IMG/VR virus record: IMGVR_UViG_3300036760_000107
Coordinates: 1-40,667 of that record
Length of the DNA: 40,667 nt
From: a virus
Direction: 5' to 3' (one strand)
In this document: piece by piece, positions 1 to 40,667 of the stretch
Numbering within the stretch: position 1 is the stretch's first letter
How the letters are laid out: every line of letters begins with the position of its first letter
The notes under the pieces: generated by a model
The model's input: the letters and a program-made list of their open reading frames with translations, nothing else
The model's database searches: none
What the model was told of the DNA's origin: nothing
Position numbers and translations under genes: made by a program

Positions 1-127
1 GCTGAGAAACGCGTGCTGGCTCGCATTGAGTCTGGCGATCTCGTCTTGCGCCCAGGGGCCTTCACGGCTGGAGCCTGCCCCACCGTCAGTCCTGGAAGTC
101 AAGTCAGCCCGGCTGTCTCCAGCACCG
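1..127. repeat. Terminal direct repeat, left copy
   Basis: These 127 bases are identical to 40541-40667. The Rz and Rz1 frames run from the right end into this copy without interruption, so the repeat is the overlap of a circularised assembly or a short terminal redundancy. The exact length resembles an assembler k-mer overlap, which I take as the more likely origin. Confidence 0.97.
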
Positions 128-244
128 CCGGAACTGCTGGTGCTGGAAACTGCGGATTATCTCCAGATGCTGAGCGACGTGTTCTGGCAATCGGCAAAGA
201 CGCCAACCGGGTCCGGGATAAGCTCACCGCCTGTCAGCAAGTGA
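1..244 (+). CDS. Rz1: Rz1 outer-membrane lipoprotein spanin, main part (starts at 40530)
   Basis: This gene lies entirely inside Rz in another frame. Joined to the ATG at 40530 it encodes 84 residues. A short basic N-terminus (MEKLLRN) precedes a hydrophobic stretch and a lipobox, I-S-S-C, with the lipidated Cys at residue 20. The mature part is rich in proline (EPAPPS, SPAPPELL, SSPPVS), as is typical of o-spanins. The stop at 242-244 lies 32 bases before the Rz stop. It is expected in the outer membrane, partnering Rz. An embedded position in Rz is the lambda-like arrangement. Confidence 0.88.
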   Translation, partial: LRNACWLALSLAISSCAQGPSRLEPAPPSVLEVKSARLSPAPPELLVLETADYLQMLSDVFWQSAKTPTGSGISSPPVSK

Positions 245-276
245 TAGCGGAAGATCGCAGAGTTTGCGGGCAGTAG
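1..276 (+). CDS. Rz: Rz inner-membrane spanin, C-terminal part (continues from 40211)
   Basis: This is the 3' part of the gene that starts at 40211. Joined across the junction it encodes 201 residues and ends with TAG at 274-276. The C-terminal half is periplasmic and Cys-poor, with a helical stretch before the end (AERRVLAIGKDANRVRDKL). By family knowledge, i-spanins span the periplasm with coiled coils and bind the outer-membrane lipoprotein Rz1 to fuse the membranes at the last step of lysis. Identification rests on the N-terminal membrane anchor, the overlapping lipoprotein gene in the +1 frame, and its position after holin and endolysin. Confidence 0.88.
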   Translation, partial: AEKRVLARIESGDLVLRPGAFTAGACPTVSPGSQVSPAVSSTAGTAGAGNCGLSPDAERRVLAIGKDANRVRDKLTACQQVIAEDRRVCGQ

Positions 277-280
277 AGTT

Positions 281-515
281 GCCGGGGGCCTACGGGACAG
301 AAGCCCCGGCGTTTGACGACACGGCCCGTCAAATGACCGGTCCCGTTTGGATCTCCAGCTTACCCTCGTACTGGGCCGCGCTGCTTGGCGGCGGGTGTCC
401 GATTCCTGTACTGCGACCTCATCGGCAGGCCGGCGGATTCTCCGCCCATAGCGGGCCTATACCGGGAGCATCTTCGCCGGCCCGCAAGCCCGGGGCGCTC
501 CCCGCCCTCTCGGGC
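281..515. other. Structured intergenic block, candidate non-coding RNA
   Basis: The gap 277-650 between Rz and the HNH gene has no convincing coding frame. It contains a run of exact complementary segments: 281-287 with 304-310 (GCCGGGG/CCCCGGC), 312-318 with 327-333 (TTTGACG/CGTCAAA), 375-379 with 388-392, 432-437 with 441-446 (GGCGGA/TCCGCC), 451-457 with 479-485 (GCGGGCC/GGCCCGC) and 488-492 with 511-515. The first hairpin could act as a terminator for Rz, although no U-run follows. Strand cannot be decided from the pairs. GC richness makes chance pairing easier, so this stays a candidate. Confidence 0.4.
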
Positions 516-650
516 GCGGTGGGATTCAGTAGAACAGCGTCCGCGCAATCTCATTCCCGGGGCGAGTTCCCGCAGAAATCGGTAAGCAGGTCATGCCTGG
601 GCGTTCCCTACCAATACCGCGCGCTGTTCGTTGATGGGTGAGCGGCGACA

Positions 651-1094
651 TTACACCCAAGCCCAATCGTCACCACTCTTGATACGGTAAATCATCCATT
701 TGGAAACCCCGAACTCGCGACCAAGTGCAGCCATATTTGTGCAATCTTTTAACCGCTCTTTGATCGTTCTAACGCTCAATTCGTTCAACTTAATTTCAGT
801 GTTGCGATGCCCGGGCTGACGATTTCCGATGGCTCCTTTAAATCTCTTCACCCAACTGCTGTTTGATAACTGTCGCATATGGTACTGCGAATGCTCAGGC
901 ATACGCATCAGTTCCAGATTCTCGATTCGGTTGTCTGACCGATCACCATTTATGTGATGGACAACTTCATCATGTTGTAGCGTGCGGCCAAGCGTTTCCT
1001 CCATGATGACGCGATGTGCCCCGCGAGTCTTACCATTGCGCTTGACAACTTTATATTTGTTCACGCCCACCACGCCGCGCCGCTCATTGTTCAT
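651..1094 (-). CDS. HNH endonuclease (free-standing, homing-type)
   Basis: A 147-residue HNH_3-type nuclease. The metal-binding motif is visible as DEVVHHINGDRSDN at about residues 42-55, followed by N59. The C-terminal third (about 100-147, GREFGVSKWMIYRIKSG) is a helix-turn-helix-like DNA-binding segment. This is the usual layout of phage homing endonucleases, which cut DNA and spread their own gene. It is the last gene of the leftward operon, and its ATG overlaps the preceding stop by four bases (ATGA). Base composition is visibly more AT-rich than the neighbours, which fits acquisition. No intron boundaries are recognisable around it. Confidence 0.9.
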   Translation of the reverse strand: MNNERRGVVGVNKYKVVKRNGKTRGAHRVIMEETLGRTLQHDEVVHHINGDRSDNRIENLELMRMPEHSQYHMRQLSNSSWVKRFKGAIGNRQPGHRNTEIKLNELSVRTIKERLKDCTNMAALGREFGVSKWMIYRIKSGDDWAWV

Positions 1095-1585
1095 TTCTTA
1101 CCCACTGCGTCGATTGCCTCGCGCAGGGTCTCGTATCGCATCTTCCGGTTGTACTCCCATGCCTCATTGAAGTAGTACGGCGCTTCGTCCAACTTCGAGA
1201 GCGCCTCAAATTTGTCGAGTCGGGCACTGTCCTGCGCCATCTGCTTCGCGCGGGCGGCGATGTCTGGTTGATGGATGGCGCGGATAGCTTTTGTGGCTCT
1301 TACCAGTACATTCCGCGCACCGTCAGCACGTTCCTCTGTCTCTTCATTGAACGAAATCACTTTGGAGTACATAAATTTTAGTAACGAAACACAGGCTTCT
1401 ACAGTCTCCGCGACCGCCACGGCTACGGCGTCGTCACGCGTCGGTCTACTCAAGTAGTCCGCAACTTCTCCACAGATACTACGCGCAAAATTGTTGACTG
1501 ACGCATCTGCTGCGATAGCCCGAAGATTGCGAATACGCAAATCCATGTCAGGCCGACCTACGGCGTCGTCGAGTTTGGTAGTCAT
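1091..1585 (-). CDS. Hypothetical protein, 164 aa, helical
   Basis: I do not recognise a family. The protein is mostly helical and charged, with an alanine/valine-rich stretch (DDAVAVAVAETVEAC) and a C-terminal segment rich in aromatic and basic residues. The ATG at 1585 is chosen because it overlaps the preceding stop by one base (TGATG) and has a GGGGG run upstream. A TTG five codons earlier would be in frame but breaks the overlap pattern. It sits between a Cys-containing small protein and the HNH gene in the leftward operon. Confidence 0.7.
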   Translation of the reverse strand: MTTKLDDAVGRPDMDLRIRNLRAIAADASVNNFARSICGEVADYLSRPTRDDAVAVAVAETVEACVSLLKFMYSKVISFNEETEERADGARNVLVRATKAIRAIHQPDIAARAKQMAQDSARLDKFEALSKLDEAPYYFNEAWEYNRKMRYETLREAIDAVGKK

Positions 1586-1839
1586 CAATCGTACCCCCAA
1601 GATTCAGCAATTCGACAAAACTCCTCATAGCCGTCGTGCCCCGGCCTTCCGGAGAGTTGCGATATGGGTGTTCCCAACTGTTTTGGCCCAGATGGGTTGC
1701 ATCCCTTGCAGTCGGCGCGCAAGGCGCCAGACTCACCATCCCAAAAATACGTATCTCCGACAGGCAATTCAGGGCCAATGCCGCATGCGAATGTCCGCTT
1801 GTGGTTATCATCGGCATTATCGGTTCGTATATGAATCAT
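1585..1839 (-). CDS. Hypothetical protein, 84 aa, with CxxC motif
   Basis: A small protein of unknown function. It contains FACGIGPELPVGDTYFWDG followed by a CKGC pair, a possible metal-binding knuckle with the earlier Cys. The ATG at 1839 follows a very strong ribosome binding site (GAGGAGGGG with seven bases spacing) that lies inside the upstream gene, so the two are translationally coupled. A longer in-frame extension upstream lacks a binding site and reads as shadow sequence. Confidence 0.65.
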   Translation of the reverse strand: MIHIRTDNADDNHKRTFACGIGPELPVGDTYFWDGESGALRADCKGCNPSGPKQLGTPISQLSGRPGHDGYEEFCRIAESWGYD

Positions 1840-1999
1840 ATTTCCCCTCCTCGTCGAACGGCTCAGGCGTGAACTCTTCGGCATCCTCCTGGCTGACCCA
1901 GATCCATTGCCTCTGCCGCGCGGACCAGATCCGCACAACCTCATAACCTTGTGCGGGGCCGCAACTTGGGCAGTCAGTCGCACCGCACATGCAGCTCAC
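1817..1999 (-). CDS. Small Cys-rich protein, 60 aa
   Basis: The N-terminus MSCMCGATDCPSCG holds four cysteines in CxC and CxxC spacing, suggesting a zinc knuckle. The rest contains aromatic and acidic residues (RQWIWVSQEDAEEF). It starts with GTG at 1999, seven bases after GGAGG, and that GTG overlaps the preceding stop by four bases (GTGA). Its 3' end carries the ribosome binding site of the next gene. Function unknown; very small zinc-knuckle proteins are common in phage early operons. Confidence 0.7.
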   Translation of the reverse strand: MSCMCGATDCPSCGPAQGYEVVRIWSARQRQWIWVSQEDAEEFTPEPFDEEGKYDSYTNR

Positions 2000-2277
2000 G
2001 ATTTACCCTCCAGTATTCTACGTTTCCGCGCCAGGTCCGCTCTATGCTCGACGCGATGACGCGGTGCGCAATATTTCGTGATCCAGCCTTCGAGCAGGTT
2101 ACACGCGTCGGCCAACGCATCCCGCATCTTCTCCTCCCGTTGCTCAGCCGCCTCGGCGCGTCGTTCCGCCGTGCGTAGCGTGGAGTCGTATAATTTCTGC
2201 GCCCCGCACGTAACACATCGCGGAGGTTGCAGGAACGCGTTTCCGCAGTCGGCGCATGTGAATCCTCGGATGGTCAT
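1996..2277 (-). CDS. Zinc-ribbon protein with helical tail, 93 aa
   Basis: Residues 8-24 carry two CxxC knuckles (CADC and CVTC) twelve residues apart or so, a zinc-ribbon layout. They are followed by a long charged helix (RTAERRAEAAEQREEKMRDAL). A GGAGGG binding site precedes the ATG, which overlaps the previous stop by four bases. Function is unknown. A protein- or nucleic-acid-binding adaptor is possible but not shown. Confidence 0.75.
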   Translation of the reverse strand: MTIRGFTCADCGNAFLQPPRCVTCGAQKLYDSTLRTAERRAEAAEQREEKMRDALADACNLLEGWITKYCAPRHRVEHRADLARKRRILEGKS

Positions 2278-2636
2278 TCTTTTCCCTCCAGTGCTTTCTC
2301 CAACTTTCTGATGCTCATCACTGCGTCGGCGTCATTTGAGGACCAGTCGAACCACACGACCGCTTTTGCGACCTCCCGCAGTTTCTCCTCCCGCCGCGCT
2401 GCTTCGATGAGGGTGGGAGCGGCGTTGTGGAGGGCGGCAACGAATTGGTGATCTGCCACACGCTCAGAGGCGAGACTGACCTTCATGCCTTCAGGCTTCG
2501 CAGCATTTCCGGCGAGATACGACATGATTGGTCCCTGTTGACCATTCACCACCAAGCGCTTTGGCTCAGCGTGCCATGGTCCCGGCGTCGCCTTCGCCAG
2601 CAGCGCCTCCAACTCGTCGAGGTTCAGCGTGGTCAT
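2274..2636 (-). CDS. Ead/Ea22-like early protein, 120 aa
   Basis: The N-terminal motif LDELEALLAKATPGPWHAE matches the start of the Ead/Ea22-like family found in early regions of lambdoid and related phages. The middle holds ADHQFVAALHNAAPTLIEAA, also typical. The ATG at 2636 overlaps the upstream stop (ATGA) and follows GAGGAAGAA. A start seven codons earlier lacks this signal. The molecular role of the family is not established. Confidence 0.75.
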   Translation of the reverse strand: MTTLNLDELEALLAKATPGPWHAEPKRLVVNGQQGPIMSYLAGNAAKPEGMKVSLASERVADHQFVAALHNAAPTLIEAARREEKLREVAKAVVWFDWSSNDADAVMSIRKLEKALEGKE

Positions 2637-2818
2637 TTCTTCCTCGCTTTCTCGCACTGCCGAATGCGAATGTCAGCGCGACAAATCGACGGCGTGATGA
2701 CGATCCAGTCGCCCGTCGCAACCTGCAAGTCGAGGTAGCCTGTGTCGGGCACCCAATTCGCAAGTTGCAAGTTTTTCCGCTGACTGATCGGCACCAGCCA
2801 GGCGTAACGGGCGCTCAC
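2633..2818 (-). CDS. Hypothetical protein, 61 aa
   Basis: A small protein with a mixed beta-like core (YLDLQVATGDWIVITPS) and a basic end (CEKARKK). The GTG start at 2818 overlaps the exonuclease stop by four bases (GTGA) and follows GAGGG. It is coupled on both sides, which supports it as a real gene. No family recognised. Confidence 0.65.
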   Translation of the reverse strand: MSARYAWLVPISQRKNLQLANWVPDTGYLDLQVATGDWIVITPSICRADIRIRQCEKARKK

Positions 2819-3840
2819 GTCGCCCTCGCGTGCCGCTCGATCCAGTCACACGCACCGTCGAGTCGGCGTAGCTCAAGATGGGAAAACATCGCAATCTTCG
2901 CCGATGCCTTGAATTTTTGGACGATGCCGAGTTCCGCGCAACGCGCCTCTAGAGCCAGTGCATCCTCCGGCGTGATGTAGGGTCCAGCGGTGAGCGCAGG
3001 CTCGGTAGTTAGCGTCGGCTGGTTCGCCTCTGGGCTTGCCGATTTTGGCGCTACCTGCGCGCCGCTGGATTCTGGAGGGCTCGCTGGCGGCACCGGCGGG
3101 GAAAGGGAGGAAACCTCGGCCGGTTTGGGTTGGCCGCCAGCGGCCCGTTCTGGTATCTCTGCAATCGCAGCAAGCCGATGCAGAGCGGTGACCTGCAATG
3201 CGACTTCATCGAGGAACGTCTGCACTTCCGCCGCGAGCGCTGCGATATAGGCATCGTTGCGCGCAATGCGCCGTACGAATAGTTGCAGGCCGTGCGGCAT
3301 GCGCGGATCGTAGCTCACGTAATCGCACCATGCACGCCGGGTGATCCACAGGTAACCCTGCGTTTGGGCCTGATGCTCTTCGGGCATCGATCCAGCTAGC
3401 AGCGTTTCGATGTGCGTTTTCGTCGCCGGGCACTTGATCTCGATGATGCCGTCATCGTCCACGAGTCCGTCTACGCTGCCGCCGCAATACGCAATGGTCG
3501 GGTGCTTGGTGAAGCCTGGAACAACGACCAGGGCGCCAGTCTGCGCTTCATAGGCCATTCTGGCGGCGGCTTCCTGTTCGGTTCCCCATTTCATATACTT
3601 GCTGACGAAGCGTTCGGAAGGCTGCCCGGTCAGGCGCTCGCCGGTAAGCTCGATTCGATATGTGCGTCGCGCGGCCGATTCCTTGCCGTCCTTGCGCTTC
3701 TCCATCAATTCGGAGTATTCGCTGCACGTTGCATAGCCGACGCGCTCATACAACCACTCCACGCTGCCCTGTTCGCCCGGCTCCTTGCCTTCGCCGAAGT
3801 GCGACTCCTCGCCGTCCACCATGTCGTCGAATGCGCTCAT
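2815..3840 (-). CDS. YqaJ/lambda-type 5'-3' exonuclease (recombination)
   Basis: A 341-residue PD-(D/E)XK nuclease of the YqaJ viral recombinase family. The fold's landmarks are visible: KWGTEQE at about 84-90, the GGSVDGL acid at about 124, and the catalytic EIK at 134-136, followed by the HQAQTQGYLW helix at about 156-165. Residues 200-280 are a Pro/Ser-rich linker, and the last 55 residues form a separate small helical module. By family knowledge it resects double-stranded ends to make 3' single strands for the annealing protein encoded just upstream (3837-4589); the two overlap by four bases. Together they form a phage recombination pair, probably used in concatemer formation. Confidence 0.9.
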   Translation of the reverse strand: MSAFDDMVDGEESHFGEGKEPGEQGSVEWLYERVGYATCSEYSELMEKRKDGKESAARRTYRIELTGERLTGQPSERFVSKYMKWGTEQEAAARMAYEAQTGALVVVPGFTKHPTIAYCGGSVDGLVDDDGIIEIKCPATKTHIETLLAGSMPEEHQAQTQGYLWITRRAWCDYVSYDPRMPHGLQLFVRRIARNDAYIAALAAEVQTFLDEVALQVTALHRLAAIAEIPERAAGGQPKPAEVSSLSPPVPPASPPESSGAQVAPKSASPEANQPTLTTEPALTAGPYITPEDALALEARCAELGIVQKFKASAKIAMFSHLELRRLDGACDWIERHARAT

Positions 3841-4589
3841 ACCGGCCCCTTCAACTTGCGCCGCTTGGCAGTCATCGCAGCGCGCAGTTCCTCATGCGCC
3901 GCTACGTCTCCGGCCGCTGTGCTGGCCTGCGCGATCTGCTTCCAAAGCTCCTCAGCCTGCCCGAGCGTCTCGCACAGTTCGATGGTGTCGAGCCAGCCTT
4001 GCCGCGCTGCGTCCGGCATCACATGTTTGTCTCGATTTCCGTCGTTGTCATCTTCCGTGGTAACGTTGAAAATCATGCAGACTAGATACCTGCGCCCGTA
4101 GGAATTCGTCGAGCCGGTCGCGTGAACCTTCGTCTTGTTCACGTTTCCCTTCGCCCCAACTTCATCAGGTGGCATGTCGATATGGTACGTTCGGCTATGC
4201 CCGGCCGAATGCGACAGGATTGCAATCGTGCGCAGGTAATCTGGTTTCGGCGAGTCCGCTGTGTCGAACGAAATTGAAAATCCTTCGGCCGTGTAGATCG
4301 GCGTGATGGCCTTATTGATTGCGGCGAGCTTCGCGTATTTGCTGCTCGTCTGCTGGTTCGCGGCATTGTGGGCAACAATCGGCATGACCGCCTGCGCCCG
4401 CGCCAGCGCCGCATTAAACGCTGTCTCGGCTTCCGCTTTCACCATCTGCTGATGCATCGCGAAAAGTCGCTCCATCTTGTCCATATCTGCCGCTGGATTT
4501 GCGGACGCTGCCGCAATCGCTTGCAAGAGCGTAGTCGCACCCACTTGCACCGCTGGCAGGTTCACATCGCGCTCGATTACGTCGCTCAT
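3837..4589 (-). CDS. erf: ERF-family single-strand annealing protein
   Basis: A 250-residue protein with the ERF superfamily hallmarks. These are a helical N-terminus (AETAFNAALARAQAVMP), the KYAKLAAINKAITPIYTAEGF segment at about 84-104, and the conserved STNSYGRRYLVCMIFNV stretch at about 160-176. ERF proteins form rings that anneal complementary single strands, as P22 Erf does. Its partner exonuclease is downstream with a four-base overlap. The C-terminal 70 residues are helical and variable, as usual for the family. Confidence 0.9.
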   Translation of the reverse strand: MSDVIERDVNLPAVQVGATTLLQAIAAASANPAADMDKMERLFAMHQQMVKAEAETAFNAALARAQAVMPIVAHNAANQQTSSKYAKLAAINKAITPIYTAEGFSISFDTADSPKPDYLRTIAILSHSAGHSRTYHIDMPPDEVGAKGNVNKTKVHATGSTNSYGRRYLVCMIFNVTTEDDNDGNRDKHVMPDAARQGWLDTIELCETLGQAEELWKQIAQASTAAGDVAAHEELRAAMTAKRRKLKGPV

Positions 4590-4780
4590 GCTCTGTCAGC
4601 CTGATGACACGGTTCGCACTGGTCGCCCACCTCGCCGTTATCGAGCGGCCGGCCGCAGGAGTGGCAATTGCGGACCGTATATTTTGCTGGCAGCATACTT
4701 GTTTCTTCACACTTCGGACACTCTGAGAAGCTGCGTGAATTCCACGCGCAGCCGCAGCAGCAATACACCATATCGCTCAT
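4586..4780 (-). CDS. Cys-rich double zinc-ribbon protein, 64 aa
   Basis: Eleven cysteines in 64 residues, arranged as CCCGC, CPKC, CHSC and CEPC knuckles, suggest two zinc sites. The ATG at 4780 follows AAGGGACAAT, and the stop overlaps the ERF start by four bases. It is the first gene after a 460-base structured gap in the operon, so its translation could be influenced by that RNA. Function unknown. Confidence 0.75.
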   Translation of the reverse strand: MSDMVYCCCGCAWNSRSFSECPKCEETSMLPAKYTVRNCHSCGRPLDNGEVGDQCEPCHQADRA

Positions 4781-4814
4781 ATTGTCCCTTTCTGACGTGA
4801 TTTCTTACAATACC

Positions 4815-5209
4815 TCAAGCAGATTCAAAAGCATTTGATCTTGCTTCGAGGGCATCGCTGAGCCTGAGCAAAGCCTAGCCCTCCGTGCTTGAGAGCTAAG
4901 CCTTCAGAATAAACAGCGTCAGCAAAAAAACATCGCCTCGCCGTCGCATTCGCCCGGTAGCCGTTCGCCCGCCAGTGCTGCCTTCGCCGCTGGCTCCGCT
5001 GTTTCAGGACTTTCCCACAGTAGCGGTTGTCCGCCGAGCCTGTCGTTATCCGACGCTCGGCCGGCGCATTGAATGCCTCCGGGTGGAGACGCCGAAGTTG
5101 GGAAGCCCTGGACGGCGTGGACGTTTTCGGGCTACTTCGACGCCCCCAACGGGAGGCACTGTATTGCCCACGCTGATCTCGGTTTCCCGACCGAGGCGCA
5201 TCACTGCGC
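4815..5209 (-). ncRNA. Candidate structured RNA in the leftward operon
   Basis: The gap 4781-5240 is the only long non-coding stretch in an operon of overlapping genes. Near its 3' end (minus-strand sense) an outer stem, 4815-4821 with 4888-4894 (CTCAAGC/GCTTGAG), encloses two hairpins. One is 4822-4830 with 4835-4842 (one bulged base); the other is 4849-4854 with 4879-4884 (GAGGGC/GCCCTC). That is a three-way junction. Further up lie 5033-5039 with 5055-5061 (GCCGAGC/GCTCGGC) capped by 5042-5045 with 5051-5054, then 5178-5183 with 5190-5195, and 5196-5200 with 5205-5209. A 147-codon open frame spans the gap but has no binding site and reads like shadow sequence. I do not recognise the RNA class. 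Confidence 0.55.
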
Positions 5210-5240
5210 AAAATCATTCTGAACCTGCAAGAATCGGAAG

Positions 5241-5465
5241 TCAAGCGGGCTCCTTTTCCGGAGTCCAACCGGCGGTGACGGCGGTGAGTCGGCCCTTCGT
5301 CCGCTCAGCCCCAAGCAGAATTGCCGCGCCGAGTATTTGCCACTCGCCGATGTCCTGCACCAGCGTGCCGCAGTTCGCCATGGTGCCGCCTTCCATGCCC
5401 ATGAAAAAGATCGTGTGAATGTGGTCGCCACGTTTATCGCTTACCATTTTTACGATCATGCTCAT
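5241..5465 (-). CDS. Hypothetical protein, 74 aa
   Basis: No recognised family. It is compact, with glycine-rich turns and a mixed hydrophobic core (IGEWQILGAAILLGAERTKG). The ATG at 5465 follows AAGGAG and overlaps the preceding stop by four bases. It is the last gene before the structured 460-base gap. Confidence 0.65.
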   Translation of the reverse strand: MSMIVKMVSDKRGDHIHTIFFMGMEGGTMANCGTLVQDIGEWQILGAAILLGAERTKGRLTAVTAGWTPEKEPA

Positions 5466-5665
5466 ATTACGTTCTCCTTTTTCACTTTCGCCCGCACCGG
5501 CCGCGTGGCAGGGCAGCGGGTGCAGTAAGCTTCCCGTACCTTGCCCTGCTCAAGCAACTCCTTTGCACTTTGATAGGTGAGGTCGGCCCATTTGCACGTC
5601 CGATACCGCCACTTGTGCCCGCCGAGCCACGCGCAAGGCACGCCGATGCGCCGGAGCCAGCTCAT
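5462..5665 (-). CDS. Hypothetical protein with CxxC, 67 aa
   Basis: A small basic protein beginning MSWLRRIGVPCAWLGGHKW, with a YCTRCPATRP knuckle near the end. This suggests a metal site built from C11, His and the CxxC. The ATG at 5665 overlaps the preceding stop (ATGA). In-frame sequence upstream is shadow of the neighbouring gene. Function unknown. Confidence 0.65.
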   Translation of the reverse strand: MSWLRRIGVPCAWLGGHKWRYRTCKWADLTYQSAKELLEQGKVREAYCTRCPATRPVRAKVKKENVI

Positions 5666-6051
5666 GCGGACACCTGCGCTTCGGTCTTCAGCTTCTGCGC
5701 CTGCCCGATGACAATCGGGTGCCCGGCCAGATGCTCGGTCAACGCCTTCGTTATCTTCCCTTCCCACCGCGAGCGCGAATCCTCGAATACGCCGATGCGT
5801 GAGTGATCGTTGAGGGCGAGGCAGAAGAATTCGAGCAGCTCGCTGAATTCGATCAGGCCGGACCGCTCAGCGAGGAAATCGTACAGGTCGAACTGCTTCG
5901 GCCCGTTCCCGCCGCTGCTGAACAACGCGCCGACGCGCCGCGGTTGCGGCCACTGGCCGAAGTTCAGGATGCACTCAAGCACTTCCTCAAGCGCCTGCTC
6001 CTCGTAATTCGTGGTATCGACGATATCCTCGTCGCCGTGCGCTTCGCTCAT
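5662..6051 (-). CDS. Hypothetical acidic protein, 129 aa
   Basis: An acidic N-terminus (MSEAHGDEDIVDTTNYEEQ) is followed by alternating helices with aromatic residues (FDLYDFLAERSGLIEFSELLEFF). The start at 6051 follows AAGGGACGAT and overlaps the preceding 54-codon gene by four bases. A longer in-frame reading upstream is rejected because it covers that small gene. No family recognised. Confidence 0.68.
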   Translation of the reverse strand: MSEAHGDEDIVDTTNYEEQALEEVLECILNFGQWPQPRRVGALFSSGGNGPKQFDLYDFLAERSGLIEFSELLEFFCLALNDHSRIGVFEDSRSRWEGKITKALTEHLAGHPIVIGQAQKLKTEAQVSA

Positions 6052-6212
6052 ATCGTCCCTTTCGTGAGAATGAAAACGTCCAAATCCTGCGCCTGCTGGC
6101 GCATTTCGTTCAGGTCCGAGCGCATCGTCTCGATCTGGTGCGCGAGGAAATCGCAGTCCGCGCGCAGCTTCCACAATTGGATGCGGAGCCAGGCGAGGCG
6201 CAGGGTGTTCAT
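6048..6212 (-). CDS. Small helical protein, 54 aa
   Basis: A single long amphipathic helix is predicted from MNTLRLAWLRIQLWKLRADC through DFLAHQIETMRSDLNEMRQQ, a coiled-coil-like heptad pattern. It overlaps both neighbours by four bases (ATGA at 6209-6212 and at 6048-6051), which is the strongest evidence that it is translated. Function unknown. Confidence 0.62.
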   Translation of the reverse strand: MNTLRLAWLRIQLWKLRADCDFLAHQIETMRSDLNEMRQQAQDLDVFILTKGTI

Positions 6213-6292
6213 GCGATCATCCTCCCAACCGCCCAGGCCGCCAGCGCTAGGAGCGATGCGCCGATCCAGGCGTCAATAAGTTTGGCGATCAT
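6209..6292 (-). CDS. Single-pass membrane micropeptide, 27 aa
   Basis: ATG at 6292, stop at 6209-6211. The peptide starts MIAKLIDAWIG and continues as one hydrophobic helix (ASLLALAAWAVG) ending with a basic RMIA tail. It is linked by ATGA overlaps on both sides and has a GGGGG run before its start. Despite its size the context supports translation. It would sit in the inner membrane. Phage early membrane peptides sometimes inhibit host functions or superinfection, but no role can be read here. Confidence 0.55.
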   Translation of the reverse strand: MIAKLIDAWIGASLLALAAWAVGRMIA

Positions 6293-6786
6293 GCGGCCCC
6301 CGACTTTTCCAAATCGAGGTACGGCAGCGCGATCAATTCAGACTCTGCGGTGCCATCGAAGAGGACATAGACGCAATCCTCAAGCCGGCCGTGGTAGCAG
6401 ACTACAGAACCATGCTGCCCTACGCGCTCATGCCCGGGCACCATGACGACGACGCGCGTTCCGAGTGGCGGGGCGACGGTCAGCATGGTTGCCTCCTTTA
6501 CTCGGTCCACCATCGCAGCATGCATGACCTCGGCCTCTGCCCAAGCGGTGCAACGCGCTTGCTCACCATCCAAGGGGCCGCCGAATACCATCGTCTCGAA
6601 CAGCAGCGGCGGCCCGTCGCCAAAGCAATGATCTAACCCAAGAAACACGGTGCTGACGCGCGATTGTCCAATTGATTGTTCAGCCACGCGCCGCTCCGCC
6701 ATGCTCGATCCAAGCCATTGTGCCCAAGTCAGCAAGTCAGGCTCTTGGACGGCTACATGTCCGCGCAAAATATATCGACCAATCAT
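6289..6786 (-). CDS. Conserved phage hypothetical protein, 165 aa
   Basis: The central motif STVFLGLDHCFGDGPPLLFE, followed by TMVFGGPLDGEQARCTAWAE and AEVMHAAMVDRV, is one I recognise from many phage genomes. Its function is unknown. Here it is preceded by an N-terminal segment (MIGRYILRGHVAVQEPDLLTW), also typical. The C-terminal 60 residues form a separate small SH3-like or KOW-like beta segment (GTRVVVMVPGHERVGQHGSV). It is coupled to both neighbours by four-base overlaps. Confidence 0.75.
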   Translation of the reverse strand: MIGRYILRGHVAVQEPDLLTWAQWLGSSMAERRVAEQSIGQSRVSTVFLGLDHCFGDGPPLLFETMVFGGPLDGEQARCTAWAEAEVMHAAMVDRVKEATMLTVAPPLGTRVVVMVPGHERVGQHGSVVCYHGRLEDCVYVLFDGTAESELIALPYLDLEKSGAA

Positions 6787-7016
6787 ACTGCCTCCTCATG
6801 TTCGGCGAGCAGACCGCGCGCCTGCGATTCGGCGAGGGGAATTGCGCGGGTCATGATTGCGCGGCCTTGGCGAGGGCAGTCAATCTCAGCTTGCAACTGC
6901 CGAGCAAAATCAGCCCGCACGAAATCGGTGTCCAGATATCCGTTGACGGAACTCTTGACGCCGCGCAGGCGGATTTCATCTTCGACGGATACTGCTGCTT
7001 TCCGCTCGGTTGCCAT
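6783..7016 (-). CDS. First gene of leftward operon, hypothetical, 77 aa
   Basis: It starts at 7016 after GAAAGGGAAAAG, which places it about 30 bases downstream of the predicted promoter. The protein is charged and helical (MATERKAAVSVEDEIRLRGVKSS), with a C-terminal segment resembling the ends of other small phage early proteins. In-frame sequence upstream of 7016 is non-coding promoter region. No family recognised. Confidence 0.65.
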   Translation of the reverse strand: MATERKAAVSVEDEIRLRGVKSSVNGYLDTDFVRADFARQLQAEIDCPRQGRAIMTRAIPLAESQARGLLAEHEEAV

Positions 7017-7045
7017 CTTTTCCCTTTCTTCCGGATGATGTGTGC

Positions 7046-7073
7046 AATATAAGCCGCCTGCGCTGAAGTTCAA
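7046..7073 (-). promoter_or_regulatory. Predicted sigma70-type promoter of the leftward operon
   Basis: On the minus strand TTGAAC (7068-7073) and TATATT (7046-7051) are separated by 16 bases, 30 bases upstream of the first leftward gene. The -35 box lies within a short direct repeat (AAGTTC at 7066-7071 and 7076-7081), a possible operator. No equally good rightward promoter is visible in the same gap. Confidence 0.55.
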
Positions 7074-7144
7074 CCAAGTTCTATGAATGCTTGGATAAAT
7101 ACAGTCTATTGGCATTGCACGCCGCCATGTGGCAAGGTGAACTG

Positions 7145-7333
7145 ATGCGTGTATGGGTGATCGTCGGCACGGAAATCCGCAGAGCAGAGGCGCAGATCGT
7201 GGTCGGAAAGGCCATCGTGGACCCCGGCACGCCATACGAAAAGATCGTTTTCTCGCGCTGGTATCGGAGCAAAATCGACGCACAGGGCGCGCTGTCCGGC
7301 AGACGCCGGGTGCGCAAGAAGGGGACCGCATGA
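7145..7333 (+). CDS. Hypothetical protein, 62 aa
   Basis: A small beta-rich protein (MRVWVIVGTEIRRAEAQIVV) with a strongly basic tail (GRRRVRKKGTA), suggesting nucleic-acid contact. The start at 7145 follows AAGGTG. Its stop overlaps the methyltransferase start by four bases, so the two are likely co-translated. Function unknown. Confidence 0.6.
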   Translation: MRVWVIVGTEIRRAEAQIVVGKAIVDPGTPYEKIVFSRWYRSKIDAQGALSGRRRVRKKGTA

Positions 7334-8037
7334 CAGATCCATGGCGCGAGCGGCGGGAGATCGGCAACGCGGTGCTTTACTTGGGAGATTGCCTCGAAAT
7401 CCTGCCGACGCTGCCGAAAGTTGAGGCAGTGATTACTGATCCGCCGTATGGGACTCAGGATCTCGGTGGTGGCTACGGACGCAGGCAGTTGCATGATCCG
7501 GTTGGACGTGTAGGCGCACAAATTGCCAACGATACCGATTTGAAGGCGATTACGGTGGCTTTCCCACTTTGCCTTGCCTTGATACGGGACGGATGGGCGT
7601 TCGTGTTCTACGCGCCGCGTAGAACACCGCAATTCACCTTGGCTACGCAGATAGGTAATTGGTTTGGTGGTATCGTTTGGGATAAGGGCGCTCCAGGTCT
7701 TGGCTATCACATTCGCTACCAGCACGAGGATATTGCGGTTTTCAGAATTGGAGAACCACAACGGCCGAAAGACGCGCTTTTGTCCATCGTTCGCGGTGCG
7801 GCACCTTCGGACGATCATCCACATGAGAAACCACCCAAAATCATGCTTCCGTTGGTTGCGTGGGCAACAGATCGAGATGGGACTGTCCTCGACCCATTTA
7901 TGGGCAGCGGCACTACCGGCGTTGCCTGCATGAACCTTGGCAGGCGTTTCATCGGCATCGAGATCGAAGAGAAATATTTCCGCATCGCCTGCGAGCGCAT
8001 TGAGAACGCCCAACGGCAGGCGCGACTGTTCGCATGA
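7330..8037 (+). CDS. DNA methyltransferase, N6-adenine/N4-cytosine, beta class
   Basis: A 235-residue D12/N4_N6-type DNA modification methylase. The catalytic motif IV is TDPPYG at about 36-41. The AdoMet-binding motif I is DPFMGSGTTGVAC at about 188-200, near the C-terminus. Catalytic motif before AdoMet motif is the beta-class order. The target recognition region lies between them (about 42-180). No restriction enzyme is encoded nearby, so this is probably a solitary modification enzyme that protects phage DNA or tunes expression. The ATG at 7330 overlaps the preceding stop by four bases. DPPY cannot separate adenine from cytosine specificity with certainty. Confidence 0.92.
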   Translation: MTDPWRERREIGNAVLYLGDCLEILPTLPKVEAVITDPPYGTQDLGGGYGRRQLHDPVGRVGAQIANDTDLKAITVAFPLCLALIRDGWAFVFYAPRRTPQFTLATQIGNWFGGIVWDKGAPGLGYHIRYQHEDIAVFRIGEPQRPKDALLSIVRGAAPSDDHPHEKPPKIMLPLVAWATDRDGTVLDPFMGSGTTGVACMNLGRRFIGIEIEEKYFRIACERIENAQRQARLFA

Positions 8038-8075
8038 CCTGCCTCCTGCACCGCGGGCGGGCTTGACAGGGCAAT

Positions 8076-8309
8076 ATGACTGAGATCAATCCTGCGGACC
8101 TAGACGATCAAGAGGTTCTTTGCATCGCTGTCTGCTGGTCGGCCATGAAAGCGTTGCCGGACGAAGCGTTCGCGCGGGTTTGGAAATATCTTGGCGAGCG
8201 CAAGGCGGCTCGACTGAGAGACGGCGCCGAAACGATGGACGCTTTGCTGGGGCGTTTGCAAAAGGTCGTGGTGGAAGCGGAAACGCAGGCCCTTGACAAC
8301 GCGAAGTGA
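8076..8309 (+). CDS. Hypothetical helical protein, 77 aa
   Basis: An acidic-then-basic helical protein (NPADLDDQEVLCIAVCWSAM, later RLRDGAETMDALLGRL). A modest AGGGC lies before the ATG. It is the last gene before the regulatory gap 8310-8798. No family recognised. Confidence 0.6.
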   Translation: MTEINPADLDDQEVLCIAVCWSAMKALPDEAFARVWKYLGERKAARLRDGAETMDALLGRLQKVVVEAETQALDNAK

Positions 8310-8353
8310 CCTGATTTCGGACTTGACATAGTAAGCATTATAGTAATTTCAGT

Positions 8354-8389
8354 GGCTTATCATGGCTTACGGCGGCTTATCCATGCTTA
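8354..8389 (+). repeat. Four phased GGCTTA repeats (iteron- or operator-like)
   Basis: GGCTTA occurs at 8354, 8364 and 8374 and TGCTTA at 8384, spaced exactly 10 bp, so all four present the same face of the helix. An inverted TAAGC lies at 8332-8336. The block is flanked by an 11-bp direct repeat, TGACCTGATTT, at 8307-8317 and 8404-8414. It ends two bases before the predicted -35 box, the position expected for an activator or initiator protein array. Confidence 0.75.
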
Positions 8390-8390
8390 C

Positions 8391-8419
8391 TTGCATTTTC
8401 AGATGACCTGATTTATGAT
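8391..8419 (+). promoter_or_regulatory. Predicted sigma70-type promoter of the structured leader
   Basis: TTGCAT (8391-8396) and TATGAT (8414-8419) are separated by 17 bases. Transcription would start near 8426, six bases before the first long complementary segment. The phased repeats lie immediately upstream and one copy of the flanking TGACCTGATTT repeat lies in the spacer, so the promoter is probably controlled. Confidence 0.65.
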
Positions 8420-8425
8420 TTCAAT

Positions 8426-8570
8426 CGCTGACTGGAAACAGCGTTGTGAGAAACAAAGCCGCCTCGCATGGTGGCTGGATTTGCAGGAGAGTTGCCAAGC
8501 TTCTCACCTGCACAACGTCTCACAGCGTTGTTTCCAGCCCAGCCACCAGCCGAGGCGGCTTTTCTTTTCT
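8426..8570 (+). ncRNA. Candidate attenuator or small RNA with interleaved stems
   Basis: Segment A (8432-8451) is complementary to A' (8518-8537) over 20 positions; the only two non-Watson-Crick positions are G-U wobbles in the plus-strand RNA. Segment B (8455-8478) pairs with B' (8539-8562) at 22 of 24 positions, and TTTTCTTTT follows B', an intrinsic-terminator layout. A smaller hairpin (8482-8487 with 8507-8512) lies between. The order is A-B-A'-B', so both long helices cannot form in full together. A-A' would be the earlier-forming alternative and B-B' the terminator. On the minus strand the wobbles would be A-C mismatches, which fixes the sense as plus. Confidence 0.7.
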
Positions 8571-8798
8571 GGTGGCCTTCAGCCGCAAATCGGCGTTACA
8601 GACCGTTGCCGGCAGCTACGTTACATGCCGGATGAATTCCGGGCAATCGTGACCCATAGAACCCGGTGGGGTGACGGCGTTGACGCGCTGACGACTCCCA
8701 ACATGAGGGGTGCCAAGCACATCAAGTGCGTAACATCACCCCAATAAGGGTGGGCTATTCCTTGAATTCAAATTTCGCTCAAATTCGGAGGAAAAAGC
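8571..8798 (+). other. Downstream leader with further hairpins, no gene seen
   Basis: Between the U-rich tract and the next gene lie exact pairs 8609-8614 with 8626-8631 (CCGGCA/TGCCGG), 8639-8643 with 8662-8666 (CCGGG/CCCGG) and a longer-range 8668-8674 with 8736-8742 (GGGGTGA/TCACCCC). The last 50 bases are AT-richer and hold the ribosome binding site of the next gene. If the terminator is bypassed this would be the 5' untranslated region of 8799-9173. Confidence 0.45.
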
Positions 8799-9173
8799 AT
8801 GGTTTTGAGCCTCGTCAAGCCAGAGTTATCCACAGGCCCATCGTTCGACGAATTCTGGCGCACCTATCCGCGCAGGGTGGCTCGGCGACACGCTATCGAA
8901 ATGTGGGATAGATTGACCGACGCGGAACAGACCGCAGCGATGCGCACATTGCCGAGTCATCTGGCGTATTGGCAGGCACACGGACAACAGGCGTATTACC
9001 TGCCTCATCCTGGGACGTGGCTCCATGGCCGCCGCTGGGAGGACGAACTGCCCAAGAACGGCGCGACCGTGCGCATAGAGCGCAAATGCCCCTGCGGTCG
9101 TCCGCTCGACGAGCTGGGCTACACGCACACGAGCGCGGGGGATGTGTGCAATCCGTGCTTCGCAAGGAGGTAG
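8799..9173 (+). CDS. Replication-associated-type protein with zinc knuckles, 124 aa
   Basis: The segment FDEFWRTYPRRVARRHAIEMW at about 16-36, followed by LPHPGTWLHGRRWEDEL at about 68-84, is the pattern found in C-terminal parts of phage replication-initiation proteins and in stand-alone phage proteins beside them. The last 30 residues add CPCG and CNPC knuckles, likely a zinc site. A strong CGGAGGAAAAAGC precedes the ATG. It is the first gene after the structured leader. A replication role is inferred from family resemblance only. Confidence 0.65.
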   Translation: MVLSLVKPELSTGPSFDEFWRTYPRRVARRHAIEMWDRLTDAEQTAAMRTLPSHLAYWQAHGQQAYYLPHPGTWLHGRRWEDELPKNGATVRIERKCPCGRPLDELGYTHTSAGDVCNPCFARR

Positions 9174-9174
9174 T

Positions 9175-9345
9175 ATGGCGGAAGAAAATAGAGTGCCAAA
9201 TACCATTTCGGCGAAGGAAATCGCGCTGATTGTCTATCAACACATGGACGGCGGATGCGGGTGTCCGAGCCGCGAATATCAGAATGCATTCGCGGCGGTA
9301 AATGCTGTGCTGAAGCTCATTGGCGTGCCGATCATCAATGGGTAA
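9175..9345 (+). CDS. Hypothetical protein, 56 aa
   Basis: It starts at 9175 after AGGAGGT, one base past the previous stop. The protein has an amphipathic N-terminal half (ISAKEIALIVYQHMD), a GGCGCP turn and a C-terminal helix. No family recognised. Its last codons overlap the next gene by eight bases. Confidence 0.6.
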   Translation: MAEENRVPNTISAKEIALIVYQHMDGGCGCPSREYQNAFAAVNAVLKLIGVPIING

Positions 9346-9508
9346 CGAAATCAGCCTGGCAACGTGGCTCAAGGCAGAGCGCCATCGGCTGGCAGAGTTC
9401 GCCGAATTCTGGCGGCGCATGTCGGCAATCGAGCCGCACAAATATCCATCCAGGATGCCGCCCGGAGACTGGGACGAACAGCTCGCGGCGTTCGAGTACA
9501 ACCTATGA
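9338..9508 (+). CDS. Hypothetical helical protein, 56 aa
   Basis: A helical, Trp- and Arg-containing protein (TWLKAERHRLAEFAEFWRRM) ending in an acidic tail. The ATG at 9338 overlaps the preceding stop region, and its own stop overlaps the next ATG by four bases. Function unknown. Confidence 0.58.
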   Translation: MGNEISLATWLKAERHRLAEFAEFWRRMSAIEPHKYPSRMPPGDWDEQLAAFEYNL

Positions 9509-9855
9509 AACCGCAGACATTCTACAGCCTGGTGCGCGGGCTGGGCGAGGAGCATCCAGTGGCGACGCCTGGCTATCCGCTCACGCTGCCGAATCTTGAG
9601 GGCGTAGAGTTTACGATCGTGCGTCCGATTTCGTGGAGCGAGCAGACGTTGCCGGACCGATGGCAGGTAATCCATGTGCGCTCCGGCCTGCGTGTGATGT
9701 ACGGGCTCGGGCACGCCGCAACGCGGGTGAAGGCGCGCGAATCAGCAATGGCCGAACTGGAGCGCATCGGCAGCGCAAAAGGTTGGCCGGCCGTGCTGCG
9801 CAAGCTCAAGCGCGCGCGAAATGAGGCGATCATGGAGGCGCTCGGCCATGGCTGA
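9505..9855 (+). CDS. Hypothetical protein, 116 aa
   Basis: The N-terminal half is beta-rich (VEFTIVRPISWSEQ, DRWQVIHVRSGLRVMYGLG). The C-terminal half is one long basic helix ending in KRARNEAIMEALGHG. It is coupled on both sides. The overall look is of a small phage accessory protein. No family recognised. Confidence 0.62.
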   Translation: MKPQTFYSLVRGLGEEHPVATPGYPLTLPNLEGVEFTIVRPISWSEQTLPDRWQVIHVRSGLRVMYGLGHAATRVKARESAMAELERIGSAKGWPAVLRKLKRARNEAIMEALGHG

Positions 9856-10042
9856 CGGATGGCGCGAGATCGTTTCGAGCCCGTACACCGATGTGGGGGT
9901 GGACGGCAAGCTGATCTGGCGCGAGGCGCGCTTTACCGTAGTCTGCGAAAGTGGGGAGCCCGTCGCAAAACTTGAGACGGCGGGCGATGTGGCGATCGAA
10001 GCGAGCCGTAAATTGTTGTCCAACGCGAGGAGAAAACCATGA
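9848..10042 (+). CDS. Hypothetical protein, 64 aa
   Basis: Mostly beta-strand residues (WREIVSSPYTDVGVDGKLIW, EARFTVVCESGEPVAKL) with a basic C-terminus. The ATG at 9848 overlaps the upstream gene by eight bases and follows GGAGG nine bases upstream. It is coupled to the nuclease gene by four bases. Function unknown. Confidence 0.58.
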   Translation: MADGWREIVSSPYTDVGVDGKLIWREARFTVVCESGEPVAKLETAGDVAIEASRKLLSNARRKP

Positions 10043-10545
10043 CCGCCAACTGGACCCCGGAGCGCTTTGCTGCGTTGCAACAGGCGTTTCTCGACAAGAT
10101 GCGTGAGTCAGGTACCATCCGGACGCATCGCGCCAACGATGAGCCGCCGAAATTGGGCCGGCCGAAGGCTCAGGCGGGCGCTGTGGCCGCGAAACCGCCT
10201 CGCAGGCTACCCAAGGCTGCCCCGAAGCCCCGCATCCCGGAATCGGCCGTCCTGCGCGCCGTGGCGCAACTTCTCTCGGTCCACCCCCAGGTCGCCCTGC
10301 ACTGGCGGCAAAACACAGGCGCCACCAGGTTCGACGGCCGATTCGTGCGATTCGGCCACCCAGGGCTCTCGGACTACCTCGGGCTGTTGCAGGATGGCCG
10401 GCTGCTCGCAGTCGAGTGCAAGGCGAGTTACGGAAAACTGACACCAGAGCAAGCGACGTTCCTCGAAGCGGTGGCCAGCGCGGGCGGGTTCGCGTGGTGG
10501 GGTTCGGACGCGTCGGCTCTCAAGGCTGCGCTGGACGCGGCATGA
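10039..10545 (+). CDS. VRR-NUC domain nuclease, 168 aa
   Basis: The C-terminal 100 residues form a VRR-NUC (PD-(D/E)XK) domain. It shows an ESAVLRAVAQLL helix at about 68-79, WRQNTGATR, then GHPGLSDYLGL with the catalytic Asp at about 112, and the VECK motif at about 125-128, followed by LTPEQATFLEAVASAGG. In phages such proteins are thought to act as Holliday-junction or flap nucleases, resolving branched replication and recombination DNA. This fits the exonuclease/ERF pair encoded leftward. The N-terminal 60 residues are a basic Ala/Pro/Lys-rich linker, probably DNA-binding. Confidence 0.88.
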   Translation: MTANWTPERFAALQQAFLDKMRESGTIRTHRANDEPPKLGRPKAQAGAVAAKPPRRLPKAAPKPRIPESAVLRAVAQLLSVHPQVALHWRQNTGATRFDGRFVRFGHPGLSDYLGLLQDGRLLAVECKASYGKLTPEQATFLEAVASAGGFAWWGSDASALKAALDAA

Positions 10546-10712
10546 GGAGGATCCGCAGCAAAGCCTATGCGGCTCGGCTCCGGCGCAGGGTATGTCGGCT
10601 ACGGATTAGGGCGACGGAGGAAGAGCGTAACTTGCGGATATATTACGCCGAGCGGCTGCGCGCTCTGGCGCGATACAACGCCCGCCGGCTACGGGCGAGC
10701 GGGTTTCGGTAG
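10542..10712 (+). CDS. Arginine-rich basic protein, 56 aa
   Basis: More than a quarter of the residues are arginine (RRIRSKAYAARLRRRVCRL and similar). It would be highly basic and probably bind nucleic acid. The ATG overlaps the nuclease stop by four bases. Its 3' end runs 24 bases into the convergent gene 10689-10865, and a CGCCCG/CGGGCG hairpin (10679-10684 with 10692-10697) lies at its end. No family recognised. Confidence 0.5.
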   Translation: MRRIRSKAYAARLRRRVCRLRIRATEEERNLRIYYAERLRALARYNARRLRASGFR

Positions 10713-10865
10713 GCGGATCGCCCGCCCGCAAGCCGGGCAGACCTTGCGCGTGAGCGCCCGGTAGAGCCCAGCCGGGGATTTCATGCCTGCCACCTGCGCC
10801 GCCTGGTATGGGATCGCGTCCGGGTGCTGGCGCAGGTAGAGCAGCGCTTCGGCGAGCTTTGTCAT
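10689..10865 (-). CDS. Small DNA-binding-like protein with C-terminal Cys pair, 58 aa
   Basis: Residues 1-40 look like a helix-turn-helix (LRQHPDAIPYQAAQVAGMKS, then GLYRALTR), followed by CPACGR near the end. The start at 10865 overlaps the preceding stop by four bases. It is the last gene of the second leftward block, convergent with the rightward block. A regulatory role is only a guess. Confidence 0.58.
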   Translation of the reverse strand: MTKLAEALLYLRQHPDAIPYQAAQVAGMKSPAGLYRALTRKVCPACGRAIRLPKPARP

Positions 10866-11143
10866 GCCGGCGTTACAAGCAGATCGGCGAGCAGCGCGTC
10901 GGCGATATCCGAGCGCAGCTTGCTGATTTCCCATCCGCCGACCGATGCGATGGGGAACGGGTTCCCGGTGCAACAATCGGCCAACATCCCCAATTTACCG
11001 ACCTGAGCGCCGCGACGATAGACGGGCGTGAACGGCGATTGCCACCGGCCGAGGGTGTAGCCGTGATCCCTAGCGATCCGGACCCATACCGCGCGGGTAG
11101 CATCGCGTGCGGCGCACTGCTTGCGCCATTCCTGATTTGTCAT
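10862..11143 (-). CDS. Hypothetical protein, 93 aa
   Basis: It begins MTNQEWRKQCAARDATRAVW and continues with a beta-like middle (YTLGRWQSPFTPVYRRGAQV) containing a CC pair. The ATG at 11143 overlaps the preceding stop (ATGA). In-frame sequence upstream is antisense to the preceding small gene and is rejected. Function unknown. Confidence 0.58.
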   Translation of the reverse strand: MTNQEWRKQCAARDATRAVWVRIARDHGYTLGRWQSPFTPVYRRGAQVGKLGMLADCCTGNPFPIASVGGWEISKLRSDIADALLADLLVTPA

Positions 11144-11310
11144 CGCAGCACCACCGGCGCCCACGCGCTGAAGATCGGCTGCCAAACCGCGAGCAGCCCC
11201 GAGGCGAGCGCGATCCACAGCACGCCCCGGCCGACGACGTAATCGGCACGGTCCGAGACTGCGGCCGCGCGGCGAAGCTGGTAGCGCGCCCAGTCGTGGG
11301 TTACGCTCAT
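11140..11310 (-). CDS. Single-pass membrane protein, 56 aa
   Basis: ATG at 11310, stop at 11140-11142. A hydrophilic N-terminus (MSVTHDWARYQLRRAA) is followed by one hydrophobic helix (GVLWIALASGLLAVWQPIF) and a short tail. It overlaps both neighbours by four bases. It probably sits in the inner membrane. Function unknown. Confidence 0.58.
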   Translation of the reverse strand: MSVTHDWARYQLRRAAAVSDRADYVVGRGVLWIALASGLLAVWQPIFSAWAPVVLR

Positions 11311-11765
11311 CGCGGCACCCTCGGATAATGCTGCCGCGCGATGTCAGCATAATCGCGCTGCACTTTTGCTATCGCGGCGGAGGCGGCCTCGGCGGCGGCG
11401 GCGGAGGCGTCGGCGGCGGCGGCAAAGGCGGCGGCGGCGGCGGCGGCGGAGCGCACATTTGCGAGCGTCACGCCATCGTCGCCGCGAGCCCACGCTTCCG
11501 CAGTCTCGATCGCCCGCAGGGGCCGCGACTCGCCCGCACGTACATGCGGCAGCGCGAGCCGCGCGCAAGCGCATGCAGCCAACACCAGCGTCCGGCGGGC
11601 ATCGCTGCCGGACTCACCGGCGTATTTGCCCACGTGGAAAAGCATCCAGTTGCCGCGCTCGCACGTGCGCCATGCGGTTTCAGCGTCCGGCTGCGTGCGC
11701 AACCACGCGAGTGCGTCGGCGCAGGGTCGGTATGGCAGCGCATCGGACCAGTGAGCGGCGCTCAT
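11307..11765 (-). CDS. Conserved phage-type hypothetical with poly-Ala tail, 152 aa
   Basis: The N-terminal ADALAWLRTQPDAETAWRTC followed by ERGNWMLFHVGKY is a motif I recognise from uncharacterised phage proteins. The C-terminal third is low-complexity alanine (AAAAAAFAAAADASAAAAEA), encoded by GCC/GCG repeats, so the opposite strand reads as a false glycine-rich frame. The start at 11765 follows GGTGGGGAC and overlaps the preceding stop by four bases. Function unknown. Confidence 0.65.
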   Translation of the reverse strand: MSAAHWSDALPYRPCADALAWLRTQPDAETAWRTCERGNWMLFHVGKYAGESGSDARRTLVLAACACARLALPHVRAGESRPLRAIETAEAWARGDDGVTLANVRSAAAAAAAFAAAADASAAAAEAASAAIAKVQRDYADIARQHYPRVPR

Positions 11766-11941
11766 GTCCCCACCTTCGCCAGCGCGGCACGGCGTAGTTT
11801 TTCGGCGTCTATGCGATGTAATTTGTCCCACAATGAAATCCGCGTTTTTCCGTGCGACAAATCAGGATGCAGGGTAAGTGCGATTTCCGCGCGCAGGCGC
11901 CGCAACTCTGCAAGAGACAGTTTACGATAACGAGTATTCAT
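11762..11941 (-). CDS. Small basic helical protein, 59 aa
   Basis: MNTRYRKLSLAELRRLRAEI opens a protein rich in Arg, Lys and Leu, ending RRAALAKVGT. The ATG at 11941 follows GAGAGGACC. The stop overlaps the next start by four bases. The last codons resemble the end of the upstream gene's original frame (ALAKV). Function unknown. Confidence 0.6.
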   Translation of the reverse strand: MNTRYRKLSLAELRRLRAEIALTLHPDLSHGKTRISLWDKLHRIDAEKLRRAALAKVGT

Positions 11942-11950
11942 ACGGTCCTC

Positions 11951-12262
11951 TCATGCACCTTCGCCAGCGCGGCGCGGGCTTCTCGACCGGCGAACGGATG
12001 CGGCCAGCGTTGAATTCACCTTCGCCAGCGCGGCGCGGGCTTCTCTCGCGCGACGGCTGTAAACGTCTGGATTGATAACATTTGCTGCTGCCATTTCCAA
12101 CATGTTCGCAGCACCGGACAGCGCCGCCGCGAGTTCGTCACGTTGGGCTCGCAGGGCGTCAACCTCATCCTGCGTCTCGCGCGCCTGAAGACTCGGCCGT
12201 GCTGCCTGAGCGGCAGTCTGCCCGCCGTAGGCTCTCGTGTTTTCGTCTTGGGTCGGTTTCAT
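11951..12262 (-). CDS. Coiled-coil-like hypothetical, 103 aa, altered C-terminus
   Basis: A helical protein with a coiled-coil segment (TQDEVDALRAQRDELAAALS) after a Gln/Ala-rich N-terminus. AAAGGGAAACC precedes the ATG. The C-terminus after ALAKV (STLAASVRRSRSPRRAGEGA) looks like out-of-frame sequence. The 29-bp repeat at 12017-12045 recurs at 11956-11984 in another frame. Without the 61-bp offset the frame would end ALAKVHERTV with an ATGA overlap to the next gene. Confidence 0.62.
   Translation of the reverse strand: MKPTQDENTRAYGGQTAAQAARPSLQARETQDEVDALRAQRDELAAALSGAANMLEMAAANVINPDVYSRRAREARAALAKVNSTLAASVRRSRSPRRAGEGA
11956..12045. repeat. Exact 29-bp direct repeat pair
   Basis: A 29-bp sequence beginning CACCTTCGCCAGCGCGGC is present at 11956-11984 and 12017-12045, 61 bp apart. 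A shorter copy of its first 18 bases lies at about 11771-11788 near the start of another gene. The offset is not a multiple of three, so the repeat shifts the frame of the gene it lies in. Confidence 0.9.
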
Positions 12263-12283
12263 GGTTTCCCTTTCTCGGTTATC

Positions 12284-12323
12284 TGCCGAATCGGCATTTT
12301 CTGGCGCGCTGTCACCGCGCCAG
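12284..12323. other. Two adjacent hairpins between genes
   Basis: In the 77-base gap between two leftward genes, TGCCGA-A-TCGGCA (12284-12296) is a palindrome. CTGGCGCG (12301-12308) pairs exactly with CGCGCCAG (12316-12323) around a seven-base loop. No U-run follows on the minus strand, so a processing site, attenuator or partial terminator is more likely than a simple terminator. Confidence 0.5.
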
Positions 12324-12339
12324 GAATGCGGATTCAGAC

Positions 12340-12567
12340 TCAGTAGTTTTTCATCGCTTTGCGCGCTGCCTGCTCATCACATCCGAGCATCAGCATCACA
12401 TACGTGAGTCGGGCCGCCGCGTCGCGCGCGACGACATCCGACATTTCCCGCATGCGAGCAGCGTGTTCCGGGCTCCCGATTTGCGCATCGTATGCGCGCT
12501 GCACTTTTACCTGTTCGTTGCTCGAACGCTCATTGAAAAACGGTGAACCCATCGCTTGCACTCTCAT
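12340..12567 (-). CDS. Hypothetical helical protein, 75 aa
   Basis: It begins MRVQAMGSPFFNERSSNEQV and continues as helices (AARMREMSDVVARDAAARLT). A good AAGGAGAAGATC precedes the ATG at 12567. A CCGGG-N5-CCCGG hairpin lies just upstream of that binding site (about 12589-12603) and could affect its access. No family recognised. Confidence 0.62.
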   Translation of the reverse strand: MRVQAMGSPFFNERSSNEQVKVQRAYDAQIGSPEHAARMREMSDVVARDAAARLTYVMLMLGCDEQAARKAMKNY

Positions 12568-12648
12568 GATCTTCTCCTTTTCTCACCGGGAGCCGCCCGG
12601 CCGGAACCTGCTGCCCGATACGCCGCTCGCGGCGCACGGGGCGGCGGG

Positions 12649-12768
12649 CTAGATAATAATGCTGCGTGTGCGCAAAAATTGGCGCGCGGCGGATCTCCCG
12701 TAGGTACGCCTGATCAGACGCAGTGTCTGCGCGAGAATCCACCTGTTCGGATTGTGATCGTAGGTCAT
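12649..12768 (-). CDS. First gene of second leftward block, basic, 39 aa
   Basis: ATG at 12768 after GGGAGACTGAA; stop TAG at 12649-12651. The peptide (MTYDHNPNRWILAQTLRLIR, then RTYGRSAARQF) is basic and helical. It is the first reading frame after the dyad-overlapped promoter. The length is short but the binding site and position support it. The 81 bases after it are GC-rich with a GCCG-CTCG-CGGC hairpin and no gene. Confidence 0.5.
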   Translation of the reverse strand: MTYDHNPNRWILAQTLRLIRRTYGRSAARQFLRTRSIII

Positions 12769-12802
12769 TTCAGTCTCCCGTTCGTTTGCCCTGCTCCATT
12801 AC

Positions 12803-12832
12803 AGTATGTGCTTTTTCTAAGGCACATACCAA
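12803..12832 (-). promoter_or_regulatory. Dyad operator overlapping a leftward promoter
   Basis: GTATGTGC (12804-12811) and GCACATAC (12822-12829) form an exact 8-bp inverted repeat with a 10-bp spacer. On the minus strand it sits between a -35-like TTGGTA (12827-12832) and a -10-like CATACT (12803-12808), 18 bases apart, upstream of the gene starting at 12768. This is the geometry of a repressor operator. The promoter boxes are individually weak. Confidence 0.45.
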
Positions 12833-12984
12833 TGGATTGTTTGAATGCCGCAATAGGCTGCGCTTATGCGGCGCTTGACAGCGGCACCGAGCCGTGCGAG
12901 GATTCGATCGTTCCGGCCGGCCGCCGGAGTCTGAATGTGCGAGGTCCGCCCCGGGGTGCCACGATCACCCCGGGACTCGCCTAA
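12832..12984 (+). CDS. Possible small ORF, 50 aa
   Basis: MDCLNAAIGCAYAALDSGTE starts three bases after the dyad and reads to TAA at 12982-12984. No ribosome binding site is visible, so it would need leaderless or dyad-linked translation. The last third covers an exact 9-bp hairpin (12950-12958 with 12966-12974). It could equally be the untranslated leader of 13003-13179. Confidence 0.25.
   Translation: MDCLNAAIGCAYAALDSGTEPCEDSIVPAGRRSLNVRGPPRGATITPGLA
12950..12974 (+). other. Strong 9-bp hairpin upstream of 13003
   Basis: CCCGGGGTG (12950-12958) pairs exactly with CACCCCGGG (12966-12974) around a 7-base loop. No U-run follows, so it is not a normal intrinsic terminator. It lies 28 bases before the next start codon and could influence translation or RNA stability. 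Confidence 0.5.
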
Positions 12985-13002
12985 CCCGTCGTGGGGGTAT
13001 TG

Positions 13003-13179
13003 ATGTCAAACCCGCCAGCCTACCCGCAGACTCTCCTGGAGTGGCGCGAGCATGAGCAGCGCACGCTCGCCTATCTCCGAGCCACAGCGCCGGCGCACAG
13101 CGCAATCGAGCCGCATCAGGTCAACATCCGATTACCCAGGTCGTTGCGACCCCAATCACGCAAGAGGTCGCGCAAGTGA
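13003..13179 (+). CDS. Hypothetical protein, probably frameshifted (58 aa as read)
   Basis: The ATG at 13003 follows GGGGG; the protein starts MSNPPAYPQTLLEWREHEQR. After about residue 41 the frame turns into Arg/Ser-rich sequence that looks out of frame, ending RSLRPQSRKRSRK. In the -1 frame the DNA continues to TAA at 13287-13289 with protein-like sequence (HPITQVVATPITQEVAQVIA, then QKASARKRQPTGRHNPAVPN). A -1 shift near 13126 would join both into one protein of about 95 residues. I see no classical slippery heptamer, so mutation or a sequencing error is as likely as programmed shifting. Confidence 0.45.
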   Translation: MSNPPAYPQTLLEWREHEQRTLAYLRATAPAHSAIEPHQVNIRLPRSLRPQSRKRSRK

Positions 13180-13380
13180 TAGCGCAAAAGGCAAGCGCTC
13201 GAAAAAGACAGCCCACCGGCCGCCATAACCCAGCGGTGCCCAACTCGACTACAGCGAGCGGCAGCAAACACGCCCTAATGCGCCCCTAACGGGACAGCAC
13301 GCGCACGGGCGGAACTTCGATAGCGCCCGCGGAAAGTGATAAACCGGACTGCGAAGTTTTACCCACCGCGCAAAGCGGGT

Positions 13381-13421
13381 GAGGTTGATGTTGTCTGAAA
13401 TTCAACACTTCAAGCAACCTC
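13381..13421 (+). promoter_or_regulatory. Hairpin that would hide a ribosome binding site
   Basis: GAGGTTG (13381-13387) pairs exactly with CAACCTC (13415-13421), and TGTTG (13389-13393) with CAACA (13403-13407) inside it. The GAGG and the ATG at 13388 both fall in the structure, so the start of the next small frame would be closed when folded. If that frame is real this is a translational switch; otherwise it is part of a structured non-coding stretch. Confidence 0.4.
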
Positions 13422-13576
13422 AAAATCAAGAAAACCGGCTGGAACTCGAACAACGGCTCATACGAAATACCCGCATGAGAGCAGCGGAGGCCGCGAGTCG
13501 GAGTATGAATGCCAGCGCCGGACATTCCCGTAACCGGCAACCAAGCCCCACCCTTGAGGCAGCCCCTGCAGGCTGA
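13388..13576 (+). CDS. Possible small protein, 62 aa
   Basis: MLSEIQHFKQPQNQENRLEL continues with a charged helix (EQRLIRNTRMRAAEAASR) and a Pro/Ala end. The first half is plausible protein. The binding site (GAGG) is close to the ATG and lies in a hairpin. The gap 13180-13868 has no better-supported gene. Also in it, AACTTCG near 13315 and CGAAGTT near 13351 are complementary. Confidence 0.35.
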   Translation: MLSEIQHFKQPQNQENRLELEQRLIRNTRMRAAEAASRSMNASAGHSRNRQPSPTLEAAPAG

Positions 13577-13787
13577 TCGTCCGAAGGCCGCTCCCAAGGC
13601 TGCGAAGGGGAAAGACGTAGGCCAGCCGAACGGCCATCCCCTATATGCGCTCTGGCAACCGACACTACGGCGGGCACGCACCTCGCTGACGCGTAGCGGT
13701 CGGTTTGGATCGTGCCACGGAGTGAGAGCGCCAGCTCCGGCACGGCCCCGGGTTGATCTGCCCTTGATCTGTTGTGCAGTGCAGTAA
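13509..13787 (+). CDS. Possible Pro/Ala/Lys-rich protein, 92 aa
   Basis: The ATG at 13509 follows GGAG with five bases spacing. MPAPDIPVTGNQAPPLRQPL is followed by KAAPKAAKGKDVGQPNGHPL, typical of a basic linker-like phage protein. The C-terminal 35 residues are less convincing. It overlaps the previous frame by 68 bases, so at most one of the two may be translated in full. Confidence 0.3.
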   Translation: MPAPDIPVTGNQAPPLRQPLQADRPKAAPKAAKGKDVGQPNGHPLYALWQPTLRRARTSLTRSGRFGSCHGVRAPAPARPRVDLPLICCAVQ

Positions 13788-13843
13788 ATTCACGCCAAAT
13801 TCGGAAAATATCACGCCGCAAAAGCGCGTTCGAGTATGATTTC

Positions 13844-13895
13844 GAAATGAGAATCATTTCAAACCGTAATGAGAATCGTAATGAGAATCATTTCA
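13844..13895 (+). promoter_or_regulatory. Triple AATGAGAATC repeat, Fur-box-like
   Basis: AATGAGAATC occurs at 13846, 13868 and 13880; the first and third copies extend to a 16-bp identity (AATGAGAATCATTTCA). The first copy sits in an exact inverted repeat, GAAATGA-gaa-TCATTTC (13844-13860). The sequence resembles Fur boxes (NATAATGATAATCATTATC type). A -10-like TATGAT lies just upstream at 13835-13840. The repeats also contain the candidate start codons of the next gene. Confidence 0.5.
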
Positions 13896-14225
13896 GATGA
13901 ATGGGTCGAGCCCTGGCTCGAAGTGTGGGCGGCAGATCAGCGCGACCCAGATTTGCGCCTCGGTGCCCCGAGCAGGGCCTCTGGCTGCGCAGGCGGCGAT
14001 GCGGGGGGCTACCGCAACATCGCTGAGCAATGGGAATCAGAAATCGAGCGGCGCGCGGTGGGGCTGATAGCGGCCGCTCTCGACGATATGTCCCCAGCCG
14101 AATCGTGCGCCGTGCATCACGTGCATCTGCATACCGCGTTTCGATTCGCGTTGCCCGCGCATCTGCTCTACCAGGTCGCGCGGCAAAAAATCGGCGTGCG
14201 ATTGCGAGCGCACGATTTCGCCTGA
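13869..14225 (+). CDS. Conserved phage protein upstream of terminase, 118 aa
   Basis: The C-terminal part, ALDDMSPAESCAVHHVHLHT followed by LYQVARQKIGVRLRAHDFA, matches an uncharacterised protein often found just before terminase genes in phages. Its position suggests late-gene regulation of the antitermination type, but that is inference. Start choice is open: ATG 13869 or 13881, both inside the repeat block and neither with a clear binding site. Two hairpins and a terminator follow directly, which would suit an antiterminator's target. Confidence 0.6.
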   Translation: MRIVMRIISDEWVEPWLEVWAADQRDPDLRLGAPSRASGCAGGDAGGYRNIAEQWESEIERRAVGLIAAALDDMSPAESCAVHHVHLHTAFRFALPAHLLYQVARQKIGVRLRAHDFA

Positions 14226-14246
14226 TTTGACATTCGCACCCGTGTA

Positions 14247-14279
14247 GGCGCAGGATTCGCCTCGGGGGCGAACTGCGCC
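14247..14279 (+). other. Strong hairpin before the late terminator
   Basis: GGCGCA (14247-14252) pairs with TGCGCC (14274-14279). Inside it TTCGCC (14256-14261) pairs with GGCGAA (14267-14272), giving 12 base pairs with a small asymmetric internal loop and a five-base apical loop. It lies 12 bases upstream of the terminator stem, a possible antitermination or processing element. Confidence 0.6.
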
Positions 14280-14291
14280 CCGAAGAAACGC

Positions 14292-14327
14292 AAGCCCAGC
14301 CTCTCACCAGGCGCTGGGCTTTTTTAT
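14292..14327 (+). terminator. Rho-independent terminator upstream of the late operon
   Basis: AAGCCCAGC (14292-14300) pairs exactly with GCTGGGCTT (14313-14321) around a 12-base loop, followed by TTTTTTATT. It ends 10 bases before the start codon of the first late gene. Either late transcription starts very close by, or a phage factor must read through it. Confidence 0.88.
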
Positions 14328-14337
14328 TGGGGGCCCC

Positions 14338-14550
14338 ATGACAACGGAAGCGCAGGTGCAGGCAGAACTCGCGACATTGATTACCGGTGCGAAGATCGAG
14401 AAATCAGACACCGGCGGATCGAGCACGTACAACAATTTCTACTCGATCGGCGGCGTGAGCTACCCAGGAAAAGCTCGGTGGACGCAATGCAGCGCAGCGC
14501 TATCGGCTGCGTCGCAGGCTGCGCGCATCGTGACCACGCTATCGACCTGA
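14338..14550 (+). CDS. Small conserved late protein, 70 aa
   Basis: MTTEAQVQAELATLITGAKI followed by STYNNFYSIGGVSYPGKARW. A tyrosine- and glycine-rich middle and an alanine-rich helical end give a small beta-then-helix protein. It is the first late gene, three bases before the small terminase gene, with GGGGG before the ATG. Function unknown; a small head-associated protein is possible. Confidence 0.6.
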   Translation: MTTEAQVQAELATLITGAKIEKSDTGGSSTYNNFYSIGGVSYPGKARWTQCSAALSAASQAARIVTTLST

Positions 14551-14553
14551 GAT

Positions 14554-14859
14554 ATGGCCGCGCGAACTCGTAAGACGACGCTCAACGAAAGTTGGCGCGG
14601 GAAAATTCGCGCGAGCATGTTGATCTTGCGATTGCAGGATCACGCGATGGGCGCGATCGAACTCTCGGCGACGCAGGTTCGCGCGATCGAAATCCTGCTC
14701 CGGAAAGTTGCTCCTGACATGCTCGCTGTCGAGCACACCGGAGAGATCACACATCAGTACGTCGCTGAACTGCCGCACGTCCAACCGATCGATGAATGGA
14801 TACAACAGAACGAGTCGTTGTCTGGCGCCCGCAGCCCGGGCCACAGACTCGACTCCTGA
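14554..14859 (+). CDS. terS: Terminase small subunit
   Basis: A 101-residue protein with the pattern SWRGKIRASMLILRLQDHAM followed by ELSATQVRAIEILLRKVAPD. I recognise this as a short terminase-small-type helical domain that includes a helix-turn-helix-like DNA-binding part. TerS proteins recognise the packaging site and load the large subunit. The gene overlaps the large terminase gene by 64 bases in another frame. No cos or pac site is identifiable by eye nearby. Confidence 0.8.
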   Translation: MAARTRKTTLNESWRGKIRASMLILRLQDHAMGAIELSATQVRAIEILLRKVAPDMLAVEHTGEITHQYVAELPHVQPIDEWIQQNESLSGARSPGHRLDS

Positions 14860-16250
14860 CCTGCGCGATATTCGAGGTTTTTTACGGGGGGGCGCGCGGC
14901 GGTGGCAAAACTGACGGCGTACTCGGCGACTGGCTCGGACACGCGCACCAATACGGCGAGCACGCCTCGGGACTCATGGTGCGTCGGACGCGCACCGAAC
15001 TCTACGATACCGTCGAGCGCTCGAAGCAAATCTATTCGCCGCTCGGTTGGACGTTCAACGAGACCGAAAAATTATGGCGTGGGCCGGACAGCGCGCGGCT
15101 ACGCTTCGCGTTTCTTGAGCGCGACGACGACGCGATGCTGTACCAAGGTCACGCTTACACGCGGCTCTACGTCGAGGAGATCGGCAATTTTCCGAGCCCC
15201 GATCCGATCATGCGATTGATGGCTACGCTACGATCAGCGCATGGGGTGCCGGTAGGATTTCGAGCGACGGGCAATCCCGGGGGGCCTGGGCATCAGTGGG
15301 TCAAGGGGCGCTACATCGATCCGGCGCCGGGTGGCTACGTGATTATGACCGATGAGGTCACGCAGTTGCAGCGGGTTTTCATCCCGGCAAAGGTCACCGA
15401 CAACGTGGCGCTAATGGAATCCGATCCGGGATACATCGCGCGGCTCAAGGCGTCCGGTCCGCCCGCGCTGGTTGCCGCGTGGTTAGACGGCGATTGGGAT
15501 GTCATCGCAGGCGCGTTTTTCAGCGAGTGGAGCGCGGCGCGGCATGTGATCCGGCCGTTTGGTATCCCTGCGCATTGGGCGCGCTACCGGGCCGGAGACT
15601 GGGGCTCCTATCGCCCGTTCTGCATCGGCTGGTATGCGGTGAGTGATGGATCGATACGCGGGATCGCGCGCGGTGCGCTGGTGAAATATCGCGAGTGGTA
15701 TGGCATGGTGCCGGGCCAGCCGAACGTCGGGCTAAAGTTAACCGCCGAGGAAGTGGCGGCCGGGATCCTGGAGCGCGAGTCCATGCTCGTGGAGGGCAAG
15801 GCGAAGCGCGAAGAGATGCACGATGCGGTACTCGATCCCAGCGCGTTCTCGCAGGATGGCGGCCCGTCGCTTGCAGAGCGGATGGGCAACCTAAAAGTAT
15901 GGTGGCGCCGCGCCGACAACAAGCGCGTGTCCCAGGCGGGCGCGCTCGGTGGTTGGGATCAGATGCGGCAGCGATTGAAAGGCGATCCGGACGGTCCCGG
16001 CATCCTGTTTTTCGATACGTGCATCCACACGATCCGCACCATTCCGGCGCTGCAACACGATACGCACCGCCCCGAAGATGTTGATACTGAAAGCGAGGAT
16101 CATGCTGGCGATGAGACCCGATATGCGTGCATGGCGCGCCCCTACACCAAAGACGCACCGAATATTCCGGCCCCGAAGTTTCCGGGCGAGCAGACCATCG
16201 CAGAGATCATCAAAAACGCCGGCAAACACCGGCGTGAATTGGAGGAGTAA
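14796..16250 (+). CDS. terL: Terminase large subunit (packaging ATPase and nuclease)
   Basis: A 484-residue TerL. Walker A is GGARGGGKT at 31-39, Walker B is RLYVEE at about 123-128, and the coupling motif TGNP is at about 158-161. The C-terminal RNase H-like nuclease shows acidic residues at YRAGDWG (D268), LDPSAF (D347) and HAGDETRY (about D439). It powers DNA translocation into proheads through the portal and cuts the concatemer. The ATG at 14796 opens inside the small-subunit gene; the next in-frame starts would remove N-terminal sequence before Walker A. A binding site is not obvious, so translation is probably coupled. Confidence 0.95.
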   Translation: MDTTERVVVWRPQPGPQTRLLTCAIFEVFYGGARGGGKTDGVLGDWLGHAHQYGEHASGLMVRRTRTELYDTVERSKQIYSPLGWTFNETEKLWRGPDSARLRFAFLERDDDAMLYQGHAYTRLYVEEIGNFPSPDPIMRLMATLRSAHGVPVGFRATGNPGGPGHQWVKGRYIDPAPGGYVIMTDEVTQLQRVFIPAKVTDNVALMESDPGYIARLKASGPPALVAAWLDGDWDVIAGAFFSEWSAARHVIRPFGIPAHWARYRAGDWGSYRPFCIGWYAVSDGSIRGIARGALVKYREWYGMVPGQPNVGLKLTAEEVAAGILERESMLVEGKAKREEMHDAVLDPSAFSQDGGPSLAERMGNLKVWWRRADNKRVSQAGALGGWDQMRQRLKGDPDGPGILFFDTCIHTIRTIPALQHDTHRPEDVDTESEDHAGDETRYACMARPYTKDAPNIPAPKFPGEQTIAEIIKNAGKHRRELEE

Positions 16251-16544
16251 ATGATTGCCAATCTATCCTGTCAAGCAACGCCCGTTGCTGCCGCCGGGAC
16301 ATTCATCCTCGCAACGCGCGGCGGTGCTTCTCTGGTCAGCGTGTTCTGTTCGAGTTCCTCGAGCGGCACGGTCACCGTGTACGACGCCGCGACGGGCAGC
16401 GGTACGCCGATCGTACCGGTATTCACCGCTGCTGCGGCAACGTCTTACAACCTGCCGGCGGCGTGCGGCACTGGCCTGACTGTGGTCCTCGGGGGCACTT
16501 TCACCGGCACGCTCTTCTGGTTGCCAGGCGGCGCGGCGGCGTAA
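16251..16544 (+). CDS. Small beta-rich virion protein, 97 aa
   Basis: Ser/Thr/Gly/Ala-rich with alternating beta residues (GTVTVYDAATGSGTPIVPVF, then LTVVLGGTFTGTLFWLPGG). It starts directly after the terminase stop, with GGAGGAGTAA before the ATG. The composition and position suggest a small head or decoration protein. No specific family recognised. Confidence 0.7.
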   Translation: MIANLSCQATPVAAAGTFILATRGGASLVSVFCSSSSSGTVTVYDAATGSGTPIVPVFTAAAATSYNLPAACGTGLTVVLGGTFTGTLFWLPGGAAA

Positions 16545-16547
16545 ACC

Positions 16548-18896
16548 ATGGAAGGCGGCTACGAAACGCGCGCCGAAGCCTCGAAGAAGCCAGGCGACGA
16601 GGCGCGGCGCTGGCTGCTCGAACTGAAGCTCGCCGACAAGCGCGAGCGTCCATGGCGCGAGCAGGCCGAGAAAATCTGGAAGAAATACCGCGGCCAGGAC
16701 AAGCGCAAAAACAGCTTCAACATTCTCTGGGCGAACACTGAGATCCTGCGCGAGGTGGTCTACAACTCGACGCCGAAACCGGATGTACGCCGGCGCTTCC
16801 GCTCGGAGGATATCCTTGGCAAGGCCGTGTCGCAGGTATTGGAGCGGGGCCTGCAATTTTCCGTCGATAGCAACGATTTCGACGGCACCATGAAGATGGA
16901 CATCCTCGATGCGTTGCTGCCGGGGCGCGGAATATCGCGCGTGCGCTACGTGCCGAGTTTCGCCCAGGTGGGCGGGCAGGGTCCGGCCGATGCGCATACC
17001 GAGGAGGACGAGGGGCCGCACGCGGAGGAACCCTTCGAGGGCGAGAGCGAGGAACTCGACTACGAGCAGGTGGTATGCGAGCACGTCCAGTGGGATGATT
17101 TTCGGCGCTCGGCCGGGAAAACGTGGGAGGAAATTACCTGGATCGGCTTCAAGCATCGGCTCCGTAAGGACGATGTTGAGGAGCAATTCGGCTCCGAGAT
17201 CGCCGAGCAGATCAAGTACGATGCGACCGGCGATGAGGATGTCGAGAGCAAGCGAAACGAGGATTTATCTCCGGTATTTCGCACCGCTGAATTCTGGGAG
17301 ATTTGGGATAAAGAATCCAAGCGCGTGTTCTTCACGCAGGAGTCGCGCAAGGATGGCCTGATTTTCCCGTTGACAAGCCCGAAGGGCGAACCGCCGCTGC
17401 GCCTGAAGAAGTTCTGGCCGATGCCGCGACCCTTGGAGATGGTCGAGGATTCCAGCGACCTGGTGCCCAAGCCGATCTATTTGCTCTATCAAGAACAGGC
17501 CGATGAGCTGGACCGGCTCTCTGCGCGCATCAACCGGATCATCAATGCGCTGAAGGTTCGAGGAGTTTATGACTCGACGATGACCGAGTTGTCGGAACTG
17601 ATGAAGGGCGACGACAATGAAATGATCCCAGCGGAGAACTCCGCCAAGTGGATCAACAACGGCGGCATCGAGAAGGCCATCTGGTGGATGCCGATTGAGC
17701 ACGCCGCCAAGGTGCTGAGCGAACTCTACGCAGCCCGCGATGCGGCCAAACAGGTCATCTATGAGTTGACCGGCATCGCCGACATCATGCGCGGGGCGAC
17801 CAATCCCAACGAAACGCTCGGGGCGCAGGAACTGAAGACGAAATTCGCCAGCGTGCGCTCGCAACGTATGCAGCGCGAAGTGGCGCGCTACGTGCGCGAT
17901 TTGATCCAGATTTGCGCCGAGGTGATCGGCGAGCATTTCAGTCAGCAGACCTTGGCGCAGATGACCGGGCTGCACTTCCCGACGGCCGCGCAGAAACAGC
18001 AGGCGATGGCGGCAGCGCAGGAAGCGGCAGCAACGGGCCAGCAATCGGCCCCGCCAGATCCGGCGATGATGCAGTCTCCGACCTGGGAGGACATCATGGC
18101 GGTGCTGCAATCGGACATGCAGCGCGAGTACCGCGTGGACGTGGAGACGGACAGCATTATCGCGTCCACGCTGCAAAACGACATGGCCGGGCTCGCCGAG
18201 GTGTTGGGCGGCCTCGTCAAATTCTGGCAGGGCGCCGGGCCGGCGGTTCAGGCAGGTGCCTTGCCAATCGAGGCGGTCAAGTCAATCAGCATGACGATTT
18301 GCAGGCGCGCCCGCATGGGGCTCGAAGTCGAGGATGCAATCGAGAAGATGAAAGAGCCGAATCCGCCGGCCGCCGCGCAAGACAACACTCCGCAGATCGA
18401 GGCTGCCAAGATGCAACAGGCTGATGCGCTTCACCAGCGCGAGATGCAGCAGAGGGCCGCTGAAGCGCAGATGAAGGCGCAGGCCGAGGCGCACGCCACG
18501 GAGTTGGAACATCAGCGCGAGCAAATGCGGATGCAGTTCGAGGCAGAGCAGGCTATGCGGTTACAGGAATTCGAGCGGTGGAAAGTGGATCGCGAGGCGG
18601 AAACTCGGGTGCTGGTCGCGGAGATTTCCGCAAAATCGGCGATCGATACCGCGCAGATGAGCGCTGCCAAGGCATACGAGGCGGACCAGGAAGTCGAGCG
18701 GCAGGGTAACGGTGGCATGACCAAGCAGGAGGCCGCATCGCAGGCGAATGAAGACGCTAGGGCACAACGGGATCAGGCGATGATCGATGCCCTGCATCAT
18801 GTCGTGAAAGCGGCGAGCGGCAAGAAGCGCGTCGTGCCGGTGCGCGATGCGTCCGGACGTATCGTCTACGCAGAGCACGTGCCGACAGAGCAATGA
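16548..18896 (+). CDS. Portal protein (782 aa, long coiled-coil C-terminus)
   Basis: A large protein directly after terminase. The N-terminal half has portal-like features: KLADKRERPWREQAEKIWKK at about 26-45, FNILWANTEILREVVYNSTP, and a helical stem region with LDRLSARINRIINALKVRG. The last 160 residues are a Gln/Glu/Ala-rich coiled coil (HQREMQQRAAEAQMKAQAEA) followed by a basic end, resembling the barrel extension of P22-type portals. The portal forms the dodecameric DNA channel at one capsid vertex. The length (782) fits large podovirus portals. Confidence 0.88.
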   Translation: MEGGYETRAEASKKPGDEARRWLLELKLADKRERPWREQAEKIWKKYRGQDKRKNSFNILWANTEILREVVYNSTPKPDVRRRFRSEDILGKAVSQVLERGLQFSVDSNDFDGTMKMDILDALLPGRGISRVRYVPSFAQVGGQGPADAHTEEDEGPHAEEPFEGESEELDYEQVVCEHVQWDDFRRSAGKTWEEITWIGFKHRLRKDDVEEQFGSEIAEQIKYDATGDEDVESKRNEDLSPVFRTAEFWEIWDKESKRVFFTQESRKDGLIFPLTSPKGEPPLRLKKFWPMPRPLEMVEDSSDLVPKPIYLLYQEQADELDRLSARINRIINALKVRGVYDSTMTELSELMKGDDNEMIPAENSAKWINNGGIEKAIWWMPIEHAAKVLSELYAARDAAKQVIYELTGIADIMRGATNPNETLGAQELKTKFASVRSQRMQREVARYVRDLIQICAEVIGEHFSQQTLAQMTGLHFPTAAQKQQAMAAAQEAAATGQQSAPPDPAMMQSPTWEDIMAVLQSDMQREYRVDVETDSIIASTLQNDMAGLAEVLGGLVKFWQGAGPAVQAGALPIEAVKSISMTICRRARMGLEVEDAIEKMKEPNPPAAAQDNTPQIEAAKMQQADALHQREMQQRAAEAQMKAQAEAHATELEHQREQMRMQFEAEQAMRLQEFERWKVDREAETRVLVAEISAKSAIDTAQMSAAKAYEADQEVERQGNGGMTKQEAASQANEDARAQRDQAMIDALHHVVKAASGKKRVVPVRDASGRIVYAEHVPTEQ

Positions 18897-18923
18897 CCTC
18901 CCCCAACCCACGAAGGAGCTAGT

Positions 18924-19223
18924 ATGAAATACACAATCCTTGCTACACGAATAGTGGACGACCTGCTCTTCACGCAGGTGGCCTACAAGATGGATGACGG
19001 TACTGAGGTCACTGTGGAGATCCCGCATTTTCAACCACAGACTGTAGCGGATGTGCTACTTGGCATAGTCAATCGCAGCGCATCGGAGGCGCAAAAGGCA
19101 ATGGCGAGCACACGGTGCGAAGCGATTAAGGCTGAACTTGAGGCAGGCGCCTCCAAGACAGCGGGTGCAAAACTTAATGTGGCGATGACCATCGACGCGG
19201 GAATAGTTACCGAAAAAGTCTGA
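18924..19223 (+). CDS. Hypothetical late protein, 99 aa
   Basis: MKYTILATRIVDDLLFTQVA begins a beta-rich N-terminal half, followed by a helical, Ala-rich C-terminal half (SEAQKAMASTRCEAIKAEL). GAAGGAGCTAGT precedes the ATG. It lies between portal and a repetitive beta protein. No family recognised. Confidence 0.65.
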   Translation: MKYTILATRIVDDLLFTQVAYKMDDGTEVTVEIPHFQPQTVADVLLGIVNRSASEAQKAMASTRCEAIKAELEAGASKTAGAKLNVAMTIDAGIVTEKV

Positions 19224-19224
19224 C

Positions 19225-20346
19225 ATGGCTGATCGCTATTTCATTAACGGAGGTGTTGACGCCAAATGGAGCACATCCGGGAATTGGAGTGCTACCGATG
19301 GCGGCGGTGCGTCGGGAGTAAAACCGACTGCTGCTGATGGTGTTTTCTTCACTGCGAACTCCCCGGTCTGTACAGTAGACACGGCGGGTGTTGGTCTGAC
19401 GCTCAACTTCACCGGCTACGCCAATACCATCACGATGACTGCCGGGCTCACGATTTCCGGCAGCGTCACACTTGTCGCCGCGATGACCATAGCGGGTGCG
19501 AGCGGGCTCACCATCAACCCCGCCACGACGAGCACCGCAACGCTAATCTCCAACGGTAAAACCTGGCCGAACAGTTTGACCTTGAACGGCAACGTCAGCG
19601 GCGTTCCCACGTTTGCGTTTAGCGATGCGTGGGATGTCAATGGATCTTTGACGATAGCGACCACTGGTGGTCAGGGCAACAACCTGAATGGTGGCCAGAT
19701 CAATGTGGCTGTCGGACTGTCCAGCACGGGTAATGGCACTTGCACCGGAAGCTCACTGATTGTGCTGGACGGTACGGGGACCTGGACAGGCGGATCCGCG
19801 ATCGGCAATAGCGTAACGATTAATACAGCCGGCACCATTACGTTGTCGGGGACGATAGCCTACCGCACAGGCACCCTCACTTACACCGCCGGAACGGTGT
19901 CTACCGGAGGGTCGCTTACCTGCAACCTGGCGGCCACTTTTGCAGTGAATGGCATTACCTGGACCAACGTCACGTTAAACCCAGACGCTCAAACTATCAC
20001 GTTGGCGGAAAATATGAATCTGACCGGCACCCTGACCCTCGGTCAAAGCAACAAAGCTATGTCAGTGAATGGCAATACGATCAATACCAGCGAGATCACC
20101 TGCTCCACCAGCTTGTCGGTGAGCGGCACCACGATTTTGAATGTCAATAATACCGGGACGCTGAGTTCTGGTACGGGAGGCACCATCAACAATTCAATCA
20201 TCATCAATGCCCCAGGTAAAACTGTCACGATAGCCGCGACATTCAGGAATCAGTTGAACAAATTTCAGTACCTTGCTGGCACAGTAATCTCAGATATTGG
20301 GACGTGGCTTGGTGTTAGTCCGGTAGGTCAACAATGTGGAATGTAA
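19225..20346 (+). CDS. Repetitive beta-solenoid-like virion protein, 373 aa
   Basis: The N-terminus MADRYFINGGVDAKWSTSGN is a form seen in many phage structural proteins, followed by WSATDGGGASGVKPTAADGV. The rest is Thr/Gly/Ser/Asn-rich with repeated short strands (GTITLSGTI, GTLTYTAGTV, GTLTLG) suggesting a beta-solenoid or stacked beta-sheets. There are almost no charged residues. Such proteins are usually surface decorations or fibres. A position between portal and scaffold is unusual for a fibre and favours a head-surface protein. It ends QQCGM just before the next gene. Confidence 0.65.
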   Translation: MADRYFINGGVDAKWSTSGNWSATDGGGASGVKPTAADGVFFTANSPVCTVDTAGVGLTLNFTGYANTITMTAGLTISGSVTLVAAMTIAGASGLTINPATTSTATLISNGKTWPNSLTLNGNVSGVPTFAFSDAWDVNGSLTIATTGGQGNNLNGGQINVAVGLSSTGNGTCTGSSLIVLDGTGTWTGGSAIGNSVTINTAGTITLSGTIAYRTGTLTYTAGTVSTGGSLTCNLAATFAVNGITWTNVTLNPDAQTITLAENMNLTGTLTLGQSNKAMSVNGNTINTSEITCSTSLSVSGTTILNVNNTGTLSSGTGGTINNSIIINAPGKTVTIAATFRNQLNKFQYLAGTVISDIGTWLGVSPVGQQCGM

Positions 20347-20347
20347 T

Positions 20348-20620
20348 ATGAAAACTAAACAAAGTCATGAAGGCTATCTGATGATCGATGACAGAGCGAG
20401 CGGTGGTGGACTCCTCGAAGGGGCAACGATCATGTGCGCGCACTGTCAGTTCACGTGGGTGATGAATCCGCTGCGTACACGTCCGCGCAATTATTGCCGT
20501 AACTGCGATGCATACGTTTGCGACAAACCGGCGTGCAATGCAGCCTGCGCACCTTTCTGGAGAACAATCGAGGCAGAGCAGACACGACTTATCCACGCTG
20601 AAATCAAGGAGCAACTCTGA
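20348..20620 (+). CDS. Conserved phage zinc-finger protein, 90 aa
   Basis: MKTKQSHEGYLMIDDRASGG, then a CAHC knuckle, NPLRTRPRNYCRNCDAYVCD, and a cysteine-rich end (CDKPACNAACAPF). I recognise the start and the two Cys pairs as a conserved protein of phage head gene clusters with unknown function. Two zinc sites are likely. The ATG at 20348 has only a weak purine run upstream. The stop overlaps the next ATG by one base (TGATG). Confidence 0.75.
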   Translation: MKTKQSHEGYLMIDDRASGGGLLEGATIMCAHCQFTWVMNPLRTRPRNYCRNCDAYVCDKPACNAACAPFWRTIEAEQTRLIHAEIKEQL

Positions 20621-21114
20621 TGGCTAAATGGTCCGCAAACACGCAGGCAATCACGCCGATCGCAGTGGCTGATGCGACTAACTTCACCAGCGCCGGTTAT
20701 CTCGCCTTGCAAGGCGGGAGTGCGACGCAAGTCTTGCGGGTATCGGATATTTTCCTTGGTGGGCAGGCAGCGGCCAGTGCACCAACTCCGATGGTACTCG
20801 CTCGGGATTCTACGGTTGGAGCCACGTTGAGTGGCGGTTATCTCGCCGCACACGACCCGGCCACGGCAGCCCTTGCCGCACCACCAGTGCAGTTCACGAC
20901 TTCGACGACCAAGCCGCAGCGGTCAGCGACGCTTCAGTTAGGGCAACTGGCGTTCAACGCCTTCGGAGGTCTGGTGCGCGTGAATCAGCCTCCTGGTTGG
21001 GAATGGCTGATGCTCGGCAACACGGCGTCATTCGGCGAGTTGTCGCTGTCCTGTGCAAATACTACCGGCACACCGGGACTGATGACGATGTCGATGGGCT
21101 TTGAGCCGATGTGA
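20620..21114 (+). CDS. Conserved virion-associated protein, 164 aa
   Basis: MAKWSANTQAITPIAVADAT begins a neutral, Ala/Thr/Gly-rich beta protein ending CANTTGTPGLMTMSMGFEPM. It sits in the head cluster and is translationally coupled to the zinc protein. The composition suggests a structural protein, but no family is named with confidence. Confidence 0.65.
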   Translation: MAKWSANTQAITPIAVADATNFTSAGYLALQGGSATQVLRVSDIFLGGQAAASAPTPMVLARDSTVGATLSGGYLAAHDPATAALAAPPVQFTTSTTKPQRSATLQLGQLAFNAFGGLVRVNQPPGWEWLMLGNTASFGELSLSCANTTGTPGLMTMSMGFEPM

Positions 21115-21123
21115 TGATCAGGA

Positions 21124-21666
21124 ATGATCCCGCGCCCTCCGGAGTATCCGCTCCAATTACGCACTTGGCTGAGCCAGGGGCTGCTTCAGACTACGCTCGC
21201 ACCGAGCGGGGCGCAGGCGCCGTTCTTTCAACTCGACTGGCCGTTACCACGTGGCGCTGAGTATCCTGGAGAACTGCGCACTTGGCTCAGTCAGGGGTTG
21301 CTTCAGACCACTCTTGGTTTCTCCGGAGGCTTTAGTCGTGGTGGCGGACTGCCCCGCCGCCGCTCGCCACATCGCGGCTTCGACCTGGAAGCATGGAAAC
21401 GCGAGCACCTCGGCGAAGAGGCAATTGCCAGGACGATCGAGGAGACTTACGCACGCCTCCAAGGATGGGGTGAGCCTGAGCAACAGGCCGAAATCGAGGC
21501 ATTGGTTGCGCCTTTCGTCGAGACTGGCAGCCCGATTCGACCGGATGGACCGCCGATTTTCAGCATTGATTGGGCGGCGATGGCGCGGGCTGACGATGCG
21601 CTGCGCCAGATGATCGCACTCGCACAGGAGCAGGAGGACGAGGATTTCCTTCTGATAATGCAATGA
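21124..21666 (+). CDS. Hypothetical protein with internal duplication, 180 aa
   Basis: The segment EYP..LRTWLSQGLLQTTL occurs twice in the first 65 residues (about 7-25 and 46-64), and the DNA repeats too, with synonymous differences. The C-terminal 110 residues are acidic and helical (AIARTIEETYARLQGWGEPE), ending in an acidic DFLLIMQ tail. It lies between head genes. Function unknown. Confidence 0.6.
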   Translation: MIPRPPEYPLQLRTWLSQGLLQTTLAPSGAQAPFFQLDWPLPRGAEYPGELRTWLSQGLLQTTLGFSGGFSRGGGLPRRRSPHRGFDLEAWKREHLGEEAIARTIEETYARLQGWGEPEQQAEIEALVAPFVETGSPIRPDGPPIFSIDWAAMARADDALRQMIALAQEQEDEDFLLIMQ

Positions 21667-21998
21667 GCCGACGCATATGGCGATGGATCGATGGCGCGCT
21701 GGTCGAAATCACGCACCGCGAGGAAATGCCCGTCATGCTTACGCCGACCATCATCGGCGATTTGCCTGACTACGTGTCCCCGGTGACTGGCAAGGTGATC
21801 TCCGGCCGCGCGCAACGCCGCGAGGATCTGCGGCGGACCGATTCGCGGCCCTGGGAAGGCATGGAGCAGGAAAAGAAAGAGGCGGCGCGACAGCAACAGT
21901 ACGTCGAGCAGCGGAGCGAGCAGCGCCTGGACGAGGCGGCATGGCGGGCATACCGGGAACTGCCGGTAGAGAAACGGCGCATTTTGCGCGGAGATTGA
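21663..21998 (+). CDS. Conserved phage head-cluster protein, 111 aa
   Basis: The motif DLPDYVSPVTGKVISGRAQRREDL followed later by RPWEGMEQEKKEAARQQQYV is one I recognise from many phage genomes near scaffold and capsid genes. It has no assigned function. It is coupled to the preceding gene by four bases and followed 15 bases later by the scaffold gene. Confidence 0.72.
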   Translation: MSRRIWRWIDGALVEITHREEMPVMLTPTIIGDLPDYVSPVTGKVISGRAQRREDLRRTDSRPWEGMEQEKKEAARQQQYVEQRSEQRLDEAAWRAYRELPVEKRRILRGD

Positions 21999-22013
21999 AA
22001 GTGAGAAAACCTC

Positions 22014-23186
22014 ATGGCAGATGGAACGCTTGAAGATACGATTTCGGAGACGCTGAAAGAAATCCAATCCAGGGGTGCCGAGACCGGACTGGAGACAGAG
22101 CCCGCGAAGGCTGTCTCGGAAGATTCCGAGGCGCTCGTTGCAGGCGAACAAGCCGCTGAACCGGATGCCTCCGGCAAGGCTCGGGACGAAAAAGGACGCT
22201 TCGCCAAGCCCGAACCGGCCAAGGCAGCGCAAGCCGGGCCTGCAACAGAGAATGTTGCTCCAGAGCCCCAATCGGCTACGCAGGAGCCCGCGCAGGCTGC
22301 GATCGCCGCGCCAGAGGGCATTGACCTAAACCGCCCGCCAGCCTCCTGGAAAGCCGGAGCGAAGGCCAAATGGGACAAGCTCGACGCCGACCTGCGCGCG
22401 GAGATATACCGGCGCGAGGGGGATTACCACCGGGGAACCGCTGATTTGCGGCAAACGGCCGATTTCGGCTCCCGCGTGCAGAGCGTGGTCGAGCCCTACC
22501 GTATGCTGATACAAGCAGAAGGGGGCACCCCAGAGCGCGCGATCGCGCAGTTGTTGCAGACGGCCGCCTTGTTCCGCGTCGGCACCCCGGCGCAGAAACA
22601 GGCGGCACTGATACAGATCGCGCAGCAGTACGGCATCCAGATGCCCCAGTTCGTCGCGCAGGATGCGCAGCAACCACAGGGCGGACAGGCAGCACCATTC
22701 GCCGATCCGCGCGTTGACGCCCTGATGCAGCAACTACAGCAGCAAGAGTTTCAGCGCCAGCAGGCCGCGCAAGCAGAGCAACAGCGCCAACTACAGGATT
22801 ACGAGAAAGCCTCGGCTCTGTGGTTGAATGCAGCCGGAGCGGACGGCAAATTATTGCATCCGTTCATCGACAACGTGATGGAGTACATGCTACCGAAAGT
22901 GCAACAGATCAAGGCCGGAAATCCCAGCCTCTCGCATGACCAGATTTTGCAGCAAGCCTACGAGCGCGCCTGTTGGGAGCACCCCGAGGTGCGCGCCGTA
23001 TTATTGCAGCAGCAGCAGCAAGACCTCGAAGCCAAACGCCGACAAGAAATCCTTGCCAGGACCGATGCAGCCAAGAGAGCGAGCGCAGGCAATCTCCCCA
23101 AACGAGGAGCGTTGCAGCCTCAGAAACCGACGGGTTCGATGGAAGATACGATCCGCGAAACCTATCGGTCGCTTCAAAACGGCTAA
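22014..23186 (+). CDS. Scaffolding-type head assembly protein, 390 aa
   Basis: A charged N-terminal half and a helical, Gln-rich C-terminal half. The segment GIDLNRPPASWKAGAKAKWD followed by DADLRAEIYRREGDYHRGTA (about 102-145) is typical of phage scaffold-like proteins encoded just before the capsid gene. The C-terminus has poly-Gln stretches and ends QPTG-type linker plus SMEDTIRETYRSLQNG. That end echoes the N-terminal TLEDTISETL. Scaffolds guide coat assembly and leave before packaging. Position next to the capsid gene supports the call. Confidence 0.78.
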   Translation: MADGTLEDTISETLKEIQSRGAETGLETEPAKAVSEDSEALVAGEQAAEPDASGKARDEKGRFAKPEPAKAAQAGPATENVAPEPQSATQEPAQAAIAAPEGIDLNRPPASWKAGAKAKWDKLDADLRAEIYRREGDYHRGTADLRQTADFGSRVQSVVEPYRMLIQAEGGTPERAIAQLLQTAALFRVGTPAQKQAALIQIAQQYGIQMPQFVAQDAQQPQGGQAAPFADPRVDALMQQLQQQEFQRQQAAQAEQQRQLQDYEKASALWLNAAGADGKLLHPFIDNVMEYMLPKVQQIKAGNPSLSHDQILQQAYERACWEHPEVRAVLLQQQQQDLEAKRRQEILARTDAAKRASAGNLPKRGALQPQKPTGSMEDTIRETYRSLQNG

Positions 23187-23213
23187 CCCTCAAACCCTGC
23201 AAGGAGATTGATC

Positions 23214-24200
23214 ATGTCCACACCAGGACAATCAACCCTCTTTACGACGTTCACGGAATTGGTCACAACGACCTACCGCAAACACGATAAAGAGGTCTCG
23301 GACGCGGTAACGAAGCATAATGCTTTGTTCCGCCGCGTGAACGAGAAAGGGCGCATTCGACTGGAGGACGGCGGGCTATCTATCGTGACGCCCCTCGAAT
23401 ATCAGGAGAACTCGACCTACCAACGCTACTCGGGTTACGACACCCTGAACGTGCAAGCGAGCGACGTGCTGACCGCAGCCGAATTTCCGTGGCGTCAAGC
23501 CGCGGTGAACGTGGCCGCATCGGGTCGCGAGTTGCGCACCAACTCAGGCGAATCCCGCATCATCAACTTCGTGAAAGCGAAGATCCGCAACGCGCAAAAC
23601 ACGTTCAAGAACAACATCAGCGCGGACATCTACTCCGATGGAACGGCAAGCAACCAGATCGGCGGCCTGCAATCGCTGATCGCCGATGCCGGGACCGGCA
23701 CCGTAGGCGGCATCTCAGCGACCACTTGGACATTCTGGCAAAACCAGGTCCAAAGCGCCGCTGCACCGCTGCAAGGCGGAGCGGCCATCACGCCCAGCGC
23801 GACCACGATCGAGAGCCTCATGCTTCCGTTGTGGATCAAGCTGACGCGCGGCGCCGATTCGCCGGACCTGATCGTAATGGACGACACCTACTTCGCGATG
23901 TTCGAGCAGTCCCAAACGGCCCTGAAGCGGTACGCCGCTGACGAGTCCGGCAAGGGCGGCATGGTCTCGATGAAGTACAAAACCGCTGACGTGTTTTTCG
24001 ATTCGAGCGGTGGGATTCCGTCTGCACACGGTTATTTTGTCAACACCGACTACCTGGAGTTGGTCGCGCATCGCGATGCCAACATGACCATGATGGATGA
24101 ACTGCGCAGCGTCAATCAAGACGCCGTAGTGATACCCGTCCTGTTCATGGGCAACCTCGTGTGCTCGAACCGGAAATTCCAGGGCGTCATGAAGGCGTAG
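23214..24200 (+). CDS. Major capsid protein (HK97-fold expected)
   Basis: A 328-residue protein. STPGQSTLFTTFTELVTTTY opens an N-terminal helix; LTAAEFPWRQAAVNVAASGR with RELRTNSGESRIINFVKAKI is the long-helix region; DLIVMDDTYFAMFEQSQTAL and the C-terminal NQDAVVIPVLFMGNLVCSNR are typical of major capsid proteins of short-tailed phages. The ATG at 23214 follows AAGGAG with seven bases spacing; a TTG two codons earlier is less likely. Scaffold is upstream and a decoration-like protein downstream. Confidence 0.9.
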   Translation: MSTPGQSTLFTTFTELVTTTYRKHDKEVSDAVTKHNALFRRVNEKGRIRLEDGGLSIVTPLEYQENSTYQRYSGYDTLNVQASDVLTAAEFPWRQAAVNVAASGRELRTNSGESRIINFVKAKIRNAQNTFKNNISADIYSDGTASNQIGGLQSLIADAGTGTVGGISATTWTFWQNQVQSAAAPLQGGAAITPSATTIESLMLPLWIKLTRGADSPDLIVMDDTYFAMFEQSQTALKRYAADESGKGGMVSMKYKTADVFFDSSGGIPSAHGYFVNTDYLELVAHRDANMTMMDELRSVNQDAVVIPVLFMGNLVCSNRKFQGVMKA

Positions 24201-24209
24201 GAGGAAATC

Positions 24210-24713
24210 ATGACCTATAACGTTACTACGCTCATCGGCGCGCAAGGCATCGCCACCACCGATACGGTTCAAAACCACCCGCTCGGAACGATCGTGCGCG
24301 GTTGGGATGCGACCTACGGAGAGGGCGAGTTTATCTATATGCTGGGGGTTGCCTCGACGATTGTCGGGTCGCTCGTAGCCTACAACGCGACCACGTGGCA
24401 AACCACGCTGCTCACGGCGACCGGGCGTAAAAACCTCGCGACGCCGGTAGCGGTGGCAATGTCCGCGAACATCGCGGCTCAATACGGCTGGTATCAGATC
24501 AGCGGGAACGCAGTCATCAAGAAAACCTCGGTGTCTGTCAATCCTAGCGTTGCGATCTTCTCCAGCGCCACGGCCGGCCGCGTCAAGGTAGTCGCATCTG
24601 CCGGGCAACAGATCATGGGTGCCACCACGGCGAACCTAACGACGGTTGTAACCACGACCTCAACGGTAGTGGTAACGATCGACCGTCCTGCAACGCAGTC
24701 GCAGGTCACCTAA
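24210..24713 (+). CDS. Capsid decoration-type virion protein, 167 aa
   Basis: A neutral, Thr/Ala/Val-rich beta protein (HPLGTIVRGWDATYGEGEFIYMLGV). It starts ten bases after the capsid stop with GTAGGAGGAAATC before the ATG, and a terminator follows. Proteins of this kind directly after the capsid gene are usually head decoration proteins in related genomes; that role is inferred from position and composition. Confidence 0.75.
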   Translation: MTYNVTTLIGAQGIATTDTVQNHPLGTIVRGWDATYGEGEFIYMLGVASTIVGSLVAYNATTWQTTLLTATGRKNLATPVAVAMSANIAAQYGWYQISGNAVIKKTSVSVNPSVAIFSSATAGRVKVVASAGQQIMGATTANLTTVVTTTSTVVVTIDRPATQSQVT

Positions 24714-24731
24714 CCGGTTCGTAGTCAATTC

Positions 24732-24760
24732 AAAGGCCCTTCGAGGAGGGCCTTTTTTAT
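24732..24760 (+). terminator. Rho-independent terminator after the capsid block
   Basis: AAGGCCC (24733-24739) pairs with GGGCCTT (24748-24754) around an eight-base loop, followed by a run of T. It separates the highly expressed capsid genes from the modification genes and would lower downstream expression. Confidence 0.9.
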
Positions 24761-24765
24761 TGCCC

Positions 24766-24837
24766 ATGGACCTACTTGCACTCATTGCGCTGTACATCGT
24801 GGTACTCATTATCATTTTCTCGATTGGAGACATGTGA
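24766..24837 (+). CDS. Membrane micropeptide, 23 aa
   Basis: ATG at 24766 and TGA at 24835-24837 encode MDLLALIALYIVVLIIIFSI plus GDM, almost wholly one transmembrane helix. Its stop overlaps the GTG start of the methyltransferase by four bases (GTGA), which supports translation. No clear binding site is visible; it begins six bases after the terminator region. It might anchor or couple expression of the modification genes. Function unknown. Confidence 0.45.
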   Translation: MDLLALIALYIVVLIIIFSIGDM

Positions 24838-26015
24838 ATTGCAATTCATGCGGTGCGCAGACGCTGCTGGTGTTGGATTTGGGAGACCACGCGCTGGCCG
24901 GAGCGTTTCTCCACAAAGAAGAAATTGCGGCAGAGAAAAAATATCCGCTGCGCCTGCATTTCTGCAACTACTGCTATCTGGTGCAGATCGAACGAATCGT
25001 CCCGCCCGAGCAGATGTTTCGGAAATACTTCTACCATTCCTCGGCGATTGAAACGCTGCGCGAGCATTTCACCCGATACGCCGCAGATGTCACGGCACGG
25101 TTTCAACCGCGTTCCGTGCTGGAGATCGGCTGCAATGACGGCGTGATGCTGCGCCCGCTCGCGGCGCACGTACCGCGCGTGATCGGCGTCGATCCGGCGC
25201 AATTGACGCAATGGATCGATCATCCTGGAATCGTGGTAATCAACGAATTCTGGAGCGAGGAAATCGCCGAGCAGATAGGGCAGGTCGATATGGTGATCGC
25301 TAACAACGTGTTCGCTCACATCGCCGATCTGCATGGGGCAGTGCGGGCCATCAAGCGCGTACTCGCCCCGGGTGGCGTATTCATCTTCGAGGTGAATCAT
25401 CTCGGAGCAATGCTGAGCGAGTTGGCCTACGATTGGATTTACCACGAGCACCTCTATTATTGGTCGCTCATCGCGCTGCGCCATCTGTTCGCGCCGCATG
25501 GCATGACGGTGTTCGATGTCGAGCCGATCCCGAATCACGCCGGGTCCATGCGCTATTTCGTCGCCAAGGATGGGCGGATGGCCTCACAGCATGTTTTGCA
25601 ACTTGCGGACCGTGAAGTAGAGGATCGCCTGAATCGTTTCAAGACATTCCAGAGCTTTGCCGAGAGCGTCGAGAATCATCGTAATGTATTACGCATCGCA
25701 CTGGGGAGCCTCGCGCATCAGGGGCGCACGGTAGCGGGATACGGCGCCTGCGGGCGTGCCAACACGATGATCCAATATTGCGACATCAACACGCTCGGCT
25801 ACATCGTTGATGATGCTCCTGCGAAGTGGGGATTCCTTACCCCTGGATCGCATGTACCGATCTACCCGAGCAGTTGGCTCGACATCCAGCCGGTTGATTA
25901 CGTGATCGTGTTCGCTTGGAGTTTCCTGCCTGAGATTCAGCGCAAGACGCACGGCAAGAGCCTGCTGATTCCGTTGCCAAAGATCCACATTCTGCGCGAG
26001 CAGGTAGCGGCATGA
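24834..26015 (+). CDS. Class I SAM C-methyltransferase, sugar-modifying type
   Basis: A 393-residue protein with the three-part layout of nucleotide-sugar C-methyltransferases. The N-terminal zinc-binding module has CNSC (C3, C6) and CNYC (C44, C47). The SAM-binding core has SVLEIGCNDGVMLRPL at about 94-109 and NNVFAHIADLHGAVRAIKRV. The C-terminal Methyltransf_14-type domain contains VAGYGACGRANTMIQYCDIN. This family adds a methyl group to a carbon of a keto-sugar. The GTG start overlaps the micropeptide stop and the gene overlaps the glycosyltransferase by four bases, so the pair probably builds and attaches a modified sugar. Confidence 0.85.
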   Translation: MNCNSCGAQTLLVLDLGDHALAGAFLHKEEIAAEKKYPLRLHFCNYCYLVQIERIVPPEQMFRKYFYHSSAIETLREHFTRYAADVTARFQPRSVLEIGCNDGVMLRPLAAHVPRVIGVDPAQLTQWIDHPGIVVINEFWSEEIAEQIGQVDMVIANNVFAHIADLHGAVRAIKRVLAPGGVFIFEVNHLGAMLSELAYDWIYHEHLYYWSLIALRHLFAPHGMTVFDVEPIPNHAGSMRYFVAKDGRMASQHVLQLADREVEDRLNRFKTFQSFAESVENHRNVLRIALGSLAHQGRTVAGYGACGRANTMIQYCDINTLGYIVDDAPAKWGFLTPGSHVPIYPSSWLDIQPVDYVIVFAWSFLPEIQRKTHGKSLLIPLPKIHILREQVAA

Positions 26016-28126
26016 TCTCTCTCATCCTGCCGTATTGGGACCGGCAAGCTGCGGCGGACGAAGCGCTGGCCTCGATCGCCAAACTATATTCGCACCTCGA
26101 TCTGGAAGTGATCGTAATCGACGACGGCAACCCTGTTCCGTTCCGGGTGCCGGATACGTCGCTCAACCTGCGCGTGCTTACCCTGCCGCGCAAGCACGAG
26201 CCCAAGGCGCCGACGCTCGCATGGAATGAAGGTGTGCGGGCGGCCTTGGGTGACGTGGTGATTCTCTCATGTGTCGAAGTCATCCATACGCATCCAGTGC
26301 TTCAGCAGATGGCGAATCAGGTACTCCGCATGGGACCGAAGACCTACGTCTTGGCCGCTGCGTGGTGTCCAGATGACGGAAAATGGCACTGCCACAGTTC
26401 GGTCAAGTTGCCACGCAATCCGGAAGGAACCGGCCTTTCCTTCTGTGCAGCCCTGCGCCCAGCGCTGTACTGGGAAGCGGGCGGTTTCGATGAAGAGTAC
26501 CGGGAGGGCGCCGGTTACGAGGATTGCGATTTCATCAATCGGATGCTGGCGGCCGGAGCGAAGTTCGTGATGCGCGATGACCTGAAGGTACTCCATCCGA
26601 AGCGCGGTGCAACGATCGCATGGGGAAACGAGAAGTTTCTGCGCAACGAAGCGATTTTCTATCGCAAGTGGCCGGGCGCGCAGCAGACGACGTACTTTGT
26701 GACGCTGCAATCCGGCAACTACTGCGGACGCGGCGCCGAGTACGTCAACGTACTTTTCGACATGATCCACCGAAATCTGCCTTTCGGATCGATGGCTCGG
26801 TTTTTCTGCCTGACCGATGATTCGGCAGGCTTGACTCCGAATATTCACCCGATCGCGTTGCCGGCCGACCTCGAGGGCTGGTGGGGAAAGCTCTACCTGT
26901 TCAAGCCAGGCTTGTTTCCAGACGGCGCGCGGATGGTCTATTTCGACCTCGATACGCTGATTGTCGGGGTACTCGATCAGGTGATGGCGTATCGCGGCGA
27001 CTGCGCTTTGCTGCGGGATTTCTATCATCCGAGCCGTGGGGCGCCTGGCGTCATGCTATGGCGAGCCGGATGGGGCGCGGAGATTTGGGAGGGATGGATT
27101 GCCGAGGGACAGCCACGCAATCCGCTGGGTGATCTGGGTTGGATAGAAAATCTCAATCAGGGCCGCTTCACCAAGCGCCTGGATCGATTGCAGGATTTGT
27201 ATCCGGGCGATTTCGTCAGCTTCAAGGTGCATTGCCAGCCGTACCCGCCGCGCGGGGCCAAAGTGATCTGTTTTCACGGCCAGCCAAAATGTCACGATGC
27301 GGGGCGCGATTGGGTCGAGCTGGTATGGAAAATTGACGGTGGAGGGGCGGCGGAACTGTTACCGGTCGCCAATCGCAATCGTGAGACTGTAGCGTCGAAT
27401 GTGCGGCACGCCTGTGCGCTACCGCACCGATGGTTGGATTTCGCGCCGGCACACGCGGGCGAGATTGTATTGGTCGGTGGTGGCCCAAGCCTGAAGAACA
27501 CGCTGCCTGAAATTCACTGGCGAGCCGCTCAAGGCCAAACGATCGTTGCGCTGAATAATTCCGGTTCGTTCCTCATCGAGAACGGGATCGAGCCGCATAT
27601 GCAAGTGGTCATCGATGCGCGTCCGGAAAACACGGCATTTCTGGCACCGCCGCGCGCCAAGCGTTATTTCCTCGCATCGCAATGTGCGCCTGAAGTATTC
27701 GACGCCGTGCGGGGACTGGACGTGACGGTGTTCCACATGCACACGGATGGGATCGCCGATCTGTTGCCATCGGACGGCCGGCCGGTTCATCTGGTTTCGA
27801 GCGGAACTACTGTCGGCCTCGCGGCAATGGTAGTTGCCTACATTCTAGGCTACCGAGCGATCCACCTGCATGGATTCGATTCGAGCTTTACCGACTCGCA
27901 TCATGCCTATCCGCAGCCCGGCAACGACGCGGATGCGGTGATCGATGCGGTAGCCGGCGGGCGGGCCTTCAAGACGACCGCGTGGATGATTATGCAGACG
28001 AATCAATTTCAAGCACTCGCGCCGGCACTCGCGGAAGACGGCGTAGTGATTACCGTGGCGGGGGATGGGCTCCTGCCCTATATCGCGCATTGCATGTCCG
28101 CAAATCTTCATCTGGAGGCAGCATGA
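26012..28126 (+). CDS. Three-domain glycosyltransferase/DUF115 protein, 704 aa
   Basis: Three modules are readable. Residues 1-215 form a GT2-like transferase (VIVIDDG at 34-40; GGFDEEYREGAGYEDCDF at about 157-174). Residues 225-440 resemble a GT8-like fold with a DxD motif (YFDLDTL, D312 and D314). Residues 480-704 match DUF115, the domain shared with MptE-like and Maf motility-associated glycosyltransferases (EIVLVGGGPSLKNTLPEIHW at 484-503; HLHGFDSSFTDSHHAY at about 618-633). It probably transfers one or more sugars to a virion protein or the host surface. It sits inside the structural operon and is coupled to the methyltransferase. Confidence 0.85.
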   Translation: MISLILPYWDRQAAADEALASIAKLYSHLDLEVIVIDDGNPVPFRVPDTSLNLRVLTLPRKHEPKAPTLAWNEGVRAALGDVVILSCVEVIHTHPVLQQMANQVLRMGPKTYVLAAAWCPDDGKWHCHSSVKLPRNPEGTGLSFCAALRPALYWEAGGFDEEYREGAGYEDCDFINRMLAAGAKFVMRDDLKVLHPKRGATIAWGNEKFLRNEAIFYRKWPGAQQTTYFVTLQSGNYCGRGAEYVNVLFDMIHRNLPFGSMARFFCLTDDSAGLTPNIHPIALPADLEGWWGKLYLFKPGLFPDGARMVYFDLDTLIVGVLDQVMAYRGDCALLRDFYHPSRGAPGVMLWRAGWGAEIWEGWIAEGQPRNPLGDLGWIENLNQGRFTKRLDRLQDLYPGDFVSFKVHCQPYPPRGAKVICFHGQPKCHDAGRDWVELVWKIDGGGAAELLPVANRNRETVASNVRHACALPHRWLDFAPAHAGEIVLVGGGPSLKNTLPEIHWRAAQGQTIVALNNSGSFLIENGIEPHMQVVIDARPENTAFLAPPRAKRYFLASQCAPEVFDAVRGLDVTVFHMHTDGIADLLPSDGRPVHLVSSGTTVGLAAMVVAYILGYRAIHLHGFDSSFTDSHHAYPQPGNDADAVIDAVAGGRAFKTTAWMIMQTNQFQALAPALAEDGVVITVAGDGLLPYIAHCMSANLHLEAA

Positions 28127-28731
28127 TCGGGGCACCGATTACTATCGAAGCAGCAAGACCGCCATATGTACAGTTTGAGACACGCGCCTTACCGGACCGG
28201 GCGGCTTCCGAGGCTTCCGGTCGAGTCGTGTTCAAAGATGTGGATTTCGTCATGATCACGCCATCGGGCTCGCGCGATATCGTGGAGAAGATCGCCGAGG
28301 AATGGTTGCGCGAAATCAACAAAAAGGCGCTGGATGATCTCTATCCGGTCCTTTGGGCGCAGCACTTCAGAGCCAAATTTGATGAGTGGAAGAAGGGCAA
28401 CGAACTGCCCGAGAACGGCCTTGCGCTCAAGATGTGGCCTATCATCACGCCAGCCGAGTTGCAGCACTGCCTGAATGCGAACGTGCGCACGGTCGAGGAT
28501 CTGGCGCAACTGAACGAGGAGGGAATGGCTCTCATCGGCATGGGCGGGCGCTCGCTGAAGCAGAAAGCCGAGGCGTATATTCAGGCCGCAAACAACGGAG
28601 GCAAGCTCGCCGAGCGCATCGGCTCTCTCGAAGTGGCGCTCAGCACGCTCACGGAACAGCTTGCCAGGGAACGCGAAAAGAATGCCGAGCTCGAGGCCGA
28701 AATCGGCAAGGGCAGGAAAAAGGCGGCGTGA
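28123..28731 (+). CDS. Virion-operon protein with coiled-coil end, 202 aa
   Basis: An N-terminal beta-rich part (KDVDFVMITPSGSRDIVEKI), then EEWLREINKKALDDLYPVLW. A helix-hairpin-like segment follows (QHCLNANVRTVEDLAQLNEE, GMALIGMGGRSLKQKAEAYI), then a coiled coil ending in KGRKKAA. The ATG at 28123 follows GGAGGCAGC and overlaps the previous stop. I recognise it as an uncharacterised protein of podovirus-type head-tail regions. A structural or DNA-binding role is possible. Confidence 0.7.
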   Translation: MIGAPITIEAARPPYVQFETRALPDRAASEASGRVVFKDVDFVMITPSGSRDIVEKIAEEWLREINKKALDDLYPVLWAQHFRAKFDEWKKGNELPENGLALKMWPIITPAELQHCLNANVRTVEDLAQLNEEGMALIGMGGRSLKQKAEAYIQAANNGGKLAERIGSLEVALSTLTEQLAREREKNAELEAEIGKGRKKAA

Positions 28732-28738
28732 ATAAAAA

Positions 28739-28848
28739 GCTCTCGCATCTCGACGGATCGTGTGCGCGGGGAGTCCTTAGCACATTCCGCCCCGTTCCAA
28801 GCTCACACGACTATTAACCTGTGCAGGTGCTAGTCAAAATGCGAGAGC
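28739..28848 (+). ncRNA. Candidate pseudoknotted RNA in the structural operon
   Basis: An outer 10-bp stem (28739-28748 with 28839-28848, GCTCTCGCAT/ATGCGAGAGC) encloses a 7-bp stem (28758-28764 with 28804-28810) and a 5-bp stem (28767-28771 with 28790-28794). The apical loop contains TAGCAC (28778-28783), complementary to GTGCTA (28827-28832) downstream, a 6-bp pseudoknot. A small ACCT-GTGC-AGGT hairpin (28817-28828) competes with it. No U-run follows, so it is not a terminator. It lies 28 bases before the next gene and could be a ribozyme, processing site or translational control element. Class not recognised. Confidence 0.65.
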
Positions 28849-28876
28849 ACATGCTTTATAACACAAAGGTTGCGTA

Positions 28877-29587
28877 ATGTCACTTCTCACACTCATCCAA
28901 AAGGTATCGCTGCGGGTCGGCGTGCCGAAGCCAAGCTCTGCGGTCGGTTCGAATATTGCCGCCGTCTATCAGATGATCGAATTGGCCAATGAGGAGGGGG
29001 AAGAACTCGCCAAGCAGTATCAATGGCAGGCGCTCACGCAGGAAGCGACCTTCTCGACCGTTGCGACTGAATCGCAGGGCTCGATCCTGACGATTGCCGG
29101 AGCAGATTTCAATTACATCGTCAACAACACGATTTGGAATCGTACTCTGCGCAGGCCCGTCTTTGGTCCGCTCTCGACGCAGCAATGGCAGCAACTGAAG
29201 GCCCAGAATTTTGTCGGGCCATGGAATCAGTACCGGCTGCGCGGCAACAACGTGCTGTTCATACCGATCCCGGCGGCAACGCAGACGTGCGCATTTGAAT
29301 GGTTCAGCAAGAATTGGTGCCAGAGCGCAGGGAGCACCGGACAGACAGCCTGGGCAGCCGATACCGATATCGGCATCCTGGACGAGGATCTGATGCGCCT
29401 GGGCCTCATGTGGAGATGGAAGGCTGCCAAGGGCTTGGATTACGCGCAGGACTTCGATAATTACAAGCTGGCAGTCAGCGCAGCGTCGAGCCGCGACGGC
29501 AGCAAGCCCACGCTCAGTTTGAGCGGCGACCCGACCGGCTTTCAGCCTGGCATCATCGTGCCCACGGGTTCCTGGAACGTTCCATGA
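28877..29587 (+). CDS. Head-tail adaptor / neck protein, 236 aa
   Basis: MSLLTLIQKVSLRVGVPKPS, then IELANEEGEELAKQYQWQAL, and a beta-rich second half (YRLRGNNVLFIPIPAATQTC) ending in a Pro/Gly-rich tail. This layout is typical of the P22 gp4 / T7 gp11-type adaptor that closes the portal. No binding site stronger than a purine run precedes the ATG, and the structured RNA lies just upstream. Assigned from pattern and position. Confidence 0.75.
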   Translation: MSLLTLIQKVSLRVGVPKPSSAVGSNIAAVYQMIELANEEGEELAKQYQWQALTQEATFSTVATESQGSILTIAGADFNYIVNNTIWNRTLRRPVFGPLSTQQWQQLKAQNFVGPWNQYRLRGNNVLFIPIPAATQTCAFEWFSKNWCQSAGSTGQTAWAADTDIGILDEDLMRLGLMWRWKAAKGLDYAQDFDNYKLAVSAASSRDGSKPTLSLSGDPTGFQPGIIVPTGSWNVP

Positions 29588-31167
29588 GACAGGCAGCGCG
29601 CCGCAATCCAGCGCGCCGCAATCCAGCGCGCCGCAATCCAGCGCGCCGACCTGTCGCGCGCACCGACTCGATACCGGCTCCGGTGGGCGGATGGAACGCT
29701 CGCGACAGTCTAGCCGATATGGAGCCCACCGACGCGCCGATTATGGACAACTTCTGGCCGCTTACCACTGCGGTCATGCTGCGCAAGGGCCACACGCAAT
29801 ATTCGACTGGGCTCGGCGGGCAGGTCGAATCCATCTTTGCCTACAACACACCGAGCGGCACACAATCGCTATTCGGCGTAGCGGGAAACAGCATCTACGA
29901 TTGCACGGCGGGCGGCGCGGTGGGCGCTGCATCGGTTACTGGCCTATCGAATTCGCGCTTTCAGTACCTGAATATTTCGACCAGCGGCGGCAATTTTCTG
30001 CTCTGCGTGAACGGCGCGGATAAACTGCGCGGCTACAACGGTTCTGCCTGGTGGGCGGATGGAGATGGCCTGCACGATATTACTGGACTGGATACCGCGA
30101 CGTGCGTTCACATCGGCTTGCACAAAAATCGCGTCTGGCTGATCGTGAGCGGAAGCCTGAAGGCGTGGTATCTCGGCACGAATTCAATCGCCGGAGCCGC
30201 CAATCCATTCGACCTGTCGAGCGTGGCGCAGCAGGGCGGTTACTTGGTGGCGATGGGTACATGGACCATCGATGCCGGATACGGAGTCGATGATCTGGCG
30301 GTGTTCGTCACATCGGTTGGAGAAATCATCGTCTACCGTGGCACCGATGTATCTTCGAGTTCTACGTGGGCGCTGGTGGGCGTCTGGCGGCTCGGGAGTC
30401 CGCTCGGGCGGCGTTGCCTGATGAAATATGCAGGTGATTTGCTCATCATTTCACAGGATGGAATTTTGCCGCTCGCCTCGGCGCTGCAATCATCTCGGCT
30501 CAATCCGCAAGTCGCACTATCGGACAAAATTCAGCAGGTCTACAGCGAATCGGCCGGCAATTTCAAATCCAACTTCGGCTGGCAGGCACTCTACTATCCA
30601 GGCGCAAATATGCTTCTCTTCAATGTCCCGGTGGCCGAGGGTGCCTCGCAGCAGCAGTACGCGATGAACACGATTACGAAAGCGTGGGCTCGATTCAAGG
30701 GCTGGTCGGCCAACGTGTTTGAAATGTTTCAGGACAATCTATATTTTGGCGGCAACGGATTTGTCGCAAAGGCATGGAATACCTTTGCGGACGCTGGAGC
30801 GACCATCGCGGCCGACGTGCTGCAAGCCTACAACTACTTCGGCGCGAAGGGGCAAAACAAACACTGGGTGATGTTTCGACCGACGCTCCTATCGAACAGC
30901 AATCCGACTATCTACGCTACCGTCAACGTCGATTTCAATCCTGAGCCACCGCTTTCGTTGTTGTCCTACGCGCCGACGAATTATGGCTTGTGGGGTTCCG
31001 GCTCCTGGGGTGCTGCTCTGTGGGGCAGCGGTTTGCCCCTTGCTGCGTGGCAGGACTGCGGACAGGTTGGCTATGCGGGCGCGCTGCGGATGCAGATCAC
31101 ATCCAGTGGCGCGGACCTGAAATGGATGAGCACCGATTTCGTGAGCGAGCGCGGGGGCGTGCTGTGA
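29584..31167 (+). CDS. Tail hub / DNA-stabilisation protein (P22 gp10-like), 527 aa
   Basis: After a basic repeat-built N-terminus (RRNPARRNPARRP) comes PAPVGGWNARDSLADMEPTD, then AVMLRKGHTQYSTGLGGQVE and beta-rich sequence to the end (LKYAGDLLIISQDGILPL type). I recognise this as the large neck/tail protein of podoviruses comparable to P22 gp10. It would connect the adaptor to the tail tip. The C-terminus has Gly/Trp-rich repeats (GLWGSGSWGAALWGSGLPL). The first codons overlap the previous stop by four bases. Confidence 0.8.
   Translation: MRQAARRNPARRNPARRNPARRPVARTDSIPAPVGGWNARDSLADMEPTDAPIMDNFWPLTTAVMLRKGHTQYSTGLGGQVESIFAYNTPSGTQSLFGVAGNSIYDCTAGGAVGAASVTGLSNSRFQYLNISTSGGNFLLCVNGADKLRGYNGSAWWADGDGLHDITGLDTATCVHIGLHKNRVWLIVSGSLKAWYLGTNSIAGAANPFDLSSVAQQGGYLVAMGTWTIDAGYGVDDLAVFVTSVGEIIVYRGTDVSSSSTWALVGVWRLGSPLGRRCLMKYAGDLLIISQDGILPLASALQSSRLNPQVALSDKIQQVYSESAGNFKSNFGWQALYYPGANMLLFNVPVAEGASQQQYAMNTITKAWARFKGWSANVFEMFQDNLYFGGNGFVAKAWNTFADAGATIAADVLQAYNYFGAKGQNKHWVMFRPTLLSNSNPTIYATVNVDFNPEPPLSLLSYAPTNYGLWGSGSWGAALWGSGLPLAAWQDCGQVGYAGALRMQITSSGADLKWMSTDFVSERGGVL
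29596..29648 (+). repeat. 15-bp tandem repeat in the start of a tail gene
   Basis: GCGCGCCGCAATCCA is repeated exactly three times (29596-29610, 29611-29625, 29626-29640), followed by eight more matching bases. It encodes repeats of ARRNP at the N-terminus of the tail protein. Length variation by slippage would keep the frame. Confidence 0.95.
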
Positions 31168-31613
31168 TCGATCTGGCGCAGCGACCGGAATACCTGTTCT
31201 GGGCGGCGCAGTGCATGAAGGCGCAACTCGATCCAAAAATGTGCGCTTGGATTACGCGCATTGGCGATGACCTGAACATCATGGGCGTGGTGGTCTACAC
31301 GCATGTCACGCGCACGAATTGCGATATGTCTGTAGCAGCCTCTACGCCGCATTTTCTCTCTCGCAGATTTCTCGATGTGGTTTTTCACTACCCGTTTATC
31401 ACGCTCGCATTGCCGCGCGTCAGTGCATTGATTGAGGAAGGAAACCAGCGCAGCTTGGCGCTGTGTTCCGGCTTGGGATTCAAGCGAGAGGGCACGCTGC
31501 GCCGAATGTTCGGCGCGCGTGACGGTATCCTCATGGGGATGATCCGCGAGGAATGCAGATGGATAGGAGCACGAAATGAGCAAAGACACTCCGCAACCGC
31601 CCGCGCAGCCTGA
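31164..31613 (+). CDS. GNAT-type acetyltransferase, 149 aa
   Basis: The segment ALIEEGNQRSLALCSGLGFK at about 92-111 is the acetyl-CoA-binding motif region of GNAT enzymes, preceded by FPITLALPRV-type strands. The start is GTG at 31164, overlapping the previous stop (GTGA). The substrate is unknown. GNAT genes beside tail genes occur in several phages and may modify a virion or host protein. Its 3' end overlaps the next gene by 38 bases. Confidence 0.75.
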   Translation: MIDLAQRPEYLFWAAQCMKAQLDPKMCAWITRIGDDLNIMGVVVYTHVTRTNCDMSVAASTPHFLSRRFLDVVFHYPFITLALPRVSALIEEGNQRSLALCSGLGFKREGTLRRMFGARDGILMGMIREECRWIGARNEQRHSATARAA

Positions 31614-32730
31614 TTACGTAGGGACTGCGCGATCACAAGCTATCGCGAGCAACCCGAACGTCAACAATCCGCTCGGCAGCCAACAGGTGACGTGGGCCGG
31701 GGATCAGCCGACCATCAATCAGACGCTCTCGCCCGCGCAGCAGCAGTTGCTGGAGAACTACCAGCGCAATCAGGGGATGGCGAGCAATGCTGCGAATTAT
31801 CAATTGCTCGGCGTTGGTGGGCAGTTCAATCCGCAGTTGAATGCGATGCGCTCGGAGTTGAGTCCGCTTCCGTACTCAGGGGCACCGACCGGGCAGCAAA
31901 CATCGTTCGGCGGCTACGGAGACGTGCAGACTGGCGTACAGGGTGGCGGGCCGATACAGCGCAATGTCGCGGGACCAGATCAATTCGCGGCGCAGGGGCT
32001 GCAAGCGCAAAACGCGATCATGGCGCGCCAACAGCCGTTGCTTGATCGCACACGCCGGATGCAGGAGACGCAACTGGCCAATCAGGGTATCGCGCGCGGC
32101 AGTGAAGCCTACGCGGCGGACGAGAGCCAACTCGCCCGGAACGAAACCGATGCGCAGCAGCAGGCCATTCTCGCCGGGAACCAACTTCAGCAGAATCTTT
32201 TCGGCATGGGCCTGCAATCCGGGCAGTTCGCGAACAATGCGCAGGGGCAGCAGTTCGGGCAAAATCTGCAACAGGGAAACTTTGCGAATCAGGCGCAGCA
32301 GCAGCAGTACAATCAGGGCCTCGGGTCGGCATCCTTCGCCAACCAGGCGCTGCAAAATCAGTTCGGACAGAATCAGGCAGCGAATCAGCAAAACCTGGGC
32401 TACCAGACGGCGGGCGCGCAGCTTGCGAACCAAGCCAATCAGCAGGGCTTCAACCAGCAGCAGGCGCAGTATCAGCTACCCTTCAACCTGTACAACTCTC
32501 TGCAACAGGGTTCGCAGGTCAACATGCCGCAGTTCCAGGGCTTCCAGGCGCCAAATTACCTCAACGCGGCGCAGATGCAGGGGCAGGCCGCCAACAACGC
32601 CTATAGCGCGCAGGTTGGGGCGCAGAACGCGCAAACGCAAGGCTTATTTGGATTGGGCGGTGCGGGATTGCAGGCGTTCGGAATGTCTCAGATGTCGCCG
32701 TATGGATTATTGGGGATGGGCGTAGGTTAG
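31576..32730 (+). CDS. Gln/Asn-rich ejection-type virion protein, 384 aa
   Basis: About a quarter of the residues are glutamine, with Asn, Ala and Gly making up much of the rest. Repeated QFGQNL, NFANQA and QGNFANQAQQQQYNQG segments run through 215-320. Charged residues are few. Such proteins near the tail hub often belong to the set ejected with DNA in short-tailed phages. The call is by composition and position. GGAGCACGA precedes the ATG. Confidence 0.65.
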   Translation: MSKDTPQPPAQPDYVGTARSQAIASNPNVNNPLGSQQVTWAGDQPTINQTLSPAQQQLLENYQRNQGMASNAANYQLLGVGGQFNPQLNAMRSELSPLPYSGAPTGQQTSFGGYGDVQTGVQGGGPIQRNVAGPDQFAAQGLQAQNAIMARQQPLLDRTRRMQETQLANQGIARGSEAYAADESQLARNETDAQQQAILAGNQLQQNLFGMGLQSGQFANNAQGQQFGQNLQQGNFANQAQQQQYNQGLGSASFANQALQNQFGQNQAANQQNLGYQTAGAQLANQANQQGFNQQQAQYQLPFNLYNSLQQGSQVNMPQFQGFQAPNYLNAAQMQGQAANNAYSAQVGAQNAQTQGLFGLGGAGLQAFGMSQMSPYGLLGMGVG

Positions 32731-32739
32731 GAGATCGAC

Positions 32740-34542
32740 ATGACAGGCATACAGCCCATCAACTTCACAGCCCCGACGGAGTACACCGCCGAGGAGCAGG
32801 CCATTGCTCGGCAACGCGCGCTCGCGCAAATGTTGCAGCAACAAGGCATGTCGCCAATCGAGCAGCAGCCTACCGCCGGCGGCTTTACCGTACCGATCAG
32901 CCCGTATCAGGGCCTCGCCAAGATGCTGCAAGGCTATGCAGGTATGAGGGGCGAACAGATGGCGGGTGAGCGCGAAAGAGCGCTCTCCGAGAAGGTGAGA
33001 ACCGATCGCCAATCTGCCCTCGCGCGCGCGATGCAATTGTATACCGGCACCCCGGGGCGCGAAGTCGGCGCGAACGAAATGGGCGATCAGGGTTATTCGG
33101 TCCCGGCGCGGCAAGGCGACATGACCGCCGCCGGATCATCCTTGCTGACCTCTGGCGATCCGCTGCTTTCGCAAATCGGCGGACCCATGCTACAGCACGG
33201 CATGAATCAGCAGATGCTAGCGCAGATCCTTGCGCAGCATGGCGGCGGGGGCATGGGCGGCGCGCTTCCTGTAGCGATGGGGCAGGGCATTGGCGGCGCA
33301 GCGCCGTCGCAATCGCCTGGACCAATCGGAGCCGGGGCCGGGCAGGTGAGCCCGCTGGCACTGGCGCTCAGCGCGTCCGGCGTCCAAGGTGGCCCGGAAA
33401 TCGGCAAGATGTTCCAGACGGCGCAGACTGAGGCTGGCAAGCCGGTGCGCTTCAATGCTGGCGGCGGGCTGGCCGACGCAACGGGTCGCGTGATCCTGAG
33501 CGCGCCGCAAAACGGCATTCAGAACACCTTCGGCCCTGGAGGCGTAGCCACCGCCGCCCCTGTGCCAGGACATGCTTTAGCCTCGGCAAATCAATCGGCC
33601 GCAACTGCCGCTGGCACTGCTTACGGTCGATTGCCTTACGAGCCGCCTGCACCGGTCAATTTTCCCGGACAGCCATACGCGCAGACGCCTTCACAACAAA
33701 TCCAGACCGCTACCGGGGCACCTCCGCCTACGCCACAGCAATTATTGGCTCCGCAGACTCCTGTTCAGCAAGCGCCTGAAGTCATAAAAGCCGATATGCC
33801 AACCGATCAGCAAGCGCGAGATATGGCTGTGAATCTATCTGCGGCCGGTAAAAATGTTGTCATTCGCGGACCGCAACCGACGCGTCTTGGAGTCAGGTTA
33901 CAAGACCAAGGCGAAACCGAAACGCAGAAAACATCCGGTAGGGGATTGGGCGAACTCGACAACCAAATACGCTCGGCTGGGTTAAATGCAAGCCGCAAAA
34001 TAAACCAATTTAACCGTCTCGGAAATTTGCTCGAAAACACGGAAACCGGAAAACTACAACCGGCTGGGTATGAATTGGCGGCGTATGCGCAATCCATCGG
34101 TCTTCCGATTGACGCAAAGACGCAAAACTTTCAAGCGGCAAAATCCCTTGCAAACGAAATGGCGCTGCAATTACGCAATCCTGAAGGTGGGGCAGGTATG
34201 CCTGGGAACTTCTCCGATCAGGATCGGCGATACCTGCAACAGATCATCGCGAACATAGACAAGGTTCCGGGAGCAAACAAGTTGCTTATTGACGGCATGA
34301 TAAAGATGCATCAACGGGATCAGGAAATTGCCAAACTTGGGCGTGAATACAAGATCAAACACGGAGGGGTTTTGGACGATGGATTTTTCCAAGAGGTTCA
34401 GGATTTTTCAGAAGCACATCCGTTGTTTCCGAAGGCATCAATAGCCGTCCCATCTATTGATGACAAACCACAAACACTAACGTCTGCGGAACAACAAGAA
34501 CTCGATCAACTGCGTCAGAGATTCGGCAATGGGCGACGTTGA
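32740..34542 (+). CDS. Putative internal virion / ejection protein, 600 aa
   Basis: Gln/Ala/Gly/Pro-rich for the first 380 residues (EEQAIARQRALAQMLQQQGM; GGGGMGGALPVAMGQGIGGA). The last 220 residues are more charged and globular (LGNLLENTETGKLQPAGYEL). The DNA from about 33,780 onward is AT-richer with other codon choices than the front part, as if the gene were a mosaic. A role in genome ejection is inferred from neighbours. It overlaps the next gene by 14 bases. Confidence 0.65.
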   Translation: MTGIQPINFTAPTEYTAEEQAIARQRALAQMLQQQGMSPIEQQPTAGGFTVPISPYQGLAKMLQGYAGMRGEQMAGERERALSEKVRTDRQSALARAMQLYTGTPGREVGANEMGDQGYSVPARQGDMTAAGSSLLTSGDPLLSQIGGPMLQHGMNQQMLAQILAQHGGGGMGGALPVAMGQGIGGAAPSQSPGPIGAGAGQVSPLALALSASGVQGGPEIGKMFQTAQTEAGKPVRFNAGGGLADATGRVILSAPQNGIQNTFGPGGVATAAPVPGHALASANQSAATAAGTAYGRLPYEPPAPVNFPGQPYAQTPSQQIQTATGAPPPTPQQLLAPQTPVQQAPEVIKADMPTDQQARDMAVNLSAAGKNVVIRGPQPTRLGVRLQDQGETETQKTSGRGLGELDNQIRSAGLNASRKINQFNRLGNLLENTETGKLQPAGYELAAYAQSIGLPIDAKTQNFQAAKSLANEMALQLRNPEGGAGMPGNFSDQDRRYLQQIIANIDKVPGANKLLIDGMIKMHQRDQEIAKLGREYKIKHGGVLDDGFFQEVQDFSEAHPLFPKASIAVPSIDDKPQTLTSAEQQELDQLRQRFGNGRR

Positions 34543-36163
34543 AGACCTCGCTGCATTAAGGCGGTTAGCTGATCTTGAAGCGAAGGCAGGCAATGCGCCT
34601 GTCCGTCTTCCGTTATCGCAACGCGTCGGCCAATCAACGCCAGAACAGCAGCGCTTGCGCGATGTGGTATCAAATGCCGTAGGTGAAGGCGCGGCAGCGA
34701 TTCCTGATATGTTCCTGAACGCGCCGGCCAATACGATAAATCTAGGCAACGCAGCAATCGGTACAGGTATGGCTGCGATGGGAAGATCGGATCTTGCTCC
34801 CAATCTCATGCAGAATCCAGACTATGCACGCAGAGCATTTCAATGGATGGGGCTTATCAAGCCTCAACAAGCCCCGCAGACACCTGGAGAAGGCTATCTG
34901 GCGGCCGGAGCAAGCGGAGCCGCTGGGGGATCTGTAGGAGGCTTCCCAGGCATGATTGTAGGCGCTACCTCTAACCTAATCGGGCATGGCGTTTCAGAGG
35001 TTACTGGAAGTCCGGCGCTTGGAACGTTGACCGGGATGGCTGTTCCTATGGGAGCCAATGCAGCAGCGAATTACGGCAATAATCAGATGCGACTCGCTGC
35101 GCAACTACGGAGTCAGAATGCCCCGGCAATGGACACTCTGACGGAGGTCAGAAACGCCGGCTATAAAATCCCTCCGAGTCAGATCAAACCATCTCTCATC
35201 AATCGAATAGCGGAAAGTTTTGGCGGCAAAGCGGCGACGCAACAAGAGGCGTCTATTTACAACGAGGGGCCATCTGGAATCACCGCTGAATTAGTGCGGC
35301 AAGGCTTACAAATTCCACCCGGTACGGGGATAACGGAGGGGATGCTTTCTGATTTATCCAAGCAACGGGCGCAACCGTATAGAGATGCAGCGGCTTTGCC
35401 AGGGCTCCCGGCACAGCAAATTGTACAAAACCCGAACACGCAATATCCAATCAGATATATGGGGCCAACGCCTCAACTTCCTTCTGAAGCTCTGAAAGAC
35501 CTGAATAAAGCAAGGATAGATGCCAAAGATCATTGGCGTGAGTTTCAGCGGCAGGGAAGCGTTGCAGCACGGGACGCTTACCAATCAGCGTCGCAAAGGG
35601 CGGCACAACTAGAATTAGACTTAGAGAAGGCGGCAGTTGCGGCGGGGCGATCTGACCTGTTACCAGCGCTGCGCAACGCCAGAACTGAAATTGCAAAGAT
35701 CCACGATGTTGATCGGGCAATGAATACCGATAGAGGAGAGGTCAGCGCCATAGATTTAGCGAAAGCAAAAGAACGCGGTGTGCCACTTTCTGGAGGATTG
35801 CTGACTGCGGCCAAAATGGGTAACGCTTATCCAAAGGCAGTGCAACGACCAGAGATCATAGGGAGTCCCGGTGTCAATAATCTCGTCGCAGGTCTTTCCT
35901 CCGCTACCGGAGCCGGTATCGGCGCTATTACAGGAGGATGGCCTGGAGCGACTGCTGGCGCTGCCGCTGGTGCAGTGGGTGTGCCTATTGCACAAATGCT
36001 CGCCAGAAAACTCATTCTATCTAGCCCATATCAGAGACTGATGGCAACCCCTAATTATGACGCTGGAGTTATCTCTCAAGGCGCATCAAGGATGGCAACT
36101 TCTCCGCACGTGCAAGCGCTGATTTCATATCTCATGGCACGCAATCTTAACAAGCAGGAGTAG
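34529..36163 (+). CDS. Putative ejection protein with hydrophobic Gly/Ala segments, 544 aa
   Basis: It contains long Gly/Ala-rich hydrophobic stretches (AAGASGAAGGSVGGFPGMIV at about 130; a second near the C-terminus, TGAGIGAITGGWPGATAGAA) that could insert in membranes, as expected of DNA-ejection proteins. Between them is a helical, charged region with a long amphipathic stretch (QRAAQLELDLEKAAVAAGRS). The AT-richer composition shared with the end of the previous gene stops sharply at the tail-fibre gene. Confidence 0.62.
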   Translation: MGDVEDLAALRRLADLEAKAGNAPVRLPLSQRVGQSTPEQQRLRDVVSNAVGEGAAAIPDMFLNAPANTINLGNAAIGTGMAAMGRSDLAPNLMQNPDYARRAFQWMGLIKPQQAPQTPGEGYLAAGASGAAGGSVGGFPGMIVGATSNLIGHGVSEVTGSPALGTLTGMAVPMGANAAANYGNNQMRLAAQLRSQNAPAMDTLTEVRNAGYKIPPSQIKPSLINRIAESFGGKAATQQEASIYNEGPSGITAELVRQGLQIPPGTGITEGMLSDLSKQRAQPYRDAAALPGLPAQQIVQNPNTQYPIRYMGPTPQLPSEALKDLNKARIDAKDHWREFQRQGSVAARDAYQSASQRAAQLELDLEKAAVAAGRSDLLPALRNARTEIAKIHDVDRAMNTDRGEVSAIDLAKAKERGVPLSGGLLTAAKMGNAYPKAVQRPEIIGSPGVNNLVAGLSSATGAGIGAITGGWPGATAGAAAGAVGVPIAQMLARKLILSSPYQRLMATPNYDAGVISQGASRMATSPHVQALISYLMARNLNKQE

Positions 36164-36167
36164 AGCC

Positions 36168-37175
36168 ATGCCACGCACCGCATCAACAGGGGCCTACGCA
36201 GCGCCCTCGAATAGTTGGAACCCGGCCGTTGACGCCACGGTAATCGCAACGACCGATTGGAATACGCTGCTCGCTGATATCGCCACCGCGCTATCGACCG
36301 GCGCGGCTACCACGCGCGCACTGTGGCCGACTGCGGCGCAAGTGCAGGATGGTACGCTGACGGTCCTTGGCTCCGTCGCTGGCGCCGACACGATCACCGC
36401 GACCGCTCCGCTTTCGATGAACGCCTATGCTCTGGGGCAGTGCTTCCGTTGGATCGCGGCGGGGACCAACACCGGGCCTGCAACGCTCAACATCAATTCG
36501 ATCGCTGCCAAGGCGATAACGAAATTCGGCACAACGGCGCTGATTGCCGGGGACATGGTAACAGGCGGCAGCTACGAGGCGGTCTACGACGGGACGCGAT
36601 TCCAGCTCATCAATCCGCTGATCGTCAAGACCGGCTTGGATTTCATCAGTTCTGCCACGGCGGCGGCGTCTGCCTCGATCGTGTTTACCGCCGGGATCAC
36701 CAGCGCTTACGATCATTACCTGCTGGTCGGCACGGCGATTATTCCGGCCACCGATGACAAAAATCTACTGTTCCGCGTGAGCGAGGATGCGGGGGCAACG
36801 TATAAAGCCGGGGCGAACGATTATCGGCAACTGACCAACGGGCTGTACACCGCGGCAAATGTCATCTCGTCGGGCGCTGCCAACGCTACGTCCATTCAGC
36901 TCGCGTCCGGTACGTTTTCCATCGGGATTGACAACGGCGCGACCGAAGGCGTCGAGTTCGAGCTGCACCTTTTCAATCCAGCGTCTGCTGCGCTGACCAA
37001 GCGCGTGCAATTTCAATCGTCATGGATGGGCAGCGACGGAACCACAGTGAGTTCCATCATCTCGTCCGGCGCCTACAAGGGCACGACGAACGCCATCAAC
37101 GCGGTGCAATTCGTCATGTCCTCGGGGAACATCACATCTGGAACGATCCGGTTATACGGAGTGAGCCAATCATGA
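36168..37175 (+). CDS. Tail fibre / receptor-binding protein, 335 aa
   Basis: The start MPRTASTGAYAAPSNSWNPA and the following VDATVIATTDWNTLLADIAT are typical of phage tail-fibre N-termini. The middle and C-terminus are Ser/Thr/Ala/Gly-rich beta sequence (AGDMVTGGSYEAVYDGTRFQ). A small chaperone-like gene follows with a four-base overlap. Receptor specificity cannot be read from the sequence. Confidence 0.8.
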   Translation: MPRTASTGAYAAPSNSWNPAVDATVIATTDWNTLLADIATALSTGAATTRALWPTAAQVQDGTLTVLGSVAGADTITATAPLSMNAYALGQCFRWIAAGTNTGPATLNINSIAAKAITKFGTTALIAGDMVTGGSYEAVYDGTRFQLINPLIVKTGLDFISSATAAASASIVFTAGITSAYDHYLLVGTAIIPATDDKNLLFRVSEDAGATYKAGANDYRQLTNGLYTAANVISSGAANATSIQLASGTFSIGIDNGATEGVEFELHLFNPASAALTKRVQFQSSWMGSDGTTVSSIISSGAYKGTTNAINAVQFVMSSGNITSGTIRLYGVSQS

Positions 37176-37342
37176 AAAAGATCGTGGACGGCAAAGAAAT
37201 CGAAATGTCTACACATGAGGAGGCGGCGTTCCTCGCGCAGCAGGAGATCGATAGTGCACCGAACCAGGTGCAGCCAGCGCAATCGGTGGAAGAACGCCTA
37301 ACTATCATCGAGAAGCATCTGGGGATCGAAATCTCGAAGTGA
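37172..37342 (+). CDS. Small tail-fibre-associated protein, 56 aa
   Basis: MKKIVDGKEIEMSTHEEAAF and a helical C-terminal half (SVEERLTIIEKHLGIEISK). Short acidic proteins directly after fibres are often fibre assembly chaperones; this is a positional inference. ATGA and GTGA overlaps tie it to both neighbours. Confidence 0.6.
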   Translation: MKKIVDGKEIEMSTHEEAAFLAQQEIDSAPNQVQPAQSVEERLTIIEKHLGIEISK

Positions 37343-38325
37343 TCCCGATCACCGACTACGTGCCTCGCCCCGGTCCTTTCGCGTCCCGCCTGGACCTCAT
37401 TCCGCAGGTCGATGAGGTCTTTGACCAACTGTCAGAGGCCTCCTGCGAGGCGAACGCTGGGATGGACACGCTGGAGATCCTCGACAGTAGTCCGGCGCGG
37501 TATTCACGGCAGGCGAACTATTTCTGGTCGAGAGAACTGCTCGGCTGGCAGGATCGGGATGCCGGCTCGACAGGCCCGGCTACGCTCCAAGCGGCTGCAA
37601 TGCGTGGCGTGTGCCTGGAGAGCCTTGCTCCTTACTCACCAGCGGACGTGGCTGTGCGGCCTTCTGCAGAAGCCGAGGCCGACGCGGCGATGCGCAAGGT
37701 CACGCGGATCGAGCGGCTCACGTCGTTTGAACACGTCCGTTCCGCGCTCACTGAGGGGCTCCCCGTGATGTTCGGGATGCCGATCTCGCAGGAGTTCTAC
37801 GGTGTGACGGGGACGTTTGCCGAGCAGTTCGCGTCCTACCTCCGAGACGGATTTCCGTTCTGCGCGAGCGGTAGCAAGCTCGCTGCGGGAAACCACGCGA
37901 TGGTCCTCATCGGCTACGACGATCGCTTCGACGCCGCGCTGGTGCAGAACTCCTGGGGGTCGGGATGGGGAGACGGCGGATTCTGCGTCGTGCCGTGGCT
38001 GGACCTGTGGCGCAGCGCTTTCGATTTTCTGGTCGTGCGCGAGTTCAATGGGCAGACGTTCGGGCTGCCGCCTGTGCAGGATCAATACGCGATCGATCTG
38101 ACCGCGATCTTCATGGCGACCGTAGGACGGTCCCCTGCGCGGTGGGAGATCGATGCATGGAGAGCGACAGGTGGTTCAATGAACGTGATTCGCTGGTCAT
38201 TGACGACGACACCAGAATTCAAGGCTAGACTGCGGCTGTTCTTCCCCGAGTTCTACGCCCTGGTCTACGGCGGTGCGGACCCGATGAACACAGGTCCGAC
38301 CCCGAGGGGGCCGAATGATTACTGA
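37339..38325 (+). CDS. Papain-like (C1A) cysteine protease, 328 aa
   Basis: The active-site residues are all present: Q30 and C36 in DQLSEASCEANAG (spacing of six, as in papain), H186 in GNHAMVLIGYDD, and N204 in LVQNSWGSGWGDGGF. Residues 250-310 form a separate helical unit (IDLTAIFMATVGRSPARWEI) resembling DUF4214-type repeats. GTG at 37339 overlaps the previous stop by four bases. It may process virion proteins, peptidoglycan-linked proteins or host targets. The position after the fibre suggests a virion-linked or entry role. No signal peptide is seen. Confidence 0.85.
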   Translation: MIPITDYVPRPGPFASRLDLIPQVDEVFDQLSEASCEANAGMDTLEILDSSPARYSRQANYFWSRELLGWQDRDAGSTGPATLQAAAMRGVCLESLAPYSPADVAVRPSAEAEADAAMRKVTRIERLTSFEHVRSALTEGLPVMFGMPISQEFYGVTGTFAEQFASYLRDGFPFCASGSKLAAGNHAMVLIGYDDRFDAALVQNSWGSGWGDGGFCVVPWLDLWRSAFDFLVVREFNGQTFGLPPVQDQYAIDLTAIFMATVGRSPARWEIDAWRATGGSMNVIRWSLTTTPEFKARLRLFFPEFYALVYGGADPMNTGPTPRGPNDY

Positions 38326-38686
38326 AATGACATTGACGGAACGTCGTGCCTCATTCGTCTATGATGGTGCGAGGTTGGCGGCAATCGCTGCCAAGGCTCC
38401 TGTAATTCCTGTGCTGTGGCTAGAACGGGAAATGCCGTTTCGGAACCAATTCCTAGAGGTAATCGAGAAACAGTGTGGACCGAATCGCGCATCTTCCCCA
38501 GAGTTGCTGCACGGTACTTGGATGGAAGCCTACACATTGATGGGATGGAAACACGGTTTAGTCTATGACCGAGAGCACAAACTCCATCCTGATATGGCCC
38601 CGTATTGGGAGCTAGGGCAGTTGGAACGTGACAAAGACGCAGTATTCGTGGCGCTGTGCGAAATTGCACGACAATGGATTTACTGA
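38315..38686 (+). CDS. RyR-domain protein, 123 aa
   Basis: The second half, LLHGTWMEAYTLMGWKHGLV followed by YDREHKLHPDMAPYWELGQL (about 65-104), matches the prokaryotic RyR-like domain: W-M, G-W..G, D-x-E-x-K-x-H-P, and a following Y-x-E-L. The first half is short and hydrophobic-rich. RyR domains in prokaryotes are thought to bind nucleotide-derived signals, and small RyR proteins are frequent in phages; the role is unproven. The gene is more AT-rich than the lysis genes. It overlaps the protease by 11 bases. Confidence 0.78.
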   Translation: MITEMTLTERRASFVYDGARLAAIAAKAPVIPVLWLEREMPFRNQFLEVIEKQCGPNRASSPELLHGTWMEAYTLMGWKHGLVYDREHKLHPDMAPYWELGQLERDKDAVFVALCEIARQWIY

Positions 38687-38697
38687 CGAGGAATCGC

Positions 38698-39030
38698 ATG
38701 ATGCCGCTCATTGAACTGCTCACCGCAGACAGCCTGCTGAAGTACGCGCCGATTTTATTTTTGACGGTCCGCAATGGCAAAGTGGCGATCAATTGGTCGC
38801 AGCTCACGCATACCCTGATCGTCGCTGCCGTGGTGGCCGGCGTCACAATGTATGGCACGGCCCGAGTGATGGACGTGCGGCTGGACACTCTAGAGCGGCA
38901 CATCGAGAAGATGGATACGCTGCTGACCGCCGTGGCACTGCGCCAGGCCGCTGTGGTAAGCGAGGCAAACAAGATTCACGAATTGCAGAACGAGCGCATT
39001 CGGGATCTGGAGCAGCAGAGGCGCAAATGA
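38698..39030 (+). CDS. Membrane protein of the lysis cassette, 110 aa
   Basis: MMPLIELLTADSLLKYAPIL, one clear transmembrane helix (HTLIVAAVVAGVTMYGTARV at about 40-60) and a C-terminal coiled coil (TLERHIEKMDTLLTAVALRQ) ending RDLEQQRRK. GAGGAATCGC precedes ATG 38698. It could be a holin partner or antiholin; the next gene is the more holin-like. Coupled by four bases. Confidence 0.65.
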   Translation: MMPLIELLTADSLLKYAPILFLTVRNGKVAINWSQLTHTLIVAAVVAGVTMYGTARVMDVRLDTLERHIEKMDTLLTAVALRQAAVVSEANKIHELQNERIRDLEQQRRK

Positions 39031-39320
39031 GCGAGTGTCTGCAACGTCGAGAATCTGATCCATGGACCTATAAAATCGCGCGGCCATTCACGCTCGCATG
39101 GGATTGGATCGACAAGCGCCAGGTCGATAAGCACGCGGTGTCCCTCGCAATTCTGTGGGGTACATGGCGACTGACTGAATGGGCGATGGCCTACGCTGCG
39201 GTATCGTCGATTGCTGGCAAGAACGGCGTGGAAACTGGCGCGGTCATCGCAGCGGTCACCGCGCCGTATATGATGCTTCAAGCGGCGGCAATTGCGTTCT
39301 ATTTCAAGGCGCGAACATGA
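39027..39320 (+). CDS. Putative holin, 97 aa, two membrane helices
   Basis: After a charged N-terminus come two hydrophobic helices, SLAILWGTWRLTEWAMAYAA (about 38-58) and GAVIAAVTAPYMMLQAAAIA (about 70-90), with a short basic FYFKART tail. Size, two helices and location directly before the lysozyme are holin-like. ATGA overlaps join it to both neighbours. Holins open the inner membrane to let the endolysin out. Confidence 0.72.
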   Translation: MSECLQRRESDPWTYKIARPFTLAWDWIDKRQVDKHAVSLAILWGTWRLTEWAMAYAAVSSIAGKNGVETGAVIAAVTAPYMMLQAAAIAFYFKART

Positions 39321-39751
39321 AATGCTCCGACGCAGGAATTCGATTCATCAAGGGCTTCGAGGCATTCCGCCCGGTGCAGTATCGAGACGCGGTAGGCATT
39401 CCGACGATCGGCTATGGGCACGTCATCCGGCCGAACGATGTAGAGCATTTCAGGGGCCGGACGCTGACCGAGGCCGAGGCTACGGGCATCCTGTGCGACG
39501 ATCTGGAGATCGCCGAGGCGCATATCAATGATCTAGTGACGGTGGACCTGGCGCAGCACGAGTTCGACGCTCTGTGCTCGTTCGTGTTCAACGTCGGCGC
39601 GCGGGCATTCGAGACTTCGACGCTGCTGAAAAAGATCAATGCCGGAGACCTGAGCGCGTCGCAGGAATTCTTGCGTTGGGACCATGCAGGGGGAAAGGTG
39701 CTCGCTGGCCTAACCAAGCGCCGGGAAGCGGAAGCGGAGATGTTCGCATGA
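39317..39751 (+). CDS. Endolysin, T4-type lysozyme (GH24)
   Basis: A 144-residue muramidase. The catalytic triad is E15 (KGFEAF), D24 (YRDAVG) and T30 (IPTIGYGH), with exactly T4-lysozyme spacing (E-8-D-5-T). The C-terminal helical lobe shows FVFNVGARAFETSTLLKKIN and FLRWDHAGGKVLAGLTKRRE, typical of the family. No signal or SAR anchor is present at the N-terminus, so release by the holin is expected. It cuts the glycan chains of peptidoglycan. Confidence 0.93.
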   Translation: MKCSDAGIRFIKGFEAFRPVQYRDAVGIPTIGYGHVIRPNDVEHFRGRTLTEAEATGILCDDLEIAEAHINDLVTVDLAQHEFDALCSFVFNVGARAFETSTLLKKINAGDLSASQEFLRWDHAGGKVLAGLTKRREAEAEMFA

Positions 39752-39782
39752 ACCGACAGCGCGGCGCTGTAATGAGAAATGG

Positions 39783-39856
39783 TGCTGCCCCGAGGGATCG
39801 AACCTCGGACCTCAACGCTTACGAGGCGTGCGCTCTGCCGGCTGAGCTAGGGCAGC
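39783..39856 (-). tRNA. tRNA-Thr, anticodon CGT
   Basis: Acceptor GCTGCCC/GGGCAGC, D-arm GCTC...GAGC, anticodon loop CTCGTAA with U33 and anticodon CGU (reads ACG), T-arm CGAGG-TTCGATC-CCTCG. Discriminator A and an encoded CCA (39780-39782). One mismatch at the base of the anticodon stem (C-U). This is the last tRNA of the minus-strand array. Confidence 0.9.
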
Positions 39857-39860
39857 ATGG

Positions 39861-39947
39861 CGGAAGGTGCGTCGATTCGAACGCGCGAGCCCTTGCGAGG
39901 CTTCCGGTTTTCAGGACCGGTGGTTTCGGCCACTCACCCAACCTTCC
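39861..39947 (-). tRNA. tRNA-Ser, anticodon TGA, atypical loop
   Basis: Acceptor GGAAGGT/ACCTTCC, long class II variable arm, discriminator G and encoded CCA (39858-39860), all as expected for tRNA-Ser. The anticodon stem CCGGT/ACCGG closes a loop CCTGAAA, so position 33 is C rather than U. The T-stem (GCGCG) pairs fully only if one A on its 3' side is bulged, an extra base relative to the norm. Confidence 0.85.
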
Positions 39948-39956
39948 GTGTTCTGG

Positions 39957-40030
39957 TGCCCCGCGTAGGATTCGAACCTACAGTCTCCTGCTTCTAAGGC
40001 AGGCGCCTTTGCCATTTTGGCCAGCAGGGC
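39957..40030 (-). tRNA. tRNA with anticodon TAG (Leu by code), short variable loop
   Basis: Acceptor GCCCTGC/GCGGGGC, anticodon stem CCTGC/GCAGG with loop CTTAGAA (U33, anticodon UAG, reads CUA), T-arm GTAGG-TTCGAAT-CCTAC. Discriminator A and encoded CCA (39954-39956). The variable loop is only five bases (AGACT), whereas bacterial leucine tRNAs normally have a long variable arm. Its real amino-acid identity is therefore uncertain. Confidence 0.82.
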
Positions 40031-40034
40031 ATGG

Positions 40035-40108
40035 TGGAGAAGGTCGGGATCGAACCGACGACATCCGCGTTGCAGGCGCGGCGCTCTCCCAAACTGAGCT
40101 ACATCCCC
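40035..40108 (-). tRNA. tRNA-Ala, anticodon TGC, C at position 33
   Basis: Acceptor GGGGATG/CTTCTCC includes the G3-U70 wobble that marks alanine tRNAs. The anticodon stem CCGCG/CGCGG closes loop CCTGCAA: anticodon UGC, but C33 in place of U33. T-arm GTCGG/CCGAC is intact; discriminator A and CCA (40032-40034) are encoded. One T-T mismatch in the acceptor stem. Confidence 0.9.
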
Positions 40109-40117
40109 GAATTCTGG

Positions 40118-40191
40118 TCGGCATTGAAGGATTTGAACCTCCGACATCTCGGTCCCAGGCCGAGGGCTCTGCCAGGCTGAGCTAAACGCCG
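40118..40191 (-). tRNA. tRNA-Pro, anticodon TGG, C at position 33
   Basis: Acceptor CGGCGTT/AATGCCG begins with the C1-G72 pair typical of proline tRNAs. The anticodon stem CTCGG/CCGAG closes loop CCTGGGA: anticodon UGG with G37, but C33 instead of U33. T-stem GGAGG/CCTTC (one G-U), discriminator A, encoded CCA (40115-40117). It is the first tRNA of the array and starts 19 bases from the Rz start codon, on the other strand. Confidence 0.9.
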
Positions 40192-40210
40192 ATGGATAAA
40201 GGATAGCATA

Positions 40211-40667
40211 ATGCACTGGTCAATGCCCCTGAACCGCTCCAAGCAACGCGGTGCCACTATCTGGATGTACGCCCTCGCGGCGCTGCTGCTGATCGGGGCG
40301 CTGACCGGGCTGGTGGTGGCGTGGAATCACTACACCGACGGGCTCGATAAGCGGGGCTACGACAGGGGTATAGCGGAGTCCACAGCAGCCTACACCACGC
40401 GCGACAACAAGGCCCTGGCGGACGCCCTGGCGCGCACCAAGACGCTCGAAGAGGCAGCTAGGGCAACCGAGCGCGGGCACGTCGCGGCGCTCGCCACAGT
40501 AGAGAAACAACGATTGGAGGCACTTGCAAATGGAGAAACTGCTGAGAAACGCGTGCTGGCTCGCATTGAGTCTGGCGATCTCGTCTTGCGCCCAGGGGCC
40601 TTCACGGCTGGAGCCTGCCCCACCGTCAGTCCTGGAAGTCAAGTCAGCCCGGCTGTCTCCAGCACCG
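40211..40667 (+). CDS. Rz: Rz inner-membrane spanin, N-terminal part (continues at 1)
   Basis: The ATG at 40211 follows AAGGA. Residues 1-17 are basic and cytoplasmic; about 17-38 are a single membrane anchor (IWMYALAALLLIGALTGLVV). The periplasmic part has a coiled-coil-like helix (ALARTKTLEEAARATERGHV). The frame continues across the junction to 276. Reading on to 40667 uses the duplicated terminal 127 bases. Confidence 0.88.
   Translation, partial: MHWSMPLNRSKQRGATIWMYALAALLLIGALTGLVVAWNHYTDGLDKRGYDRGIAESTAAYTTRDNKALADALARTKTLEEAARATERGHVAALATVEKQRLEALANGETAEKRVLARIESGDLVLRPGAFTAGACPTVSPGSQVSPAVSST
40530..40667 (+). CDS. Rz1: Rz1 o-spanin, N-terminal part (continues at 1)
   Basis: The start ATG at 40530 lies inside Rz in another frame. 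The first 20 residues, MEKLLRNACWLALSLAISSC, are a lipoprotein signal ending at the lipidated Cys. A purine run (TGGAGG at 40515-40520) lies about nine bases upstream as binding site. The rest of the gene is 1-244. Confidence 0.88.
   Translation, partial: MEKLLRNACWLALSLAISSCAQGPSRLEPAPPSVLEVKSARLSPAP
40541..40667. repeat. Terminal direct repeat, right copy
   Basis: Identical to 1-127 over its whole length. Removing one copy gives a circle of 40,540 bp in which Rz and Rz1 are intact. Confidence 0.97.

Follow-up and report, generated by a model that had tools for sequence, protein, structure and literature searches.

An apparently undescribed phage RNA family with two interleaved helices upstream of a replication gene

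What can a leader RNA do when its two longest helices are interleaved, so that one would have to open before the other closes? This question is raised by an IMG/VR virus record 40,667 bases long (here, the window is this whole stretch). Its minus strand carries ERF/YqaJ recombination genes, and the genes for terminase, portal, head, tail and lysis are on the plus strand. A short gene has its end at 8309, and from there ~490 bases without a recognised gene extend to a gene for a replication protein. In this interval, four segments follow one another in the order A-B-A'-B', with A complementary to A' and B to B' (Table 1). The start of the replication gene contains a perfect DnaA-box sequence, TTATCCACA, at 8826-8834 (direct inspection). 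At the far end of the window, a cluster of five tRNA genes (Thr, Ser, Leu, Ala, Pro) is located at 39780-40191 on the minus strand, opposite to the late genes.

Table 1. Coordinates of the features in the window and in related loci (L numbers denote fetched loci)
Feature	Position	Strand	Evidence and remarks
Four GCTTA repeats, exact 10-bp spacing	8354-8389	+	One match in the window, 0 of 100 shuffles
Promoter-like TTGCAT-17-TATGAT	8391-8419	+	TTGCAT 8391-8396, TATGAT 8414-8419; direct inspection
5' hairpin P1 (CGCTG/CAGCG)	8426-8443	+	Folding; conserved in relatives; presumed RNA 5' end
Segment A	8432-8451	+	Pairs with A'; covaries in relatives
Segment B	8455-8478	+	Pairs with B'; covaries in relatives
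Hairpin C	8482-8512	+	Between B and A'; folding; helix covaries in relatives
Segment A'	8518-8537	+	One base before B'; A' adjoins B' in all strict family matches
Segment B'	8539-8562	+	Terminator-side strand
T-tract TTTTCTTTT	8560-8568	+	Presumed RNA 3' end; T-tract also 3' of B' in relatives
Remaining leader, without obvious gene	8569-8798	+	Alone not exceptionally stable, z -1.2
Replication initiation/primosomal-type protein gene	8799-9173	+	PHROG 270, E=7e-14; presumed regulated gene
RF02932, ~20-30 nt after the A-B-A'-B' RNA	L200 899-1020; L209 206-327; L218 2412-2533; L238 3044-3166		
Undescribed conserved ~250-nt sequence after the switch RNA	L236 7650-7900; L248 6110-6350; L191 610-860; L265 3090-3360; L090 375-640		
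Fully compensated A/A' alleles on identical or near-identical B/B'	L243, L252, L198, L315, L322, L328; L180, L189, L206		

Interleaved helices and their flanks in the window

The A-A' helix consists of 18 Watson-Crick and two G-U pairs over 20 positions, and B-B' pairs at 22 of 24 positions and runs into the T-tract, both as claimed in the initial annotation; B-B' is extendable to 26 of 31. The extended B stem overlaps A, and the core segments A, B, A' and B' do not overlap. For spans of up to 220 nt, no other stem in the 40.7-kb record is as strong as either of these. The combined score of A, B and the T-tail is 42.2, whereas 40 dinucleotide shuffles, scored on both strands of the window, gave 0-24.4; the fold z-score of 8426-8566 is -7.7. 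In addition, the G-U pairs of A-A' are compatible with plus-strand RNA only, the sense that had been read from wobble polarity. Folding adds three elements that the initial annotation lacks: the 5' hairpin P1, whose loop contains the start of A; hairpin C; and a local hairpin (AGCCG-AGG-CGGCT, 8548-8560) within B'. This local hairpin could be a weak terminator by itself, also in the A-A' form and independent of any switch.

The phased repeats consist of GGCTTA at 8354, 8364 and 8374 and TGCTTA at 8384 (GCTTA cores at 8355, 8365, 8375 and 8385). Their exact spacing is as first described, and the last copy ends one base, not two as had been stated, before the -35 box. Judged from its sequence, the array is probably an operator that binds a phage or host regulator. 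A scan of viral contigs for the phased pattern returned simple tandem repeats only. A TGACCTGATTT-type direct repeat is located on both sides of the array, at 8307-8324 and 8404-8421, and ATGCTTAC at 8383 has its inverse, GTAAGCAT, near 8333. The proposed promoter stands as to its boxes and spacing and is weak by consensus, matching 8 of 12 bases and falling under the scanner's threshold.

Recurrence of the architecture and covariation in phage loci

DNA similarity searches (BLAST) with the RNA found no relatives in phages or plasmids, and the exact RNA pattern gave nothing useful in viral contigs. Two matches among 399 Burkholderiales genomes are chance coding matches, an apparent match in Variovorax (L162) is an ordinary terminator, and the terminase relatives have little else in common with the window and no match to the RNA sequence. 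Because sequence similarity gave nothing, loci were fetched by their neighbouring replication protein (80 bacterial and 80 viral, through alignment A1 of this protein) and searched for the architecture. L201 carries A-B-A'-B' and a T-tract ~200 nt 5' of its replication gene, and scanning more widely brought up many further cases. A strict descriptor required a B-B' of 17 bp or more with a T-rich tail, an A-A' of 6 bp or more, and an A' whose end is 0-4 nt from the start of B'. Applied to both strands of all fetched loci, it gave 34 matches, all of them in phage loci and on the strand of the replication gene. With a slightly looser descriptor, the 80 viral loci gave 35 sense and 0 antisense matches, and dinucleotide-shuffled sequence gave 1. 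Another 67 sites came from two pattern scans on B'; A-A' was confirmed by script in 58, and in the remaining nine inspection by eye shows A to be complementary to A', L301 having one G-U pair. Sites outnumber contigs because several contigs were fetched twice. The RNA is also present in the named phage records MW202753 (L265) and MW202674 (L090).

The members have a common order: promoter, 5' hairpin with A in its loop, B, hairpin C, A' abutting B', and T-tract, in an RNA of ~95-140 nt. The gap from A to B is 5-12 nt in nearly all members and 19-23 nt in L225 and L201. The A-A' core between the hairpin loop and the strand abutting B' is 6-12 bp, and the 20-bp A-A' is peculiar to the window phage. 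The window RNA has this layout too, with a B-B' of at least 17 bp before its T-tract, A in the 5' hairpin loop, A' ending at 8537 and B' starting at 8539 (limit 0-4 nt), on the strand of the replication gene and 5' of it. Most relatives have a -10-like hexamer a few bases 5' of the 5' hairpin, which gives independent support for a promoter; TTGCAA or TTGCAT usually precedes it by 16-17 bp, and L265 has TTGCAT-17-TATAAT. The observed median promoter score of the members is reached at 3.5% of random positions, the upstream sequence of many members being shared by descent.

Covariation supports both helices. Across 27 members aligned with MAFFT, A-A' is 98.3% paired, with two-sided changes in 4 of 7 pairs and 32 compensated cells as against 7.2 in shuffles (0 of 500), and sliding the partner by 1-3 columns lowers the pairing to 17-64%. 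Across 30 model-aligned members, two-sided changes occur in 19 of the 22 B-B' pairs, with all measures above every shuffle (0 of 500). The A-A' test is the cleaner one because the alignment used for B-B' was fitted to the structure. The helix of hairpin C covaries as well. Homologues with substitutions that break A-A' and B-B' uncompensated would have refuted the initial annotation, by its own terms; in the relatives, substitutions in both helices are compensated, and the RNA passes this test. The structure was given by hand, RNAalifold's own structure on alignment A2 having retained P1 only, and the first model alignment (A3), which contained antisense matches, was left unused.

Covariance models connect the branches. 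In 378 kb, model R2, built on a single branch, matched eight members of other branches, each where it was expected, and had no further match. Model R3, built from all of these and leaving out the window, has its best window match at 8443-8569 on the plus strand (28.8 bits, E=1.3e-4, filters off), the next independent match scoring 15.4 bits; with default filters the window is missed. R3 also recovers L224, L200, L209, L238 and L218, all outside its training set. This score is partly generic to long hairpins before T-runs, the antisense strand reaching 21.3 bits, and membership therefore needs position and architecture too. A covariance model search of 399 bacterial genomes came back empty and, having no positive control, says little.

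The same data bear on whether the inverted repeats act as DNA, as a replication origin or a cruciform with iteron-like phased repeats. The element adjoins a replication gene with a DnaA-box sequence, and the phased repeats are located upstream of it. However, its G-U pairs suit plus-strand RNA only, R3 scores 28.8 bits on the plus strand of the locus and 21.3 on the minus strand, and the strict matches all have one orientation. In addition, the fetched relatives lack the phased repeats, unrelated tandem repeats apart, yet have the promoter-like sequence and the T-tract. We regard a DNA element as very improbable.

Dozens of environmental phage contigs thus have the interleaved design, with letters that differ almost entirely, and these RNAs therefore look like a family of RNA switches in phages that is so far undescribed. 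Rfam has no family that matches the window locus, C4 antisense RNA included, which agrees with the original description of the RNA as new. This novelty rests mainly on absence from Rfam because the literature search covered open-licence papers only. Taken together, our data describe a phage RNA family that is real and conserved, and apparently undescribed. In its structural part the reading of the initial annotation is largely borne out, and in its regulatory part it is plausible.

Folding order, downstream RNAs and possible roles

Structures were predicted for 41 distinct relative sequences and the window with programs that exclude pseudoknots. When the transcript is cut after A', A-A' is predicted with a mean pair probability of 0.48-0.99 in all but L324 (0.14). 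In the full-length transcript, the probability of A-A' falls to 0.00 (0.05 in the window) and that of B-B' is 0.82-0.98. Folding with and without B', a check put forward in the initial annotation, thus gives the predicted replacement of A-A' by B-B'. In energy terms, 3-19 nt of B' suffice to make B-B' favourable in nearly all members; in L190 it never becomes so. Since A-A' is predicted first and B-B' later in essentially all members, the folding order appears to be built in and conserved. The window version belongs with those that lean most strongly to the early A-A' form: B-B' becomes favourable only once all of B' has emerged, the final difference is 1.2 kcal/mol, and nine extra 3' bases shift the fold back to A-A'. 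The exclusion of A-A' by B-B' is partly assumed in these predictions because the programs ignore pseudoknots. Geometrically, a full 22-bp B-B' can hardly be bridged with A-A' intact, because only a few nucleotides separate A from B and A' connects straight to B'. The two helices would therefore exclude each other, though they occupy separate segments, because they are interleaved with short linkers.

We favour a co-transcriptional terminator/antiterminator switch that heads an early operon with the replication gene, which on the folding models and the conservation we consider fairly probable. A leader RNA of ~140 nt would start at the 5' hairpin near 8426 and possibly end at the T-tract near 8566. 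During transcription, A' would emerge and pair with A; B' would follow, and B-B' (22-24 bp, beside the T-tract) would displace A-A' to form a terminator. A-A' would thus be the antiterminator or read-through form and B-B' the terminator of a one-way folding switch, whose trigger might be a protein, a pause or trans action by the terminated RNA. The same attenuator assignment in the initial annotation is favoured by the predicted folding order and by compensation; against it, the two states of the window RNA are ~1 kcal/mol apart, the promoter in the window is weak, and the local terminator hairpin persists in the A-A' state. In relatives, the replication gene is on the same strand ~0.2-2.4 kb 3' of the RNA. 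Because this distance varies, the gene may not be the main target.

Within tens of bases 3' of the RNA, a second conserved sequence follows, leaving no space for a promoter of its own. In place of window positions 8569-8798, relatives have either RF02932 or an undescribed sequence of ~250 nt, whose 5' part carries CCGTACTCCG..CGTTAnnAAGnACC and whose 3' end is near a start codon. First and second RNAs are combined in a mosaic manner (L182, L241). RF02932, an Rfam family without an assigned function, has a recurrent phage operon context; among the copies inspected in Burkholderiales genomes, only one has a plausible upstream stem. In L190, a segment at ~6900-7050 with long inverted repeats at its ends (GCTATTGTTTGTTGGTG / CACCAACAAACAGTAGC) is located between the first and second RNA. 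The window itself has RF02932 (Betaproteobacteria-1, 75.8 bits) on its minus strand, in the region of 4952-5063 and 5097-5191. A strong 24-nt stem directly precedes it, with possible interleaved pairing and no T-tract, and the family covariance model has no match to that stem.

These neighbours also bear on whether the RNA is a stand-alone structured sRNA with host or phage targets, for which A-A' would be a folding intermediate, B-B' a long terminator stem and read-through incidental. Its own promoter-like sequence, T-tract and stable final fold would suit such an sRNA. However, the letters of A, B and C are almost completely different between branches while the pairing is kept, so that no conserved target-binding stretch is visible. 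In addition, the second structured RNA follows so closely, with no space for a promoter, that regular read-through is indicated. A stand-alone sRNA therefore seems quite improbable to us.

Alternatively, the terminated RNA may itself be the regulator: by pairing with the identical leader of a transcript that is nascent or has read through, one molecule would provide self-specific feedback on the replication operon, in the manner of prophage IsrK or the P4/C4 immunity RNAs. In all members, A in its hairpin loop and A' in an internal strand are predicted not to be paired together at full length; the terminated RNA, in which they are left available, could act on sister transcripts. The compensated A/A' alleles (GTGGAAG, GTGGTAG, GTGGCAG and GTGGTG) accompany B/B' sequences that are identical or nearly so, which suggests that A/A' is a possible specificity key. 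A precedent is IsrK, whose short terminated form acts on the read-through form of the same transcript (PMC4825925). On the other hand, hairpin C varies as freely, so the changes in A/A' may be neutral. Among the window ORFs scanned, none was recognised as an integrase or repressor, which makes lysogenic immunity doubtful for this phage. We consider feedback by the terminated RNA unlikely. An even more tentative extension is that each phage might have a private, self-matching A/A' key, which the terminated RNA would read on sister transcripts and thereby set read-through into the replication operon.

Relation to known systems

In this study, a covariation-supported RNA family, absent from Rfam, is found to recur in environmental phages before a replication operon. 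The route to it, fetching loci by a neighbouring protein and then searching for architecture, may serve RNA discovery where sequence search is empty. If the reading of A/A' as a key is true, the family would give co-infecting phages a means of self-recognition or copy control through RNA. RF02932 follows the switch RNA in L200, L209, L218 and L238 and is present elsewhere in the window, but its structure is different.

In textbook attenuators such as trp, pyr and T-box, the two forms have a common segment. The window RNA has four separate segments instead, with exclusion by interleaving, as would suit a simple folding-order switch. Its forms share no segment, in contrast to terminator/antiterminator attenuators including those of plasmid rep genes such as pIP501 (in part, PMC7430163). 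A ligand, leader peptide, tRNA or antisense promoter, as in the textbook cases, was not identified here. IsrK of the Salmonella prophage Gifsy-1 has short terminated and long read-through forms with alternative structures, is located 5' of a phage regulatory gene and pairs with the downstream orf45 region (PMC4825925). In the window RNA, by contrast, all complementary segments are inside the short RNA, and the likeness to IsrK is one of description. The P4 CI RNA and the C4 immunity RNAs of P1 and P7 are processed from a leader and act in trans; their internally complementary leader segments, 5' of a phage replication or antirepressor gene, prompt termination or a translation block. The window RNA is likewise an internally complementary leader, but one with its own T-tract.
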